Shown here: piece after piece, positions 1 to 64,000 of the stretch
Layout of the letters: each line of letters opens with the position of its first letter
Numbering within the stretch: the stretch's first letter is position 1
Assembly: GCF_018309085.1 (NCBI RefSeq)
Contig: NZ_CP070502.1
Span: forward strand, 1,612,001-1,676,000
Length of the DNA: 64,000 nucleotides
Origin: Sporosarcina sp. Marseille-Q4063
GTDB taxonomy: Bacteria > Bacillota > Bacilli > Bacillales_A > Planococcaceae
Reading direction: 5' to 3'
Translations under genes and position numbers: made by a program
The notes under the pieces: generated by a model
The model's input: the letters and a program-made list of their open reading frames with translations, nothing else
What the model was told of the DNA's origin: nothing
Database searches by the model: none

Positions 1-44
1 AATTCATGTTCTGTCATTGCGCTGTATTTTTTCTCAGTTGTCAT
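1..44 (-). CDS. yfhH: YfhH (DUF1811), N-terminal fragment cut by the window edge
   Basis: Only about 14 codons lie inside the window. The minus-strand reading from the ATG at 44 gives MTTEKKYSAMTEHEL, which resembles the start of YfhH/DUF1811 proteins (E-K-x-Y-S-x-M-T). An AAGGAG lies about 7 nt upstream, inside the 3' end of recX, and the start overlaps the recX stop by 11 nt, so the two genes look translationally coupled. In Bacillus subtilis yfhH also follows recX. Function unknown. The family call rests on few residues plus synteny. Confidence 0.65.
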   Translation of the reverse strand, partial: MTTEKKYSAMTEHE

Positions 45-843
45 CTTCATTCTCCTTCATTTCAATAAACTGATCGATTCGGTCAAATGGAATTCCTTTT
101 TGATACATGGATTGTTTTACCCGATTATTGCGGTCTCTTCCACTAAATCTCGAACTGTATCGACGCCACGCTTTCTCGCCAATCGACTCAATCACGCCAG
201 CCCACTCATCTTCATCTATGGATAAATCTATATTTTCTACAGCCTGCTTAATAATTTCATATGAATACCCTTTGCGTAATAAAACATTATGAATCCGCTG
301 TTTGGTTTGCGATGGTGATTGGGAACGTTTTTTTGAAGCTTCTTTTTCTGCCAGGTTCTTGGCGATTTCAACTTGCTCTTCTTCAGAGTAGGAATCCAAT
401 ACTTGTTCTTGGAGTTCTTTTGCGATTCCTTTCTTTTGAAGTTCTTGCTGAATTGCCCGCGGACCGCGACTTGAAGACCTTTTCTGTGTTTCCAATAATG
501 CCTCTGAAAACGTTTCGTCGTTCAGAAAACCCAAGTTTCTTAATTTCACAATCGCTTCTAATATAATCGCTTCGCCGTACCCGACTTCCAATAGCTTTTG
601 TTTCACTTCAAACTCACTGCGCATTCTGAATCCTAGGTAATGAAGCGCACGATTAAACGCTTTACGAATTTCGTCTTCATAAACCATTTCATCGACAGAC
701 CAATCTTCCAACGACATACCTTTTGTCAATTCAAATTTAACCAAAACGGATTCATGAACGCTAAACGCATACTTTTCATCTAGAAATATATTATAGCGTT
801 CCTTATCTCTCTTTTGTTGTGTTATCTTTGTAATAACAGGCAC
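34..843 (-). CDS. recX: Regulatory protein RecX
   Basis: RecX binds RecA and limits or reverses filament assembly, so it modulates recombination and the SOS response in the cytoplasm. The 269-residue protein has the family layout of repeated three-helix modules, for example the stretch beginning RKAFNRALHYLGFRMRSEFE and a second one around LRNLGFLNDETFSEALLE with a basic RSSSRGPRAI segment. The length matches Gram-positive RecX, which carries extra C-terminal repeats. The start is a GTG preceded by GGAGGG about 7 nt upstream. It overlaps yfhH downstream and diverges from yfhF, an arrangement similar to B. subtilis. Confidence 0.93.
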   Translation of the reverse strand: MPVITKITQQKRDKERYNIFLDEKYAFSVHESVLVKFELTKGMSLEDWSVDEMVYEDEIRKAFNRALHYLGFRMRSEFEVKQKLLEVGYGEAIILEAIVKLRNLGFLNDETFSEALLETQKRSSSRGPRAIQQELQKKGIAKELQEQVLDSYSEEEQVEIAKNLAEKEASKKRSQSPSQTKQRIHNVLLRKGYSYEIIKQAVENIDLSIDEDEWAGVIESIGEKAWRRYSSRFSGRDRNNRVKQSMYQKGIPFDRIDQFIEMKENEDDN

Positions 844-934
844 TTTAATCCCTCCTGTACTTTCCTTTAGTATACATGTTCTGCCTGATTGATTCAGCTT
901 TACAAATTATATTTAGTAGATGGGGGCGAAAATA

Positions 935-1843
935 ATGAAAATTGTACTTGCTGGCGGCTCTGGATTGATTGGTAAAAAAGTAACTGAAGTTTTACTTGAA
1001 GCGAATCATCAAATTGTTATCCTCACTAGGAAGAACATGATAGATGTTCAAAATGTTTCTTATGTAAAATGGCTTCATGATGGTCTTACACCAGAAGATG
1101 CGATTGGCGATGCGGATGCTTTTATTAACCTTGCCGGCGTGTCCATAAATGAGGGACGTTGGTCAGAAGATCATCAACGACGGATTTATGATAGCCGCAT
1201 GACTGCTACTGATGAACTCTTACGAATCATTCGAGCACTTCCTAGAAAGCCGTCCGTCTTGATAAATGCGAGTGCAATTGGAATTTATCCCGCTTCTGAT
1301 GATAAGCGCTATACTGAACAATCGCATGATGTTGCAAATGATTTTCTTGGAAAGACGGTTTATGACTGGGAACAAAAAGCGTTAAGCATTGGAAATGATG
1401 GGCTGCGTGTTGTCTGCACGAGATTTGGCGTCGTGCTTAGTCAGGACGGCGGCGCTTTCCCGCTTATGGCGCTTCCCTATAAGTTATTTGCGGGCGGCAC
1501 AGTTGGAACAGGTAAACAATGGGTCTCGTGGGTGCATATAAATGACGTTGCTCGAGCGATCCTTTTCTCTGTTGAAAACGAGCATATCAGTGGAGCTGTA
1601 AATGTAACGGCACCTTCTCCAACGCGAATGAAGGAATTCGGACATACAATTGGCACTGTCCTTCGAAGACCTCATTGGATTCCCGCACCTTCGTTTGCAT
1701 TGAAATTAGCGCTTGGCAAAAAAAGCGCATTGGTATTAACAGGTCAGCATGTAACGCCTGAAAAATTACTTGAAAACAACTTCGATTTTTCATTCCCCAC
1801 ACTGGAATCAGCTTTGGAAAATCTAGTTACTAAACACGTATAA
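935..1843 (+). CDS. yfhF: YfhF-type NAD(P)-binding epimerase (TIGR01777 family)
   Basis: This is a short-chain dehydrogenase/epimerase-fold protein of the TIGR01777 (YfhF) family, with an N-terminal Rossmann nucleotide-binding motif (KIVLAGGSGLIG) and a C-terminal DUF1731-like end (TPEKLLENNFDFSFPTLESAL). The enzymatic substrate is not known for the family. An upstream in-frame ATG exists at 920, but the G-rich ribosome binding site (GGGGGCG) lies between it and the ATG at 935, and MKIVLAGG is the usual family start, so 935 is preferred. It diverges from recX and is followed by pdaA. Confidence 0.87.
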   Translation: MKIVLAGGSGLIGKKVTEVLLEANHQIVILTRKNMIDVQNVSYVKWLHDGLTPEDAIGDADAFINLAGVSINEGRWSEDHQRRIYDSRMTATDELLRIIRALPRKPSVLINASAIGIYPASDDKRYTEQSHDVANDFLGKTVYDWEQKALSIGNDGLRVVCTRFGVVLSQDGGAFPLMALPYKLFAGGTVGTGKQWVSWVHINDVARAILFSVENEHISGAVNVTAPSPTRMKEFGHTIGTVLRRPHWIPAPSFALKLALGKKSALVLTGQHVTPEKLLENNFDFSFPTLESALENLVTKHV

Positions 1844-1891
1844 TTACGGGCCTAACACGCATCCTAACTTAAAAGGAGGGTGCTTTTTATT

Positions 1892-2692
1892 ATGAATAAA
1901 TTTCACTTGCGCGGTTTTCTGCTAGCTGTCATAATCATTTCAGCGGGAATCGTTTTCAATCCGTATTCAGCAGCCGCTGAAGAATTTCATTGGGGATTTA
2001 AAAAAGCGACAAACGGCGTACCGCCAGATGCGGGTGCTGCTTTCAATGAAGTTTTGGATAAATACGGCGCTATTTATAAAGGGAAACCTGATGAAAAGGT
2101 AGTTTATTTAACATTTGATAATGGATATGAAGCGGGTTACACCGAACCGATTTTAGATACGTTAAAAGCAGAAAATGTTCCTGCAACTTTTTTTCTGACG
2201 GGTCATTATTTAACGAGCGCGACACCAATACTTAAACGCATGGTTAAAGACGGTCACACTATAGGGAATCACTCATATGACCATCCAAATATGGCGAATT
2301 TATCGGAAAAAGGAATGGAAGATGAGTGGAGTCGATTCGACAAAAAGCTTAAAGAATTAACCGGGATCGAACGAACCGTTTATGTAAGGCCGCCGAAGGG
2401 CACTTTCAGTGAAAAACTTCTAAGTTTTGGCAATGAACTTGGATACCGCCACATTTTTTGGTCAATTGCATTCGTCGACTGGCATAAAGATAAGCCAAGA
2501 GGAAAAGATTATGCTTATGGTGAATTGATGAAACAACTGCACCCCGGCGCGGTTATTTTAATGCATACAGTGTCTTCGGATAATGCAGAAGCGCTCCTTT
2601 CTTTTATACAGGATGCAAAAAAAGAAGGCTATCTGTTTAAATCCCTCGATGATCTTGTAATGGAATATGAGGGTATTGAATCTGTTTATTAA
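1892..2692 (+). CDS. pdaA: Polysaccharide deacetylase, PdaA type (muramic delta-lactam)
   Basis: PdaA removes the acetyl group from N-acetylmuramic acid during synthesis of muramic delta-lactam in spore cortex peptidoglycan, which germination enzymes later recognise. From the ATG at 1892 the 266-residue protein has a signal peptide/membrane segment (residues about 6-29) and a NodB domain with TFDNGYE (74-80, metal Asp76) and HSYDHP (His127, His131). The TFDN variant is typical of PdaA. AAAGGAGGG precedes the ATG at 1892; the GTG at 1880 lies within that site and is not used. A terminator follows. It could also be a related vegetative deacetylase, but this match is the closest. Confidence 0.87.
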   Translation: MNKFHLRGFLLAVIIISAGIVFNPYSAAAEEFHWGFKKATNGVPPDAGAAFNEVLDKYGAIYKGKPDEKVVYLTFDNGYEAGYTEPILDTLKAENVPATFFLTGHYLTSATPILKRMVKDGHTIGNHSYDHPNMANLSEKGMEDEWSRFDKKLKELTGIERTVYVRPPKGTFSEKLLSFGNELGYRHIFWSIAFVDWHKDKPRGKDYAYGELMKQLHPGAVILMHTVSSDNAEALLSFIQDAKKEGYLFKSLDDLVMEYEGIESVY

Positions 2693-2703
2693 TCAACCTC
2701 TAC

Positions 2704-2726
2704 GCGCCTTTAAACAAGGCGCTTTT
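2704..2726. terminator. Rho-independent terminator for pdaA
   Basis: Inverted repeat GCGCCTT / AAGGCGC with a 5-nt loop and a T run just after pdaA. It overlaps the stop codon of the convergent MFS gene. Confidence 0.75.
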
Positions 2727-3882
2727 GTGGTTTATTCATTGCTGATAGTAGAAATAGCGTACCTAAAAAGAGAGATATGAGTAATAAAAAGCTGAATGAA
2801 GCTTCGAATTCCAAAAATAAACCGCCCAAGAATGGACCCGTCAAACTTCCGAAACTAAAAAAGATGCCGCATAGAAGGTTTCCGGTTGGCAATAATTCAG
2901 CAGGCGTTAGATCTGACATATAAGAAATCCCAAGTGAATAGATCGATCCTACAAATAATCCAGCTATGAAAAATGTTCCTATGACGAGTAAAGTTGAGGC
3001 TTCAAACAAGCTTGCTGTAAAAAATGCTGTAGCTCCCCCGCCAAGTGCAATGAGAATTACGGGACGTCTTCCAATTCGGTCGGAAAGCATGCCAAGCGGA
3101 ATTTGCGAGACGATTCCTCCTGCTGAAAATGTCGCTAATATAATGGAAACAGAAGCTACACTTATGCCGCTCCGAAGTGCATAGACAGGATATATGGCAT
3201 TCAAGGATGATTCGAGAAAACCATAACCGAATGGTCCAAGAAACGCTAACCATGCAAAGGCTGATGTTGTCTTGAATCGCCTAAAAAATCCAGATTCAGC
3301 AGACGTTCCTTTAATGACATCTGGAAAATCATTTTTCAGTAAAAAAACGAGCGACCATGCGAGCATGCACAGTATTCCGGAAACGATAAACGGCAGCCCT
3401 TCAAACACGTTCACAAGCGGGACAAATAAAGGGCCCGCCGCAAAACCTACTCCGAACGACAAACCGTACACGGCAATGTTACGTCCTAAACGATATTTCG
3501 GTGAAAAGCTTGTCACCCAAGTTTGCGTCGAAAAATGAAGCGCATGATCACCGATTCCAATAATTAATCGCAAGATGAACCAAAACACCATGCTTTTCCA
3601 TAATGGAAATATTAATAAAGAGATGAATACCAACATGCCGCCTACAACAATAATTGGTTTAAAGCCGAATCTTCTGAGGGGCGCTTCCATGAATGGTGAC
3701 ACGAGAAGCGTTCCAATATATAAACCGGTCGCGTTTAATCCGTTTAACGCGCTCGAAACGCTATCATTTTCAAAGATAACTGAAATTAACGGAAGGAGCA
3801 TTCCTTGTGAAAATCCTGAAATAGCTACTATTAAAACCAGGATTCGAAATCGTTTTTGTTCTATTTTTGTAAAAGCACTCAT
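2710..3882 (-). CDS. Major facilitator superfamily transporter
   Basis: Integral membrane transporter of about 390 residues with roughly twelve hydrophobic segments and the MFS loop motif in the second half (GMLSDRIGRRPVI). It resembles drug or metabolite efflux permeases; the substrate cannot be read from sequence. A start at 3900 is also in frame (MERVDY...); neither start has a strong ribosome binding site, and the second ATG (MSAFTK) is preferred because it begins just before the basic N-terminal stretch. It converges on pdaA and diverges from the OsmC-family gene. Confidence 0.8.
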   Translation of the reverse strand: MSAFTKIEQKRFRILVLIVAISGFSQGMLLPLISVIFENDSVSSALNGLNATGLYIGTLLVSPFMEAPLRRFGFKPIIVVGGMLVFISLLIFPLWKSMVFWFILRLIIGIGDHALHFSTQTWVTSFSPKYRLGRNIAVYGLSFGVGFAAGPLFVPLVNVFEGLPFIVSGILCMLAWSLVFLLKNDFPDVIKGTSAESGFFRRFKTTSAFAWLAFLGPFGYGFLESSLNAIYPVYALRSGISVASVSIILATFSAGGIVSQIPLGMLSDRIGRRPVILIALGGGATAFFTASLFEASTLLVIGTFFIAGLFVGSIYSLGISYMSDLTPAELLPTGNLLCGIFFSFGSLTGPFLGGLFLEFEASFSFLLLISLFLGTLFLLSAMNKPQKRLV

Positions 3883-3949
3883 ATAGTCAACCCGTTCCAA
3901 TGAAATATGAAATCGTGTATAATTCTAACATATTGGGGAGGGATTACAT

Positions 3950-4333
3950 ATGAAATTCACAATGACGGAAAATGGTTTTCAAACAGAAACATCTTTTGGA
4001 TCACTCGACATCTCTTCAAATGAAGAATTCGGATTTAGACCTTACCAACTCTTGGTGTCTTCAATTGCAGTATGCAGCGGTGGCGTAATGCGAAAAGTGC
4101 TTGAGAGAATGCGGATGCCAGCAACAGATATTCGTATTGAGGTAAAGGATGTTGTAAGAAATCCAGACGAGGCAAATAAAGTCGAGAAAATTCATCTGCA
4201 TTTCTTTATAGAAGGTTCGAAAATCAATGAAGAAAAAATGCCGAGGGTTATGGATTTGACAATGAAAAACTGTTCAATGGCACAATCGGTAGTAGAATCA
4301 ATCGAGATTCATAAAACTTACGAAATCAAATAG
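3950..4333 (+). CDS. OsmC/Ohr family protein
   Basis: A 127-residue OsmC-like protein. The family holds thiol-dependent peroxidases that reduce organic hydroperoxides. The two expected cysteines are visible: one in the helix SSIAVCSGGVMRKVLERM and one in NCSMAQSVVESIEIHKTYEI. GGGGAGGG sits upstream of the ATG. It is a single gene with its own terminator. Whether it is a true peroxidase or one of the many uncharacterised OsmC paralogues is not clear. Confidence 0.85.
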   Translation: MKFTMTENGFQTETSFGSLDISSNEEFGFRPYQLLVSSIAVCSGGVMRKVLERMRMPATDIRIEVKDVVRNPDEANKVEKIHLHFFIEGSKINEEKMPRVMDLTMKNCSMAQSVVESIEIHKTYEIK

Positions 4334-4334
4334 A

Positions 4335-4379
4335 AAAAGGCTTAGTCCATCTCTTACTTTCAGATGACTAAGCCTTTTA
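4335..4379 (+). terminator. Terminator of the OsmC-family gene
   Basis: AAAAGGCTTAGTC pairs with GACTAAGCCTTTT and a T-rich tail follows. The rest of 4380-4650 holds no supported gene. Confidence 0.8.
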
Positions 4380-4679
4380 TGTTTTAAATGATTCATCACT
4401 ATCAGCTTTCATAAATCGTATTGTCCGTTGGGAAAGTTTAACGCCATTGGACGTTTACGAATCCCCTCCTTCAACTTGGAATTTGAGTTCGTCTACACAA
4501 ACACTACGCCCTCCCTTTCAGTTGATTAAATATATCTTAACACATTAATTCTGTATTTACAATGTTCATACTACTCTATTAAGAATTTGATTCTAAAGAA
4601 CTAATTCAACGCGAATTAATGATTTTATCATATGAAATAAATTATAAGCAAACTCGTTACCCTTCCTAAAATCATATGT

Positions 4680-4699
4680 TATAATTAGAATGATTATCA
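4680..4699 (+). promoter_or_regulatory. -10 element overlapped by a PerR/Fur-family operator-like box
   Basis: TATAAT at 4680-4685 is a good -10; the -35 is weak. It abuts TTAGAATGATTATCA (4685-4699), a 7-1-7 inverted repeat. By eye it matches the Per box TTATAATNATTATAA at 12 of 14 arm positions and the Fur box TGATAATNATTATCA at 12 of 14. A repressor bound here would cover the transcription start of the metal ATPase. In B. subtilis the zinc-uptake ATPase ZosA is under PerR, which fits but does not prove PerR control. Confidence 0.6.
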
Positions 4700-4733
4700 T
4701 CTGATACTAATTATTTTAAAGGGAGGGGTTATC

Positions 4734-6632
4734 GTGGATGTCCCTGTTGAAAATCAACGAAAAATCAATTGGTTCGAGCATATTGAACTTGTAGCCGCAA
4801 TTTTATCCGGGATTCTGATAGTTACAGCGTGGCTAATTGGTAAAAATGGTGCCGAAACGCTTTCAGTCTCCTTATATATCGCCGCATTTTTAATAGGCGG
4901 CTATGCAAAAGCGAAGGAAGGCATCGAGGAAACGGTTAAAGACAGAGAGTTAAATGTAGAAATGTTAATGGTGTTTGCGGCAATTGGATCCGCTCTTATT
5001 GGATATTGGACAGAAGGTGCAATACTCATATTCATATTCGCACTAAGCGGCGCGCTGGAAACCTATACACTCAATAAAAGTCACAAAGAAATTTCTTCGC
5101 TAATGGAGCTTCAACCTGAGGAAGCTTGGCTCTTGAATGAGGATGGAACGACTGTAAAAGTATCAACCGATTCCCTTGCCGTAGGTGCATTGTTACTTGT
5201 AAAACCCGGCGAGCGAATCCCTGTTGACGGTAGAATAACAAGTGGAACGACATCTGTTGACATGTCCGCAATTAATGGTGAATCGATGCCCGTCACGAAA
5301 GGAATCCGGGACGATTTATTTGCGGGTACAGTTAACTTGAGCGGCGCGATTCAAATGGAAATGACTAAACCAAGTTCTGAAACGCTTTTCCAGAAAATAA
5401 TCACGCTTGTTCAAAGTGCACAAAGCGAAAAATCTCCTTCTCAACTATTTATCGAAAGATTTGAAGGGACTTATGTAAAAATTGTCCTTGTCGCTGTTTT
5501 CGTCATGATGTTTCTTCCCCATTTTGTTTTCGGCTGGGATTGGACGACAACCATTTATCGTGCCATTGTTCTGCTTGTCGTCGCGTCGCCTTGTGCGCTT
5601 GTTGCATCCATCATGCCGGCTACACTTGCTGCTGTTTCAAATGGAGCGAAGCGAGGGGTTTTATTTAAAGGGGGGATCCATCTCGAGCTTCTTAGTTCGG
5701 TGAATGCGATTGCTTTCGATAAAACAGGAACGTTAACGACAGGTTTACCCGTTGTTACTGATTTCATTGTACGTGAAGGTGAAGATATTGATGAAACGCT
5801 AGCACTTATTGCTGGTATCGAATCACAATCCAATCATCCACTTGCAGTCGCAATTACAAACTTTGCTGATGAGAAGAAGTTGACCCCTTTACAAGGCATA
5901 CAAACTGAGGATTTGCCCGGGCATGGTCTTCGGGCAATCTATCAAGGTAAAGAATTCCTTGTTGGCAACCCGCGATTTGTCGGCAAGAGGCTGGCAGAGG
6001 ACTTTAACGACGGAATCGCTATGAATTTATCTGAAGGCGGCAAGACTGTCGTTTTCTTAAAAGATGATCAAGGTATTGTCGCTGCAATTGCTTTAAAAGA
6101 CACTTTGCGAAAAGAAGCCATTCAAGCAATTAATGAATTGAAAAAAGCTGGTATACGAACAATCATGCTAACCGGCGATAATGAAAAAACAGCGGCTGCG
6201 ATACAGAGTGAAGTCCAAATAGACCGTTACGTCGCCGAATGTTTGCCGGAAATGAAAGTTGAAAAATTAAAAGAGCTGATTCAAGAATACAAGGCCGTTG
6301 CAATGGTCGGGGACGGGATAAACGATGCACCCGCGCTTGCTACAGCCACTTCAGGCATAGCGATGGGTGATGGCACCGACGTCGCACTAGAAACGGCGGA
6401 TATTGTTCTCATGCAAAATGATCTAACAAAAATTTCTTACGCCATTAAATTATCTCGAAAAATGCAACGTATCGTTAAACAAAATGTATTCTTTTCAATT
6501 GCGGTTATCGCAGTGTTAATCGTTTCTAACTTCATGCAAGTCGTTGATCTTCCCCTCGGCGTGATTGGACATGAAGGAAGTACAATTCTTGTCATATTAA
6601 ATGGATTACGGATGCTGAATAAGGTGAACTAA
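4734..6632 (+). CDS. zosA: P1B-type heavy-metal ATPase, ZosA-like
   Basis: Membrane ATPase that moves a soft transition metal across the membrane. The 632-residue protein lacks an N-terminal HMA/CxxC domain. It has paired N-terminal membrane helices, the actuator loop INGESMPV, the SPC motif of the transport helix (285-287), phosphorylated Asp329 in DKTGTLT, an HP motif (SNHPLAVA) and GDGINDAP near 526-533. Absence of the HMA domain and length near 637 residues resemble B. subtilis ZosA (zinc uptake under peroxide stress) more than CadA or CopA. The start is GTG behind GGGAGGGG. Zinc is the most likely substrate, but Cd/Co/Pb export is possible. Confidence 0.75.
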   Translation: MDVPVENQRKINWFEHIELVAAILSGILIVTAWLIGKNGAETLSVSLYIAAFLIGGYAKAKEGIEETVKDRELNVEMLMVFAAIGSALIGYWTEGAILIFIFALSGALETYTLNKSHKEISSLMELQPEEAWLLNEDGTTVKVSTDSLAVGALLLVKPGERIPVDGRITSGTTSVDMSAINGESMPVTKGIRDDLFAGTVNLSGAIQMEMTKPSSETLFQKIITLVQSAQSEKSPSQLFIERFEGTYVKIVLVAVFVMMFLPHFVFGWDWTTTIYRAIVLLVVASPCALVASIMPATLAAVSNGAKRGVLFKGGIHLELLSSVNAIAFDKTGTLTTGLPVVTDFIVREGEDIDETLALIAGIESQSNHPLAVAITNFADEKKLTPLQGIQTEDLPGHGLRAIYQGKEFLVGNPRFVGKRLAEDFNDGIAMNLSEGGKTVVFLKDDQGIVAAIALKDTLRKEAIQAINELKKAGIRTIMLTGDNEKTAAAIQSEVQIDRYVAECLPEMKVEKLKELIQEYKAVAMVGDGINDAPALATATSGIAMGDGTDVALETADIVLMQNDLTKISYAIKLSRKMQRIVKQNVFFSIAVIAVLIVSNFMQVVDLPLGVIGHEGSTILVILNGLRMLNKVN

Positions 6633-6665
6633 AAAGCAAAGCGGTCAAATGACCGCTTTGCTTTT
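6632..6665. terminator. Bidirectional terminator between the metal ATPase and yfkH
   Basis: AAAAGCAAAGCGGTC / GACCGCTTTGCTTTT with a short loop; A-rich on one side and T-rich on the other, so it can serve both convergent genes. Confidence 0.85.
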
Positions 6666-7673
6666 CTTTTTTGCTGCAAGCGCTTGTCGGCGCTCGCTCA
6701 TGACTGCATTGATCTGACCGCCTAGCATCAGAATAATGGCTGAGAAATATAGCCACATCATCAATACAATGATTGCCCCGATACTCCCGTATGTGCTCGA
6801 GTAGCTACCGAAACTACCTACATAATAAGAGAATCCAACTGAAGTAAGTATCCAACCTAATGTCGCAAAAGCAGCCCCGGAAAAGACACTTTTAATATGC
6901 AACTTCAAATTCGGCACAAGCCAGTATAGGATTGTGAAAACACCGAATATCAAAAATGGCGGAATAATCCATCTCAAACTATTCCACAAGGAAAGAAAAC
7001 CAGCTTCTAATCCCATGTATGAAAATGCGAAGATCCCAATCTGTTTGCCGAATACCGGCAATACTAGCGCCATAATGAGTACCGATATGAGCATAAGCGT
7101 GAATACGACCGACATGCCGCGCGCGACAAAAAAGTTCCGTGTTTCTTCTGTAAAATAAGAACGATTTAATGCTTTCGTAAGTGCATTCATTCCTTTTGAT
7201 GCAGACCACACTGTCGCTAGCGCACCAATTGAAAGTAAACCGGTATTACGATTATTTAAGATTTCACCGACAGTATCTTCAATTAGCGACGCTACACTTG
7301 CTGGAGCATAGTCTCTTATAAACAAGAAAATTTCTGATTGGTCTAAATTTAAATAAGGCAAAAGTGTAAAAAGAAAGATTAGTAGAGGAAAAAGAGATAA
7401 CAAGAAAAAGAAAGCGAGTTGTGAACCAAGGCCCGTAACATCGACTTTCCTTATTCGTGTGATTAATTCTTTTAAAAATCCACTAATTGTTGTTACATCA
7501 AATTTATCCAAATCTCCCTCTTTGACATCATCCATGAATTTTACGATGGCCAAGTTCCGAAAACTAGAATTACTTTTCTTGTGTTTTTTCTTTTCTACAA
7601 CCTCTTGTTTGATTGCTGAAGATAGTTCGGATTCTGATTTAGATTTAGGAGTATTTGATTTTTTTTCTCTCAT
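6645..7673 (-). CDS. yfkH: YihY/BrkB-family membrane protein (YfkH)
   Basis: A 342-residue inner-membrane protein of the YihY family (formerly and wrongly called RNase BN). It has a basic, Lys/Ser-rich cytoplasmic N-terminus (residues 1-75) and about six membrane helices, including the family features FFLLSLFPLLIFLF and the C-terminal YGSIGAIIVLMMWLYFSAIILMLGG region. Function unknown; members are suspected transporters or envelope proteins. GGAG precedes the ATG. It forms a probable two-gene unit with the upstream gene at 7700-8074, 26 bp away. Confidence 0.85.
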   Translation of the reverse strand: MREKKSNTPKSKSESELSSAIKQEVVEKKKHKKSNSSFRNLAIVKFMDDVKEGDLDKFDVTTISGFLKELITRIRKVDVTGLGSQLAFFFLLSLFPLLIFLFTLLPYLNLDQSEIFLFIRDYAPASVASLIEDTVGEILNNRNTGLLSIGALATVWSASKGMNALTKALNRSYFTEETRNFFVARGMSVVFTLMLISVLIMALVLPVFGKQIGIFAFSYMGLEAGFLSLWNSLRWIIPPFLIFGVFTILYWLVPNLKLHIKSVFSGAAFATLGWILTSVGFSYYVGSFGSYSSTYGSIGAIIVLMMWLYFSAIILMLGGQINAVMSERRQALAAKKKSKAVI

Positions 7674-7699
7674 CGTTTCTTCACTCCTTTCTTCATCCC

Positions 7700-8074
7700 T
7701 TACTTTCCCGTTGAATCGCTGGTAGAATCTTCGCTTACCATAGCTTTATAATCATCCTTCGCTTCAGTAAATGCATCTTTTGTGTCAACAACTAATTCCT
7801 TTACTTGAGGGCTAAGCTCTTTTAATTCGTCCATTTTTCCTTTGAAATATGTTGCATCATTTGCAACTTGTTCATAAATTGATTGATATTTCTCCGACTT
7901 TTCCTGGAGCTTTAATTTGACGACGTCGGGGTTTTTCGAATAATAACGAACATCAGACATGAAACTTCGGGATTTATTCACGACATCTTCACGTGTCGCT
8001 CTGTCGCATAAACTGATTAATCCCCCAGCCAATGCACCAAAAAAGATGTACTTTCCTAATTTATTTCCGCTCAT
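7700..8074 (-). CDS. Small YtxH-like protein
   Basis: 124 residues with one short N-terminal hydrophobic segment (YIFFGALAGGLISL) followed by a charged helical region likely to form a coiled coil. That layout is typical of YtxH-domain proteins, which are general-stress or envelope-associated proteins of unknown role. A strong GGAGGG site precedes the ATG. It lies directly upstream of yfkH on the same strand, so the two are probably cotranscribed. The YtxH assignment rests on layout more than residues. Confidence 0.6.
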   Translation of the reverse strand: MSGNKLGKYIFFGALAGGLISLCDRATREDVVNKSRSFMSDVRYYSKNPDVVKLKLQEKSEKYQSIYEQVANDATYFKGKMDELKELSPQVKELVVDTKDAFTEAKDDYKAMVSEDSTSDSTGK

Positions 8075-8303
8075 TAAACACCCTCCACTTATAAAGATTT
8101 TGCATACTGCATTATACCCCTAATAATATAGAAAAAAACATGACTTGATAAATAATAAAAATAAAGCTTGACTATTAACTCATTATTTCGGAAGATTGTG
8201 AATAAGCATAATACTATAGATTTCAAGGGAGCTGATCATACTTAATTAACTTTGAAAATTGGACAACCTGAATTACTTTTATAGACAAATTGGAGGGAAT
8301 GAA

Positions 8304-9662
8304 ATGGGGAATTTTAAAGAGTTTCTGGATTATATCGGCGGCATCATTTGGGGTCCGCCTTTACTTATCCTGCTTGTGGGAACGGGAATCTATTTAACAG
8401 CGAGACTCGGAATTATTCAATTAAGATTATTACCGTACGCTTTAAAATTAGTATTTTCCAAAAACCAAGATAAGAAATCAGAAGGAGACATTTCGCATTT
8501 CCAAGCACTTATGACTGCAATGGCAGCTACTGTTGGTGTTGGTAACATTGTAGGTGTCGCCACAGCTGTCGTACTCGGAGGACCTGGGGCAATCTTCTGG
8601 ATGTGGATGGCTGGATTTTTCGGAATGGCTACTAAATACGGAGAAGCCATACTTGCAGTTAAATACCGTGTTAAAGATGCCAATGGTCAAATGGCAGGCG
8701 GCCCGATGTATTACCTTGAACATGGGCTGAAGCAGAAATGGCTTGGCGTCCTCTTTGCAATATTCGGCGCACTTGCGGCTTTTGGTATCGGAAACGGTAC
8801 GCAAGCCAAGGCTGTTGCAGATGTTATGTCCCAAACTTTCTCATTTCCCCACTGGGCTACTGGTCTTGCGCTAGTGTTACTAGCAGGGTCCGTTATCCTT
8901 GGAGGAATTAAAGTAATTGGACGTGTTACATCATTCTTCGTTCCGATTATGGCACTCTTTTATATTATCGCTGGCGCAATCGTCATGATTATGAACATCC
9001 ATCTCGTGCCGGAAGCATTCGCAATGATTTTCAAATTTGCATTTACAGGTGAAGCAGCTGTCGGTGGTTCAATCGGAGCCGCAATTCGTTTTGGAGTTGC
9101 ACGTGGTTTGTTCTCCAACGAAGCGGGTCTCGGATCTGCGCCGATCGCAGCCGCCGCTGCAAGAACAGATATGCCTGGTAGACAAGCCCTTGTTTCAATG
9201 ACGCAAGTTCTATTTGACACACTTGTCATTTGTTCGATTACGGGCGTTACAATTGTCATGTCGGGACAGTGGAAAGATACATCTATCGAAGCAGGTGCTT
9301 TAACTGCAGCTGCTTTTGGCGAATTCCTTGGCGGTGCTGGTCCACTTGTAGTATCTATCGGTCTAATATTCTTTGCCACATCTACTATTTTTGGTTGGGG
9401 CTATTACGGGGAAAAATGTTTCCAATATTTATTCCCGAACGTTTTAGCGGTGCGTTTTTACAGACTGGCTTTCGTGCTCTTTATCTTTGTGGGCGCAACG
9501 GCATCCCTCGATGTCATTTGGGCGCTAGCAGATGTATTAAACGGCCTTATGGCGATTCCGAACTTAATTGGACTTCTTGGTCTATCCGGTGTCATCATTT
9601 ATGAGACCAAAAGAGTTCAAGCAAAAATTAAGGAAGAACAAGCGGAGTCGAAGAAGTCTTAA
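8304..9662 (+). CDS. Alanine/glycine:cation symporter (AGCS family)
   Basis: Sodium-coupled uptake of alanine or glycine across the cytoplasmic membrane. The 452-residue protein has many hydrophobic helices and AGCS signatures: FQALMTAMAATVGVGNIVGVATA, the GGPMYYLEHGL segment, and RGLFSNEAGLGSAPIAAAAA. An upstream in-frame start at 8259 would add 15 residues, but TGGAGGG lies immediately before the ATG at 8304 (MGNFKEF), which is preferred. It stands alone, with yfkK downstream. Confidence 0.92.
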   Translation: MGNFKEFLDYIGGIIWGPPLLILLVGTGIYLTARLGIIQLRLLPYALKLVFSKNQDKKSEGDISHFQALMTAMAATVGVGNIVGVATAVVLGGPGAIFWMWMAGFFGMATKYGEAILAVKYRVKDANGQMAGGPMYYLEHGLKQKWLGVLFAIFGALAAFGIGNGTQAKAVADVMSQTFSFPHWATGLALVLLAGSVILGGIKVIGRVTSFFVPIMALFYIIAGAIVMIMNIHLVPEAFAMIFKFAFTGEAAVGGSIGAAIRFGVARGLFSNEAGLGSAPIAAAAARTDMPGRQALVSMTQVLFDTLVICSITGVTIVMSGQWKDTSIEAGALTAAAFGEFLGGAGPLVVSIGLIFFATSTIFGWGYYGEKCFQYLFPNVLAVRFYRLAFVLFIFVGATASLDVIWALADVLNGLMAIPNLIGLLGLSGVIIYETKRVQAKIKEEQAESKKS

Positions 9663-9742
9663 CTATACTTTCACTTTCCATTTGACAGGTTTGAGATATA
9701 ATGAAATGATAAGTAACAGTTAATGAAAGGCGGCTACTAATC

Positions 9743-9964
9743 ATGGATTTAACAAAACCAACAGATGAAAACGTAATGTATATGGTTGAGCAAATTAAAG
9801 AAAAACTTCGCATGGTTAACGTTGATGCGATGAAAGCAGAACACTTCAACACTGATAAATACGACGACTTGCTCTATATGTACAATATGGTCATGAAGCG
9901 TAATCATATCAGTTCGAATGAAATTGAAGCAATCGCTGCGGAACTGGGATCTTTACGAAATTAA
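9743..9964 (+). CDS. yfkK: DUF1128 protein YfkK
   Basis: A 73-residue hydrophilic, helical protein matching the DUF1128/YfkK family in length and in sequence (ENVMYMVEQIKEKLRMVN, IEAIAAELGSLR). Function unknown. GAAAGGCGG is the likely ribosome binding site. It is followed by a terminator and then ampS; B. subtilis keeps these genes in the same general neighbourhood. Confidence 0.85.
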   Translation: MDLTKPTDENVMYMVEQIKEKLRMVNVDAMKAEHFNTDKYDDLLYMYNMVMKRNHISSNEIEAIAAELGSLRN

Positions 9965-9967
9965 AGG

Positions 9968-10007
9968 AGAAGCTTTCTATCCAATCGGATAGGAAAGCTT
10001 CTTTTTT
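9968..10007 (+). terminator. Terminator of yfkK
   Basis: GAAGCTTTCtATCC / GGATaGGAAAGCTTC stem with an AATC loop, followed by seven T. Confidence 0.9.
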
Positions 10008-10118
10008 TGTTTCCGAGAAAGAACTTTCTAAATACTCTATGACCCAATTTACGAAATAATGTGTACCTTCGGGTTAGAAGTTGGTACTATTAAAGCTATA
10101 CCGAAAGGAGTAATGTAG

Positions 10119-11351
10119 ATGTCACTATTTGAACAACAGCTTTCCAATTACGCTGAATTAGCCGTTAAGGTAGGCGTCAATATTCAACCGGACCAATATC
10201 TATTTATTAGCGCTTCAACTGATGCAGTTGAGTTTGTTCGCTTAGTCACTGAAAAAGCCTATGATGCGGGGGCACGCCAAGTCATCGTCGATTTTTCTGA
10301 TGATGTAATTTCACGTCTGCGGTTTGAAAAAGCGCCCGCTGATTCATTCTCTGAGTTCCCTGAGTGGAAAGTTATGGAGCGTGAACAACTGGGTGCAAAA
10401 GGTGCCGCATTTATGAGCATCATGTCTCAAAGTCCCGATTTATTACAAGGTATTGATCCTTCCCGGATTAGCGAGGCACAAAAGTCATCTGGAATCGCAC
10501 TCGATAATTTCCGTCAAGATATGCAGGCCGATAAATTTAGTTGGACAGTTATTGCTACGCCATCAAAAGCGTGGGCGGCAAAAGTTTTCCCTGAGTTATC
10601 TGCCGAGGAACAAGTTCCCGCTCTTTGGGAGGCAATTTTCAAAGCTGTAAGAGCTGATACGGAAAGCCCTGTTCAATCTTGGCTCGATCATGATAAAACT
10701 CTGCATGAAAAAGTCGATTATTTGAATGAAAAACGCTATAAGAAACTGCATTACCGTGCACCGGGAACAGATTTAATCGTTGATCTTCCCGAAGGACATT
10801 TATGGTGCGGAGCAGGCAGTCTAAACGAAAAAGGCCATGCGTTTATGGCGAATATGCCGACAGAAGAAGTATTCACAGTGCCGCATAAAGATGGTGTTAA
10901 TGGTTACGTATCAAGCACAAAACCATTGAGCTACGGCGGAAATATTATCGATAACTTCAAAATCACTTTCGAAGATGGCCGTGTGACTGACATTTCAGCT
11001 GAACAAGGTCAAGAAGTCTTAGAGCGCTTAATCGATACTGATGAAGGCGCGAAACGTCTTGGCGAGGTGGCATTGGTTCCACATGCCTCCCCTATTTCAC
11101 AATCAAACGTGCTTTTTTACAATACATTGTTTGATGAAAATGCATCTAACCACTTCGCGCTAGGCAGTGCTTATGCGTTTTGTCTAGAAGGCGGAAAAAC
11201 AATGCCACGTGAAGATCTTGAGAAACACGGATTGAATCAAAGTATTACCCATGTCGATTTTATGGTAGGATCCGAGGATATGGATATTGACGGCGTAAAT
11301 GAAGATGGGACTACAGAGGCTGTATTCCGCAAAGGCAACTGGGCGTTTTAA
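10119..11351 (+). CDS. ampS: M29-family aminopeptidase (AmpS)
   Basis: Cytoplasmic metalloaminopeptidase of family M29 that trims N-terminal residues from peptides. The 410-residue length is standard. Family features include the N-terminal domain (AVKVGVNIQPDQYLFISAS), the GTDLIVDLPEGHLWCGAG region, the NMPTEEVFTVPHKDGVNGYV segment with metal-ligand Glu/His, and the C-terminal THVDFMVGSEDMDIDG with conserved His/Asp. AAAGGAG precedes the ATG. It appears monocistronic. Confidence 0.92.
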   Translation: MSLFEQQLSNYAELAVKVGVNIQPDQYLFISASTDAVEFVRLVTEKAYDAGARQVIVDFSDDVISRLRFEKAPADSFSEFPEWKVMEREQLGAKGAAFMSIMSQSPDLLQGIDPSRISEAQKSSGIALDNFRQDMQADKFSWTVIATPSKAWAAKVFPELSAEEQVPALWEAIFKAVRADTESPVQSWLDHDKTLHEKVDYLNEKRYKKLHYRAPGTDLIVDLPEGHLWCGAGSLNEKGHAFMANMPTEEVFTVPHKDGVNGYVSSTKPLSYGGNIIDNFKITFEDGRVTDISAEQGQEVLERLIDTDEGAKRLGEVALVPHASPISQSNVLFYNTLFDENASNHFALGSAYAFCLEGGKTMPREDLEKHGLNQSITHVDFMVGSEDMDIDGVNEDGTTEAVFRKGNWAF

Positions 11352-11479
11352 TAATCACTTGTTCAAAGTTCTGTCACAATTGATTATGATTGTTCATAAA
11401 CCCCTTAAAATATTCATCTAAATAAGGTATAATACAGCTAGAGAGATTACGAATTATGATTATGAGAGGGGTCAATGAA

Positions 11480-11620
11480 ATGGGCTTAATGTACTTAACA
11501 GTTATTGGATACATGGTAATGCTTGGTCTATCAGCAGGATTCATCATGCATTTTCTAGTTAAAGCATTTGATTCTTCTGAAGCGACTAAAATAGATCCTA
11601 AACCAGATACGAATTACTAA
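11480..11620 (+). CDS. 46-residue single-pass membrane peptide
   Basis: A short reading frame with a convincing GAGAGGGG site, an ATG at 11480 and a dedicated terminator 8 bp after the stop. The product has one hydrophobic helix (about residues 4-29: YLTVIGYMVMLGLSAGF...) and a short charged tail ending DPKPDTNY. Its size and context look like a genuine small membrane protein. I do not recognise a family. Confidence 0.7.
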   Translation: MGLMYLTVIGYMVMLGLSAGFIMHFLVKAFDSSEATKIDPKPDTNY

Positions 11621-11627
11621 GATTACT

Positions 11628-11655
11628 AAGAGCTGCCTAGGCAGCTCTTTTCTTT
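11628..11655 (+). terminator. Terminator of the 46-residue peptide gene
   Basis: AAGAGCTGCC / GGCAGCTCTT stem with a tight loop and a T-rich tail. Confidence 0.85.
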
Positions 11656-11738
11656 TACCCATTTTTTCGATACAATGGATAGAATGAAACCGAAGGCACC
11701 CGCCCGAGGCTGAAATCCAAACAGATAGGAGCTTTTCT

Positions 11739-12305
11739 ATGACACTTCTCGGCGAAATACTAGAACATAATAAACAGTTTGTGAATGAAAAACAATACGA
11801 ACAGTATTCTACAACGAAATTCCCCGATAAGAGAATCGTTATTTTAACATGCATGGATACGCGCCTTACCGAGCTTCTGCTTAAATCAATGAACTTGAAA
11901 AATGGCGATGCCAAACTAATCAAAAGTGCTGGCGCTGTTGTCACGCATCCATTTGGCGGAATCATGCGCAGCATTCTTATTGCGGTATATGAACTTCAAG
12001 CCGATGAAGTATTTATCATCGGACATCATGACTGCGGTATGAACTCGATTGATACAGATCATATCATTGGTGATATGGTTGAACGCGGAATCGACAAAAG
12101 CCTTTTCGAAACCCTTCAATATTCGGGAATCGACATGGAAGATTGGCTGCATGGATTCGACGATGTAACTGAGAGTGTCAAAGCTAGTGTGAAACAAGTT
12201 CGCAATCATCCATTAATGGATCCAAAGGTTCCTATTCACGGATTAGTAATCAACCCGACAACTGGTCAATTAGATACCATTGTTGACGGATATAAACATA
12301 ACTAG
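11739..12305 (+). CDS. Beta-class carbonic anhydrase
   Basis: Interconverts CO2 and bicarbonate in the cytoplasm. The 188-residue protein has the beta-class zinc and catalytic motifs CMDTRL (Cys38, Asp40, Arg42) and HHDCG (His96, Cys99), plus SAGAVV after the first motif. It resembles the YtiB-type plant-like anhydrases of bacilli. ATAGGAG precedes the ATG. It is a single gene followed by a terminator. Confidence 0.93.
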   Translation: MTLLGEILEHNKQFVNEKQYEQYSTTKFPDKRIVILTCMDTRLTELLLKSMNLKNGDAKLIKSAGAVVTHPFGGIMRSILIAVYELQADEVFIIGHHDCGMNSIDTDHIIGDMVERGIDKSLFETLQYSGIDMEDWLHGFDDVTESVKASVKQVRNHPLMDPKVPIHGLVINPTTGQLDTIVDGYKHN

Positions 12306-12346
12306 GAATTCGACATATTTCCCGGGCAATTTACAAATAACTACGC

Positions 12347-12381
12347 AAAAGCCGATTCCTTTTTACAGGAATCGGCTTTTT
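12347..12381 (+). terminator. Terminator of the carbonic anhydrase gene
   Basis: AAAAGCCGATTCCT / AGGAATCGGCTTTTT. It also lies just beyond the 3' end of the convergent GNAT gene. Confidence 0.85.
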
Positions 12382-12419
12382 AATTTTGCTTTTAGTTTCC
12401 GCAAAGCGGTCTTACCCTT

Positions 12420-12965
12420 TCAAAAGTCGTCCTCGATCATTGCATACATATAATGATCCTCCCAAACGCCATTGATATAAAGGATTTGTCGCAATAATCC
12501 TTCAAGACGATAGCCGGATCTTTCGAGTACGATAATCGATCCTTTATTTCGCGGTGAAACATAAGCTTCGACACGATGTAACGCGACCCGGTCAAATGCG
12601 AATGCCGTTACAAGACCAACCGCCTCCGAGCCGATTCCCTTCCCAGTATGCCTTTCATCGATTGAATAACCGATGAATCCACTAGAAAATGGAAGCCTTT
12701 TAATACTGTATAACGAGATATGGCCAATCAATTGATTCGTATTTGATTTGAATATGCCGAAGTTATACTCTCTTCGATCTCTCATTTGAAAAAGCGATTC
12801 TTTAATTTTATCTCTTTGTATCGCGACAGTGTAAAAACCTGGTTCTTGCCTCGGTTCAAATATTGACCAATACTTTTTATTGGCACTTAATAATTTCGTG
12901 AAGTTCGGTGCATCCTCTTCAGTTAAAATCCGCAAGTAACAACTTTTACCTTCGAGAAGAATCAT
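12420..12965 (-). CDS. GNAT-family N-acetyltransferase (RimJ/RimL-like)
   Basis: 181-residue acetyltransferase using acetyl-CoA; the RimJ/RimL-type layout is visible: N-terminal CYLRILTEEDAP, a central IGHISLYSIKR strand, the acetyl-CoA loop region ERHTGKGIGSEAV, and VEAYVSPRNKGSIIVLERSGYRLEG at the end. The substrate may be a protein N-terminus or a small amine and cannot be told. It begins 6 bp after the pepF stop on the same strand, so it is probably cotranscribed with pepF. Confidence 0.85.
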   Translation of the reverse strand: MILLEGKSCYLRILTEEDAPNFTKLLSANKKYWSIFEPRQEPGFYTVAIQRDKIKESLFQMRDRREYNFGIFKSNTNQLIGHISLYSIKRLPFSSGFIGYSIDERHTGKGIGSEAVGLVTAFAFDRVALHRVEAYVSPRNKGSIIVLERSGYRLEGLLRQILYINGVWEDHYMYAMIEDDF

Positions 12966-12971
12966 TTTTTA

Positions 12972-14774
12972 TCAACCTTCTTTTGTAGTGAGTTCAAGAA
13001 AGTCCTCAACGTCTTTCACGCATAGTGCAACGCCCTTTGCCCAGAATTCCTGTTTTGTAATGTCTTCGCCTAGATGTTTCATCGCAAGGTCCTCGACGCT
13101 CATGACAGCTGTGTCGCGAAGCAACGCGATATATTTTCCCTCAAAACTAGCGCCATCTTCTAAAGCTTTGGCATAAATGCTCAAGGAGAACAAGTATCCG
13201 AACGTATATGGGAAGTTGTAAAATGGAACGCTTGTAATATAAAAATGAAGTTTTGACGCCCAGAAATGCGGGTGAACTGTATCGAGTGCATCTCCGTAAG
13301 CTTCTCTTTGGGCTTCTTCCATAAGCTCATTTAGTCTCGTTGCCGAAACAATTCCTTTTTCACGTTCTTTATAAAAGCGTGTTTCAAATAAGAACCGCGA
13401 ATGAATATTCATGAAAAACGCTACGCTTCGTTGAATTTTATCTTCCAGCAATGCTATTTTTTCATCTTTCGTTTCAGCCGCTTTTACAGCTGCGTCTGCA
13501 ACAATCATTTCTGCGAATGTAGAAGCCGTTTCAGCTACCCCCATCGCATAGCGGCGGTTCATCCAGTGTACTGGGCGCAGCGCGTACGAGTGGAATGCGT
13601 GCCCTAGTTCATGCGCAAGTGTCGCAACGTTCGACATGGAGCCGCTGTATGTCATGAAAATACGAGATTGCTCAGACATCGGCATTCCTGTACAGAATCC
13701 GCCAGGTCGTTTGTTTGGACGATCTTCCGCTTCAATCCAACTATCTTCAAAAGCTTTACGTGAAAATGACTCCAATTCCGATCCGAATTCGCCGAAATGC
13801 TTCAAGATAAATTCTGCACCTTCTTGGTAAGATAATTCCATCGTCGATTCTGTGACAGGCGCGTCAATGTCATACCAATTCATCTTATCAGTTCCAAGCA
13901 TTTTTGCCTTCACATTTAAATAGTCGACAAAAGGCGCTTTATTGGCACCGATTGCCCCCCACATTGCATCAAGCGTTTCTTCGCTCATGCGATTTGTGAG
14001 TAATGGTTCTTTGAGAACTGAATCCCATCCGCGCTTTTTATAGACGGCTAATCTAAAACCGGCCAAATGATTTAATGTTGCCGCGAAGAAATCTTCTTTT
14101 GCTTCCCAAGCTTCTTCCAACGCTTCAAATGAACGTTTCCGAACATCCGCATCCGAGTTAGAACTTAAGTTAGCTGCCTGGCCAACAGATAATTCTTTTT
14201 CTTCTCCGTCAACTTCGATTGTAATCTTAATATCGCCAACGAGTTGATCATACAACTTTCCCCATCCGTGATACCCGTCAACGCTGAGCGCTGTGACAAG
14301 ACTTTCTTCCTCTTCTGAAAGCTTTAACGCGACCTCATCGCGCCACTCTGTTAATATGAATGCAAATTCTTTTAGCTCATCTGATTCCATAAGGCCATTC
14401 CAAACCGCGTCGTCCGATTTTGAAAGTGTTTGTTGTATTTTCAACATGGCAGTCGAGAACCGTGCACCAAGCGTGCTCGTTTCACCTTGCAATAAAAGTG
14501 CTTTTTTGTCTGTCGTATCTGCAGCAAGAAAACACCCGATGACTGCACCTGCTTGTGATAAGTTCAATGCGACATTTTTAATCGATTCAATTAGGTTAAC
14601 AATATCATTGGCAGCTTCTACTGATGCGGGAACGTTAAATTCAACCGCTTCTTTTTCCATTGAATTAAGTAGCTCATCGAGACCATTAAGATGTGTTCTC
14701 AATTCTTCGGAATCGCTTCCGCCTTCAAAAAATACATCTAAATCCCATACTTCAGAATACTTCACTTTATTCAT
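12972..14774 (-). CDS. pepF: Oligoendopeptidase F (M3 family)
   Basis: Cytoplasmic zinc endopeptidase that degrades oligopeptides. The 600-residue protein has the M3 zinc site HELGH at 388-392 inside NVATLAHELGHAFHSYAL, with the third ligand expected in GVAETASTFAEM. The PepF/M3B N-terminal helical domain begins YSEVWDLDVFFEGG. GGGAGGAACGAG precedes the ATG. The GNAT gene follows closely. Confidence 0.93.
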   Translation of the reverse strand: MNKVKYSEVWDLDVFFEGGSDSEELRTHLNGLDELLNSMEKEAVEFNVPASVEAANDIVNLIESIKNVALNLSQAGAVIGCFLAADTTDKKALLLQGETSTLGARFSTAMLKIQQTLSKSDDAVWNGLMESDELKEFAFILTEWRDEVALKLSEEEESLVTALSVDGYHGWGKLYDQLVGDIKITIEVDGEEKELSVGQAANLSSNSDADVRKRSFEALEEAWEAKEDFFAATLNHLAGFRLAVYKKRGWDSVLKEPLLTNRMSEETLDAMWGAIGANKAPFVDYLNVKAKMLGTDKMNWYDIDAPVTESTMELSYQEGAEFILKHFGEFGSELESFSRKAFEDSWIEAEDRPNKRPGGFCTGMPMSEQSRIFMTYSGSMSNVATLAHELGHAFHSYALRPVHWMNRRYAMGVAETASTFAEMIVADAAVKAAETKDEKIALLEDKIQRSVAFFMNIHSRFLFETRFYKEREKGIVSATRLNELMEEAQREAYGDALDTVHPHFWASKLHFYITSVPFYNFPYTFGYLFSLSIYAKALEDGASFEGKYIALLRDTAVMSVEDLAMKHLGEDITKQEFWAKGVALCVKDVEDFLELTTKEG

Positions 14775-14937
14775 TCTCGTTCCTCCCTGGACATTTTCAA
14801 TTTTCTAAATATGCTTTTCTATTATACCATGTAATTTCGAGAATCGAAAAGAATCCTTTTTTGTGACAGAAGTTTCATAATTTTATTCGCAGGGGGATGC
14901 TTTCAACTGTATACTGATTTATTAGGAGGATTTTAAC

Positions 14938-15663
14938 ATGTCGCGAATAATTATTATGGTGCTATCACTTTTTTTCACGATTACTGTCTATGCCACTTCA
15001 ATTTTCATTCCTTTTAATGATTTAACGGCAGCAGAAATCATGAATCGATTACCCATTCTTTTTACACCCGCTAGCTATGTCTTAGCTATTTGGGTATTCA
15101 TCTATATACTGCTCGGTGGTTGGATTTATAACTTTTGGCGTACCCAAGACAATTATAGTAAGTCAGTCTTAAACATTAGAACCATTTTATTCACTTTCAT
15201 CTCATTATTGAATAGTATTATGATTTATTCTTGGCATTATGAATTCTTCAACTTGGAATTTGTAGTTATGCTGACTTTGCTTCTGTTGACTGCAGCCCTT
15301 TATTTTACGTACCCCAAAAGAGTGAATCGTTTTTGGGATAGAGTTCCGATTTCATTGTTATTTGGCTGTAGTTTCATCTCTTTAATCGAACTGACCAATT
15401 ACTTGCTTACCTTCCATGAATGGAGTGGATGGGGGCTTAGCAATTCACTATGGGCCGTTATCTATTTGACAGTTTCAACCGCAATTGCGCTTCACTTTAT
15501 GTATCATTACCGTGATCTTGCCTTTAACGCGGTATTCATGTGGGTATTTATCGGCATTGCGGTGAAAAATGGATTTGATGAGCTTTTTGTTTCTACGGCA
15601 GCCCTTTTCCTGACAGTTGTTATTGGCGCCAGCTTTTATTTACTAAAACCATCAGAAGAATAA
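14938..15663 (+). CDS. TspO/MBR-like (tryptophan-rich sensory) membrane protein
   Basis: 241 residues, almost wholly hydrophobic, about seven membrane helices. The segment LFTPASYVLAIWVFIYILLGG corresponds to the Pro-Ala-Trp-x-F loop/helix of TspO-like proteins, and Trp residues are frequent. It is longer than canonical five-helix TspO (about 160 residues) and belongs to the extended Firmicute type. Role unknown; porphyrin binding is only a family-level possibility. AGGAGG precedes the ATG, and a terminator follows. Confidence 0.6.
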   Translation: MSRIIIMVLSLFFTITVYATSIFIPFNDLTAAEIMNRLPILFTPASYVLAIWVFIYILLGGWIYNFWRTQDNYSKSVLNIRTILFTFISLLNSIMIYSWHYEFFNLEFVVMLTLLLLTAALYFTYPKRVNRFWDRVPISLLFGCSFISLIELTNYLLTFHEWSGWGLSNSLWAVIYLTVSTAIALHFMYHYRDLAFNAVFMWVFIGIAVKNGFDELFVSTAALFLTVVIGASFYLLKPSEE

Positions 15664-15702
15664 AAATAACCTTTCCTCCGATTTGGAAGAAAGGTTATTT
15701 TT
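15664..15702. terminator. Convergent terminator between the TspO-like gene and thiT
   Basis: AATAACCTTTC pairs with GAAAGGTTATT around a short loop, with A and T runs on both sides. Confidence 0.8.
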
Positions 15703-16262
15703 TATGTGCGTTTTAATAATCTTGGTGCTGTCGTAAATAACAGTACCGCTACAATTGCACATAAGATCATGGATGGAATCATATAGCTTCCGTTGTATAC
15801 GAGTGAATAAAGCCAAACAGGTTGGCCTTCAGGTGCATACTCCCCAAAAAAGACAATTCCGCCAATAAAATGAATCAGATAGCGAAGAATCCCGCCGATG
15901 ATTGTTCCCGTAATGATAGCTGCAGCCATACCGCCCTTGTTCTTTTTCACGATGTTTCTTACTAACCAAATACCTGTTATTGCGGCTACCCCGACTAACG
16001 TGTATGCCAATGTATAATCAAGAAGCGCTTGTGCCCAATGAAACACTTTACCGCCTGTGATTAATTGCAATAATCCGCTTATAAATCCAGTTAACATTCC
16101 GCCAGCCAGGCCCCATCTAAATGCCATTACAATTATCGGCAGCATAGAAAGCGTAATGGATCCGCCTTGTGGCATTTCAAAGACCGTCAACTTATCAAAT
16201 ACGAATGATAGCGCACCTAAAATAGAGATTTCCAATAATAATTGTAGTCTACCTCTGTCCAA
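15702..16262 (-). CDS. thiT: Thiamine ECF transporter S component ThiT
   Basis: ThiT binds thiamine in the membrane and works with the shared ECF module (EcfA/A'/T) to import it. The six-helix protein shows LLLEISILGALSFVFDKLTVF, QGGSITLSMLPIIVMAFRWGLAGGM and the conserved WAQALLDYTLAYTLVG segment with Trp and Tyr of the thiamine site. The open frame extends up to 16376, but the upstream part is riboswitch terminator sequence. The likely start is TTG at 16262, preceded by AGGGAGAAG; this gives about 186 residues, the normal size. Confidence 0.92.
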   Translation of the reverse strand: MDRGRLQLLLEISILGALSFVFDKLTVFEMPQGGSITLSMLPIIVMAFRWGLAGGMLTGFISGLLQLITGGKVFHWAQALLDYTLAYTLVGVAAITGIWLVRNIVKKNKGGMAAAIITGTIIGGILRYLIHFIGGIVFFGEYAPEGQPVWLYSLVYNGSYMIPSMILCAIVAVLLFTTAPRLLKRT

Positions 16263-16310
16263 AATAATCTTCTCCCTACTATGTTGTCGCAGGGACGCCG
16301 GATTGAAATT

Positions 16311-16341
16311 AAAAAAGACATCCCGGATAGAACGGGACATC
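16311..16341 (-). terminator. Intrinsic terminator of the TPP riboswitch expression platform
   Basis: On the minus strand GATGTCCCG pairs with CGGGATGTC (two G-U wobbles) and a T6 run follows, about 50 nt before the thiT start. It is placed where ligand-dependent termination is expected. Confidence 0.8.
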
Positions 16342-16392
16342 TTTATCATGAGAGAAGTAACAGGGACTTCTTCCAATAAGGTCTGTTTCCAT

Positions 16393-16477
16393 CCACATCC
16401 CTACGCAAGAATAATCTTACAGGTTCGAAGGGTCAAAACGAATTGTTTTATCTCAGCCGAAAAGGCTCCCCTTGTGG
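16393..16477 (-). promoter_or_regulatory. TPP riboswitch (THI element)
   Basis: Read on the minus strand the conserved blocks occur in order: GGGGAGCC, GGCTGAGAT, GACCCTT, GAACCTG and GCGTAGGGA. This is the thiamine pyrophosphate aptamer. When TPP is bound the downstream hairpin at 16311-16341 should end transcription of thiT. Confidence 0.95.
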
Positions 16478-16563
16478 TTTAACTTATTAAGTTTTCCTTA
16501 TCTATTGTATAATAGAACCTATTTTATAGCAAGCTGACCTTATACGGTCAAGGAGGGGTTCGG

Positions 16564-16911
16564 ATGACAAATCAAAAACTACTAAGTTCCTTATGCTATT
16601 TTAGCATATTCTTTTTTCCTTTATTGCTGCCGTTTGTCATCTATTTGGTTACGGATGAACAAGAAGTGAAAAATCATGCAAGACGAGCGTTCATCTCGCA
16701 TCTGATTCCTGTTATCCTTTTAATCGCGGGTATTATCATCTTTTCTCTTTCTATGTTTTCTTTTGAGAACAGAATGACTAGCATTCTAAGCGGAGGCTTT
16801 GATTTTTGGAGTTTCGCGCCGTTTATTTTCACGCTAATTTATTCTGCTTTATTTTTAGCCGTCATTGTATGGAATGTTTTTCATGGTGTCAAACTGTTAA
16901 AAAATGATTAG
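16564..16911 (+). CDS. DUF4870-like small membrane protein
   Basis: 115 residues with three or four hydrophobic helices. The segment YLVTDEQEVKNHARRAFISHLI corresponds to the amphipathic linker between helices typical of DUF4870 proteins (x-F-x-x-x-H-A-R/K-x-A). Function unknown. AAGGAGGGG precedes the ATG. It diverges from the thiT riboswitch and is followed by a terminator. Confidence 0.7.
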   Translation: MTNQKLLSSLCYFSIFFFPLLLPFVIYLVTDEQEVKNHARRAFISHLIPVILLIAGIIIFSLSMFSFENRMTSILSGGFDFWSFAPFIFTLIYSALFLAVIVWNVFHGVKLLKND

Positions 16912-16926
16912 TCGTCTTACCCATAC

Positions 16927-16962
16927 TTCCTGCATACATTGTTAATGTGTGCAGGCTTTTTT
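16927..16962 (+). terminator. Terminator of the DUF4870-like gene
   Basis: CCTGCATACATT / AATGTGTGCAGG with a GTT loop and a C-T6 tail. Confidence 0.85.
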
Positions 16963-16988
16963 CTATCGTTTTTTGTGCTATAGTGTAG

Positions 16989-17774
<786 letters not shown>

Positions 17775-17784
17775 TTACGAACAA

Positions 17785-17922
17785 AAGCGCAAGGCGCCCG
17801 TCTAGCCCCGACAGGCATAAGCAATCCAGCGACGTGGCGTCCTTTGCCTAAGAAGAATGCAGTTCAATTCTTCCTAGCTGGATTGCTTATGACCCGAGGG
17901 GCTGGCGCCTGGAGCTAGACGT
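17785..17922. repeat. Palindromic intergenic element A
   Basis: A nested hairpin element between mapB and yfmL. The core arms CATAAGCAATCCAGC (17816-17830) and GCTGGATTGCTTATG (17877-17891) pair perfectly over 15 bp. Outside them AGCCCC/GGGGCT, GGCGCC/GGCGCC and CGTCTAG/CTAGACG are also inverted, and GAAGAAT/ATTCTTC forms an inner stem. It resembles dispersed intergenic repeats I recall from Bacillaceae genomes; no coding potential. Compare element B at 27399-27487. Confidence 0.75.
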
Positions 17923-17958
17923 GAAATCCCTGAGTTTCATAATTTCCTAAGCAAGTAT

Positions 17959-18010
17959 AAAAAGTTGTCGATAAATCCTGCACAGAGGATTTCATCGACA
18001 ACTTTTTTTA
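17959..18010 (-). terminator. Terminator of yfmL
   Basis: AAAGTTGTCGA / TCGACAACTTT with inner pairing AATCCT/AGGATT; A/T runs flank it. It lies just beyond the yfmL stop. Confidence 0.8.
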
Positions 18011-19153
18011 TTTCCTTCTATTTGCTGGTCTTCTAGGAATTGAAGAGATTTCCTGCAGTCTTCCATTGCGCCAGATCTTTTCTACTGGGCGAATTCCTCT
18101 TGTTAATTTGCGGTAGTCTCGCTCTTCGGCAGGGGTTAATAATGAAAGCACTTCCCCGTCCGCGCCCGCGCGTCCAGTTCTTCCTGAACGGTGCACGTAC
18201 TGCTCAACCGTATGCGGCGTGTCGACGTGAATAACATGTGTTAGTCCTTCAATATCCAATCCGCGCGCAGCAAGGTCCGTAGCGATTAAAATGGAAGCGT
18301 CGCCTTTCCGAAAACTTTCAAGCGCGGTTTGACGATCATTTGAACGCATATTGGAATGAAGAACGACAATTGGCGCTTTATTGTAATTTAACTTCATATC
18401 CTTCACTCGGGCTTGGTCAATGTGATTTACGAAAGCAAGAGCTTGCATGCCTTTCACGTGTGAAAGGCCTCGCAGAATATCCGTCTTATCGCGCAAGGAT
18501 GTTTTAATGTATGAATGCGTAATTGTGCCCGTTTTCGGCATATGTTCCGCTTCAAGATGGATACGAAGGGGTTCGTTCATAAACTCGCTTGCAACCCGTT
18601 CGATTTCATCTGTAATCGTAGCGGATACAACAACCACTTGACGGTCGGGGTTTGCGCCATTAATCATGTTTTTAATGATGACGCGATGTTCACGTGATAA
18701 TAGTAAATCGCCTTCATCCAGAACGATATGCTGAACTTCAAATATTTTTAGCCTTTTTGATTTAATCAGCTCAGCAAGCCTTCCCGGTGTGCCGACTACA
18801 ATTGTCGGTTTCTTTTTTAATCGGTCAATTTGACGTTTAGTATTCGCCCCGCCGATTAAAGGTGCGACAGTAATGTTTGTCCCGACAATCCATTCCCGAA
18901 TGACATCAGTGATTTGAATCGCCAACTCTTGTGAAGGCGCGACAATCAAACCTTGAGTTTGTTGTTTGCTGCCATCCACTAAATGTAAAAGAGGTATCGT
19001 GTAGGCAAGCGTTTTTCCAGTGCCTGTTGGAGATTGGGCAACGATATCTTTGCCAGCAAGTATTTCAGGAATCATTTTTTTCTGAATCGGCATTTCATTT
19101 TTAAACTTCCATTTTTCTTTAAATATATCGTCCATTTTTTCCACGAAAGACAT
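18008..19153 (-). CDS. yfmL: DEAD-box-type RNA helicase, YfmL-like
   Basis: ATP-dependent RNA helicase, 381 residues, with a short C-terminus. Visible motifs: Q-like PIQKKMIP, motif I SPTGTGKT, Ib TPGRL, II DEGD in place of DEAD, III SAT, and VI HRSGRTGRAG. B. subtilis YfmL, of near-equal length, assists 50S subunit assembly and cold fitness, and it is the closest match I recognise. The DEGD box is a departure from the canonical motif but keeps the catalytic Asp-Glu. The racemase operon lies upstream on the same strand, separated by a terminator. Confidence 0.85.
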   Translation of the reverse strand: MSFVEKMDDIFKEKWKFKNEMPIQKKMIPEILAGKDIVAQSPTGTGKTLAYTIPLLHLVDGSKQQTQGLIVAPSQELAIQITDVIREWIVGTNITVAPLIGGANTKRQIDRLKKKPTIVVGTPGRLAELIKSKRLKIFEVQHIVLDEGDLLLSREHRVIIKNMINGANPDRQVVVVSATITDEIERVASEFMNEPLRIHLEAEHMPKTGTITHSYIKTSLRDKTDILRGLSHVKGMQALAFVNHIDQARVKDMKLNYNKAPIVVLHSNMRSNDRQTALESFRKGDASILIATDLAARGLDIEGLTHVIHVDTPHTVEQYVHRSGRTGRAGADGEVLSLLTPAEERDYRKLTRGIRPVEKIWRNGRLQEISSIPRRPANRRK

Positions 19154-19212
19154 CTTTATCCCTACTTTCAGTCTGTTCTTTAAAGTGTATCATAGCCGTT
19201 TTATTATTCATT

Positions 19213-19260
19213 AAAAAAACATTCAGAAGTTGCCTTCGCATACTTCTGAATGCTTCTTTT
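19213..19260 (-). terminator. Terminator after the cross-bridge operon
   Basis: CATTCAGAAGT pairs with ACTTCTGAATG, with A and T runs outside. It separates the racemase gene from yfmL. Confidence 0.8.
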
Positions 19261-19955
19261 TACTTCAAACGATATCCGCAAGCCGTTATTGCTGCTTCGG
19301 CAAGAACGAGAAGCGAATCGATGCATCCTTCAAGCTTTAATTCTTTACGCACGATTGACAGTTCCGTGCAGCCAAGAATAAGAACATCGCAACCCGCATC
19401 CTTCATCGATCGGCTGATTGCATTCCATTTATCTGGATCGGCAGGTTCTCCAGCTTTAACATCGTCATAAATGAGCGACATGACAAGTGATTGGATATGG
19501 GAATCTGGCAATACAGGTGTCATCCCATACTTTTCACACGCATCCTGATAAACGCCTGAAGAAATTGTCCCTGTAGTCGCAAGAATCCCTACACGCTCCG
19601 CATTAAGCTGTTTTGCACGTGCTGCCGTTTCATCAATCATATTGATAATGGGCAAATCCGATTCCTTTTGAATTTGATCGTAAAAGGAATGCGCAGTATT
19701 ACACGGCATGATTAATACTTCAGCTTCAGCTACGCGAAGTCGATTCGCATCAGAAATAATATACGGCACAGGATCATCCGTGCTTTCCCCTAAAATGAAT
19801 GCGGTTCGGTCCGGAATCGTTGTATTATTGGTGATAACCATATTTATATGTTCTTGATCTGTATCAGCATCTGTAAGTCGAACAAGCATTTCGCCAATAT
19901 ACATCGTCGCCAATGGCCCGACGCCGCCGATAATGCCTAAAGTTTTCTTTTTCAT
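19260..19955 (-). CDS. Aspartate/glutamate racemase family protein
   Basis: A 231-residue cofactor-independent racemase. The two catalytic cysteines are visible in MPCNTAH (about residue 84) and LGCTELS (about residue 196), with the N-terminal GIIGGVGPLAT motif of the Asp/Glu racemase family. It probably makes D-Asp or D-Glu. It is the third gene of a close operon with a FemX-type transferase (38 bp upstream) and an ATP-grasp ligase, a combination expected for peptidoglycan cross-bridge synthesis. A broad-specificity RacX role is the alternative. Confidence 0.87.
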   Translation of the reverse strand: MKKKTLGIIGGVGPLATMYIGEMLVRLTDADTDQEHINMVITNNTTIPDRTAFILGESTDDPVPYIISDANRLRVAEAEVLIMPCNTAHSFYDQIQKESDLPIINMIDETAARAKQLNAERVGILATTGTISSGVYQDACEKYGMTPVLPDSHIQSLVMSLIYDDVKAGEPADPDKWNAISRSMKDAGCDVLILGCTELSIVRKELKLEGCIDSLLVLAEAAITACGYRLK

Positions 19956-19993
19956 ATCACTTCAAAACCTTTACTTTATGATTTCACCAACAA

Positions 19994-21037
19994 TTATCTG
20001 CGACTAATTTTCTTCCGCAAGTTTTGGATTTTAGGAACGACAGACTCCAACACATTGTACATAAACGGTTTATAAACTTTGTTTATCTCACCAATGTACT
20101 GGGCAGGTTCATCTTTATCGCAAAAACTCTTTTTAAACATATATAAACCATCATTGTTCGACAGCTCGAAAACACCGCCAAAGTCGTATTGCTCGGCGCC
20201 TGTTTCAATTCCCCATTTAATCATCTCGTAATTCATGAGATGATTCGGGTTCAAGTTACGTTTTATATTCGTACTTCCTGCATACAAGAAATATAATTTC
20301 CCGTAATAATTAATTGTCAAACCAGCTGCTAATATATCATCTTCATGCGTCGCGATATAGATTCTGCAATTTTCTCCAAAAGAATCACGGATTTGCTTAA
20401 AGTATTCGACTGATCGAGTTGAAATTTTGTTCCGTGCGGCCATTGTCATATACGCATTATGAAGGATTTCAATATCTTCATCGCTTCTTGAATAACGGAC
20501 TTCTACGCCCCTTCTAGCCGAACCGCGAATCGAACTTCTACATCTTTTCGAAAACTTCATCATGATAGACTCTTCATCATGGTCTTCCAAATAGAGAATC
20601 ATATTTAATCTCGGTTGTATTAATTTGTCTTGATCATCATCTTTTGAAATTAAACTGAAACCGTTATTTTTATATAAATTGTACAATTCGTCCGAATACG
20701 ACACCTCTGGATCGAACTTCAACATAATTGCTTTATTTTTCTTAGCCACTACATCTGCTTCTTTAAGTAGCTCTTCCACGAGTTCAATATCTGAAACATC
20801 GCAAACCGGTCCCCTCGGTGCATAAAGAACTGAAAATCCACCAGGTAATCGCTTGATCAATATTGAAAGCGCGGCAACAATTTCACCGTTTTTTTCTAAA
20901 TAAACATGTTCGTTGCCCCAATCGTCCTTAACCTCAGACCATAAACGATCTTGAGTCACGGAACGAAATTTTGAGTTTCGAACAAAATGATCATATCTTT
21001 TCACGTCTTGCTTATTTGATTTATCAAGCAAAGCCAT
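19994..21037 (-). CDS. FemX/FemAB-family peptidoglycan bridge aminoacyltransferase
   Basis: Transfers an amino acid (Gly, Ala or Ser) from aminoacyl-tRNA to the lysine of the peptidoglycan precursor. The 347-residue protein has tandem GNAT-like domains; visible features include FSVLYAPRGPVCD, FSKRCRSSIRGSARRGVEVRY, AGLTINYYGKLYFLYAGS and ETGAEQYDFGGVF, all typical of FemABX proteins. GGAGGG precedes the ATG. It lies between an ATP-grasp ligase and an Asp/Glu racemase on the same strand, so it likely places the first residue of a Lys-X-D-Asp/D-Glu bridge. The amino acid used is not readable. Confidence 0.88.
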   Translation of the reverse strand: MALLDKSNKQDVKRYDHFVRNSKFRSVTQDRLWSEVKDDWGNEHVYLEKNGEIVAALSILIKRLPGGFSVLYAPRGPVCDVSDIELVEELLKEADVVAKKNKAIMLKFDPEVSYSDELYNLYKNNGFSLISKDDDQDKLIQPRLNMILYLEDHDEESIMMKFSKRCRSSIRGSARRGVEVRYSRSDEDIEILHNAYMTMAARNKISTRSVEYFKQIRDSFGENCRIYIATHEDDILAAGLTINYYGKLYFLYAGSTNIKRNLNPNHLMNYEMIKWGIETGAEQYDFGGVFELSNNDGLYMFKKSFCDKDEPAQYIGEINKVYKPFMYNVLESVVPKIQNLRKKISRR

Positions 21038-21087
21038 TTCGTTAAACCCTCCATTTTCTCAGATTAACCATAATCCGAGACATTACC

Positions 21088-22308
21088 TTACTCTTTTAAC
21101 TTAAAATATTTTTCAAATCGACCATAATAATCTTTATAAAACGAATTTAATTTGAAACGGCGAATAAGCCCTAAATCTTTCGGATAATAAAGCGTGCTTG
21201 AAGATTCACCTTTATCGAATCGATCGATAACTTGTTTTTTCAAATCCTCATCCATCGTATATTCGATCAAAAGATCCTTTGGAACTGTATGCCAAAGATG
21301 ATTATTTGTTCCGTATTCAGTTGGTGCAGGACGGTCATAAACACGGTCCTCTACAAGGTATTTCGCCATATTATAGCCATTTGCCGTAACGAAGTAGCTA
21401 CTGCGGCCTTGACGGATATTCAATTCGAATATTTTATATTTGCCATCGCGTCGGTCGTATTTCAAATCGATATTCGCGTAGCCTCTAAATCCGATTTTCT
21501 CAAGGAAGTTTTTATATTTCGCATAAATTTCTTGATTTTCCTCGCCGATAATTCCGACGTAGTTGCCGATTAGAATCGGGGTATAATCTTCAAGTATAAC
21601 GCGGCCTAAACACATCATCCGCACTTTTCCATGTTGGTCGACATAAGCATTTAACACACGCATTACCGTATCGTTGCCAGGTATATAGTCTTGAACGATC
21701 AACGAGTCTTCGTATGTCGATGAATAAATGTCGTTAATTGTCTTCGTGAAACTTGCCTTATCATGAAGAACATAAGCCTTTTTCTTTCCTTCAAACTGCG
21801 CATTGAAATAAGTCATGCTATCCGACGGCTTAACGACGATCGGAAAATCGAATGGGAGCTCCATTTCTGGATCCATGCCCTTTTGGAAAATTAGCGTGTC
21901 CGGATAATCGAGACCATACTCCTCGCACATCTCATAAAAACGTTCTTTATAAACAACCTGATCCATCAGCTCCTCGCTGATGAACGGCAGGATATAATGC
22001 GGTTCAAGCTCTGCCTTATGACGAATCGCGAGTTCAGCGTAGTTTTCGTTACTCGCAATAACAAGCAGCTTGTCAGCACGGTTTTTTAGCTCTTTATGTA
22101 AATCAAGCATGCTTTGAATGAAATACGTAGGTTCGTCCAATTTTTCATAAATCTTTTTTTCAACAATTTTACTATGCATCGTCGGCAATATATGCCCTTT
22201 TGTTACAACGACGCTCTTTATTCCGTATTGTTCGTGGAACGCTCTTGCCATTCCATAAGCATTATCATCTGATCCCAGTATCACTGGTAGAAAATCTTCT
22301 TTTTTCAT
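21088..22308 (-). CDS. ATP-grasp ligase, D-aspartate ligase-like
   Basis: 406-residue ATP-grasp carboxylate-amine ligase, starting at the ATG at 22308 (MKKEDFLPVILGS) behind GAGGAAT; an in-frame start 48 nt upstream lacks a site. ATP-grasp features: the PIVVKPSDSM strand, VQDYIPGNDTVMRVL, and KYKIFELNIRQGRSSY carrying the Mg-binding Glu/Asn. The layout resembles Enterococcus D-Asp ligase (Asl), which adds D-Asp to the lysine side chain. With the downstream FemX and racemase genes it suggests attachment of D-Asp or D-Glu to the cross-bridge. Amino acid specificity is inferred from context. Confidence 0.8.
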   Translation of the reverse strand: MKKEDFLPVILGSDDNAYGMARAFHEQYGIKSVVVTKGHILPTMHSKIVEKKIYEKLDEPTYFIQSMLDLHKELKNRADKLLVIASNENYAELAIRHKAELEPHYILPFISEELMDQVVYKERFYEMCEEYGLDYPDTLIFQKGMDPEMELPFDFPIVVKPSDSMTYFNAQFEGKKKAYVLHDKASFTKTINDIYSSTYEDSLIVQDYIPGNDTVMRVLNAYVDQHGKVRMMCLGRVILEDYTPILIGNYVGIIGEENQEIYAKYKNFLEKIGFRGYANIDLKYDRRDGKYKIFELNIRQGRSSYFVTANGYNMAKYLVEDRVYDRPAPTEYGTNNHLWHTVPKDLLIEYTMDEDLKKQVIDRFDKGESSSTLYYPKDLGLIRRFKLNSFYKDYYGRFEKYFKLKE

Positions 22309-22545
22309 TAGTAATTCCTCATTTCTTAACAAGTGTCTTTCCTTCAGGCACCCCATAAAATGAAATTTATATAGCCGTTCATTACGCTAAAATAAGAATA
22401 CACACATCCTTAAATCTACGTCAAAAAAGGGACACTGTCAATTTTACGAGGTGTTTCTTATCTTTTCATTAAGATATATGCGATAATCTAAAATAGAAAT
22501 TAGAGAAGGATTTATTTTTCAATCCAATTGATGGAGGCGTACGGT

Positions 22546-23613
22546 TTGACGATTTTTTTAACAGGTACTACAGGGTTTTTAGGCGGAAAACTGCTGACTA
22601 ATCTTTTACAATCGACAACTCATAATTTATATGTGCTTGTCAGGAATATAGAGAAAGCTGAAAGGCTTGTTTCAACACTTCCGGGTGACGCGACAAATCG
22701 CATTACACTGCTCCGCGGGGATATAACAAAACCAAACTGCGGACTGAATGAAGATGAAATCAACGAGCTGACGAATGAAGTTTCGATTTTTTATCACCTC
22801 GCTGCTCTTGTAAAATTCGACCAAGAACTACGCGACGAAATATTTTCAATTAATTACGATGGTACGAAGCAGGCACTTGAACTTGCCAAACGCTTACATG
22901 TATCTAAATTCTTTTATATCAGTACAGCATATACCGTCGGAAAGCATGCCCATGGAATTGAGGAACTTTACCCGATTGATGTAGCGGGCCATAATCCATA
23001 CGAAGATAGCAAAGTGCAATCTGAACATCTGGCCTTCGCTTATTCTAATGACTTTGATGTATCTATTTTCCGACCATCAATTATTGTAGGCGACTCCATT
23101 ACAGGCGAGGCTGATTCAGAATTCACCTTATATGGATTTATGCGCGCGCTTGATGTATTTAAACGACGGATTTCAAGATCATCTGAAGAGCCGGACAGAG
23201 TCTATCGTGTCCTTGGCAGTAAACATGCAACTTCGAATTTTGTGCCGGTCAATTATGTTGCAGATATTTTAGCGTTAGCTGAAAGTAAGGCAAAACCAAA
23301 TACAATTTATAATATAACGAATCCTGATCCAGCGACGAATTTCGATATTTTAACGTTGATCAAAAATGCGCTTGATTTCGATAAACTGGAAATCATCGAG
23401 AACGCTGAAAACGCAAACCTCACAGCCGAGGAAGTTCGGTTAAATGAAATGATTAGCGTATTTATCGATTATTTATCCCGTTCCTTTGATTTTAAAGATG
23501 ACAATACGGTGGAATTAATCGCAGGGTCGGAAATCGAACACCTTCATATGCCAGAAGAAACGTTAACAATGATTATTAATGCTTATTTTGGAATTCAAGA
23601 TAATAGCCAGTGA
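22546..23613 (+). CDS. NAD(P)-binding SDR protein (NAD_binding_4/thioester-reductase-like)
   Basis: A 356-residue extended short-chain dehydrogenase. It begins with the Rossmann motif FLTGTTGFLGGKLL and has the catalytic-type YTVGKHAHG...NPYEDSKVQSE (Tyr/Lys region). The overall pattern resembles the reductase domains that act on acyl thioesters, but the substrate is unknown. GGAGG at 22533-22537 lies 8 nt before TTG 22546, favouring this start; the ATG at 22531 overlaps the ribosome site. Confidence 0.78.
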   Translation: MTIFLTGTTGFLGGKLLTNLLQSTTHNLYVLVRNIEKAERLVSTLPGDATNRITLLRGDITKPNCGLNEDEINELTNEVSIFYHLAALVKFDQELRDEIFSINYDGTKQALELAKRLHVSKFFYISTAYTVGKHAHGIEELYPIDVAGHNPYEDSKVQSEHLAFAYSNDFDVSIFRPSIIVGDSITGEADSEFTLYGFMRALDVFKRRISRSSEEPDRVYRVLGSKHATSNFVPVNYVADILALAESKAKPNTIYNITNPDPATNFDILTLIKNALDFDKLEIIENAENANLTAEEVRLNEMISVFIDYLSRSFDFKDDNTVELIAGSEIEHLHMPEETLTMIINAYFGIQDNSQ

Positions 23614-23700
23614 CCATTCAGGATAAAACAACCAGTTTAATCTTGTCGGGATTGGGGAAAATAGAAAGAACAATCCTGAAAGTTGAATGGAGGCTTACAG

Positions 23701-23877
23701 ATGGATTCATCAAATAATAAAAAGAACGAAAATGTTGAGATGGGCACTGATTGGGCTAAAAATGCCGAGGATGCAGCGAAAAGAGCTGAAGATCAAGTTT
23801 CCGAATTAAAAAAGGAAGCGCAACAACAGCTTAAGGGCAGTAAAAGTTCTTACAATAACCCGACTGATAAAAAATAA
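23701..23877 (+). CDS. Small hydrophilic helical protein
   Basis: 58 residues from the ATG at 23701, which follows TGGAGGC. The product is Asn/Lys/Glu-rich with a central helix (WAKNAEDAAKRAEDQVSELKKEA) likely to form a coiled coil. No family recognised; such proteins are common stress- or spore-associated products in bacilli. A terminator lies 10 bp downstream. Confidence 0.65.
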   Translation: MDSSNNKKNENVEMGTDWAKNAEDAAKRAEDQVSELKKEAQQQLKGSKSSYNNPTDKK

Positions 23878-23887
23878 ATGTAACTAT

Positions 23888-23924
23888 CCAGCACTCGCCT
23901 TAAAAGTGAGTGCTGGATTTTTTT
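23888..23924 (+). terminator. Terminator of the small helical protein gene
   Basis: CCAGCACTC / GAGTGCTGG followed by seven T. Confidence 0.9.
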
Positions 23925-23941
23925 ACGTTTTACTATCTATT

Positions 23942-24206
23942 CTGGCAGAGCTATTTTTGATAGGATCCTCAAAAATATGCCTTAATGATTCAGGGTTGTT
24001 TTTTGAACGAAGTGCGCGTTCAAAAACCTTTTCCGGCAGAGCTATTTTTGATAGGATCCTCAAAAATATGCCTGAGTGATTCAGGGTTGTTTTTTGAACG
24101 AAGTGCGCGTTCAAAAACCTTTTCCGGCAGAGCTATTTTAGGATCCTCAAAAATATGCCTGAGTGATTCAGGGTTGTTTTTTGAACGAAGTGCGCGTTCA
24201 AAAACC
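23942..24206. repeat. Three tandem copies of a 91-bp repeat at the 3' end of yitT
   Basis: Copies begin at 23944, 24035 and 24126 (GGCAGAGCTATTTT...), exactly 91 bp apart. They differ by a few substitutions, and the third lacks four bases near GATAGGATCC. Each unit holds three inverted repeats: TATTTTTGA..GGATCC..TCAAAAATA, CCTGA/TCAGG (imperfect in copy 1), and TTTTTGAACG/CGTTCAAAAA. The last is a plausible terminator for yitT, and the yitT stop codon lies within the third copy. The frames open across the repeats are not believed to be genes. Confidence 0.9.
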
Positions 24207-25058
24207 CTTATCAAATTGCGCTTTTGAAAAACCTCTACCAAGAATCTCGGATGCATTTACGAAAATGACGAACGAGTCTGGTTCAACTTCTTGTAGCAGC
24301 TTTTTAAAATAGATGGCTTCTGATTGTTCAACGACACATAAAATCATTGTCTTCTCTTCATTTGAATAACCGCCCAGCGTTTTCACTTTCGTTAAGCCGC
24401 GGTTAATTTCATTTTTAATAATGGATTGGATTTTTTCTTCTTTATCCGTAATGATAAGGATTAACTTTGTCGGCGATGTCTGCAATTGGACAAAATCGAT
24501 TACTTTGCTTGTGACATAAATGGACATGAGCGCATACAAAGCCAACTCGAAGTTAAAGACAAACGCTGATGTGACGACAACTAATCCATCAACGAGAAGT
24601 TGTGAAAATCCGCTGGAAAGACCCGTAAATTTTTTCAACACTTGTGCGATTAACGCCGTGCCACCCGTTGAACCATTTCCGCGGTAAACAATACCAAGTC
24701 CGACGCCTAGCATGATCCCGCCGTAAATTGCGGCGAGTAAAGGATTATCTACCGAAAGATTCATGCCCTGGGTAACCCATATCGTAAACGGCACGAACAA
24801 AGTTCCAACGAGCGTTTTCACACTGAACTCCCTGCCTATAAATACAATGCCGACGATTAATAACGGAATATTGATAAGCCATTGCACGTAGGCCGGATTG
24901 AATTGAAATACTTCATAAAGAATCGTACTAATTCCTGAAACTCCCCCAGCTGCTAAACGTGCTGGCAAGAGGAATATATTAAACGCCAATCCGACTAACG
25001 CGGCACCGACAATAATTTGTATATATTCAAATGCTAATGATTTTTTAAAAGTACGCAT
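24198..25058 (-). CDS. YitT family membrane protein (DUF161/DUF2179)
   Basis: 286 residues: five to six membrane helices (residues 10-170) and a soluble C-terminal DUF2179 domain (IIKNEINRGLTKVKTLGGYSNEEKTMILCVV...). The GNGSTGGTALIAQVL segment is a family hallmark. Role unknown; YitT paralogues are common in bacilli. GGAGA precedes the ATG. The last residues (after ASEILGRGF) run into the 91-bp repeat array, so the native C-terminus may have been altered by repeat insertion. Confidence 0.87.
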   Translation of the reverse strand: MRTFKKSLAFEYIQIIVGAALVGLAFNIFLLPARLAAGGVSGISTILYEVFQFNPAYVQWLINIPLLIVGIVFIGREFSVKTLVGTLFVPFTIWVTQGMNLSVDNPLLAAIYGGIMLGVGLGIVYRGNGSTGGTALIAQVLKKFTGLSSGFSQLLVDGLVVVTSAFVFNFELALYALMSIYVTSKVIDFVQLQTSPTKLILIITDKEEKIQSIIKNEINRGLTKVKTLGGYSNEEKTMILCVVEQSEAIYFKKLLQEVEPDSFVIFVNASEILGRGFSKAQFDKGF

Positions 25059-25160
25059 GATAGTAAATCTCCTTTCATACCCAACCTCCCTATTCTAACA
25101 AAAAACTTGCGGTTCGTCTCGAGTATGAGCAAGTAAAAGTTGATCACGCCAAACAAAAAA

Positions 25161-25196
25161 ACATTGTTGCGACATAACCAGCTGTCGCAACAATGT
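25161..25196. terminator. Terminator upstream of yitT, downstream of the 25211-25885 gene
   Basis: ACATTGTTGCGACA / TGTCGCAACAATGT, 14-bp perfect arms, with an A-run/T-run flank. Confidence 0.85.
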
Positions 25197-25210
25197 ATTT
25201 ACATGTAAAC

Positions 25211-25885
25211 TTAAAAGTCTTCTTCACCTGTAGAGTAAATGACGTTCCAGCTATCCGAATTGAACAAATCAACGGCCTTCACACGTTCACCGTGTCCCAA
25301 AACCGCCTCATCATCCACTAGTGCGACGACCATTGATTTAATCCCATTATCCAAATTAAGATAAATGTCGCCTACTGATGGTCTTTTCGACGCCTCTTCA
25401 ACAGCTTGCTCTTTTAATTCGCGGTCTGCCGCTGCTTGTTCCGGGGTCACAAGTGATTGGTCTAAGTAATCAATCTTTCGACTATCAGGCGCTATGCCGG
25501 GTTCTAACACTAAAAACTCTTTCGGCTTCACCGTGTTATAAAGCGTCGTATATACTTTATCGCCAACAAGTTCGCCGACTTTTTCAAATTCGTTTAACGT
25601 ATAATGATCTAATTGGCCAGGATCCGGATGCGTAATTAAGATATATCCATCTACTTCCGCTTGCTTGTCTTTTCGAAGTGTGTAACGCGCGCCTTGGAAT
25701 ATAAGGGAGTCCAAATGTTGCGGACGGTGCAAAGTGAGTTCGTCAGCTCTGCAATTCACCTGTTCCATGTCTTTAATCCGAAATAATTTTATGGACAATC
25801 TTGATAAGGGACGAACAGAATAAACTTTATGCAATTCATTTTTATAATAGACAAATTGACCTTTTCGTACTTGTAATAAATTCAT
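25211..25885 (-). CDS. Hypothetical protein, 224 residues
   Basis: Not recognised. The start is the ATG at 25885 (MNLLQVRKGQFVYY) behind GGAGGG; the longer frame to 25924 would include that site. The N-terminal 60 residues form a small beta-rich region (KGQFVYYKNELHKVYSVRPL), the middle is acidic and helical (PEQAAADRELKEQAVEEASKRP), and the end again beta-rich with an acidic tail. No signal peptide or membrane helix, so probably cytoplasmic. It is monocistronic. Confidence 0.7.
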   Translation of the reverse strand: MNLLQVRKGQFVYYKNELHKVYSVRPLSRLSIKLFRIKDMEQVNCRADELTLHRPQHLDSLIFQGARYTLRKDKQAEVDGYILITHPDPGQLDHYTLNEFEKVGELVGDKVYTTLYNTVKPKEFLVLEPGIAPDSRKIDYLDQSLVTPEQAAADRELKEQAVEEASKRPSVGDIYLNLDNGIKSMVVALVDDEAVLGHGERVKAVDLFNSDSWNVIYSTGEEDF

Positions 25886-26009
25886 ACATAAACCCTCCAA
25901 TGCTTTTATTACCGTTGTCATCATAGTATAAGATAACCGTTAGAATGTCCAAGACGGCAAATTAATTTGCCTTAAAAATTTACCCATTAAAAATTGGGAG
26001 GATTGAAAA

Positions 26010-26933
26010 TTGGTTATAAAACCGCCCCGCTTGCAAAAAGGGGATACTGTCGGAATCGTTACTTTAGGAAGTCCCTTGGCAGCAAATCGGATTAATGAAG
26101 GAATCTCGTATTTAAAAAGTATCGGCTACGAAGTCGTTGTCGGTGAACATGTTTATTCCGCGAGTGGATTCTTAGCTGCAACCCCGGAACAAATGGCGTC
26201 GGATTTGATGAACATGTTTGAAAATAAAAAAGTAAAATGGATCTTGCCTGCACGGGGCGGCGTTGGCGTTGAAGGAATTCTTCCTTATCTAGACTTTTCA
26301 ATAATCGCCCAAAACCCGAAAATTGTTTCAGGATATAGCGACATAACAATTCTGCTGAACGTACTTTATGAGTATGCCCAGTTAATCACATTTCAAAGTC
26401 TTCTTTTGATCGATTTTAAAACAAATACGCCAAAATATAACTTCGATCAATTCTTCCATGCGACATCGACCGTAACATCTCCTTGGCAAATTACGAATCC
26501 ACCTGGCGTGGCCTTGCGAAGTTTGGTTCCTGGTAATGTTTCTGGACCCATCGTCGGCGGAAATCTCACCTCTTTCGTAGGTACTTTAGGGACTTCATTT
26601 GAAATAAATACGGATGGAAAAATTATTGTTCTTGAAGAAACTCATGAACCCATTAACACCGTATATAGATATTTGAATCACCTTTTATTGGCGAAGAAAT
26701 TCGATGATTGTTTAGGTATTATTATGGGTGAATGCACAAATTGCCAAGCGGCCTATGGAAAAACTTATACCGATTTGATCAATCAATTCTTGGTTCCGTT
26801 GGGTAAACCGCTGATGTCAAATCTTGCCACTGCGCACGGCAGATTTAAAGCGACGATACCAATCGGCGCGACGGTAAATATGAATACGTATAATCGAACA
26901 ATGACTGTTATGGAACCGACTGTTAGTCCTTGA
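26010..26933 (+). CDS. LD-carboxypeptidase (S66 family, MccF-like)
   Basis: Serine peptidase of family S66, which cleaves L,D bonds of murein tetrapeptides or detoxifies microcin C-like compounds. The 307-residue protein has the N-terminal GDTVGIVTLGSPLA, the nucleophile Ser in GYSDIT, Glu in LEETHEP and His in TAHGRFKATIPIG. The start is TTG behind GGGAGG. No signal peptide, so it acts in the cytoplasm and probably in peptidoglycan recycling or self-immunity. Confidence 0.88.
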   Translation: MVIKPPRLQKGDTVGIVTLGSPLAANRINEGISYLKSIGYEVVVGEHVYSASGFLAATPEQMASDLMNMFENKKVKWILPARGGVGVEGILPYLDFSIIAQNPKIVSGYSDITILLNVLYEYAQLITFQSLLLIDFKTNTPKYNFDQFFHATSTVTSPWQITNPPGVALRSLVPGNVSGPIVGGNLTSFVGTLGTSFEINTDGKIIVLEETHEPINTVYRYLNHLLLAKKFDDCLGIIMGECTNCQAAYGKTYTDLINQFLVPLGKPLMSNLATAHGRFKATIPIGATVNMNTYNRTMTVMEPTVSP

Positions 26934-26964
26934 GTTCAACGTCCATTGATTCACCTTATTTATT

Positions 26965-26973
26965 CATATACTA
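26965..26973 (+). promoter_or_regulatory. Sigma-K-like -10 element
   Basis: CATATACTA fits the sigma-K -10 consensus CATANNNTA. The 12 bases from here (CATATACTAGTA) are identical to those in the collagen-like gene promoter at 36574. No good -35 AC is present at 16-17 bp, so the call is weak. Confidence 0.4.
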
Positions 26974-26998
26974 GTAGTAAAATGAAATGAGGAAAATC

Positions 26999-27337
26999 AT
27001 GGAGACGCATAAAAATCACATTCTCGAGACCAAACATTGTACATGTCCGCCGTGCAAACAAGTTGGTTGTCGAAAAGAGCTTTGCGATACGGAGTTTACA
27101 ATTCGATTAGAAGGGCTTGAAAATAGTATTACCTACAGACTCTACAGGCTACTTTGGAATGAAGTTATTCTTAAGTTGGACAACGGAAATAAAATTCAAG
27201 GCACCCTAAACTTTGTCGGATTCAATTTTGTGGAGATTATTACCGGAGACCCCAGCGAAGATAGACCACATGAAAAAGGACAATCATCAATTATCTCGGT
27301 TAAGGATATAGATAGGGTTGAATTAGTTTGTTTTTGA
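26999..27337 (+). CDS. Cys-rich N-terminus plus Sm/DUF2642-like small barrel protein
   Basis: 112 residues from the ATG at 26999 (GAGGAAAA upstream). The first 35 residues hold five Cys (CTCPPCKQVGC, ELC). The second half has the pattern of a small five-stranded barrel: NEVILKLDNGNKIQGTLNFVGFNFVEII, then SVKDIDRVELV, like the DUF2642/spore-coat Sm-like proteins. The sigma-K-type -10 upstream and the resemblance to MnxE/MnxF-type proteins nearby suggest a spore-surface role. No enzymatic function is implied. Confidence 0.6.
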   Translation: METHKNHILETKHCTCPPCKQVGCRKELCDTEFTIRLEGLENSITYRLYRLLWNEVILKLDNGNKIQGTLNFVGFNFVEIITGDPSEDRPHEKGQSSIISVKDIDRVELVCF

Positions 27338-27398
27338 TGGAGAATGCTGAATAGATTTCTTTATATAACAAGTTAAACTGAGTATTTTCTATAAAAAT

Positions 27399-27487
27399 GC
27401 TTCGGCGCTGGTGGATGCCTCCCGCGATAAGCCAGACAGAAGACCACTGTCTGGCTTATCGCTCCAGCTACCACTGGTAAGGCGCCT
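27399..27487. repeat. Palindromic intergenic element B
   Basis: Core arms CGATAAGCCAGACAG (27425-27439) and CTGTCTGGCTTATCG (27447-27461) pair perfectly over 15 bp around a 7-nt loop; GGCGC and GCGCC lie outside. The layout equals that of element A at 17785-17922, with ATAAGC shared but the rest of the core different on both arms. No gene is supported between 27338 and 27873. Confidence 0.75.
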
Positions 27488-27680
27488 ACGCTGGATTTAC
27501 TTGGTAGATTTTTGACGTTTCTATAATTTGAGAGTGGATATTGTAGAAAACTAAATATCTTCCTATGAGGAAATGAAGTAAAAACCGTCTATTGTAGTAA
27601 CGGGTTCTCTTCATAGGTGCAAACGAGCAAATAACATACAATTTCGCACTTCAAATAACATCATATTAGACCAGCAATTG

Positions 27681-27716
27681 GCACTGCAATTCAATTCGCA
27701 GTGCTTTTTTGTTTTA
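27681..27716 (+). terminator. Orphan terminator
   Basis: GCACTGC / GCAGTGC followed by T6. No convincing reading frame precedes it. An inverted repeat CCTATGAgGA/TCTTCATAGG lies about 80 nt upstream, so a small RNA or gene remnant in 27540-27716 is possible. Confidence 0.7.
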
Positions 27717-27873
27717 TAAAACAACGAAAGTACGTTTTAACAAAATGATGAAAACCCTTCCGATTAATAATCGGACAAGATGCTCCACATTTAAAAATAA
27801 CAGAAGGTTTTAACTTGCATGGTAATTTGTAAGTGTTGGCGGTATAATAGAATAACGGAATAGGTGATGATAA

Positions 27874-28458
27874 ATGACTTTCTTATATTTTATAGTTGGG
27901 TACTGTGCTTTATATTTAGTGATTTGGTTACATGAAGTTGGACATGGGGTCGTATATGCAAAATATAAATGCAAAGACAATCCTTTTAAGGTTCATGTGC
28001 CATTCTATTTATTCTTCTCTACACCCCAGCCTGTTGATGAAAAAAAGGCACAAACTCTAAATGGTAAACAGTATTTTAATGTTGGAATAGCGGGAATAAT
28101 AGTGAATCTGCTTATTGGTATCCCTATATCCTTCCTTTTACTAAACATCGAGTTTAATAACTCTATTTTAGTTTTCTTTTTTTATTCTTTTGCCTTATTT
28201 CATTTAGTGGAGGCTGCAAGTTACTTGACAATTAGCAATGTTTTTCTTGCAAGTGATATGATAACTGTACAAAACTACAAACCAAAATTAAGAATACCCT
28301 TATTTTTAATAGGAATATTCTTAGTTGTCCTAATCACTTTCATGCTAATCAAAAGTCCTGAAAGTTGGAAACTGGGATACATTATTTCAATAATAATCAT
28401 GATTTCATGCATGGGATTAGGAAGAATCGTCTTTAGCCGAAGAACACGGACTGCGTAG
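27874..28458 (+). CDS. M50-like membrane metalloprotease (HExxH)
   Basis: 194 residues, mostly hydrophobic with five to six helices. HEVGH lies in the first helix (YLVIWLHEVGHGVVYA), followed by a FNVGIAGIIVNLLIGIP helix like the second motif of site-2 proteases, and SDM in a later segment as a candidate third ligand site. This fits a minimal M50-family intramembrane protease. AGGTGAT precedes the ATG, and a terminator follows. Codon use looks more A/T-rich than in flanking genes, and the gene sits alone among repeats, so lateral acquisition is possible. Substrate unknown. Confidence 0.65.
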   Translation: MTFLYFIVGYCALYLVIWLHEVGHGVVYAKYKCKDNPFKVHVPFYLFFSTPQPVDEKKAQTLNGKQYFNVGIAGIIVNLLIGIPISFLLLNIEFNNSILVFFFYSFALFHLVEAASYLTISNVFLASDMITVQNYKPKLRIPLFLIGIFLVVLITFMLIKSPESWKLGYIISIIIMISCMGLGRIVFSRRTRTA

Positions 28459-28525
28459 GTAACTCGTGTTCTTATTGCACTAACGGGGCATTATATACAG
28501 ATTAGTTCAATAGGAATGAAGAAAA

Positions 28526-28551
28526 TGCTGAACATTAATTCAGCACTTTTT
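28526..28551 (+). terminator. Terminator of the M50-like gene
   Basis: TGCTGAA / TTCAGCA with a CATTAA loop and a C-T5 tail. Confidence 0.8.
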
Positions 28552-28821
28552 ATCGTGTATAATATCATCCGAGCTATACGCTCGCTGAGCGTTCCCAGTC
28601 GTTATGCGGGTGTATCTTTTTTTGTTTATAAAGGCTTAAATAGTTATAGTTTTTTCGCAAAACAATGTGGTAAATATTAGCGACCTAACTGGTAAGGGGT
28701 TTGGTACGTCAATTGGCAACCTTGCATTAGCAATTGTAACCCACCCAATTGATATGCGGATTATGATAAACCAATTTATTGAAAAAACACCCAAAAACCC
28801 TAATACAACAATAAAAAAGGA

Positions 28822-28856
28822 GGGACCAAAACCATTGTGGTTTATAGTCCCTTTTC
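28822..28856 (+). terminator. Orphan hairpin terminator
   Basis: GGGACcaAAACCA / TGGTTTatAGTCCC with a TTG loop and a T-run. It has no convincing gene in front; 28556-29027 is otherwise empty. Confidence 0.65.
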
Positions 28857-29027
28857 GTATGTTTTTTTAACGTTTTGCACCTTTCAAGAGAACCGTTACT
28901 ATTGTAGATGGCTTTTTTGCTTACTGTTGTTGTTTCAAATTTGCATGCACTCATAAGATTTTGCTAACAAATCGGTACCTTCTACCCCAATAATAACTTC
29001 ATTTGTATAGTGAATTAGTTGATTGTA

Positions 29028-29260
29028 GTGGAGGGCGGCGACTCCAGCCGAATCAGCGAAGTGCGAAAGAGAAGTTCACTCTTTCCTTAGCCCAGACCCT
29101 GCAGGAAGAGCCGTCACGAAGAACGGCTTTTGCGACCGAAAAGCGGAGCGTTTGGGAGCACGGTTTTAGCGACGAAGCGGCTGGGAAAGATTGAACTGTA
29201 TCTTTCCGCACTTGTCCGCTCGCCCGAAGGAAAGCGTCCGCCCGCAACGAAAATCAACGA
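29028..29260. repeat. Large palindromic intergenic element C
   Basis: A GC-richer block starting GGAGGGCGGCGACTCC and ending AAAGCGTCCGCCCGC, so the ends are inverted (GGGCGG/CCGCCC). Inside, 29061-29086 (GTGCGAAAGAG...CTTTCC) pairs with 29184-29211 (GGAAAGA...TTTCCGCAC), and CCCAG/CTGGG and CCGTC..ACGG pair further in. It resembles a dispersed repeat I recall from many Bacillaceae intergenic regions. Short frames that cross it on both strands are not believed. Confidence 0.7.
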
Positions 29261-29262
29261 AC

Positions 29263-29306
29263 ATATAAAAACCGTGTACTTGAATAAGAACTGTTCAAGT
29301 CACGGT
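29263..29306 (-). terminator. Terminator of the mnx operon
   Basis: On the minus strand ACCGTGACTTGAA pairs with TTCAAGTACACGGT (one bulge) and a TTTTTATA tail follows, just after the last gene of the operon. Confidence 0.8.
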
Positions 29307-29321
29307 AAATTTCGGATTTTT

Positions 29322-30005
29322 TTACAAGTTAACAGCTATTAACGACACTTCCTCAATCGGTATGACATTCCTCTTTCCATCTACATCCACCGTGATTGAT
29401 TCTTTATTTGCATCGGATATAACCCCTTCGATAATCATGTCTTCAAGCGTTACTTTAACTCGTTTATCTTCTAGTAAACGTAAATAGATATCCAAAGGGA
29501 TTCCGAAAAACAGCTGGATCAATTTTGGTGAGGAAGCAACGGCTTCACCGAAATGAGCGGTTAATTTGCGTTGTAATGATGGTTTCAAACCGTCAATTTT
29601 CGACTCCGGATAGGGCTCTGCGTACTTTCCATATGGCTGTATCCCATCAATCTTGTCAAATGGAACTAGAGTTGTATGCCTATTTTCCCGTAGAACCAGA
29701 AAATCAGATCCAACTAAGGTGACGACCCCTATAACTTTTTCATCCTTATGGTTCGCGATTTCAACACGAAGTCCGGTCAATCCGTCAAAAACCTTTCGAT
29801 AGGTTTCATTGGACGAACGGCTATCTGATAGCGCCAAATCAAGCAGCAGCTCATTTGTATCCCTTATTTGTTCTATCAACTTAGCCAATTCATCTGGGGG
29901 CAAACAATCCGCCGGGGAAGGAAGTTGCGGCGAAGGAAATCGTTCAGGACAACAATGTTCTTCTTCATGCAATTTATCTTCATTATCCATATCGTCACAA
30001 CCCAT
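29322..30005 (-). CDS. Two-barrel Sm/DUF2642-like protein downstream of mnxG
   Basis: 227 residues. After an acidic, Pro-rich N-terminus come two copies of a small beta-barrel pattern: LRVEIANHKDEKVIGVVTLVGSDFLVLREN..TLVPFDKIDGI (about 78-122) and KRVKVTLEDMIIEGVISDANKESITVDVDG..VIPIEEVSLIAV (about 183-225). The start overlaps the mnxG stop by 11 nt, so it is translationally coupled and belongs to the mnx operon; an ATG at 29990 is the alternative start. Similar two-barrel layout is seen in MnxD. I know of no name for it. It may be an accessory or anchor subunit of the Mnx complex (inference). Confidence 0.75.
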   Translation of the reverse strand: MGCDDMDNEDKLHEEEHCCPERFPSPQLPSPADCLPPDELAKLIEQIRDTNELLLDLALSDSRSSNETYRKVFDGLTGLRVEIANHKDEKVIGVVTLVGSDFLVLRENRHTTLVPFDKIDGIQPYGKYAEPYPESKIDGLKPSLQRKLTAHFGEAVASSPKLIQLFFGIPLDIYLRLLEDKRVKVTLEDMIIEGVISDANKESITVDVDGKRNVIPIEEVSLIAVNL

Positions 30006-33000
30006 CCAAATCTATTTTTAATGGTGGCAAATGTTCTTGTAACGCGTTATAAACTCTCATGATTCCCCACATGCCTTGCTCGATGTCCCATTGAATATTT
30101 CCAGAGCGGTACATATAATCTCCTGGATGGTTCCCGTAAGCACCGGCTCCGCCCAACAGTTCTAGATTTCGCACGGCGCCTGCAACGTTGAATCCAACGA
30201 ATGATTCCGTTCGCGAATTGATATCCTTTGTATCGAAACGAAAGCGATGTCCATGAAGATTGAACGTGTGTGACCTACGTCGTTCTGACGGTGTGACTAA
30301 TCGAATTGTTACTGGATCCCCTACATAACTTTCAAACAAAGGGGTTGCTGGATCCCCAAACACATGAGAACTAAATAAATCATGTAGCACTTTTTCTTTT
30401 TGATAGCGGTTAATTAACCGTTCACTTCGATAATTAAAACCGCGTGAGCCTTGGTCATACGTATCAAGTAAATCCTCATCAATCTCTGGCGGCGGCAACA
30501 AAATGCCGTCAACCGGATCGAAAATGACTTGGTTATTTTTATCGAGTAGTCTCACGCCGTCATGCATAATCATGACAAATTCTCGTATTTCCGGTAAAAA
30601 AGGATTGCGCAAAATAACATTCGCTCCGGTTCGAACCGGCTTCAACGTATATGGATCCAAATATTCGGTTCCCCTTGGTTCCGCGATAAAAGCCCCAAAT
30701 GCACCGTGCGATTTATGGTTTCGTATATCTGCCATATCCCACATACCGCAGGCGCCTACTTGAGATACTACCCACCAACGATAGGTTCTTTTTTCACCAG
30801 GTCCAATCGTTTGGTCTCCGTTAAATCCAACAGTCTCCCCTGCCGAATTTTTCACATCATATTGAATTAGTTGGGGGTGCAGCGAAATTCGTAAGGACGG
30901 TGGATAAAACGCTTGCTCTTTCACTTCAGGATAAGGATGAATCCCATCTTTGAAGGGGAATTTATCGAATTCCAACAGACTCGTTAACGTTACTTCCACG
31001 GTATCGCCGACATTGGCCCGAATAATTAAAGGTTCTGGATTTTTCGTTCCTTTTACAATCGCGTCCATATCCTCTCGAAGCGCGAAAATAATTCCATGCG
31101 GATCATGATCACCGAAATCGTTATAAACTATCGGACATTGGAAAGCGACTATATCAAAATAGCGGACTGGCCCATTTTCCACGGGAATAAGCACGGGATT
31201 TTCTGCTTGCGGCGGCTTTTTCCCATTACATTCTGGCAGCGGCTTTGAACGCTTTGATGGTTTCGGTCTATCTGATAGAGGAATTAAATCCGGCACTTTT
31301 TCATCATAAGCGCGGATTAACCCCCAAAGCCCGTTCCATAAATCTTCTTCTGTCTCGAACGCCCATAAATAATCGCCGGAACGTGGAATATACGTTTCCA
31401 TCGTGAACGATTCAGAAATTCCGATATGCTGTTGCTCTTCTTGATTTGAATCCAAACTTCCGCGTTCTTTCAGCCAACTTAATCCATGAACGTTAAAGCT
31501 ATGAGATTCTTCTTGAGCACCTTGAAGAAGGCGAATGCGAATTGAATCTCCTTCGTAAGCTCTCAATATTGGCGTGATTGGGTCGCCGTGAGTATAGGAA
31601 CTGAACGAATACGCTGGATCAGCATCAGGACCTAGTCGAAATTGCAAAGGTTCATTTTTATAATTCACACCAAATAAACCCGGGTCATCATCAGATCCTG
31701 GAAACTTCGGCGGTTGAAGGGGTTTGCCATTTTTATCGAACAACAAAGCGAAGTCTTGAACAAATAATGCAAAATCGCGATAATCAGGAATTAGTGGATT
31801 ACTAGAAGTGATTTGCGTTCCATGAACGACTTCCTCTCCTGTCTTGCAATCTAAAAACTTGGTGAACCGTGGATGTACAACGCCCGTTCCGAATACGCCA
31901 TGTTGCTGATGCGCGTTTGGATACATATGATCATGGAAAAACCATGCTTTCAACTCGACGTCAGCGTAATAGGAGTATTGCATCGTTTCGCCCGGTAAAA
32001 TGGAAGAATCATAATTCCATCCGACATTCGCCCCATCATTAACCAATACATCAAATTTTACAAAGTGGATATGAAATCCTGTCTCGTATGTTCTTGTCAC
32101 AAGTTGAAACGCATCCCCGTCAAGAATATGAGGCAATCTATTCGTGTAATTAATGTGGAAACAAGTATGAGCTGACGCATGAATTACGAGAGGTTCAGGT
32201 TCTTTCTCCCCTGAACAAACAGCTTCCAAGTCTTCATCTAAAACATAAACCCTTCCCTTTGGGTCATGCCAACCTTGCTTATTATAGGTAACTGGCAACT
32301 CGATTAGTGAAATGTTATACACCTTCACCGGTGCTTCTCCAATACATGGGTCTGTAAATACCGCACCCGGTCTTGGTTTTTCAATAGCAGCATTTTTCTC
32401 TAACTCAGTCAAACCCCTGCCGCCAACAATTCCAAGTGGCGGACGCGGCGCCTTGTATCCTACTTTTCCGGGAATGAAATTTGGAAATCCTGGCTTTAAT
32501 TTTGTCGGTTTTGGCGGTGCTTTCCGGTCGGGTAATGGTTGCAATGATTTAATCGGAACGCCGTTAGGATAGCACTGGCTGCCATCTTGAAGTGTATTAA
32601 AAACCCGATTCATCCCCCACATTCCGGCCGCAAAATGTGGATATAGATGACAGTGAATAACTGCATCTCCAAAAGACCCTTGCAAACTACCCAATCCGTA
32701 TAGCGGTTCAATCGTGTAATGCGACTGCGGGCTTGTCGCTTGCGCATCGAAAATTTCAGAAGAAAGGTCCTGCGTGTCGCTCAACCATTGATGAACATGA
32801 TAATGAAAGACGTGCGTTTCTTTTACCCCGCCGTGGACAACTCTAATTTTTGCAGGGTCACCGATATATCCTCGTAGAATTGGCGTAGACGGATCCCCGT
32901 AAACCCATGAATCATGATGGACTTCTTCTCCCTCACAATTTGGACAAACAACACCTTCAGTAATTAACTGTTGGCGCCTATTCACAGGTTCATACCGGTA

Positions 33001-33654
33001 ATTAGCCCCGTGAAATGATTCCTCTTCCTGGTTCGTTAAATGATTTATCGGACGATTCCCCGTTAAATCATCAACTTCCATTTCGTCATGAAAAACCCAA
33101 GCATATTCCCGAAAAGACGGCAAAATCGGGTGATGAATGTCAGCATATACACCGCTATTCATCGGCTTTCCCGTTTCGGGATCGGTCCACCAAGAAAAGC
33201 GTTTCTGAACAAACAACGCGCCGAACAGACCATTCGAATTAGAACCATTTTCACCACTTGACGGATTTGCTAAATCGGAAAAATAATACGTTCCTTCTTT
33301 AACGGCATGGATTCGATATAAATAAGAATCATCGGGAGAAACTGTACTTTCATCATTCAATCCAACGTTCACACCGTCAGCATTTCTCACATCATATTCA
33401 GCTTGTTGAAAATGGAGGCCCACGTGGAAGGATAATTGATTTTCAAGCAGAATCTCCACTGTATCTCCTTCATTTGCCCGAATAATTAGGGGTTGAACAA
33501 GGTCAACGGGAGAGAAAGGATTTTTCTCAACCATTTTCTTTACTTTCTGTTCATTTTCTTTTAATACGAAGATCATTCCATTTGGATTATGATCTCCGAA
33601 CGAGTTCAAAACGATTCGAATTGGAATCGCTACCGCATGGTATCTTCTTATCAT
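29995..33654 (-). CDS. mnxG: MnxG, giant multicopper oxidase (Mn(II) oxidase)
   Basis: MnxG of marine Bacillus SG-1 spores oxidises Mn(II) to Mn(III) and Mn(IV) oxide with O2. This protein is 1219 residues from the ATG at 33654 (AAAGGAGG upstream; a TTG at 33675 precedes that site), nearly the SG-1 length (about 1217). Repeated cupredoxin units are visible. Copper motifs: HVFHYHVH (His281, 284, 286, 288), HCHLYPHFAAGM (His334-Cys335-His336, His340, Met345: the type 1/trinuclear signature), HIH at 528-530, HDHMYPNAHQQH (574-585), HSFNVHG (718-723) and a C-terminal HTFNLHGHRF. The HCH signature lies in the N-terminal third rather than at the end, so the copper sites are permuted relative to laccases. 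A CPNC pair lies near 237-240. It is the last named gene of mnxABCDEFG. Confidence 0.93.
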   Translation of the reverse strand: MIRRYHAVAIPIRIVLNSFGDHNPNGMIFVLKENEQKVKKMVEKNPFSPVDLVQPLIIRANEGDTVEILLENQLSFHVGLHFQQAEYDVRNADGVNVGLNDESTVSPDDSYLYRIHAVKEGTYYFSDLANPSSGENGSNSNGLFGALFVQKRFSWWTDPETGKPMNSGVYADIHHPILPSFREYAWVFHDEMEVDDLTGNRPINHLTNQEEESFHGANYRYEPVNRRQQLITEGVVCPNCEGEEVHHDSWVYGDPSTPILRGYIGDPAKIRVVHGGVKETHVFHYHVHQWLSDTQDLSSEIFDAQATSPQSHYTIEPLYGLGSLQGSFGDAVIHCHLYPHFAAGMWGMNRVFNTLQDGSQCYPNGVPIKSLQPLPDRKAPPKPTKLKPGFPNFIPGKVGYKAPRPPLGIVGGRGLTELEKNAAIEKPRPGAVFTDPCIGEAPVKVYNISLIELPVTYNKQGWHDPKGRVYVLDEDLEAVCSGEKEPEPLVIHASAHTCFHINYTNRLPHILDGDAFQLVTRTYETGFHIHFVKFDVLVNDGANVGWNYDSSILPGETMQYSYYADVELKAWFFHDHMYPNAHQQHGVFGTGVVHPRFTKFLDCKTGEEVVHGTQITSSNPLIPDYRDFALFVQDFALLFDKNGKPLQPPKFPGSDDDPGLFGVNYKNEPLQFRLGPDADPAYSFSSYTHGDPITPILRAYEGDSIRIRLLQGAQEESHSFNVHGLSWLKERGSLDSNQEEQQHIGISESFTMETYIPRSGDYLWAFETEEDLWNGLWGLIRAYDEKVPDLIPLSDRPKPSKRSKPLPECNGKKPPQAENPVLIPVENGPVRYFDIVAFQCPIVYNDFGDHDPHGIIFALREDMDAIVKGTKNPEPLIIRANVGDTVEVTLTSLLEFDKFPFKDGIHPYPEVKEQAFYPPSLRISLHPQLIQYDVKNSAGETVGFNGDQTIGPGEKRTYRWWVVSQVGACGMWDMADIRNHKSHGAFGAFIAEPRGTEYLDPYTLKPVRTGANVILRNPFLPEIREFVMIMHDGVRLLDKNNQVIFDPVDGILLPPPEIDEDLLDTYDQGSRGFNYRSERLINRYQKEKVLHDLFSSHVFGDPATPLFESYVGDPVTIRLVTPSERRRSHTFNLHGHRFRFDTKDINSRTESFVGFNVAGAVRNLELLGGAGAYGNHPGDYMYRSGNIQWDIEQGMWGIMRVYNALQEHLPPLKIDLDGL

Positions 33655-33671
33655 GGGATACCTCCTTTCTA

Positions 33672-33959
33672 TCAATCTTTCAATTCAGGTATTTTCGGAC
33701 CGAGTCCTGTTTCTATATAAAAAACATCAATTGAGTGAATATGCAAGGTCCATTCTTTCCCTTCCAAGGCGGGGATGGAAGTCGTCTCGACAGCCAATAA
33801 GGCCATGTCATTGGTCAATGATTTAATCGTGCCAATAAACATAAACGGGAAAGCTTCTGTTAATATAAACACCCGCCGTCCGATATTTTTCCTGAAATGT
33901 TCAATAATCCCCTCATCCTTACTGGCATTAATCGATTTACTTTCACGATTAGTTGTCAT
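33672..33959 (-). CDS. mnxF: MnxF, small accessory subunit of Mn oxidase
   Basis: 95 residues directly upstream of mnxG (18 bp to its start). In SG-1, MnxE and MnxF bind MnxG in the purified oxidase complex and can bind copper. The sequence has an N-terminal charged part and a barrel-like pattern (GRRVFILTEAFPFMFIGTIKSLTNDMALLAVE..WTLHIHSIDVFYIE), Sm/DUF2642-like. An H-x-H pair (HIHS) near the end could bind metal. The start is ATG behind GAGGGG. Assignment is by operon position and size. Confidence 0.83.
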   Translation of the reverse strand: MTTNRESKSINASKDEGIIEHFRKNIGRRVFILTEAFPFMFIGTIKSLTNDMALLAVETTSIPALEGKEWTLHIHSIDVFYIETGLGPKIPELKD

Positions 33960-33977
33960 GTTTACCCCTCTCTTTGA

Positions 33978-34268
33978 TCATAATAACGGGAATACCTCAT
34001 CACTTGGAACTTCGGTCGTGAAGGATACAATTTGTTCAAGCGGAATACTAAGCGGAAACGGAAATTCATAAAACGGTGCATTCACCATTTTTATGATGAC
34101 GGGTGAAAGTGTCAGATGCCCTTCGCCGACCTCAGTAACTCTTCCATTAAAAATCGGTCGAAAAACTTGACCTAATAAGTTAAGTTGTACCGCCCGTGTT
34201 ATGACTAAAAGTTCTTTTCCTTTCAAATTCAGTAAATCCTCATCGTGTATGAAAGCTGGTTGAACCAT
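33978..34268 (-). CDS. mnxE: MnxE, small accessory subunit of Mn oxidase
   Basis: 96 residues between mnxD and mnxF, with GGGAGG upstream of the ATG. Pattern of a small beta-barrel: KELLVITRAVQLNLLGQVFRPIFNGRVTEVGEGHLTLSPVIIKM..FPLSIPLEQIVSFTTEVP. In SG-1 the MnxE and MnxF subunits form a small-subunit assembly around MnxG; the Sm-like pattern seen here would suit a ring. Identity comes from gene order and size. Confidence 0.83.
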   Translation of the reverse strand: MVQPAFIHDEDLLNLKGKELLVITRAVQLNLLGQVFRPIFNGRVTEVGEGHLTLSPVIIKMVNAPFYEFPFPLSIPLEQIVSFTTEVPSDEVFPLL

Positions 34269-34272
34269 TTAA

Positions 34273-34953
34273 CTACCTCCCTTTCTTAACTAATAAGTTC
34301 CTCCAAATAGCAAACCATCGGACTGTGGAAACGTATTGTAATTCACTCAATTTGATTGCCTTTTCTTTATTGAAAAGCTTGAGGAAAAGTTCTTTTTTGG
34401 TTGTATTCTTTATTTTTCCGTAACAAGTTTTTTTACTTGTTCGAACTTCCACCCATAAACCTTTCCATGAATGGAGATTTGTTTGAAGTGATTCTTCAAA
34501 AAACTGTCGAACGAGTTCCTCCCTTTTGGCTACCGTGTCGCCAAATTGAAGGACGAGTTTTTGTTGCAAGTGATTGTCATAGATAAAATGTTGTTGGGAG
34601 TCGGAATAAGTAGGAAATCCAAAGGGGATAGTTGCGGATTCAATCGCTGGATAAGGAATCCAGATTCGTTTTCTTAAATCAGTAATCATGACAAAATCTC
34701 GTCCAATCGTTGACACTTTTCCTTCAGTCGTCACGGTCACGTTTTCATTAATGACAGAAGAAACGACTACTTGTTGGTGTCGTTTCATTTTAAAAAACTG
34801 CTTCAACATTACGGGTTTCCGAAGCGTTTCATCTTTTCGGGTTACCCTGAACAAGTTTTTCTGGTGAATATATTCTGTCAGCACCCTCGTTTCTTCCGAG
34901 GAAACAGCACTTGTCGGCGATGAAAATGCTTCAGGTAATTTCTTTTCTTGCAT
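34273..34953 (-). CDS. mnxD: MnxD, two-barrel protein of the Mn oxidase operon
   Basis: 226 residues. Two small-barrel patterns occur: QVVVSSVINENVTVTTEGKVSTIGRDFVMITDLRKRIWIPYPAIESATIP (about 68-118) and GLWVEVRTSKKTCYGKIKNTTKKELFLKLFNKEKAIKLSELQYV (about 168-212). This is the same design as the gene downstream of mnxG. No signal peptide. The stop is 4 bp before the mnxE start. Function of MnxD is not established; a structural role in the spore-surface complex is an inference. Confidence 0.8.
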   Translation of the reverse strand: MQEKKLPEAFSSPTSAVSSEETRVLTEYIHQKNLFRVTRKDETLRKPVMLKQFFKMKRHQQVVVSSVINENVTVTTEGKVSTIGRDFVMITDLRKRIWIPYPAIESATIPFGFPTYSDSQQHFIYDNHLQQKLVLQFGDTVAKREELVRQFFEESLQTNLHSWKGLWVEVRTSKKTCYGKIKNTTKKELFLKLFNKEKAIKLSELQYVSTVRWFAIWRNLLVKKGR

Positions 34954-34995
34954 AATGGTCGGCCTCCAATGAACTTGTGAGAAAATAAATCCAAG

Positions 34996-35589
34996 TTATT
35001 TGATTAACATCTCCAAATGGTTTGCAATCTCTTCGATATTGACGCGTTTTTTTCCTATTGCCATATCATGATGGGCTCTTATATAATCATTGGAATCGAC
35101 AATATACATGGATGTGGAGTGAGTGACAAAGCCGTCTACATTTTTTTCATAATAGAAATTAAAATACTGTGTGAATTTCTTTGTTTCTTCTAGTGATCCT
35201 CGTATAAATAACCAGTTCGGACTCGTTATTTCAAATAACTCTTTATATTGATTTATTCTCTCACTTGTATCATATTCAGGATCCAGTGTGACAGATAGGA
35301 TAATATACCGGTCATCTGCGATACCTTTTTCTCGCATCAGTTTTTGGAACTCTTTCAGGTCCCACATTGTCATGGGACAAATGTCTGGACAATTTGTAAA
35401 GAAAAACGATATTAGCTTCGGTTTATCATGAAAGTCTTGACTATTTCCATCTTCAGTTAGCGACCATTCTTCCACAGTTCCTATTTTCGGCAAATCAATC
35501 GACTGCGGCCAAAAGAGATAAAAAGCCATAAATCCAACTACCAATAAAAGCAAACTCCCTAATTTCTTCAGTGTAAATCCCTCCCTCAC
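34996..35589 (-). CDS. mnxC: MnxC, SCO1/SenC-type thioredoxin-fold protein
   Basis: 197 residues with one N-terminal membrane anchor (LGSLLLLVVGFMAFYLFW) and a SCO1/SenC domain. The copper-binding CxxxC motif is visible as NCPDICPM, the distal His is likely in FVTHSTSMYIVD, and SVTLDPEYDT matches the family. SCO proteins deliver copper to or reduce cuproenzymes, so MnxC is a candidate copper chaperone for MnxG. The GTG start at 35589 overlaps the mnxB stop (GTGA); GGGAGGG lies inside the frame, so a rare CTG start at 35571 cannot be excluded. Confidence 0.88.
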   Translation of the reverse strand: MREGFTLKKLGSLLLLVVGFMAFYLFWPQSIDLPKIGTVEEWSLTEDGNSQDFHDKPKLISFFFTNCPDICPMTMWDLKEFQKLMREKGIADDRYIILSVTLDPEYDTSERINQYKELFEITSPNWLFIRGSLEETKKFTQYFNFYYEKNVDGFVTHSTSMYIVDSNDYIRAHHDMAIGKKRVNIEEIANHLEMLIK

Positions 35590-36041
35590 ACCTTAAATGA
35601 ATAACGGACGATCCGACAGACTAGCGTTAAAAGACAAGCCGCGAAAGTTGCAAGGGAGAGCATATTTATCTCAATCATTGATTCTGCTTCCATAGGAATC
35701 TTACACAGAGCCGGATTCTTCAGAACAGCGCCTAGCATTGTTCCCATGACGCCCCCGATGATGCCATTGTAAATCCCATTTAATGCAGCTGGTGCTTTTA
35801 GTAAAGAACCGAATCTCCATCCGATGAGTAACGCAACTATCATCGGAAACAGAAAAAAAGCTCGATCATCTAACAACAATTTCAATTGAAGCGCCACCAC
35901 CAATGAAGATACTGATGTAATTGCCGTGCACATTGTCATGATAAAACGGTCATCGACTAACAATTTTTTCTTATTTAATAGTAAATACACGATTGTTAAT
36001 TCGACTAAATTCCAAATAAATAATATACCGATGATAAGCAA
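35586..36041 (-). CDS. mnxB: MnxB, integral membrane protein
   Basis: 151 residues with four to five hydrophobic helices and a central glycine-rich segment (GIYNGIIGGVMGTMLGAVL). The second gene of the mnx operon; it begins 8 bp after the mnxA stop with a TTG codon. It shares its layout with MnxA (paired helices around G-M-V/M-G-x-M), suggesting that the two come from a duplication or form a heteromer. Function unknown. Confidence 0.75.
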   Translation of the reverse strand: MLIIGILFIWNLVELTIVYLLLNKKKLLVDDRFIMTMCTAITSVSSLVVALQLKLLLDDRAFFLFPMIVALLIGWRFGSLLKAPAALNGIYNGIIGGVMGTMLGAVLKNPALCKIPMEAESMIEINMLSLATFAACLLTLVCRIVRYSFKV

Positions 36042-36049
36042 TGTTTACG

Positions 36050-36469
36050 TCACGCCCTTCTGATTGAAATCGAGATTGCGAGCAAACATAACGCAAACAA
36101 TCCGTGAATGAATATGATAAACACGGACGGCATTTCTATAACCGTTCCAATCATCGGAGCCATTATCCCAATGACCATCCCATTCGTTAACCCAGTCACA
36201 AATGTTTGGTAATCGAATAAAAGACCAAATAATGCGCCTACTCCTAATCCGATCAATGTAGAAATTATCGTAATTAACGTAAAGTGAAATGGATATTGAC
36301 TAATTAGAAGCACGCCGGCAAGCATTGCAGTCATGCCGCCCATTACAATGCTAATATTCATCCCCAATTGAAATCCGATTCGTTTTTTTATCCCCAGTAA
36401 ATAAGCGTAAAAACCAAGGGCTATAAAAATATCTGCATAGATAAAAATCAAAGTCGCAAGTTTAGCCAT
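36050..36469 (-). CDS. mnxA: MnxA, integral membrane protein
   Basis: 139 residues, four to five hydrophobic helices, with the segment GLTNGMVIGIMAPMIGTVIEMPSVFIIF. First gene of the mnx operon, with GAGGTGGAG upstream of the ATG and a sigma-K-like promoter close in front. Function unknown; a membrane role in the mother cell or forespore outer membrane is possible. Identity is by operon order relative to SG-1. Confidence 0.77.
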   Translation of the reverse strand: MAKLATLIFIYADIFIALGFYAYLLGIKKRIGFQLGMNISIVMGGMTAMLAGVLLISQYPFHFTLITIISTLIGLGVGALFGLLFDYQTFVTGLTNGMVIGIMAPMIGTVIEMPSVFIIFIHGLFALCLLAISISIRRA

Positions 36470-36484
36470 AGCTCCACCTCTACA

Positions 36485-36512
36485 TACATTATGGAATTAC
36501 AAATGCGAACGT
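36485..36512 (-). promoter_or_regulatory. Sigma-K-like promoter of the mnx operon
   Basis: On the minus strand CATAATGTA (36493-36485) matches the sigma-K -10 consensus CATANNNTA at every fixed base, and an AC lies 17 nt upstream (36512-36511) as the -35. It is about 16 bp from the mnxA start. The SG-1 mnx operon is known to be expressed during mid to late sporulation from a sigma-K-type promoter. Confidence 0.75.
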
Positions 36513-36553
36513 GACTTGTCTAGGTTCATTTAACATTCACAGTCACTACACCT

Positions 36554-36582
36554 ACCTCTAATCACCTCTCGTACATATACTA
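36554..36582 (+). promoter_or_regulatory. Sigma-K-like promoter of the collagen-like gene
   Basis: CATATACTA (36574-36582) fits the sigma-K -10 exactly; a -35-like ACC begins at 36554 with 18-nt spacing, slightly long. It is divergent from the mnx promoter, with the two -35 regions about 40 bp apart. Confidence 0.65.
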
Positions 36583-36628
36583 GTAATAAGTTTTTTGAAA
36601 TTTAACAGGTTTGGAGGTAGGAAAATAT

Positions 36629-37282
36629 ATGGATGACTGCAACTATTGCCGTGAATGCGACAGATGTAAAGGATCGCGTGGCCCTAGGGGATTTAGAGGC
36701 CCCAGAGGCTATGAAGGCCCTGCCGGTTATGACGGGGAACGAGGAATCCCTGGCCCTAAAGGAGAGCCAGGAAGACCGGGACCTCGAGGATTTACTGGAG
36801 AAAAAGGGGACAAAGGAGATCAGGGACCAATCGGACCAAAAGGCGATAAAGGAGATAAAGGTGATAAAGGCTCAAGAGGTGAACGGGGTCCAAAAGGAAG
36901 TTTCGAATCCGCATACGGCTTCGCCTATACTGAAACCGGTAATTCCGATTCTGGTATTATCGATTTTTGCGAATCAGGACCTTTATGTGAAGTTCAATTA
37001 ACAAACAAAGGTTTAAAGATAACGAATGATGGCGTTTATCAAATCGATTACAAAATCGTCCTCGAATCACAAGTGATCACCTGCACGCCTTCATCTTTTC
37101 AAATCAAGATTAATGATTTATATGATTTATCGTACTCGATGACGGAATCACTCACTTCGAATACGTTGAATTCTAGTCAGCTAGTCAAGTTAAAAGAGGG
37201 AGACGTTGTCATGCTTGTTGCTGATTTACAAGAGCATTTTCATTATAAGTTAGCGACATTGCAAGTTATACAAGTAGGATGA
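36629..37282 (+). CDS. Collagen-like spore-surface protein (BclA type)
   Basis: 217 residues from the ATG at 36629 (TTGGAGGT upstream). Three parts: an N-terminal cluster of four Cys spaced C-x2-C-x2-C-x2-C (residues 4, 7, 10, 13); about 25 Gly-X-Y triplets (residues 15 to about 91) rich in GPR, GDK and GPK; and a C-terminal beta-rich domain of about 125 residues with C1q/TNF-like strands ([33 protein letters not shown]), like the BclA trimerisation domain. Such proteins form hair-like filaments on the exosporium. The Cys cluster replaces the usual BclA-type anchoring sequence. Start of a two-gene operon. Confidence 0.85.
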
Positions 37283-38148
37283 CCATTAATCGTGTCAATC
37301 TATCCAACCTGGAATACTATAAGTATGGTGAATACTATATGGGGAGTGAACATTCAATTTCTACATTTGTAACCCAATCGTTGGAAGAGATTCGATTTTG
37401 GTCACGGATTATGAAAGAGCACGCATTCTTTTTAAGTTTGGGATTTACCGCGGATGATACAAAGTTAATACAAGAGGCAAAGCATTACATTGCAATATTT
37501 GAACGGATTGAAGAACAAGCTAGTGAATATAACGAAAGAACAGACCCTGAAGTGATTAGAAATTTTAATATTCAAGTCTATCAAGCAGCAGTTTCTATTT
37601 GGGCATATAAACGAAAAGTACTCGGGCTTATTTTACATTGTCAAATTAACGGAAATAACTTTCCGTTATTAGTTGACCATATTAGCCGGGAAGCATTTTA
37701 TTTTGCTAAACGATTAAAAGAATTAAATGAAGGTAAGATAAAGCCTTTAGCCGATGCAATTATCGATGAGAATGTATTTTTCTTGAAAATAATGGCGGAT
37801 CACTCAAAATTCATAGGGCACTTGTTAGATCCTTCTGAAAGAAAACTTGTCGATCAAGCACGTGGGTTCAGCGAAGATTTCGACAAACTTCTTTACCAGG
37901 CACAAGACCTGGATCATATGCGTCCTCAATCCGAAACAAAACCGCTCTTTGAACAATTTCTTGATCAAAATCGCGTGTCTGTTGTGTCGTTACGAGACTT
38001 CAAGAAAACAGCAAGAGAGTTAATCGAGGAGTGTAAAATAAAAAGCATCATCCACCCTCTTCTTGCCGACCATGTTTTCCGTGAAGCAAGTCACTTCCTT
38101 GAAATTATCGATGCCTTTGATGCACATCTTTCCGCACAAAAGGCTTAA
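37279..38148 (+). CDS. DUF2935 protein
   Basis: 289 residues with two tandem helical DUF2935 modules (residues about 18-145 and 150-285). His/Glu-bearing helices are visible: [56 protein letters not shown] and [14 protein letters not shown], a pattern of four-helix bundles that could bind metal. The ATG overlaps the collagen-like gene stop (ATGA), so the two are translationally coupled. Known only as a domain of unknown function; the position next to mnx suggests a spore-surface or metal-related task (inference). Confidence 0.8.
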
Positions 38149-38164
38149 CAGAACCCGACCAAAG

Positions 38165-38214
38165 AAAATAGGCTGTCCCCATTCACCTTTAAGTGTCTGG
38201 GAACAGCCTTTTAT
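38165..38214. terminator. Convergent terminator
   Basis: AAAATAGGCTGTcCC / GGgAACAGCCTTTTATTTT, between the DUF2935 gene and the pseudouridine synthase gene. Confidence 0.8.
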
Positions 38215-38215
38215 T

Positions 38216-38902
38216 TTAATGTTTTGTGATCGTAGTCCAGAGATTCCAAGGATACTCATTCGGCGGACGTGATTCGACTCGAATGATTTCTTTCGTTGTC
38301 GGATGCGGAAATTCAAGCAGATTCGCCCATAAAGCGATTTGCTGTCCGGGACGGTTGACATGTTGTCCGTATTTTTGATCGCCGTATAGCGGTGTTCCCG
38401 ATTCGGCTAATTGAACGCGAATTTGATGTGAACGACCGGTATGAAGACGAACCGATAGAAGGCTTAGCCCGTCTGAACTGCGAATCGTTTCGTAATCAAG
38501 AACAGCTTTCTTTCCCTCTTTGTGATTGGCGGAAACAGCGTGCACTTTATTTTTCTTCGTATCTTTATATAAATAATGCTCCAACTTCGCCTTGTTTTTA
38601 TTCGGAACACCTCTTACTACTGCTAAATACTTCCGCTCAAGTTCATTTTTTCGAATGACATCCGATAACCGCGACGCAGCCTTTGACGTCTTCGCAAACA
38701 CCATGACCCCGCCTACTGGACGGTCCAACCGGTGAACTAGCCCTAAGTAAACATTGCCGGGTTTATTATAACGAACCTTTATATCTTCTTTTAATATCGT
38801 TAGTAAATCTTTATCGCGGCTGTCATCCCCTTGCACTGGGATATTGACAGGCTTTTCAACGACGAGTAAGTGATTGTCTTCGTATAGAATTGGGATATTC
38901 AT
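38216..38902 (-). CDS. RluA-family pseudouridine synthase
   Basis: Isomerises uridine to pseudouridine in RNA, probably 23S rRNA. The 228-residue protein has the catalytic motif VHRLDRPVGGVMVFAKTSKAA (Asp in HRLDR) and HTGRSHQIRVQLAESG. No S4 domain, so it is a short RluA-type enzyme. AAAGGAG precedes the ATG. The exact target uridine cannot be predicted. Confidence 0.9.
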   Translation of the reverse strand: MNIPILYEDNHLLVVEKPVNIPVQGDDSRDKDLLTILKEDIKVRYNKPGNVYLGLVHRLDRPVGGVMVFAKTSKAASRLSDVIRKNELERKYLAVVRGVPNKNKAKLEHYLYKDTKKNKVHAVSANHKEGKKAVLDYETIRSSDGLSLLSVRLHTGRSHQIRVQLAESGTPLYGDQKYGQHVNRPGQQIALWANLLEFPHPTTKEIIRVESRPPNEYPWNLWTTITKH

Positions 38903-38976
38903 GGCTGATATTGCTCCTTTAAATTAGTTCATGTATCCCCATTGTAAGGCTATCTGCAGCAGGAAGTAAAATATTG

Positions 38977-40170
38977 CTATTCAGCAATTAAAGCTAGTTT
39001 CTCTCCAACACTTTTCAAAATTACGTCTAGTTCTGCATAACCGTAATAGTTTATGTGGATGAGTCCTTTTCCTTTTGCGGCAAAAACTTCAGTTTCTTCA
39101 TCAGTTTTACGAATTAACAGCGTGTCAAAATCCTCACTTTCCTGCCTCATAAGGACACCTTCACGGTAGCGATAATCGTATCTACCCATCAAATCTTTAA
39201 TTAAGTTTTCATTCATCGAAGGAAAAGTAAGCCTATAAACTTGTGTATATATATACGGTGAATATTCTCCACTGCCATCTTTCCATACCTCATTAGAAAT
39301 GATACCTGATTCATGTGTTTCATACTGAAGCGGCGCAAATGGGCTCCAATGATAATGATACTGATTCAGAATATCTCTGTTATCCTCAACAAAGTATTCT
39401 TCCCGAATTAAGTCCGCATTTTGCTCTATATCGGCTAGGCGTACGAATGGTAGGTCGCTACTTTTCTGTGGCAAAGTTTCAGTTTGATCCGTGAAAATTT
39501 GAATCCAAGGAACGAGAGCACCAACCGCGGCAACTAAAATCATCGATATCATAAAAGTTGTATTTACACGACGAGATTTTTTCCAAGAAGCATGATGATT
39601 AATCGGTCTTCCTTCTATCAGGTGGTTTCTTAATTTACGAATGGAGAAGACCCCGCGTATCATCTTGTAAACTATACCTGAGAATAGTAGTGATGTTGTA
39701 ATATAGGTAATCCCGCCTCCCTCGACCAAGGAGTATGTCGGACCAGCTAGAAAAAACCATAAATAAATCTGCATGCCTATAAGGATTAGACTCAAGATGA
39801 CCAAGAGAATTGTAGAGTTTTTAATTTTATTATCAAATTTTTTCAATGTATGTGATTGCTCGGCTGGATCAGTATGCAACTCTGGTGCATTTAGTTTCAT
39901 TGCTGATGAAAATAAAGTGAATTCACCAAATTTCGTTACATACGTCCATCCAGCTTGTCTATAAAGCTCTTTCTCTTCTTCTGAAATCGTGCGAGTCGTT
40001 GACGTATCAATTCTATATCGCACATCTTTTGGGCCGCCTTTTTCAAAGTGTGCAAATAGCCTTCCAATCTTTTTCAAATGAAGGCCTTCGCTCGCCATAT
40101 CAGAAAACCAACTTTCATGCTCACCAATTTGCCAAAGTTCACCCAGTAACTTTCGAACCTTCTTAGCCAT
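38977..40170 (-). CDS. DUF2812 membrane protein
   Basis: 397 residues from the ATG at 40170; a GTG at 40179 is also in frame. The N-terminal 75 residues form the soluble DUF2812 region (GEHESWFSDMASEGLHLKKIG..FEKGGPKDVRYRID), followed by two hydrophobic hairpins (about 120-180) and another helix (about 205-225), then a large extracytoplasmic C-terminal domain. Its start overlaps the padR stop, a standard pairing in which DUF2812 proteins follow PadR regulators. Function unknown; the pair may sense or answer membrane stress. Confidence 0.82.
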   Translation of the reverse strand: MAKKVRKLLGELWQIGEHESWFSDMASEGLHLKKIGRLFAHFEKGGPKDVRYRIDTSTTRTISEEEKELYRQAGWTYVTKFGEFTLFSSAMKLNAPELHTDPAEQSHTLKKFDNKIKNSTILLVILSLILIGMQIYLWFFLAGPTYSLVEGGGITYITTSLLFSGIVYKMIRGVFSIRKLRNHLIEGRPINHHASWKKSRRVNTTFMISMILVAAVGALVPWIQIFTDQTETLPQKSSDLPFVRLADIEQNADLIREEYFVEDNRDILNQYHYHWSPFAPLQYETHESGIISNEVWKDGSGEYSPYIYTQVYRLTFPSMNENLIKDLMGRYDYRYREGVLMRQESEDFDTLLIRKTDEETEVFAAKGKGLIHINYYGYAELDVILKSVGEKLALIAE

Positions 40171-40483
40171 TCGTATCACCTACTTCCAGAATGTCTCCGT
40201 CTTTCAGCAATGCCTTTAAACGATCATATTCATGACGAAGAGCACGTTCCCCCTCCGCTGTAATTTCGTACGTTTTCCTTCTGCCATCATTCTTCTTTAA
40301 AGTAATAAGTCCTTCTTTTTGCATACGTGCAAGAACCCCGTAAAGCGTGCCGGGTCCCATTTTTATTCGACCGTTCGACACTTCCTTGATTTCATTCATC
40401 AGTCCATATCCATGACTCGGATTCATAAGTGTTAATAACACATAATACATCGCCTCAGTCATCGGCCCGCCAGTGTATTTCAT
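40163..40483 (-). CDS. PadR-family transcriptional regulator
   Basis: 106 residues with the PadR winged helix: TEAMYYVLLTLMNPSHGYGLMNEIKEVSNGRIKMGPGTLYGVLARMQKEGLI and the wing KKNDGRRKTYEITAEGERAL. It likely represses its own operon with the DUF2812 gene. GGAGGTG precedes the ATG. Confidence 0.9.
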   Translation of the reverse strand: MKYTGGPMTEAMYYVLLTLMNPSHGYGLMNEIKEVSNGRIKMGPGTLYGVLARMQKEGLITLKKNDGRRKTYEITAEGERALRHEYDRLKALLKDGDILEVGDTNG

Positions 40484-40499
40484 TGATACACCTCCATCA

Positions 40500-40533
40500 T
40501 GTTATGCCACACGATATACCGTATGACATAACA
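40500..40533. promoter_or_regulatory. Candidate PadR operator
   Basis: Perfect 7-bp arms TGTTATG and CATAACA separated by 20 nt, containing a smaller near-palindrome (CGATATACCG). Located 17-50 bp upstream of padR, where an autorepressor would act; known PadR sites have ATGT/ACAT-type arms. Confidence 0.55.
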
Positions 40534-40588
40534 GTAATTTATGTAAACTGAGTTGTCAATATTCAAATAAAATAATTTTGTCCACAAC

Positions 40589-40630
40589 AAAAAACGTTCC
40601 CCTTTCATCACATGAGAACGTTCATTTTTA
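40589..40630 (-). terminator. Terminator of the signal peptidase gene
   Basis: AACGTTC / GAACGTT within A- and T-rich flanks, immediately downstream of the 40640-41746 gene. Confidence 0.7.
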
Positions 40631-40639
40631 TTCTTAATA

Positions 40640-41746
40640 TCAAAATGGTAAAGCGCTCCGCAATTTCCTTTTTCTCTTTCTTATATACTTTAAGATTCCC
40701 CTTCTCATTTTCCCATCAATCATTGGATAAATGATTAATGGCAAGCCAGGTATGAAGGAAACCACTACGAGGGCTAACCAATAACTTTTCTCTGAAAGGA
40801 AATAAATAAAAGATGCTGGTAAGAACGGGTAAAATAACCCTACCTGAATAGTTGATTCATACGCACCTGGCTGTTGGGCGGTTACAGTATAGGTTGTTTC
40901 TAGTTGCTGGCCTTGTGAGAGTTTTATATTTTTATGGCTTGGCACAATCTGTTTATCTTTCGTTGTAGTGGATCCGATTAATGGAAAGAACCCGCCATTT
41001 TTAAGTTCCGATAATGGTTGCGAAACCTCATCACCGATTTGTAAAATACCAACTTCGCTTCCCATTAAAACACCCTGCCCTTGCTCGGAAACTTCATAAA
41101 TTACATTCATCTTTTGTCCTGAAGCGAGCATTGTCGCGCCCATAATAACGACGATTGTTAAGCCTCCAAATATATAAATAAGCTGCAATTCAATTCCGAT
41201 TTCTTTCTTTTGCCGAATTCGTGAAGACTTTAATTCTCCAAATCCGATTAACACAGCTAAAATTAATGCAATTGCAGGTAATAAAAAAGAATTACCCTGG
41301 TATTTTTCCACCAATAATGACAGATGCCCTAGTTTTGGAATAACAATCGGGGTTTCGCCAATGGTAAAAGCCTTTGCAGCGATCCATTCCCGGTCAATTA
41401 AACCGGTGCCAACATTTTGATCCGTAGAGTCATTGGCATCGCCTTTTGTTATGAAACCTGCACTTTCATTTCCATCCATTACTCGGTGAGCAATCCACCC
41501 TTTATCAGCGAGATTACCTTCTTCTGTTTCAAAAAAGACAATATCTCCGTTTTCTATTATGTCTTTTTCGTATAGATTTTTTATGATCACCATATCGCCG
41601 CGTTCCCAAACGGGGTACATACTATTTGAACGAATTACACTAAGTAAGACCGGTTTTTTTGTAATCGCTGAACCAACTGCTGCAATCAACGTACATAAGA
41701 TAGCAATTGCCAACAATGCATTAAGTATTCTAGTAAATAGCTTCAT
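40640..41746 (-). CDS. ER/SipW-type signal peptidase I
   Basis: Membrane serine peptidase that cleaves signal peptides of exported proteins. The 368-residue protein starts at the ATG at 41746 (GGGGGGAA upstream) with a TM helix, then the catalytic Ser in VIRSNSMYPVWERGD and His in IAHRVMDG: the Ser/His dyad of archaeal/ER-type S26B peptidases such as SipW, not the Ser/Lys of ordinary SipS. Further helices lie near 150-165, 190-205 and 320-350, and the extra C-terminal domain makes it about twice the SipW length. It diverges from a gene for a candidate substrate. Confidence 0.87.
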   Translation of the reverse strand: MKLFTRILNALLAIAILCTLIAAVGSAITKKPVLLSVIRSNSMYPVWERGDMVIIKNLYEKDIIENGDIVFFETEEGNLADKGWIAHRVMDGNESAGFITKGDANDSTDQNVGTGLIDREWIAAKAFTIGETPIVIPKLGHLSLLVEKYQGNSFLLPAIALILAVLIGFGELKSSRIRQKKEIGIELQLIYIFGGLTIVVIMGATMLASGQKMNVIYEVSEQGQGVLMGSEVGILQIGDEVSQPLSELKNGGFFPLIGSTTTKDKQIVPSHKNIKLSQGQQLETTYTVTAQQPGAYESTIQVGLFYPFLPASFIYFLSEKSYWLALVVVSFIPGLPLIIYPMIDGKMRRGILKYIRKRKRKLRSALPF

Positions 41747-41783
41747 ACTATTCCCCCCCACCTCTAGTTTATTGTAAATCCAC

Positions 41784-41884
41784 AGTAGAATAAGCCCTCC
41801 AAAGTAGAATCCAAGTGGTACGAAAGTGCACCATCAAGTAACAAAAGTAGTAGATTGAGTAGCCAAAGTAGAAAATTAGAGTAG
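41784..41884. promoter_or_regulatory. Cluster of AGTAG motifs in the divergent intergenic region
   Basis: AGTAG occurs at 41784, 41803, 41846, 41858, 41867 and 41880, mostly as AAAGTAGA or GAGTAG, between the signal peptidase gene and the secreted-protein gene. It could be a multi-site operator, for example for the response regulator encoded at 46439-47077, but no partner is proven. Confidence 0.35.
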
Positions 41885-42000
41885 ACAAATACCTCCCCAA
41901 AAGCCCACTACAGAGTGAGGATAACCAATAATAACACTCCTATACTTAAGGTAGTTTCAAAACGGCGCGTAGCCTAAAAAATGTAGGAGGAGATTTAGAG

Positions 42001-42609
42001 ATGAAGATGAAAAAAGGTTTACTAATGGTAGTGTTATTGCTAGCACTATCCAGTATTATGGCGGCAATGTCTTATAATAAGGCAAGTGTTACAAGTGCTT
42101 CAGAATTAAAGGTCGTTAATACGAATCAGGCGCTATTATCCCTTGAAGCCAACACCCCTTGGAGCTGGCAAAGTACAGTTGGTGCAAAAGATCATACTAC
42201 TGTTGTGAAAGACGGCGAACTTTTTATCCAATTTGGTAAAGGTATAAATGGAGGTACTGGTGCCGCAGAATTTTACGGACTACAACCAAATAGTGAATAC
42301 CAATGGAATCCTTTGTTTACTCTAAGAAACAAGTCAGCTGAAACAATTAAAGTTACGGTTCGTGCAACCGGACCTTATGCAGACTTGATTTCATTTGCTT
42401 CAGTGAATCAGGGACAAGCTCAGTCAGGGGTTTTTGCCTGGGGAGCCCAAGGGCAATCTTTAGTAATTGATCAAGTAACAAAAGAAACAAAATCAGGTAT
42501 GCAAAACATCAGAAATATTGCAGTAAAAATTAATGTTCCAAAAGGACATGCAATTTCACAAGCGGCATTAATGGGATCTATAATCGTCGAGTCGGAAGCC
42601 GTAAATTAA
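42001..42609 (+). CDS. Secreted protein, probable SipW-type substrate (DUF1102-like)
   Basis: 202 residues. It has a signal peptide (KKGLLMVVLLLALSSIMAAMSYNKA) followed by SVTSASELKVVNTNQALLSLE, the pattern found after the cleavage site in SipW-dependent and archaeal DUF1102 surface proteins (beta strand, then x-A-L-L-x-L). The remainder is beta-rich (LFTLRNKSAETIKVTVRATGPYADLISF), like an Ig-type or TasA-like surface fibre subunit. AGGAGGAG precedes the ATG. Terminator downstream. Function in adhesion or matrix is inferred. Confidence 0.65.
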   Translation: MKMKKGLLMVVLLLALSSIMAAMSYNKASVTSASELKVVNTNQALLSLEANTPWSWQSTVGAKDHTTVVKDGELFIQFGKGINGGTGAAEFYGLQPNSEYQWNPLFTLRNKSAETIKVTVRATGPYADLISFASVNQGQAQSGVFAWGAQGQSLVIDQVTKETKSGMQNIRNIAVKINVPKGHAISQAALMGSIIVESEAVN

Positions 42610-42619
42610 AAAAAACCAT

Positions 42620-42662
42620 AAAAGGAAGAGTCGATGTTATCTTCATCGACTCTTCCTTTTTT
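42620..42662 (+). terminator. Terminator of the DUF1102-like gene
   Basis: AAAAGGAAGAGTCGATG / CATCGACTCTTCCTTTT, 17-bp perfect arms. Confidence 0.9.
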
Positions 42663-42839
42663 GCATTTTCCACACGAATAAAAGAATTATAGTTTGCTAA
42701 TACTAATATAGACAATAAGTATTAGTCTCAGCATAATGAAGAACTGACAAAAAACTCGCTTTAAAGACAAAAATAGAACCGAATCAGTTGCATGAATTGA
42801 CAGCGAATTCAAATTATATAGGGTATACTGATATTTACA

Positions 42840-42963
42840 AGAGAATATTAAGTACGGAAACTGTGATATACGTTCTTTATATGGGCACCTTGGACGTATG
42901 GAGTGATTGGTGCAACCGGCCTAATTAAATTGGACATTCGTCCTATTTAGTTGGGCTTTTATT
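42840..42963 (+). promoter_or_regulatory. Structured leader with terminator before the second secreted-protein gene
   Basis: Between about 42840 and 42963 the + strand can form ATACGT/ACGTAT, GGCACC/GGTGC and, at 42919-42956, a 17-bp hairpin (one T-T mismatch, ATTC loop) followed by TTTTATT. The terminator ends 22 bp before the TTG start of the next gene, so transcription probably passes it only under some condition. A TTGACA (42797) and TATACT (42824) are present but 21 nt apart. I could not match it to a known riboswitch class. Confidence 0.55.
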
Positions 42964-42984
42964 ATGAATTCAGGAGGAGACGTA

Positions 42985-43614
42985 TTGAAACGGTTCATTT
43001 CTTTAACAGCCTTATTATTGTCCATCTCGCTATTCCTTTACCATGGCACCAGTTTTTCAAGTGCCGAAATAAAAAATGGTGCAATATTATCAATTGTTCC
43101 GGAAGAGAATGCTCTCATCGCGGTAACGTACGGAGAAGGTGGAAACTTTTCCGTAATAAACAATACTGCCAAGGCGATTGTTGTTGTGAATGTTGAAGTT
43201 GTGAATGAACATGGACAACCAGTTACTTCCATAGCTCAAAAAGTCCCTTTCACACTCAATCCTGGAGATAGTCAAAAGTTAACCATTAAGGGGGATCCAA
43301 AAATTTTAACTGGCATAGTAATTCAATTAACAGCCCGTTGGAATGGCGGTAGCGCTAGAATCAATTCAATCATTCCTAAATTAGTTGGACAAAGTGAAGT
43401 TGAAGAGTCTATTGAAGAGTCTATTGAGGAGAATTCAGAACCCACCGAAGCTGATGTGGATAATATCAATCAAGATAAAAATAAAGAAGAAAACGTGGTT
43501 GAAGAAGATGAGGAAATTGTTGAGCCACCCATTGATTCTGCAGGAGAAGATGAAATCGTTGATTCAGATACGGATGATGCGATTGTTGAACCAGAAATAG
43601 ATGAAGATAAATAA
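42985..43614 (+). CDS. Secreted acidic-tail protein, probable SipW-type substrate
   Basis: 209 residues from TTG 42985, which follows AGGAGGAG (the ATG at 42964 would place the site inside the gene). Signal peptide MKRFISLTALLLSISLFLYHGTSF, then SSAEIKNGAILSIVPEENALIAV, which resembles the start of the mature 42001-42609 product. A beta domain (GGNFSVINNTAKAIVVVNVEVV..) is followed by a strongly acidic repeat-like tail from about residue 135 (EESIEESIEE, DEDEEIVEPP). The gene is 8-14 bp before the DUF5305 gene. Confidence 0.65.
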   Translation: MKRFISLTALLLSISLFLYHGTSFSSAEIKNGAILSIVPEENALIAVTYGEGGNFSVINNTAKAIVVVNVEVVNEHGQPVTSIAQKVPFTLNPGDSQKLTIKGDPKILTGIVIQLTARWNGGSARINSIIPKLVGQSEVEESIEESIEENSEPTEADVDNINQDKNKEENVVEEDEEIVEPPIDSAGEDEIVDSDTDDAIVEPEIDEDK

Positions 43615-43628
43615 AGGGGCGGTTGAGA

Positions 43629-44741
43629 GTGAAACGAATCTTTTCTAATCTATTAAATAAAAAAAACAAGAAACTGAAGTTTTCTCTAACAGGATTGTTA
43701 ATTATCGCAGCAACTGTGTCAGTCTCCTCTTTTTTACAATCAACAACAACCACAAGTCAAATCAACGACAACACGGCACAATTTGGGACAAGCTATGAAT
43801 ACCAAGCGACGATTACGCCCAATATCCTTTATCCAAAGGGTGGAACAGTCGATGTGGAAAATACGATATTCAAGAAAATCACCACTGCAATTCCTATCAA
43901 TCTCACATCAACAATAAAATCCGACAATGAAGTGACCGCGGCGGGCACATATGAAATTCAATTAATCGTAAAAGCGGGCGAACTATGGGAAAGGGTCTTC
44001 CCCCTTCAAGAAAAACAGGTCTTTGAATTAAAAGGTACAGAACTAATACTAATAGACAATAATTTTGATATTGCCCTTACCGAGATCAATTCATTTATAA
44101 CTCAGGTAGAAGAAGAAACGGGTATCAGGTCCGATCAATATCTGCTTGAAGTGGTTCCAACTATTAATGGAACGATCACTTATGATGGAAAAGAAATGCC
44201 GATACCAGAACAAGAGAATTTAGTTTTCCAATCGTCTTATGAAGAAATTGTTCTGATTAGCGATAAATCGTTTACATCTGCAATTCCATTTACATCGTCT
44301 GAAATCATCACGAATACCTTCAACTTTTTCGGAACTGCCCTGCCCTTGGTTCCAGTTCGAATCATCAGCATGATATTGTCGATTCTGCTTCTATTGCCAA
44401 TTATTTATCTTAATGCAAGTTTAGTAGCAACACGCAAAAAAACATCTACAACCCAAGTCGATAAAATCAATAAAAAATACGGCAGCCGACTCATCCCTGT
44501 TTCACAAAAAATCAATTCTGACGATAAGACAATGATTACACTCCAATCGTTTAAATCAATCATCAAGATTGCTGATGAAAAAGAACTGCCGATCTTTTAC
44601 TACCGAACCCATCAAGACGGAAGCGCCGTGTATTTCATTGCAGATGGAGATTACTTGTATAGATATGAAACGGTTAAATTAACGATTGCTCGAAGTACTG
44701 AAGAAATTCTAGATGGTGATGAAGCTTATGCGAAAGTTTAA
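43629..44741 (+). CDS. DUF5305 membrane protein
   Basis: 370 residues; start GTG 43629 (GGGGCGG upstream; TTG 43623 also possible). One TM helix near the N-terminus (LKFSLTGLLIIAATVSVSSFL), an extracytoplasmic beta domain (FGTSYEYQATITPNILYPKGG to about residue 240), a second TM (RIISMILSILLLLPIIYLNA, about 248-268) and a basic cytoplasmic tail. YEYQATITPNxLY is characteristic of DUF5305, a family frequent in archaea next to S26B signal peptidases. It may anchor or assemble the two secreted proteins. It overlaps the kinase gene. Confidence 0.72.
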   Translation: MKRIFSNLLNKKNKKLKFSLTGLLIIAATVSVSSFLQSTTTTSQINDNTAQFGTSYEYQATITPNILYPKGGTVDVENTIFKKITTAIPINLTSTIKSDNEVTAAGTYEIQLIVKAGELWERVFPLQEKQVFELKGTELILIDNNFDIALTEINSFITQVEEETGIRSDQYLLEVVPTINGTITYDGKEMPIPEQENLVFQSSYEEIVLISDKSFTSAIPFTSSEIITNTFNFFGTALPLVPVRIISMILSILLLLPIIYLNASLVATRKKTSTTQVDKINKKYGSRLIPVSQKINSDDKTMITLQSFKSIIKIADEKELPIFYYRTHQDGSAVYFIADGDYLYRYETVKLTIARSTEEILDGDEAYAKV

Positions 44742-46437
44742 TCAGCTTTACCACTTCATTAGTAGCAGCCCGTCTAGCAAGGGACGTTTAGTGCTCTTGT
44801 TTCGATATAGTTCGCTCGTCTTAACATCGTTCTTCTTTTTGCTTGGACCACAGTCTCCATTCATTTTTAAAGTTCTAATCGTTGCTGCACTTGTTGTAGC
44901 TGCGGGGATATTGACTGATTTACAAAGGAAGTATGTAGGCAATGATAAAGTTCTAAGACTCATTGTGTTGACTGAAACAATCGGATTGACGTTGTTGTTG
45001 ATTCCAACTGGAGGGATTTCCAGTCCTTTTATCTGGTATGCGTTAACGCCCGTGATTGTCGCGGCGAGTTTTCTTACGCCAAGGTTTTGTTGGGCTGCAT
45101 TAATTTTTTATCTTGGAAGCGCTACTTTAATCGCTTATATGTTATTTCCAATTGATAGCATGGTTGCAATCTTGCAAGACAAGTCGTATTTCTACCTTGT
45201 TTGTTTATTAATCACATTACTTGCGAGTTTGTTTTCTGGTTTGACGAAAGAATTAAGCTCGAAAGCTACTGTCTTAAAAGACCAACATGAAGAGCTGTTG
45301 ATTGTGAATAAAGAGCTCATAGAAATGAACGGAAAATATGAGGAAACACTTGATCATATCATGTCTCTTTATCATTTAATGGACAACTTTTCTTCCAAAA
45401 GCAATCCGCAAAAACTGGCTGATGAAATTACGACGTCTTTGCTGAAATTTACGCAAAGCGATGTTACTTTTGTTTGGTTAACTGATATAAATCATGCCAC
45501 TAGCTATCTTTCTACTTCTAGCGAAAATATCAACCTTGAAAGCAATCTAAGGCATGAATGGGCTACTATCAGGGGAAAACGAGAACCTTTTATTCGCATC
45601 TTGGATGATAAATTCTATTTGATGAGGGTGATCAGGACTTCAAAGAAAATTGGCGTTCTGGGCGTTCAAATTACAAGTTCGAGTCTAGATAATCTCTCAT
45701 ACTTGCTTAAAAACACATTTGAATTTTTAACCGAACTCAGTGAAATCATGCTTGAAAGAATTTATTTGGATAAAATCATCGAGCAGACCGTGATCATCGA
45801 AGAACAAAATCGCATCGCAAATGAAATTCACGATAGCGTGTCACAAAGATTGTTCGGCATTGTTTATTCCCTTCATGGATTGCAGGCGAAAAGTCGGAAT
45901 CTATCAAGAGAACAATTAAATGAAGAATACCAATTCCTTTCACAGTCTGCTAATTTAACCATCAAAGAACTTAGGTCGGCGATATTTCGGTTAAGTTCCA
46001 TTAAGAAAGGTGAAAAACCTTTTTTTGCCCGCTTAAGAACATATTTGGATGATTTTGCGAAGCTCAATGATATTCATATTGATTATGAGCTTGCGGGAAA
46101 TGAGATAAATATGCCTGCAGATTTAAAACAAGGGATTTATCGAATTATTAGCGAGGCTTGCGGAAATGCGGTTCGACACGGAGAATGTCATGTGATTCAT
46201 GTGGAATTGAATCTTCTGGCGGAAAAAACCGTGTTAGTAATCCAGGACGACGGAATCGGGATTAATAAGCATGAAAATAAAGTCGAAAAAGTAAAAGGTA
46301 TCGGCTTATACAATATGCAAAACATTGTTCGTTCGTTTGACGGTCAATTCTCAATCACTGAAAGGCACCAAGGGGGTACGGAAGTAATTGTAGATGTTCC
46401 ATATACAACCAAAATCATGCAGGAGGTAATCGGCTAA
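44728..46437 (+). CDS. Sensor histidine kinase (HisKA_3, NarX/LiaS-like)
   Basis: About 569 residues. Five to six membrane helices (residues 20-180), a coiled-coil, a GAF-like sensor region (about 225-340), then the HisKA_3 box RIANEIHDSVSQRLFG with phospho-His near residue 368, and an HATPase domain (GNAVRHGE.., DDGIGI, GIGLYNMQNIV). ATGs at 44713, 44719 and 44728 are all in frame; the last has the best spacing to GGTGAT. It overlaps the DUF5305 gene and is 1 bp from the response regulator gene, so it probably controls this surface module. Confidence 0.87.
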   Translation: MRKFNQLYHFISSSPSSKGRLVLLFRYSSLVLTSFFFLLGPQSPFIFKVLIVAALVVAAGILTDLQRKYVGNDKVLRLIVLTETIGLTLLLIPTGGISSPFIWYALTPVIVAASFLTPRFCWAALIFYLGSATLIAYMLFPIDSMVAILQDKSYFYLVCLLITLLASLFSGLTKELSSKATVLKDQHEELLIVNKELIEMNGKYEETLDHIMSLYHLMDNFSSKSNPQKLADEITTSLLKFTQSDVTFVWLTDINHATSYLSTSSENINLESNLRHEWATIRGKREPFIRILDDKFYLMRVIRTSKKIGVLGVQITSSSLDNLSYLLKNTFEFLTELSEIMLERIYLDKIIEQTVIIEEQNRIANEIHDSVSQRLFGIVYSLHGLQAKSRNLSREQLNEEYQFLSQSANLTIKELRSAIFRLSSIKKGEKPFFARLRTYLDDFAKLNDIHIDYELAGNEINMPADLKQGIYRIISEACGNAVRHGECHVIHVELNLLAEKTVLVIQDDGIGINKHENKVEKVKGIGLYNMQNIVRSFDGQFSITERHQGGTEVIVDVPYTTKIMQEVIG

Positions 46438-46438
46438 T

Positions 46439-47077
46439 ATGAAAGTTGTCATCGTGGACGATCATCCGTTGGTTCGAAAAGGTCTCAATACAATCCTTAC
46501 TTTGGAAGGCATGGACGTAGTCGGAGAAGCTCGAAATCATAAAGAGGCAATTGAACTTTTTAAAACTAAGAAAGCTAATTTGGCTTTGGTTGACCTTCGA
46601 TTGGGTAATGAGTCTGGGTTGGATTTAATCGCCGAAGCGCTTCAACTAAAATTGGGTTGCAAATTCATTGTCCTGACTTCTTCTACTGATGAGGCGGATT
46701 TTAAACGCGCGAAGGAAATAGGGGTCGATGGCTATGTGTTAAAAGAGGCGTTGCCTGAGGAACTTATTCATGCGCTTAGAGTGATTGCTAGAGGGCGAAA
46801 GTATTATGATCCTGGCGTGATGGATTTATTAATCGACTCGAGGAATCCTATCAAGGTTGATGGTCAATTTGAACAGTTAACGCCAAAGGAAAAAGAAGTC
46901 TTGCTCGAATTGGGAATGGGCCATTCCAATAAAGAAATCTCGCAGAAATTATATATTACGGAATACACCGTTAAAAAACACGTCAGTCAAGTGCTGGCAA
47001 AGCTTAATCTTGCGGACCGGACGCATGCCGCTTTGTATGCGAATGTGAAAGGATTAGTCACCTACGTGGTCAACTAA
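46439..47077 (+). CDS. NarL/FixJ-type response regulator
   Basis: 212 residues: receiver domain with Asp7-Asp8, phospho-acceptor Asp52 (LVDLRLG) and Lys in YVLKEA; C-terminal LuxR-type helix-turn-helix (LTPKEKEVLLELGMGHSNKEISQKLYITEYTVKKHVSQVLAKL). AGGAGG precedes the ATG. Partner of the kinase just upstream. Candidate targets are the divergent signal peptidase/secreted-protein promoters. Confidence 0.92.
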   Translation: MKVVIVDDHPLVRKGLNTILTLEGMDVVGEARNHKEAIELFKTKKANLALVDLRLGNESGLDLIAEALQLKLGCKFIVLTSSTDEADFKRAKEIGVDGYVLKEALPEELIHALRVIARGRKYYDPGVMDLLIDSRNPIKVDGQFEQLTPKEKEVLLELGMGHSNKEISQKLYITEYTVKKHVSQVLAKLNLADRTHAALYANVKGLVTYVVN

Positions 47078-47083
47078 AAAATA

Positions 47084-47132
47084 ATGCCCATTTGGGAAAC
47101 GCCGGAAAGTCGTTTCCCAAATGGGCATTTCA
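47084..47132. terminator. Convergent terminator
   Basis: GCCCATTTGGGAAACG / CGTTTCCCAAATGGGC, 16-bp perfect arms between the response regulator gene and spoVR. Confidence 0.92.
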
Positions 47133-47135
47133 TAT

Positions 47136-48542
47136 TCAAATATAAGCGCGGTGGACTTTTTTTCCGCCATACGAGAAGATTACCTTCCTTCTATTAACGG
47201 TCGTTTCGATGTGAACTATGCGTCCCCATAATTGGTAAATATACGGCAGGACATTTTCTAAATAATTGATGTCGAGTTCTGTTTTCTCATAGCGATGTTC
47301 CAAATAGAGTTCGCCGTTTCGCAAATGGTCCCCGTCTTTCACGACGATGTATGGGAACCCCCCATTCACCCGCATATTGATCAGCTGATCTCTCACGCCT
47401 TCATATTCCTTGCTGGTAATTTGATATTCTTTCCCCTTTTTTTCAAACAAATAAAGATCTTCTTGTTGGACAAGTTCCTTTGTTAAATAATTGCGGACAA
47501 AGGAAATATCGGACTCCACTTCTCTCACTTCAAACATTTTTTCTCGGCCGCTATTTGGCTTAGCGCCGTATCTTATCATTTCGGCAGATGGTTCGTTGTA
47601 TCGTTTTTCGATGTCTTCAAATATCTTCAATCCCAAATAGTACGGGTTGATGCTGGTTTTTGAGGGTTGAACGACATCCGCATTCAACTTCGCAAACTCG
47701 ATGGATTCGTCTGACGTCAGTTCCATTTCTCGCAAGATTCGTTGGTGCCAAAACGAAGCCCATCCTTCATTCATAATCTTCGTTTCAAGCTGCGGCCAAA
47801 AATAAAGCATTTCTTCTCGCATCATCGTTAAAATATCGCGTTGCCAATCTTCCAATTCCCGACTATGTTGCTCGATGAATAACAAAATATCTTTCTCAGG
47901 TTTTGAAGGCGTTTTTTTCCTGCCGTGACTCGGTTCAATCGTCTCGTCTTCCTGTTCATCTAATCCCCATAAATCATCGTACGGACCTCTTCGATTGACT
48001 TTTTTCTTATTTGCTTCTTCTGTCAGATTTTCGGCCGCTCTGTCCCGCTTAATAATCGATGGATCAACATGCTCTTGAATGGCTAACACCGCATCTAGAA
48101 ACCGCTCTACCTCGTCTTTTCCGTGAATCACTTCATAGGTGGCAATGCGCTCGGCTGTGGCTGTCATGCTTTCTACCATGTCTGACCGTGTATTCGAAAA
48201 GCGCGCGTTATTTTTGAAAAAATCGCAGTGCGCAAGAACATGGGCAATGATCAACTTATTTTGAATCAAGCTATTCGTGTCCAATAAAAACGCATAACAC
48301 GGATTCGAATTAATAACGAGTTCGTAGATTTGGCTTAATCCGAGATCATAATGCAATTTCATTTTATGAAACTGTTTCCCGAAACTCCAGTGCGTAAATC
48401 GTGTCGGCATGCCGTATGCGCCAAATGTATAAATGATATGAGCAGGGCAAATTTCATAGCGCATCGGATAAAAATCAAGACCGAAATCGGCGGCAATCTC
48501 TGTAATTTCATCGATTGCGTAATGCAGCGATTTTAACTCCAT
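47136..48542 (-). CDS. spoVR: SpoVR family protein
   Basis: 468 residues, the same length as B. subtilis SpoVR, which is made in the mother cell and needed for normal spore cortex. Family hallmarks: [38 protein letters not shown] and [16 protein letters not shown]. The molecular activity is unknown. The start shares one base with the yhbH stop (TAATG), so it is the third gene of a prkA-yhbH-spoVR operon, an arrangement widespread in other bacteria but not in B. subtilis, where the genes are apart. Confidence 0.95.
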
Positions 48543-49711
48543 TAATCGAATCCTTCCGATTTATTTTGAAAAAAGCTTTTTAATGCATGATATACGTCGC
48601 TGTTTTCCTTTAAGACATAATGCCGAAACTTTGGGTTTTCAATTTTTTTATAGGTGTTCATCAAGGTTGAATAGCGACTATAAGCATTGACTTCCCCGTA
48701 ACCAAACATATTCGACACTTCCATTAGTTTTCCAACGAGATCGATGCATAAATTATTGTCGGACGACATATTTTCACCGTCTGAAAAATGAAAAGGATAA
48801 ATATTATAACGGGCTGGATTGTACTTTTCTTCAATCAGATTCAAAGCAGTTAAATAAGCGGATGAACATCTCGTGCCCCCACTTTCACCTTTTGAAAAAA
48901 AGTCTTCCTCAGACACGACTTTCGCTTCAGTATGATGGGCGATAAATTCAATTTCCACGGTTTCGTATTTAGTGCGTAGAAACCGAGTCATCCAGAAGAA
49001 GAAACTCCTGGCAATATATTTTTGAAAAGTCCCCATCGAGCCACTTGTATCCATCATCGCAAGAACAACTGCTTGAGATTCTGGATTTTCTACCACATTC
49101 CATGTTTTGAAGCGTAAATCGTCAGAATGGATTGGCGTGATTTCAGCTTTCCCTTTAATTGCATTCCGTTTGATGGCCGTTAAAATCGTTCGCTTTTTAT
49201 CAATATTACCGATAAGTCCTTTTTTCCGAATATCATTAAATTCAATATCCTCGGAAACGATTTCTGTTTGTTCTTTTTCCTCCAAGTCAGGAAGTTCTAG
49301 CTCTTTGAAAAGCACTTCTTCGACTTCTGCCATAGAAATTTCAGTTTCATAATAATCCTGACCGGGTTGGTCGCCCGCTTGTTTCCCTTGCCCTGAACCT
49401 CCACTGGCCGACTTTCCGCCGTCACTAGCAACAACGTCACCTATTTGACTATCGCCGTCCCCTTGCCCCACATGCTTTGACTTATCATTATCGTAACGAA
49501 TTTTATACTCATCTAATGAGCGAATTGGAATTTTGATGATTTCTTGCCCATTCGATAAGATGATGCTTTCCTCGCTGATCAAATCCGGCAAATTATTCTT
49601 AATCGCTTCTTTGACTTTTTCCATATGGCGGTCCTGATCTTGGTAACCTTTCCGATGAAGAGACCAATTTTCCTGTGAGACAATAAAAAGATCATTTTTT
49701 TTCTTGTTCAT
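48542..49711 (-). CDS. yhbH: YhbH (UPF0229/DUF444) sporulation protein
   Basis: 389 residues. A C-terminal von Willebrand A-like domain is visible ([25 protein letters not shown] Asp-x-Ser-x-Ser), preceded by a Gly/Ser-rich linker ([22 protein letters not shown]). It belongs with PrkA and SpoVR in a conserved functional set. AGGTGAGG precedes the ATG. Confidence 0.93.
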
Positions 49712-49797
49712 TTTATCCTCACCTACTATCTTTTAAGAGTTTAGAGCGGATACTTTCTTCATCATATGCAAGTACAAACAAGTAATTTCCTAGATGA

Positions 49798-49834
49798 AAA
49801 AACAAGACTACTCTAAAACAATAGTCTTGTTTTC
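49798..49834. terminator. Hairpin between prkA and yhbH
   Basis: AAAACAAGACTA / TAGTCTTGTTTT in the 133-bp gap after prkA. As a terminator it would allow partial read-through into yhbH-spoVR. Confidence 0.75.
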
Positions 49835-49844
49835 CAAAAGGGAC

Positions 49845-51740
49845 TTATCGGTTTAATAAACTTCCAACGTAACGCAGTAATTCATTTGCAGAAATTGAAT
49901 TATACCCATATTCATTGATCAAACTCGCAACGACTTCATTGATCTTTTTCAGTTGCGATTCATCTGGCGTTTGAGACGATGTCGTGATTTTTACAATATC
50001 CTTCAAATCCGAAAACAGCTTCTTCTCAACCGCTTCTCGTAAACGCGCATGAGAATTATAATCAAACCGAGTTCCTTTTCGGGCATATGCAGAAATTCGA
50101 ATGAGAATCTCTTCTCTGAAAGCTTTTTTCGCGTTTTCCGACACGCCAATTTGTTCTTCTATGGAACGCATGAGCTTTTCGTCTGGATTCATTTCATCCC
50201 CAGTGAGCAAGTCCCTCATTTTATTTTTATTGCAATAAGCTTCAACATTATCCAGATAATTGTCAACCAATGTTTTCGCAGATTCCTCGTACGAATAAAC
50301 GAAAGCCTTTTGAACCTCTTTCTTCGCGATATCGTCGTACTCGCGTCTCGCAATTCCGATGAAATTCAAATACCTATCACGGTCTTCATTGGAAATCGAT
50401 GCATGTTGGTCAAGCCCGTCTTTTAAAGAACGCAGGACATCAAGCGCATTGATCGCCGGGACTTCCTTTTGAATAATCGCCGATGAAATCCGGTTAATGA
50501 CATACCGCGGATCAATGCCGTCCATGCCTTCATCGGGAAACTCTTTTTTCAAGTCTTCCACATTCACCCGATTAAAGCCTTCTACGTTTTCCCCGTCATA
50601 AAGTCGCATTTTCTTAAGAAGGTCGACACCTTGCTTTTTTGAATCTTTTAATCTCGTCAATATCGAAAAAATAGCGGCAACCCGTAAAGCATGAGGCGCG
50701 ATATGAATATGGTCCATTTCGCTATCATTAATCATTTTTTCATAAATCCGCTCTTCTTGATGCACTTTCAAGTTATACGGAATCGGCATGACGATAATTC
50801 TTGAATGCAGTGCTTCGTTTTTCTTATTTGAAATGAATGAGCGGTATTCGGTTTCATTCGTATGCGCGACAATTAGCTCATCCGCGCTTATCAATGCGAA
50901 TCTTCCAGCTTTGAAATTTCCTTCTTGCGTTAATGATAATAAAAGCCAAAGAAACTTTTCATCCAACTTCAACATTTCTTGGAACTCCATGATGCCGCGG
51001 TTGGCTTTGTTTAATTCCCCGTCAAAACGGTAAGCACGCGGATCTGATTCTGAACCGAATTCAGCAATTGTCGAAAAGTCGATGCTGCCCGTCAAGTCCG
51101 CGATATCTTGGGATTTAGGGTCGGAAGGCGTATACGTTCCAATACCGACGCGTTTGTCTTCCGCGAAAAAGATTCTTTTCACCAGCACATTTTCAATTTC
51201 TCCGTCGTACTCTTGTTCAAGCCGCATGGCGTTTAGTGGCGACAAACTTCCCTCAATTCGAATCCCATACTCCTCGTAAAAATCGTCACGTAAATGAATC
51301 GGGATTAAATGAAGCGGATCCTCGTGCATCGGACAGCCTTTAATCGCATAAACTGCGCCCTCATCTGTTTTGGAATAGTGTTCAAGTCCGCGTTTAAGCA
51401 TCGTGACAATTGTCGACTTCCCGCCACTGACTGGCCCCATTAATAATAGAATACGTTTACGGACATCAAGTCTTTTGGCAGCAGGATGAAAGTATTCCTC
51501 TACCAGTCGTTGAATCGATTCTTCTAGGCCAAAGATTTCTTCACCGAAAAAGTCGTATAATTTACTGCCATCATTTTCAGTCACCCCAGCGCTTTTAATC
51601 ATATTATAAACACGTGAATGGGCAGTTTGGGCGACTTCTTTTCGTTCCTTCAACAGGTTTAAATATTCTTCAAATGTGCCCTCCCATTGAAGTCTGTCTT
51701 CTTCTTCTCTGAAATTCCTTACCTTATTTAATATACCCAT
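49845..51740 (-). CDS. prkA: PrkA, AAA+/serine kinase-like protein
   Basis: 631 residues from the ATG at 51740 (ATGGAGGGGG upstream; the 51755 start lies before that site). Walker A is GPVSGGKST in LLLMGPVSGGKSTIVTML. PrkA has been described as a serine kinase and more recently as an AAA+ protease-like factor acting in sporulation. Matches the family in length and over the SPLNAMRLEQEYDGE and NRGIMEFQEMLKLDEKFL regions. Followed by yhbH and spoVR. Confidence 0.95.
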   Translation of the reverse strand: MGILNKVRNFREEEDRLQWEGTFEEYLNLLKERKEVAQTAHSRVYNMIKSAGVTENDGSKLYDFFGEEIFGLEESIQRLVEEYFHPAAKRLDVRKRILLLMGPVSGGKSTIVTMLKRGLEHYSKTDEGAVYAIKGCPMHEDPLHLIPIHLRDDFYEEYGIRIEGSLSPLNAMRLEQEYDGEIENVLVKRIFFAEDKRVGIGTYTPSDPKSQDIADLTGSIDFSTIAEFGSESDPRAYRFDGELNKANRGIMEFQEMLKLDEKFLWLLLSLTQEGNFKAGRFALISADELIVAHTNETEYRSFISNKKNEALHSRIIVMPIPYNLKVHQEERIYEKMINDSEMDHIHIAPHALRVAAIFSILTRLKDSKKQGVDLLKKMRLYDGENVEGFNRVNVEDLKKEFPDEGMDGIDPRYVINRISSAIIQKEVPAINALDVLRSLKDGLDQHASISNEDRDRYLNFIGIARREYDDIAKKEVQKAFVYSYEESAKTLVDNYLDNVEAYCNKNKMRDLLTGDEMNPDEKLMRSIEEQIGVSENAKKAFREEILIRISAYARKGTRFDYNSHARLREAVEKKLFSDLKDIVKITTSSQTPDESQLKKINEVVASLINEYGYNSISANELLRYVGSLLNR

Positions 51741-51773
51741 TATATCCCCCTCCATTTAGGGTATGGTTTATAT

Positions 51774-51802
51774 ATAGTATGCAGAGGGGATTTTTATAAT
51801 TC
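51774..51802 (-). promoter_or_regulatory. Sigma-E-like promoter of prkA
   Basis: On the minus strand a -10-like CATACTAT (consensus CATACAHT) lies 14 nt downstream of GAATTAT, a partial match to the sigma-E -35. The prkA, yhbH and spoVR genes of B. subtilis are known members of the early mother-cell sigma-E programme. Confidence 0.6.
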
Positions 51803-51824
51803 CCAAGCTTGCCTTATTTAAATG

Positions 51825-51872
51825 AGAAAAACACTAATTCGGATGCCTAAAGCAAGCTAATCAGTGTTTATA
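51825..51872 (-). terminator. Terminator of the hydroxyacid dehydrogenase gene
   Basis: AACACT and AGTGTT arms with partial inner pairing and A/T-rich flanks. Confidence 0.6.
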
Positions 51873-51878
51873 ATTTGT

Positions 51879-52862
51879 TTATTTTCTACTTGCTACTACC
51901 GGATCAATCGGCTCTTTTCCGGTCAGAACAGCGACTAAGTTTTCGGCCGCTCGCATCGCCATCGCTTCTTCTGTTTGTGCTGTTGCCGAACCGATATGCG
52001 GGACTGTAACGACATTTGGAAACTTGAGTAATGGATTGTCGGACTCTACCGGTTCTGTCTCGAATACATCTAAACCGGCACCGTAAATCTCTTTATTTTC
52101 CAATGCCTGAATAAGTGCTTGTTCATCAACCGTTTGGCCTCGCGATACGTTGATAAAGATTGACGTTTCTTTCATTAACTTAAATTCTCTTTCACCAATT
52201 AAATGAAAAGTTTCTTTCGTTAATGGGGTCATCAATAATACGTAGTCTGATTTCATTAGTATCGCGTCCAAATCACAATACTCAGCGTCGTATTTCTCTT
52301 CAGCTTCATGGTTTCGATTGCGATTATGATAAAGGATATTCATATCAAATCCGAACTTCGCACGTTTGGCTATCGCTTCCCCGATTCTTCCCATTCCTAT
52401 AATTCCTAGCGTAGTTCCGTGTACGTCTTTTCCGTATAGATCAACGTAATCGGTTGTCGGTTGCCAATTTCCTTCTTTGACGAAACGATCTAGTTCTGGA
52501 ATGCGTCTTGCGGCAGCTAATAGAAGACCGAATGCCAAGTCCGCGACAGTTTCATTCAAAACGTTCGGGGTGTTTGTTCCGATAACATTGTGTTGTTTCA
52601 TCGCCGCCACGTCGAAATTATTGTAGCCAACCGAAACATTACTGACGACTTTTAATTGCGGCGCATGTGTTAATAGCTCTTCATTAATTGGCCCAGTCAT
52701 GCTTCCCGACGTATAGAGCCCTTCAACTTCCGCAATTTCTTCCAATAAAATATCTGTAGGGACGCGTCCATTCCCTTGCCACTTATGAATCTCGCAATGC
52801 TCCGCAATGAAATCTTCAACATTTTTTGTAATGGGATATGCGATAAAAACTTTTGGTTTCAT
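51879..52862 (-). CDS. D-isomer-specific 2-hydroxyacid dehydrogenase
   Basis: NAD(P)-dependent reductase of glyoxylate, hydroxypyruvate or 2-ketogluconate. The 327-residue protein has GTTLGIIGMGRIGEAIAKRA (nucleotide-binding loop), the catalytic Arg in NVSRGQTVDEQAL, Glu in GLDVFETEP and His in VPHIGSAT. Start ATG 52862 after GGAGGTAA (a TTG precedes it). Substrate choice among the family cannot be made. Confidence 0.9.
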   Translation of the reverse strand: MKPKVFIAYPITKNVEDFIAEHCEIHKWQGNGRVPTDILLEEIAEVEGLYTSGSMTGPINEELLTHAPQLKVVSNVSVGYNNFDVAAMKQHNVIGTNTPNVLNETVADLAFGLLLAAARRIPELDRFVKEGNWQPTTDYVDLYGKDVHGTTLGIIGMGRIGEAIAKRAKFGFDMNILYHNRNRNHEAEEKYDAEYCDLDAILMKSDYVLLMTPLTKETFHLIGEREFKLMKETSIFINVSRGQTVDEQALIQALENKEIYGAGLDVFETEPVESDNPLLKFPNVVTVPHIGSATAQTEEAMAMRAAENLVAVLTGKEPIDPVVASRK

Positions 52863-52990
52863 CAAATTACCTCCAGGTTGATAGAAAGACTAGATTTCAG
52901 ATAATTGTAGCATATCAATACACTTTTCAGTTCATAATCGTTGGAATCGGTGAATATGATTGATAGAGTTCCGGAAAAAGGAGTGAATAT

Positions 52991-53053
52991 GTGGCGAAGT
53001 GCAAGAAATGTGGCGCACCGAAAAGCGAATGTAAATCTTGCAAAAAATGCTAA
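52991..53053 (+). CDS. Candidate 20-residue Cys-rich peptide
   Basis: GTG at 52991, 7 nt after AAAGGAG, opens a frame of 20 codons with five Cys as C-x2-C-x6-C-x2-C-x2-C and eight Lys/Arg-type charges, with Gly-Ala-Pro between the pairs, as in a mini zinc knuckle (KCKKCGAPK...). An overlapping ATG frame one base earlier codes an unremarkable 34-residue peptide. A terminator follows at 53085. Small, but the spacing of Cys pairs and the ribosome site argue for a real product. Confidence 0.5.
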   Translation: MAKCKKCGAPKSECKSCKKC

Positions 53054-53084
53054 TAATACGCTGCCTATCCACAACTATTCTTTG

Positions 53085-53118
53085 AAAGCTTAAGCAGAAC
53101 CACTGCTTGAGCTTTTTA
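53085..53118 (+). terminator. Terminator after the Cys-rich peptide frame
   Basis: AAAGCTTAAGCAG / CTGCTTGAGCTTT and T-run. Confidence 0.8.
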
Positions 53119-53174
53119 TATTCTATAAATAATTTTTCATTTACGGGAAAACATAAGTGCTAAGAGGTGATTTT

Positions 53175-54440
53175 ATGTTTAAACCAATTCATATCATTAT
53201 TATCTTCTGTTTGATTTTCCCTTTCCCTTCAATTATTCATGCGGATACAAACAGTTCTGGTATTAAAGTGGCGTTTGTTCGAGATGGCTATTTGTGGGTG
53301 AAAGTCGGTGACATGGAAGAAAAACTGACGGCTAAAAAAGCGTCTTACGACTATCTGCCCCAGTGGTCTCACGACGGGAGTATGCTTCTTTATCAAAAGA
53401 CTGTACCTGGAAACATAGATGAATCTGAAAAAACATCAAATGAGTTATGGGTGTATGATTTAAGAACAAAAAAACATCAGAAAATCTTTTATGACGGCCA
53501 AAATCCGAAATGGTCTCCGACCGAAAACATCGTTGCATTTAGCCAAAGTGGGGTATTAAACATTTCAGATTTGAAGAAATTCTACAATATCGCTTTGGGT
53601 GTAGATGATTTCGGATGGCAACCTAACGGCAAAGGGTTCATTGCATCGTCTAGCGCTTCGATGCGACCCGATGGATGGACCAATCCTGTCTTATATACCA
53701 TTTCAATTGAAGAGGGTTATAAAGACATCATGGACTTAACCGCGCATGTAAAAAAACTCTTCACAATTCCGACAGAAGTTGGAAATGGAAATGCAAAAAT
53801 CTTGGCATTAGGTGCAGGATCATTTACTTATTCGCCAGATGAAAAATGGCTGTCATTCATTATCTATCCTACTGCATCCTGGTCGATGGATAGCGATATG
53901 CTTAGCGTCATTTCAGTTGACGGTACAGAATTTGAAGTGATTGATGAAGTTATTCTCAATTTCGAACCGAAATGGGCTTCCCGGAAAAACCTGCTTGGTT
54001 ATATTGCCGGCGGCGGCCGGATTGTTTTCGGTTTTAAAAACAAGGATTTAAAAGTAACCGAACTACCCGCTTACTATACCGAGAGCCTTACACCAGAAAA
54101 TCATGCAGAACTAGGGTTTACCTGGGTTACAGACGGTTCGCTAATTGTTTCGAGAGTGAAGGAAAGCGATTGGTCAGATGAGCCAAAAGAGCGGCCAAAA
54201 CCATCCCTTTACTACGTGTCGCTGGCAAGTCAGAAGCAGCTAAAAATCACGACGCCTCCCAAAGATAAAGGAGATTTCGATCCACAATTTTTAAGTTCTA
54301 TCATGAAAATTACTTGGCACAGAAAAAACGATTTCGTGGAATTGAAAGGAGATTTGTGGTTGGCAGATCCGAACGGTGCCAATGCGAAGGTGTGGATTAA
54401 GGATATTGAGATTTACAGCTTATATTCACCAAACAAATAG
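53175..54440 (+). CDS. Secreted TolB-like beta-propeller protein
   Basis: 421 residues from the ATG at 53175 (AGAGGTG upstream). N-terminal signal peptide (FKPIHIIIIFCLIFPFPSIIHA). The rest shows repeated propeller-blade patterns: KVAFVRDGYLWVKV, YLPQWSHDGSMLLYQ, NPKWSPTENIVAFSQ, FTYSPDEKWLSFII and GFTWVTDGSLIVSR. Similar to TolB/WD40-type periplasmic or secreted proteins of bacilli. Ligand or partner unknown. Confidence 0.75.
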   Translation: MFKPIHIIIIFCLIFPFPSIIHADTNSSGIKVAFVRDGYLWVKVGDMEEKLTAKKASYDYLPQWSHDGSMLLYQKTVPGNIDESEKTSNELWVYDLRTKKHQKIFYDGQNPKWSPTENIVAFSQSGVLNISDLKKFYNIALGVDDFGWQPNGKGFIASSSASMRPDGWTNPVLYTISIEEGYKDIMDLTAHVKKLFTIPTEVGNGNAKILALGAGSFTYSPDEKWLSFIIYPTASWSMDSDMLSVISVDGTEFEVIDEVILNFEPKWASRKNLLGYIAGGGRIVFGFKNKDLKVTELPAYYTESLTPENHAELGFTWVTDGSLIVSRVKESDWSDEPKERPKPSLYYVSLASQKQLKITTPPKDKGDFDPQFLSSIMKITWHRKNDFVELKGDLWLADPNGANAKVWIKDIEIYSLYSPNK

Positions 54441-54544
54441 AAGCAGCCTTTTTTGTATGAATGAAATAAAGTTCATCAGCAACTCATAGGATAACGAAAG
54501 CAAATGGACTAGCTATTTTATTCATATAAAAAGGAGGAACTTGA

Positions 54545-56086
54545 ATGGAAGCAACTTGGTGGTCGATTATTCCACCGCTTCTCGCAATCACTTGCGCAAT
54601 TCTTACACGAGAAGTCATCCTTTCGCTATTACTCGGCGTGGTTAGCGGCGCGCTAATTTTAGCGAACTTCTCGCTCACCGGCGGATTAAGCGATTCGTTT
54701 CAAACCATTTTCACACAAGTGGCTGACCCGGAATGGACAACGCCGATACTCATCTTCGCTTTAATGTTGGGCGGCGTCACGGCTTTATTGTCAAAATCGG
54801 GCGCGACAGAACAATTCGGCATATGGGCGATGTCCAAAGTCAAAACACGCGTCGGAGCCCAGCTTGTTACAATGTTCACCGGCTATGCAATTTTCATCGA
54901 CGACTATTTTAATAGTTTGGCTGTCGGTCAAATTGCGCGGCCTATCACAGACAACCACGGGGTTTCAAGGTCAAAGCTTGCTTATTTAATCGATTCCACT
55001 GGCGCTCCGATTTGCGTACTGATTCCTTTATCGAGTTGGGGTGCTTATACCTTTTCCTTGCTTGCTGAGCCGATCAAAACATATGGGCTTGGGCATAGCC
55101 CGGTATCCGCTTTTTTCAGCGTGTTGCCAGCAAATTATTATGCCATTGCATCACTGGTGTTGGTTTTCCTCATAATTTGGTTCCGCATGGATTTTCCTTT
55201 GATGAGAAAACATGAACAAAAAGCTGTGGACGCACTCAGGAACGAACAAAGATTAAAAGTAGTCGCAACAAAAGTTCCGTTCACTCAATCACTGGATTTA
55301 CTATTGCCTATATTGGCGATGATTATCGGTACGATTCTTTTCTTTCTGAACTCTGGCGGTTATTTTAGTGGCGGAGTTGGCTTAATTGAAGCGTCTGGCG
55401 AAGGTAATATTACGTTGGCTCTCGTTTACGGGGTTGTTGTATCCGTTGTACTTGCTGCATTACTTTATATTCCGAGAAAAAAATTGAAAGCGAAAGAGTT
55501 TTTATCGACGTTTACAAAAGGAATGGAAAGCATGCTCGGCGGGGCTATGATTCTAGTACTTGCCTGGTCAATCGGGGATATTGTAGGTCGTTTGGAAACT
55601 GGACAGTTTTTGGCTTCCCTAGTCGAAGGAAACATTCCGATGTGGGTGATTCCGGGGATTCTATTTGCGCTAGGTTGTATTATGTCGTTTGCAACGGGAA
55701 CATCTTGGGGAACGTTCGCCATCATGATTCCGATAGCCGCAACTGTTGTCGGCTCGACAAATCCTGAATGGGTGCTTCCAACAATTGGTGCCGTAATGGC
55801 TGGTGCGGTTTTCGGGGATCATTGCTCGCCGATTTCCGATTCAACGATTTTGTCCGCGATTGGAGCCGAATGCGACTTAATGGATCATGTCTCGACGCAA
55901 ATTCCTTATGCCTTAACCGCAGCCTTTACTTCACTAATCGGGTATCTTGTGTTCGGATTGACATCGTTCGTATGGCTTGGATTAGTCGTGAACATTATAG
56001 CGTTAGTCGGCGTTTTACTCATATTGAAGCGGCGAACAGAACCGGTATTAGATGTGTTTGAAGAAGATGAGATTGTCCAAGGTTGA
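54545..56086 (+). CDS. NhaC-family Na+/H+ antiporter
   Basis: 513-residue membrane transporter with about twelve helices. NhaC-family features: FIDDYFNSLAVGQIARPITDNHGVSRSKLAYLIDSTGAPICVLIPLSSWGAY and FGDHCSPISDSTILSAIGAECDLMDHVSTQIPYAL. It exchanges Na+ for protons, or a dicarboxylate/amino-acid pair in some relatives. AAAGGAGG precedes the ATG. Confidence 0.88.
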   Translation: MEATWWSIIPPLLAITCAILTREVILSLLLGVVSGALILANFSLTGGLSDSFQTIFTQVADPEWTTPILIFALMLGGVTALLSKSGATEQFGIWAMSKVKTRVGAQLVTMFTGYAIFIDDYFNSLAVGQIARPITDNHGVSRSKLAYLIDSTGAPICVLIPLSSWGAYTFSLLAEPIKTYGLGHSPVSAFFSVLPANYYAIASLVLVFLIIWFRMDFPLMRKHEQKAVDALRNEQRLKVVATKVPFTQSLDLLLPILAMIIGTILFFLNSGGYFSGGVGLIEASGEGNITLALVYGVVVSVVLAALLYIPRKKLKAKEFLSTFTKGMESMLGGAMILVLAWSIGDIVGRLETGQFLASLVEGNIPMWVIPGILFALGCIMSFATGTSWGTFAIMIPIAATVVGSTNPEWVLPTIGAVMAGAVFGDHCSPISDSTILSAIGAECDLMDHVSTQIPYALTAAFTSLIGYLVFGLTSFVWLGLVVNIIALVGVLLILKRRTEPVLDVFEEDEIVQG

Positions 56087-56090
56087 ATAA

Positions 56091-56135
56091 CTAATCCCCC
56101 AATCGGAATAATCGATTGAGGGATTTATTATTTTA
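56091..56135. terminator. Convergent terminator
   Basis: AATCCCcCAATCG / CGATTGaGGGATT with a T-rich tail, after the NhaC-family gene. Confidence 0.82.
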
Positions 56136-56142
56136 ATGCGAA

Positions 56143-56751
56143 TTAATTTCCGAGTCGATAAATCAAAAATCTTTCGTCGTTATTAATTTTATAAAGTCCT
56201 GGAACCTGAACTTCACGATATAAATTAAACAGCGTACTTGTTTCGAGGTAATCCACATACTCCGGAATTGGATAGTAAAGAATGATGTCGACTTCACGGG
56301 GGTGTTGTTCTACCGACTTTAAAATATTATTGACAGTCTTCATGAATATCTCTGTTGAAAAAGGATTGAAAAAGTAAAACCGATTTTCTCTTTCATCCAC
56401 AGCATATTCCTCCGCTTTGCAACGGCTAACCCGGATTGCGGGACTTTTTCCTTTTGTTTTTTGTAAATAATGCGTCATGTTCGTGAGTGCCTTATGGCAG
56501 AGTTGATCGTTCATCTCAACCCCAGTTACTGGAACATTAAAACGACTATGTACATAAAACATGACGCGTCCTTTTCCACAACCGTAGTCGACAAGACCGT
56601 CTGTTTTCTTTAATTTGTATGTATCAAAAAGTGCATCCAATACAATATATGGCGTTGCTTCGTAGTGATTATAATGAGCGGATTGACTCGGTTCCTCACT
56701 CAAACTTGTCGTATTAATTCGAAGCAGGCGGTCATTATTCTTGATGGTCAT
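56143..56751 (-). CDS. SAM-dependent methyltransferase
   Basis: 202 residues with the class I motif VDYGCGKGRVMFYVHSRF and the acidic end of strand 2 (VTGVEMN). FFNPFSTEIFMKTVNNI is a typical later motif. Target unknown. AGGAGGA lies 9 nt upstream of the ATG. Confidence 0.8.
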   Translation of the reverse strand: MTIKNNDRLLRINTTSLSEEPSQSAHYNHYEATPYIVLDALFDTYKLKKTDGLVDYGCGKGRVMFYVHSRFNVPVTGVEMNDQLCHKALTNMTHYLQKTKGKSPAIRVSRCKAEEYAVDERENRFYFFNPFSTEIFMKTVNNILKSVEQHPREVDIILYYPIPEYVDYLETSTLFNLYREVQVPGLYKINNDERFLIYRLGN

Positions 56752-56779
56752 TCATAAATCCTCCTATAATGGCTCTCAT

Positions 56780-56832
56780 AAAAAGCACCAGTCTTCAAGA
56801 CCTTTGACTAGTCTGAGGAACTGGTTCTGTTA
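56780..56832. terminator. Hairpin between the holin-like and methyltransferase genes
   Basis: ACCAGT / ACTGGT arms enclosing further pairing (GACTAGTC). On the minus strand GCTTTTT follows, so it may end transcription from the holin-like gene. Confidence 0.55.
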
Positions 56833-56982
56833 TTTAGTATTCCCCGAACCGGAAATTAAATTAGTTTAAGTATGTATTTACCTATCGATTGTAGCACATA
56901 TAGTAGGAGAAATGTCTTGGATATTGAAACCAAGATCCAGGCAATACAGTATTCAACTGTGTTACACATAAAAGAGCAACGA

Positions 56983-57228
56983 TTACTCGTCACTCTTTTC
57001 AAATGTATTTTTCGAACTACTGTATAGCCCGCTGGCAGAAAGTCCAAGCATCGCACCGACTAACACCCCTTGCTTCCAATCAAAATCGGTCACGTATACT
57101 ACACCGATTGCAATACCGAGAACTAACGCTATAAATGGCAATAACTTCTTACTTACTCCTGCTCTTTTAAACATTTCTACAATCCCCAAAATCAAAGGAA
57201 TGATAACTACATCATAAAGTTCAAACAT
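56983..57228 (-). CDS. Holin-like small membrane protein
   Basis: 81 residues with two to three hydrophobic segments. The sequence (FELYDVVIIPLILGIVEMFKRAGVSKKLLPFIALVLGI..DWKQGVLVGAMLGLSASGLYSSSKNTFE) resembles phage r1t/LLH-type holins, many of which occur alone on Firmicute chromosomes. No lysin or other phage gene is adjacent, so a domesticated role is likely. GAGGTG precedes the ATG. Confidence 0.65.
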   Translation of the reverse strand: MFELYDVVIIPLILGIVEMFKRAGVSKKLLPFIALVLGIAIGVVYVTDFDWKQGVLVGAMLGLSASGLYSSSKNTFEKSDE

Positions 57229-57307
57229 AACATCACCTCTTCCCCTTTTTGTATTTTATGTATGAGCTGTCCTTCTGAGAACGGCTTATGTTCTGAATTT
57301 TAAATAA

Positions 57308-57346
57308 ACAGGTTTAACCCCGTCCATAGTTTAGGACGAGGTTAAA
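57308..57346. terminator. Hairpin upstream of the holin-like gene
   Basis: TTTAACCCCGTCC / GGACGAGGTTAAA with an ATAGTTTA loop. The remaining 57347-57470 has no gene with a start codon. Confidence 0.7.
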
Positions 57347-57474
57347 AATACTTTATTGCAATGAATGGATCCTCTAAAAAACCGTCTGAATCAAATAAAT
57401 AACTAATGGTCCCAACATTACGATGACGATAGACAAGAAGGATATTCGTGAAGGAGATACGATTTTTTTATATT

Positions 57475-57527
57475 AAAACAGTATCCGATTCCAAAGCACC
57501 TTTGAATTGCTTCTGAATCAGATACCT
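57475..57527 (-). terminator. Terminator of the alpha/beta hydrolase gene
   Basis: On the minus strand GTATCTGATTC pairs with GAATCGGATAC and TGTTTT follows, 17 bp after the stop. Confidence 0.75.
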
Positions 57528-57543
57528 TATGCCAAACAGGAAC

Positions 57544-58386
57544 TTACATATTATTAATTTGTCGCCAAGTTCGAACCAACCCGTCTACAATCGGGTCAAT
57601 TACATCCTTATCTTTAAAATATTTTTTATGACAAAGTGGATTCCAGCTAGTGAATAAGCCCCCTACATTAACCTTCCTATCTTCATCGACGGCCAGGTTG
57701 TAATTTTCGCTTACACCTTTTAATGGATAGCCTAAAATATCATCTTTATCATAAAAATTGATCCACTCACCCTTTAAACCGGGATAAAAGTTTCGAAGTT
57801 CTTTAGATGGAATATTAATAGGGCGGTTAAAATTATAATAACGTAAACTCCATAGCGGCAATGTTGTCCCCAGTGTATAAAATAGAGTTAAGGTATCACC
57901 TTTTTCCAACGGCGACAAACTCCTTGCATCACCTTTTTTCATTTGTAAATCATAAACATAATTACTTGCAATTACAGAACCTAAACTATGCGAAATGACA
58001 CATAAAGGTGCATCGTCCCCGGCTTCATTGGCAAGTAAATTAAGGCTTTCGCCTATCATCTCATGTACTTTTTCATAATTATGTCCCGCTGTCTCTACGG
58101 GTTGATACGCAACGACATCGCCTACATATTGTATTACGAATTTTCGTAGGTCTTGATACCTTAAATGGTTTTCAAGAACTGTTTTTTTAAATAAATCACG
58201 CTCTCTTTCCGCAAAAACTTGGGACCATACAATCGGTTGAATTATCAAATATGAGGAAGGGTCTTCAACCAATCGGTTAAGTTTTTCGGAGAATTTCTTA
58301 TTAATTAGAGCGATTGTTTTCTCGGCGTAACCTTCCGTTTGCTCACCGATCCCATGAATAATAGCTACAGCTAGCTTTTTATACAT
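57544..58386 (-). CDS. Alpha/beta hydrolase-like protein
   Basis: 280 residues from the ATG at 58386 (AAGGGGAG upstream; the longer frame to 58419 includes that site). Begins KLAVAIIHGIGEQTEGYAEK (oxyanion HG motif) and has the nucleophile elbow CVISHSLGSVIASNYVYD; the Asp/His of the triad are probably in the C-terminal third (FYDKDDILGYPL.. and SWNPLCHKKY). No signal peptide. Looks like a cytoplasmic lipase/esterase-type protein of unknown substrate. Confidence 0.75.
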   Translation of the reverse strand: MYKKLAVAIIHGIGEQTEGYAEKTIALINKKFSEKLNRLVEDPSSYLIIQPIVWSQVFAERERDLFKKTVLENHLRYQDLRKFVIQYVGDVVAYQPVETAGHNYEKVHEMIGESLNLLANEAGDDAPLCVISHSLGSVIASNYVYDLQMKKGDARSLSPLEKGDTLTLFYTLGTTLPLWSLRYYNFNRPINIPSKELRNFYPGLKGEWINFYDKDDILGYPLKGVSENYNLAVDEDRKVNVGGLFTSWNPLCHKKYFKDKDVIDPIVDGLVRTWRQINNM

Positions 58387-58532
58387 TTTACACTCCCCTT
58401 CTAGTCGTTCCGGGTACAAAACACTTATCCTCCCATTACATATTATTCGGCATATAGAAAGGTGTTCAGGTTTGGACTTTTACAAACTTTTCTGAGGCAA
58501 CATAAATAAACTTTGCAATACTTCACAAAGCG

Positions 58533-58919
58533 TTATGAAGAGGGTTTCTTCTCTAAAATCCTCATAAAATTCTCTCTATAATAAAACAACATATAACCAT
58601 GCATAATGAGAAGCAGAGCTGCTAAAAGAAGTAACGAATGGTCGAGGAATAAATGAAGTAAGAAGATATTAACAATGATTGGGGTTAATATTGAAATAGC
58701 TAATGGGACAAACTGATTAAGTAAAAGTAGTAAGCCACATATAATTTCTAAAGATTTTTCAAAGATTAACAGATATTTAAATTCGAATAACGCCATTGCT
58801 TCAGGACTTGTCGCAATGAAGGGTTCAAGATCAATGATGACAAAATAACCATTTACTCCTGCAGCGAGAAAAACCACACCTAAAAAAACCCTTGCGACAT
58901 AGAGAAATGCTTTGGCCAA
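58533..58919 (-). CDS. DoxX-like membrane protein
   Basis: About 128 residues with four hydrophobic helices; FLYVARVFLGVVFLAAGVNGYF and the later LEIICGLLLLLNQFVPLAI match DoxX/DoxD-type proteins. AAAGGTGG lies 8 nt before TTG 58919, favouring that start over GTG 58931. Function unknown. Confidence 0.7.
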   Translation of the reverse strand: MAKAFLYVARVFLGVVFLAAGVNGYFVIIDLEPFIATSPEAMALFEFKYLLIFEKSLEIICGLLLLLNQFVPLAISILTPIIVNIFLLHLFLDHSLLLLAALLLIMHGYMLFYYRENFMRILEKKPSS

Positions 58920-59054
58920 TTGATAAACCACCTTTAAGAATGGATTGTGTGTTACTAATCTATTAACCAGCTCTTTTATTTTAGAACCTGGGTGCTCTTA
59001 AGAGTTCTTAACGAATGTTTTTTCCCACTTGCCCTGAGATTTCCTATACCGACT

Positions 59055-59063
59055 CATATTCTA
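59055..59063 (+). promoter_or_regulatory. Sigma-K-like -10 element of the yjcZ-type gene
   Basis: CATATTCTA fits CATANNNTA; no AC is found at the ideal -35 distance, so support is partial. Confidence 0.4.
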
Positions 59064-59094
59064 TATATATGTCATTAGGAAAGGGGTGGATAGA

Positions 59095-59235
59095 ATGTCT
59101 TCTGAAATTGATAATAAAGTTGGCAGCTTTGGATATGGGTCAGGATTCGCATTAATCGTTGTATTATTTATCTTGCTGATTATTGTTGGTGCCGCTTTTG
59201 TTGATAATGGTTTTGACGGGGGTTATGGCTGCTAA
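59095..59235 (+). CDS. YjcZ-family sporulation peptide
   Basis: 46 residues with AAGGGGTGG upstream of the ATG. It has the YjcZ layout: short polar N-terminus, [26 protein letters not shown] hydrophobic helix (here [20 protein letters not shown]), and an end rich in Gly/Tyr/Cys (DGGYGC). Such peptides are made during sporulation in bacilli and some help coat assembly (SscA-like). The sigma-K-type -10 upstream agrees. Confidence 0.8.
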
Positions 59236-59271
59236 TCAATCGAAAATGTAGTAAAGCTAGGAGAATACCTA

Positions 59272-59979
59272 ATGCGTAATACCTATTTAGACTTAGTCGC
59301 TAGCTTTGGAATTGGCGGTGCGCATCCCGGCGGATTTTCTCTAACAAAGTCCATATTGAAAGATGAAAATATTCAGCCCAATGACACCGTGCTAGATATC
59401 GGTTGCGGAACTGGCCAGACAGCTGCATTCTTGGCTCAAAGGTTCCAATGTCAAGTTACAGCAGTAGATAATCACCCCACAATGATTCGGAAAGCAAGAG
59501 AACGCTTCGAAAGCAATGACTTATCTATCACAGTGTTGGAAGGAGACGCGCAAAATATAAAACTGATGGATAATTCCTTCGATTTAATAATAGCCGAATC
59601 TGTCATTTCTTTTACTACTATTTCCAAGACGCTGAATGAACTATCCAGAGTATTGAAAAGCGGCGGACGACTGATTTTGATTGAAATGGCAGCTGAACAA
59701 TCCCTATCTGAAGAGGTACGCAATAAAGTATCCAGCTTATACGGCATCCATGAAATCCTGAATGAGCATGAGTGGAAATCGAAGTTACAGCAAGCTGGAT
59801 TTACACAGATTGAAATAATCGAAACTCCCTCTGGACTTATCCAAACTGATATTCATGATAGTAATCAATCAGAAAATATAAATGCGGACCTCTATGATCT
59901 ATGGGATGAGCATGACCGTTTCATTACCCAAAACCATGATGTCATTGGCTTTCGTGCATTCCGATGTCAATTAATATAA
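59272..59979 (+). CDS. SAM-dependent methyltransferase
   Basis: 235 residues, class I methyltransferase with VLDIGCGTGQTAAFLAQRF, the acidic VTAVDNHPTM, EGDAQNIKL and LIIAESVISF motifs. Acceptor unknown (small molecule likely). GGAGAA precedes the ATG. It lies 36 bp after the YjcZ-type gene on the same strand and ends at a terminator. Confidence 0.85.
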   Translation: MRNTYLDLVASFGIGGAHPGGFSLTKSILKDENIQPNDTVLDIGCGTGQTAAFLAQRFQCQVTAVDNHPTMIRKARERFESNDLSITVLEGDAQNIKLMDNSFDLIIAESVISFTTISKTLNELSRVLKSGGRLILIEMAAEQSLSEEVRNKVSSLYGIHEILNEHEWKSKLQQAGFTQIEIIETPSGLIQTDIHDSNQSENINADLYDLWDEHDRFITQNHDVIGFRAFRCQLI

Positions 59980-59987
59980 ACATAAAA

Positions 59988-60032
59988 CAATCTATTCCCA
60001 GATGACTAACTAGGAATAGATTGTTTTAATTT
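59988..60032. terminator. Convergent terminator
   Basis: CAATCTATTCC / GGAATAGATTG followed by TTTTAAT. Confidence 0.82.
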
Positions 60033-60877
60033 GCCGGAAAGTTAGATCCAGCAATGAGTTCATCAGATGACTTACGGTATAACTCTGAATTGTTAAAAGG
60101 ACCGTGCTTCTTCTGGAATGAATCCACAATTTGATAACCTATATGATACCCAATCCATTTAGGAAATGGGCTTCTCGCTTTTCCATATAAAAACATTTCA
60201 TGATTTTTGGTGCCCAGCAAATTTAATTTTGGAATGAAGTGTTTGGTCCATATTGCGGTTGACTCTTTAAATGAATAAAGGTCAGTCCATGGCGCCAACC
60301 ACTTTTCGCCGTATAATTCTTTGACTGCAAACTCCCCAAAGCCCTCAATAATTAGTGAATCCTTTAATGGGATTTTTTTAGTTTCTACTCCTAAATAATT
60401 TAATCGGCAAACATGGTTGTATTCATGCGCTAATAATGCCATTATTTCTTCTAATCTAAGCCCATCAGATAAAAACAAAAACAATGCGCCTTTATATGCT
60501 ACACCGTTTTTAGTAGGTGTTTGCTCGGACTTATTAAGATTCACGTTATTTAAAGGAAAAATATAGATTGCTACCTCTGGACCTTTCCATAAAGTTTTCA
60601 AAAACTGATATTCCTGATCAACAATTTGCCAGATACTTCGTTTTTCGAGTATTTCCACTTGATTTCTTATATCCGCCCATTTAACAGGATCAAATAATCC
60701 ATGATTAAGAAGCTCATATTGCAATTCTTCCGGGTTTATTTCAGGAAACGGCTCTACGATTGGTGCACATAGCATCTTACATTGAAGAACATATGGGCTT
60801 TCTTTCGATTTCTCCGCACATGCACGGAAAAATTTATAAAGCCATTTTTGTGTTTGGATAACTGACGAGTCTCTCAT
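60026..60877 (-). CDS. DUF2268 putative zinc protease (YjaZ-like)
   Basis: 283 residues. The family signature is HExxH in IMALLAHEYNHVCRLNYLG with a later Glu (LIIEGFGEFAVKELYG) as the likely third ligand. B. subtilis YjaZ is a similar-sized DUF2268 protein of unknown substrate. No signal peptide. The ribosome site is weak (AAAGG directly before ATG). Confidence 0.82.
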   Translation of the reverse strand: MRDSSVIQTQKWLYKFFRACAEKSKESPYVLQCKMLCAPIVEPFPEINPEELQYELLNHGLFDPVKWADIRNQVEILEKRSIWQIVDQEYQFLKTLWKGPEVAIYIFPLNNVNLNKSEQTPTKNGVAYKGALFLFLSDGLRLEEIMALLAHEYNHVCRLNYLGVETKKIPLKDSLIIEGFGEFAVKELYGEKWLAPWTDLYSFKESTAIWTKHFIPKLNLLGTKNHEMFLYGKARSPFPKWIGYHIGYQIVDSFQKKHGPFNNSELYRKSSDELIAGSNFPAN

Positions 60878-60933
60878 CCTTTATATTTATTCTAAATGAA
60901 TCAAATATGGACAGGTCTAGACGTTTAACTATT

Positions 60934-60960
60934 ACTATGCATCATTTTCATCATATGTTA
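60934..60960 (+). promoter_or_regulatory. Sigma-K-like promoter
   Basis: CATATGTTA (60952-60960) matches the -10 CATANNNTA and AC at 60934-60935 lies 16 nt upstream, an ideal spacing. It drives the glycine-rich Sm-like gene. Confidence 0.65.
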
Positions 60961-61003
60961 ACAGTACATGCTATGTGTAAATATGTTTGAAAGGAGGATA
61001 ATA

Positions 61004-61261
61004 ATGTCTCAAACTAATTTTTATGATCTTTGCTGTAGATATCACGGAAGAAATGTAAGAATTACATGCCGCGATGGTCGGGTTCATAGAGGAGAAATTA
61101 CGAGAGTAACCAGGGATATGGTCTGGATTCGACCTACTGAAGGTCTTGGCGGATATGGATTAGGGTTCGGCGGATTCGGTTTTGGAGGATTTAGATTTGG
61201 ATTTGGAATTGCCCTTGGCGCTATTACTGGCATAGCCTTAGCTTCAGCATTTTTTTGGTAA
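61004..61261 (+). CDS. Sm-like barrel plus glycine/Phe-rich tail protein (probable spore coat)
   Basis: 85 residues from the ATG at 61004 (AAAGGAGG upstream). Residues 1-45 carry a compact barrel pattern (GRNVRITCRDGRVHRGEITRVTRDMVWIRPTE), then a Gly/Phe/Tyr-rich stretch (GGYGLGFGGFGFGGFRFGFG) and a hydrophobic end (IALGAITGIALASAFFW). The composition and the sigma-K-like promoter suggest a late spore-coat protein. Related in pattern to the small barrel proteins of the mnx region. Confidence 0.72.
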   Translation: MSQTNFYDLCCRYHGRNVRITCRDGRVHRGEITRVTRDMVWIRPTEGLGGYGLGFGGFGFGGFRFGFGIALGAITGIALASAFFW

Positions 61262-61295
61262 ACAGATTTCGGTAACCTATCATGCGTTGTTAAAT

Positions 61296-61354
61296 TGAAC
61301 TATAACCCGAATCCTAAGCCTTTTTCAAGGTGGTCCAGATTCAGGATATAGTTC
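61296..61354. terminator. Hairpin between the coat-like and rsbR-like genes
   Basis: TGAACTATA and TATAGTTCA with inner GAATC/GATTC pairing; convergent position. Confidence 0.65.
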
Positions 61355-61378
61355 AGATAGGCTGTTTGGGTATACATA

Positions 61379-62245
61379 TTATTTATTTTGGTTTTTATCC
61401 AACGTTAGTGGATATAGTTCACTGAGCGCTTGCTGCAAGGAATTGTATGTATCGAAATGGGAAAATTCCAATCCTAACTGAACGGAAGTTTGCGCAATTT
61501 CTGGGCGGATTCCTGTCAATGTTGAATTTATCCCTAACAATTTTAGCACTTGCATAAACGGATTGATTTGCTGCACAACCATCGTGTCAATTTCGGACAC
61601 GCCCGATAAATCGATGAACAAATGGGTTACATCCAATTCAACGCATTTCGCTGGGATATAATCCAAAAAACCTTCCCCGCGAAACGTATCTATATTACCG
61701 ATCAGCGGCAACACACCAATCGTCCCATTAAGCTGTATGATTGGAAAACTCAATTCTTCGATTAGGCTTTGTTGCACCGCAAGTCTGCTATTCATTATCT
61801 TGTAATACATCTCAGAAAAATGGATATAGAGTTCATCGAATGCCAAATGGATTGAGGTTCCCCATCTTAACAAATCATCTGAGGTGACTTCTTTCCCTTT
61901 GGATTTTGCAAATTCCTCTATGAATGACCAGTAAGTTTGCCTGGCTTTACTAAGAGCACCGAGCACTTCCGGTACAGACGTATTGCTGTTAATTCTACTT
62001 TCAGCCACTTCGCGCGCCCATTCTTCCTTATTGGTTTCAAATAGATGTTTATCATTCAAAAGTATGCTGGTGACGGTAAGATTGGTTAAGCGATTTTGTT
62101 CACGAAGTAACGCTTCTGCAGATTCACCAGCTTCCAAGGAATAGATGGACCCTCTTTTTTCATCACGAAGGGTAAGCCATTTATCTGATATGGCGGTCAG
62201 ATTTGCGATCATGTAATCGTAAAGTTGCTTATCCATTGTACTCAT
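61379..62245 (-). CDS. RsbR-type co-antagonist with STAS domain
   Basis: 288 residues from the ATG at 62245 (AAAGGGTG upstream; GTG 62254 also in frame). N-terminal non-haem-globin-like RsbR domain (residues 1-150) and C-terminal STAS domain with phosphorylatable Thr positions kept (LIGNIDTFRG and SGVSEIDTMVVQQ) and LTGIRPEIAQTSVQLGLEF. RsbR proteins form the stressosome that controls RsbT and so sigma-B. No rsbS/rsbT is adjacent, so it is a stand-alone paralogue. Confidence 0.9.
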   Translation of the reverse strand: MSTMDKQLYDYMIANLTAISDKWLTLRDEKRGSIYSLEAGESAEALLREQNRLTNLTVTSILLNDKHLFETNKEEWAREVAESRINSNTSVPEVLGALSKARQTYWSFIEEFAKSKGKEVTSDDLLRWGTSIHLAFDELYIHFSEMYYKIMNSRLAVQQSLIEELSFPIIQLNGTIGVLPLIGNIDTFRGEGFLDYIPAKCVELDVTHLFIDLSGVSEIDTMVVQQINPFMQVLKLLGINSTLTGIRPEIAQTSVQLGLEFSHFDTYNSLQQALSELYPLTLDKNQNK

Positions 62246-62403
62246 TTTTTTCACCCTTTTTAATAATATTTCTCTATTTTTGATTCATGTTATTTCATTA
62301 TATTGATGGTTGACACTCTACTACTTCGACATAATGGAAGCATTTCCCTTTATTCAGAATTAGACTTGATATTATCTATTTACTAGTTCGTTACTTAATG
62401 GAT

Positions 62404-62879
62404 TCAATCAACTTTTTTAATGGCTATTCCTCTTACTTTACTCTTCATTTTAATTGGATCGTGCGAAACGATGAACGCTTTTGAAAATTGATTGTAGTAC
62501 ACATCTTCGTGTGCCTTTGGCGATAAAACAATTAATATACGTTGAAGTTCCTTTGCGTAGAGTTCAAAAACTGTCGCCTTACGCGTTTCGTCCAGCGCGC
62601 TATCAAACTCATCTAGTACAATAAATCCAGCTTGATTCTCCAGATTTTGTAGTAGTGATAATGCAAATAACAAAGATCTTAAAGACTCCTCTCCGCCTGA
62701 AACGCCTTTTCCAACTTCCCCCCCCTTGCTTTTAAGCTGACATCCGCTAATTTTCCGCGATGCCCTTTTTTTCGAACATGAATGAACAACTTAAATACAG
62801 GACTACCTTTTTTATCCATTAGCTTTTCATACTTAATTTGCCCTTCGAATTGGAATAACCCCATATATTGTATCGACAT
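62404..62879 (-). pseudogene. SMC/RecN-type ATPase remnant, truncated and frameshifted
   Basis: Two adjacent frames form the C-terminal end of an SMC-like ATPase. Reading through gives LADVSLKA.., then in the other frame SGGEESLRSLLFALSLLQNL (ABC signature) and FIVLDEFDSALDE (Walker B, D-loop). The break is at a run of eight G on the minus strand (62718-62725); nine would restore the frame. An in-frame TAA lies just upstream of 62879, so the N-terminal and central parts, including Walker A, are missing. The intact parent would be many times longer. Confidence 0.75.
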
Positions 62880-63115
62880 CCCATTGATTGATTATCCAAA
62901 GTTTTGAACTCTCATAAAAACAGGCATTTGTGTGAAAAGCTTTCATGAAATTTTAAAACAATCATGTGTATTTCCCCCTGTACCACAAACAAAATCTGAA
63001 CACAAAAACGGCACCAATAGAATTTTAGCTACTAGTATCGTTTTGTTTTAATGGCCCTATCACCTGGTCAATTATTATCACCTGAAAAGGGATTGCATGA
63101 TCTAGTCAGAACCTT

Positions 63116-63307
63116 TTACTGTTCGTTGATCCACCAGCCCTCCATGTAATTTTTGGCGTCATATTGATCCCTTCGAGAAGAAGTGTTGCGATTTCTGTTA
63201 GACCAACCTGGTTTATTACGAGGATCCTGAGACATTAAGTTTTCTAATCCCTGGCGATCAGTTTTTTTCTTCACTTTTTGTATTTCATCTTCAAAAAATA
63301 GTGACAT
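63116..63307 (-). CDS. Small hydrophilic protein, 63 residues
   Basis: ATG behind a very strong AAAGGAGGGAG. The product is charged and Asn/Arg-rich (WSNRNRNTSSRRDQYDAKNYMEGWW), without membrane segment. No family recognised. Ribosome site and length support expression. Confidence 0.6.
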   Translation of the reverse strand: MSLFFEDEIQKVKKKTDRQGLENLMSQDPRNKPGWSNRNRNTSSRRDQYDAKNYMEGWWINEQ

Positions 63308-63649
63308 GTTAATCTCCCTCCTTTCTACTTTATTGTTCGAAAGGAGACCTATGTTTATTGGTTTATAAGTAACTGAACCATATAGGACGTTCCTTCCTCT
63401 CCCTATAAGATACGTCGTTGTACCGTGGGCAGGAGGGACAAGTGCTAACTTTTTTCAGTTCCAGTGAAAAAAATTATTCGGATAATACACTACAATTGCA
63501 TGAATTAAAAAGGGGATGCCGATTATATAACGTTCTGTCGAAATCCCTCTGTTTTATTATCCGAAGTCTTGAATTGTCATAATTCAACCTAGCACAGGTA
63601 CCTTTCACTAAATCGAATTTCCTGAATAAGCCACCCTTTATGCAATGCT
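63308..63649. other. Gene-free stretch
   Basis: No supported gene. It holds a copy of a short minus-strand sequence (63556-63583: ATTATCCGAAGTCTTG...) that resembles one at 62888-62918 next to the SMC remnant. Confidence 0.5.
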
Positions 63650-63922
63650 TCATCTTTTAATATCTTTTAACTTTTGAGGAATTGGCAAGGTGTCTCTACG
63701 AGTCATAGGCTTGAGTTTCAGTTTTATGATTTCTTCTTTCGGGGACACATCGCATTGTTCGGAGACCAAGACATTGCCCATTGTTTTAAAGGTCCGTGCT
63801 GTCCACTTATGTATTTCCCATTCGTTTTCACTTAGTTGCTCAACCGTTTCACCGGCTTTGCAAACATACTTTTCTATAAATTCTTTCACCGTTTGAATGA
63901 TAGCCACCTCTGCCGCTTCCAT
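63650..63922 (-). CDS. Hypothetical protein, 90 residues
   Basis: Begins MEAAEVAIIQTVKEFIEKYV, mixed helix/strand with a basic end (PMTRRDTLPIPQKLKDIKR). No recognised family, no membrane segment. The ribosome site for the ATG is poor; an internal GTG is possible. Reported with reserve. Confidence 0.45.
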   Translation of the reverse strand: MEAAEVAIIQTVKEFIEKYVCKAGETVEQLSENEWEIHKWTARTFKTMGNVLVSEQCDVSPKEEIIKLKLKPMTRRDTLPIPQKLKDIKR

Positions 63923-64000
63923 ATCTTACTATCTAGTATAAAGGATTTCTTGTTTGCAGTGCATAAACAAATGTAAAGTGCTGGAACGATTATCAGGTTT

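Follow-up and report, generated by a model that had tools for sequence, protein, structure and literature searches.

The mnx locus of Sporosarcina sp. Marseille-Q4063

Among bacterial Mn(II) oxidases, Mnx is well studied. In the window (the whole stretch of 64,000 nucleotides that was analysed), the ORF list contains eight genes on the minus strand, which run in one direction from 36469 to 29322 with the sizes that the first-pass annotation had given them. Because MnxG, MnxE and MnxF each have their match in the solved complex PDB 9bxa, the sequence identifies this region as a Mnx-type Mn(II) oxidase locus. The names mnxH, for the eighth gene, and J, for a gene convergent to it, are coined here. 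The features are the following:

SigK-like promoter candidate, 36485..36512, minus strand: AC, 17 nt, CATAATGTA; its end lies 16 nt before the mnxA ATG
mnxA, 36050..36469, minus strand: 139 aa, small membrane-type protein, paralogue of mnxB
mnxB, 35586..36041, minus strand: 151 aa, TTG start, small membrane-type protein
mnxC, 34996..35589, minus strand: 197 aa, GTG start, SCO1/SenC-type, CPDIC motif in the sequence
mnxD, 34273..34953, minus strand: 226 aa, two Sm-like barrels (model, tree)
mnxE, 33978..34268, minus strand: 96 aa, match to MnxE of PDB 9bxa_B at E 1.9e-28
mnxF, 33672..33959, minus strand: 95 aa, match to MnxF of PDB 9bxa_E at E 6.2e-25
mnxG, 29995..33654, minus strand: 1219 aa, multicopper Mn(II) oxidase, match to PDB 9bxa_A at 2010 bits
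mnxH, 29322..29990, minus strand: 222 aa, Cys-containing N-terminal segment and two Sm-like barrels
Intrinsic-terminator-like hairpin and U-run, 29267..29305, minus strand: just 3' of mnxH
Gene J, 26987..27337, plus strand: 116 aa, 6 Cys, 4 His, one Sm-like barrel, convergent to mnxH

The match to the solved MnxG covers residues 8-1220 of a 1226-aa ORF, and the window protein is thus a full-length orthologue. The 1226 residues are counted from an upstream TTG and 1219 from the ATG at 33654, and the alignment with 9bxa begins at the residue of this ATG. A protein of 1219 residues with an HCHxxxHxxxxM site had been proposed, and the site (H-C-H-x3-H-x4-M) was found at residues 334-345, invariant in 14 aligned MnxG proteins. 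The motifs HxH, HxH, HxxHxH and HCHxxxHxxxxM, which we take to hold the type 1 and trinuclear copper ligands, are present as a full set, and H281, H284, H286, H334, C335, H336, H340, M345, H528, H530, H574 and H576 are invariant in the 14 MnxG proteins. The gene has a single match in the window's genome (one contig of 3,978,257 bases), and MnxG also occurs in Sporosarcina ureae DSM 2281 of the same genus (locus L010, genome G227), in agreement with the earlier reading of the DNA as a Sporosarcina-type genome.

Two other identities were rejected. For a CotA or bilirubin-oxidase-type spore laccase, the PDB matches that follow MnxG are two-domain laccases at no more than 35.4 bits, and the name CotA does not occur among the 44 PDB sequences listed for the MnxG query at E 0.1; the first-pass annotation had put forward a CotA-type best match, flanked by small genes dissimilar to those of Mnx, as the finding that would speak against it, and this is not what the MnxG, MnxE and MnxF matches to 9bxa give. 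The NCBIfam MnxG model NF041487, presumably that of the Pseudomonas-type MnxG, has 1894 positions and a cut-off of 3100 bits, with which the 334.7 bits of the window MnxG compare; it therefore represents a different family, a multicopper oxidase of the same gene name that is longer than the window protein.

The genes mnxE and mnxF immediately precede mnxG, as membership of the Mnx system calls for, and MnxC belongs to SCO1-SenC (Pfam, E 1.9e-23), so that the SCO-type protein required of a Mnx operon is present. The profiles of A and B match each other at 99.5% in profile comparison. The promoter candidate upstream of mnxA agrees with all 6 of the 6 fixed positions of CATAnnnTA, which we take as the SigK consensus, and 1% of 200 shuffles reach the same; of the 36 A-first loci, 6 have an exact match, the window among them, and 30 are without it; the scan fits the window and some relatives. 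In the window's genome, a sigma-K family search returned two strong matches that stay below the cut-off; it says little, because 11 of 14 control genomes also respond.

Translation of mnxH may start at ATG 29990 (222 aa), 4 nt past the mnxG stop, or at ATG 30005 (227 aa), which overlaps the mnxG stop by 11 nt. A pattern scan with loops of up to 8 listed no terminator-like site between mnxG and mnxH, and its loop limit of 8 also left out the hairpin at 29267..29305. The 76 nt from 29255 to 29330 around this hairpin have a folding energy of -17.2 kcal/mol (z -2.79), and the hairpin with its U-run is the probable end of the operon.

Occurrence of mnxH and gene J beside mnxG

The mnx operon of the marine Bacillus sp. 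SG-1 was reportedly described in 1996 as consisting of seven genes. It has the same order and strand, A-B-C-D-E-F-G-H, as the window, with BLASTP identities of 43 (A), 35 (B), 43 (C), 52 (D), 72 (E), 56 (F), 76 (G) and 36 percent (H); the SG-1-like character claimed for the locus is thereby borne out, including by the alignments of MnxG, MnxC, MnxE and MnxF that had been suggested as a check. The SG-1 mnxH lies at L023:13670-14491 (NZ_ABCF01000025.1, about 19400-20221), and a 15-nt gap containing AAAGGTGGTG separates its ATG from the mnxG stop. A 681-aa PKD-domain gene is divergent from mnxA in SG-1 but was not found beside the window operon. The first-pass annotation had described a complete mnxABCDEFG operon with an added eighth gene: the seven-gene set stands, but nothing was added to the SG-1 operon, since the eighth gene follows mnxG there as well. 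Our literature text search returned no mnxH in the present sense, its single hit being unrelated, and no mention of anything downstream of mnxG among the papers listed; the original SG-1 paper was beyond its reach.

A scan of genome contigs with a MnxG alignment gave 136 confirmed stretches, of which the best 80 were kept as 78 loci, or 79 with the window. Across these 79 loci (best 80 of 136 stretches), G was present in 79, F in 77, E in 73, H in 68, D in 64, A in 61, B in 52 and C in 47, which makes mnxH commoner than mnxD, A, B or C. The order A-B-C-D-E-F-G-H was found in 20 of them, including the window and SG-1, and its packing is not always tight, as C and D are about 2 kb apart in L018 and L060. 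In 13 loci H is divergent and upstream of A, with C behind G, and in five (L040, L070, L073, L076 and L077) only E-F-G-H is present; MnxG of four of these five is just 58-60% identical to the query. mnxH was not found in 11 of the 79 loci from the best 80 of 136 stretches (L016, L026, L027, L032, L045, L054, L056, L057, L059, L061 and L079). Among these, L027, L057 and L061 each hold a second copy of mnxG, the other locus of the same genome (L022, L049 and L018) having H, and the genomes of L026/L032, L056 and L059 carry H elsewhere. When counted by genome, 69 of the 73 named MnxG-bearing genomes from the best 80 of 136 stretches have H, and it was missing from Domibacillus tundrae, Jeotgalibacillus soli, J. 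salarius and a Thermaerobacter MAG; the 73 is a hand count, automatic grouping giving 72 with three names lumped or split.

The order set comprised 261 genomes, 44 with and 217 without MnxG as called at E 1e-100. An H-grade match, defined as 178 bits or more with the H profile (MnxD reaches 116 or less), occurs in 42 of the 44, each time within 300 bases of mnxG, and in none of the 217 others (Fisher p about 1e-46, uncorrected for kinship). In the two remaining MnxG genomes of this set, G060 and G151, D is present and H was not found; together with its absence from four of the 73 named genomes, this indicates that some lineages manage without H. In MnxG-less genomes of the order, the H profile otherwise picked up a D interrupted by stops in G173 and three matches of 22.9-23.9 bits. 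In the class sample of 398 genomes, MnxG was found in 14 and H in 13 of those 14, although nine of the 14 were already in the order set and H occurs in four of the remaining five; the H match of G331, at 129 bits and upstream of mnxG, is less certain. No full H was found in the 384 MnxG-less genomes of the class sample, G372 and G480 having 38-bit partial matches in 93-aa frames. The correlation of G and H identities (0.74) is no higher than that of D and G (0.82) or F and G (0.84), and thus speaks only for co-inheritance.

The recurrence of the eighth gene near mnxG, which the first-pass annotation had proposed to follow up, is therefore extensive. That the gene is a lineage-specific addition or a chance neighbour could be argued only from the reported seven-gene description of the SG-1 operon, and we give this idea practically no chance, as its presence in SG-1 and in 68 of the 79 loci, and the counts in the order set, refute it. 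Thus, mnxH is a conserved component in most of the MnxG-bearing genomes sampled, SG-1 included, rather than an addition, and, as it lies near mnxG in most relatives examined, it seems to be a part of the Mnx machinery that has been overlooked.

Gene J is a conserved companion of the mnx locus. It occurs in 64 of the 79 loci (best 80 of 136 stretches), every one with mnxH (H+J+ 64, H+J- 4, H-J+ 0, H-J- 11), and the nearest H/J pair is convergent in 49 of the 64 and less than 500 bp apart in 40. The N-terminus of J is rich in Cys and His, with a median Cys+His fraction of 0.24 (58 of 64 members) against 0.049 in the all-ORF background. The window J is short and displaced by about 2 kb from mnxH. 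J was found in 39 of the 44 MnxG genomes of the order set, not in G060, G074, G151, G235 or G245, and in one of the 217 others. This one, G173, seems to hold a decayed mnx locus: besides J it has a match to mnxC and an mnxD broken by stops, and mnxG was not found there. Two of the 40 order-set J matches are marginal (G233 at E 1.4e-8 and G243 at E 5e-6), the window's own J match was extended through stops in that search, and distant members, down to 45 bits, are based on an iterated profile with Cys/His-rich composition. No match above the cut-off was found for the window J and six relatives in Pfam, or for the window J and five relatives in NCBIfam.

Relationship and fold of MnxH, MnxD and J

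Iterated profiles fuse D with H and A with B, and D was therefore split from H by a tree and A from B by the best single-sequence score. The tree of 132 proteins separates a D clade (64) from an H clade (68) with 100% SH-aLRT; four rows have long branches, and their placement is unsure. The window MnxH lies inside the 68-row H clade and a starred set of 11 rows, and it shares with the eighth protein of SG-1 an 18-row group of that clade with a support of 92, which is not starred. The H and D profiles match at 99.9%, and mnxH is by these sequence comparisons an old paralogue of mnxD.

In the predicted structures, MnxD and MnxH both contain two Sm/Hfq-like barrels, in keeping with the two barrels anticipated for the eighth protein, and the barrel superposes on solved Sm-like (LSm/Hfq) proteins in structure comparison. 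The two-barrel models have pTM values of 0.64 and 0.70, with the mutual placement of both barrels unsure. The Sm-like fold is a common one. The chains of 9bxa are not among the 50 matches listed for either model, which is no proof of different folds, and no PDB sequence relative of MnxH was found (E 0.85 or worse). The second H barrel has a profile similarity of 63% to MnxE; between MnxF and either D or H there is none (0.8-3.8%), and the similarity of D and E is weak (2.6-19.2%), which falls short of a common origin for all the barrels. The J barrel matches the first H barrel at 96.9% (58 of 64 J used; controls C, A and B 0.6% or less), and the barrel-only comparison supports homology of J to H and D; for E and F, at 4.2 and 8.3%, it gives no such support.

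MnxH has the Sm-like fold in common with the spore-coat filament protein GerQ/YwdL but is not a sequence member of it. The one GerQ sequence tried matches the first H barrel over some 30 columns (74.6%) and nothing else, a weak link at the sequence level; Pfam Spore_GerQ (PF09671) was found in one of the 43 proteins of MnxH alignment A3 (E 0.023) and not in the window MnxH at E 0.1, and membership was rejected as falling short of the Pfam gathering score. The match to the RimP C-terminal SH3 domain (sub-threshold for the window MnxH; 19 of 43 in A3, best E 2e-8) and that to DUF2642 (9 of 43, best E 8e-4) were taken as indicating a common barrel type only. As structure matches, GerQ and Hfq differ by less than 1 in Z, and GerQ does not stand out.

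The presence of Hfq proteins among the top structure matches of the MnxH model might suggest that MnxH binds RNA in the manner of Hfq and regulates mnx expression. We consider this very improbable. The K-H signature near the C-terminus, a hallmark of Hfq, occurs within the last 40 residues in just 2 of 68 MnxH proteins, and an Hfq-type RNA chaperone was rejected on this count; moreover, MnxH is acidic (median pI 5.1, like E, F and G, against 9.6 for MnxD), and the spore coat protein GerQ has the same fold.

Possible roles of MnxH in the spore oxidase

Our data suggest an explanation in which a complete eight-gene mnxABCDEFGH operon, with J as a convergent ninth companion, works by an adaptor mechanism, and we judge this explanation, taken as a whole, slightly better than an even bet; that MnxH is a structural adaptor keeping the MnxEFG oxidase in the outer layers of the spore is moderately likely. 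The SigK-like site upstream of mnxA suggests that the mother cell would produce the Mnx proteins at a late stage of sporulation. MnxG together with a MnxE3F3 ring would form the catalytic unit and oxidise Mn(II) by way of Mn(III) to Mn(IV) oxide, with copper supplied by the SCO-type MnxC. The tandem Sm-like barrel proteins MnxD and MnxH would serve as non-catalytic scaffolds; the barrels of MnxH may pack against the oxidase or nearby coat polymers, and its N-terminal segment with Cys, in which not every position is conserved, may fix the oxidase in the outer coat or exosporium by crosslinking or anchoring. In J, a barrel of this kind would carry an arm rich in Cys and His for metal binding or crosslinking. 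Among D-H, the median pairwise identity is lowest for H (0.33 versus 0.69 for G, 56 loci), as expected if it faces lineage-specific coat proteins.

The structure 9bxa is presumably that of the MnxE3F3G complex of Bacillus sp. PL-12. Its E and F segments share 95-100% identity with their counterparts in L031, L033 and L039, loci in which H lies directly behind mnxG. The accessible part of PMC5622069 describes the PL-12 complex as MnxE3F3G with an alternating E/F hexamer, gives an mnxDEFG construct in its methods, names mnxEFG as the minimum for activity and reports that recombinant E+F+G assembles and is active in E. coli; in that part, the recombinant complex was made without MnxH, and mnxH and J lie outside the constructs. 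Activity of recombinant Mnx without MnxH, from mnxDEFG or mnxEFG, is an observation against the adaptor explanation as far as this part of PMC5622069 goes.

The main rival to the adaptor role is that MnxH acts as an assembly factor or chaperone, which would help in the mother cell to fold, copper-load or assemble MnxEFG and would not stay on the spore. Such a role would suit the close co-occurrence of mnxH with mnxG, a Cys-bearing N-terminus that could pass on copper, the acidity shared with E, F and G, and the fast divergence of MnxH; we nevertheless hold it to be unlikely, because recombinant E+F+G already assembled and was active in E. coli (accessible part of PMC5622069), mnxC already supplies a SCO-type copper protein, and Sm-like barrels often belong to rings or filaments. 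Alternatively, MnxH might be a subunit of the native complex that alters the product, by tuning the MnxE/F ring, Mn(III) retention or oxide nucleation. The similarity of its second barrel to MnxE, its acidic charge and the five of 79 loci (best 80 of 136 stretches) that retain just H beside E-F-G point in this direction, whereas H is the least conserved of D-H, unlike a catalytic surface, lacks similarity to MnxF, and is dispensable for the activity reported in the accessible part of PMC5622069; we regard this role as quite improbable.

Under the adaptor explanation that we prefer, MnxH holds the oxidase in place; a broader and doubtful idea, which we put forward tentatively, is that the native spore Mn oxidase is larger than MnxEFG, with MnxD, MnxH and J stacking on or polymerising with a MnxE3F3 ring that would itself be Sm-like, as a metal-loaded exosporium scaffold drawn from one duplicated spore-barrel family.

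That spores of the window's organism precipitate Mn oxide is a reasonable prediction from the locus. The Mnx locus itself is a known system, and its overlooked components, mnxH and J, are the point of interest. MnxE was without known homologues as of 2017, according to the accessible part of PMC5622069, and its partial profile link to the second MnxH barrel offers a possible relative. In addition, mnxH and J would provide deletable handles on the attachment of Mnx to the spore and on the roles of MnxA, MnxB and MnxD.

The membrane-type proteins and neighbouring genes

MnxA and MnxB, the small membrane-type proteins encoded at the start of the operon (36050-36469 and 35586-36041), are paralogues, and profile comparison matched them to each other with a probability of 99.5%. 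In the window, mnxA and a BclA-like collagen-repeat gene are divergent, with starts approximately 140 bp apart, and a DUF2935 gene comes next; at a threshold of at least 12 triplets, a collagen-repeat ORF was present in 12 of the 79 MnxG-bearing loci (the window's and 78 others). Beyond the other end of the operon, a gene with a weak, sub-threshold M50-peptidase match separates mnxH from the convergent J gene, which encodes a Cys/His-containing one-barrel protein; mnxH directly adjoins J in several relatives.

Genes flanking the operon in the window
36611-37282, +: BclA-like collagen-repeat gene (Pfam Collagen, 5e-17)
37279-38148, +: DUF2935 gene
27874-28458, +: weakly M50-peptidase-like gene

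A protein of 627-692 aa is encoded close to the mnx genes in 11 of the 79 loci, namely that of Bacillus sp. SG-1 (L023:4713-6758) and 10 others, and is absent from the window; both members scanned (2/2) contained PKD domains.

Duplicated and decayed loci

Two mnxG copies each were found in loci L019, L024, L035, L046 and L052, and neighbour classification placed mnxH between or after the paired copies in L019, L035, L046 and L052. Three mnx loci look decayed: that of genome G173 (L093) retains an mnxC match, J and an mnxD broken by a stop, and a search for mnxG there gave no match; a stop splits mnxG in L079; and in genome G191 (C1:380005-382320) the mnxG match is partial, accompanied by mnxH and J matches without stops.

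Hairpins between mnxG and mnxH

Two Paenisporosarcina loci carry a strong hairpin in the mnxG-mnxH gap, its 3' side pyrimidine- or T-rich:

L003:13507-13580, mnxG-mnxH hairpin (z -2.8)
L014:13646-13716, mnxG-mnxH hairpin (z -3.8)

These hairpins are candidate attenuators that would set the level of MnxH.
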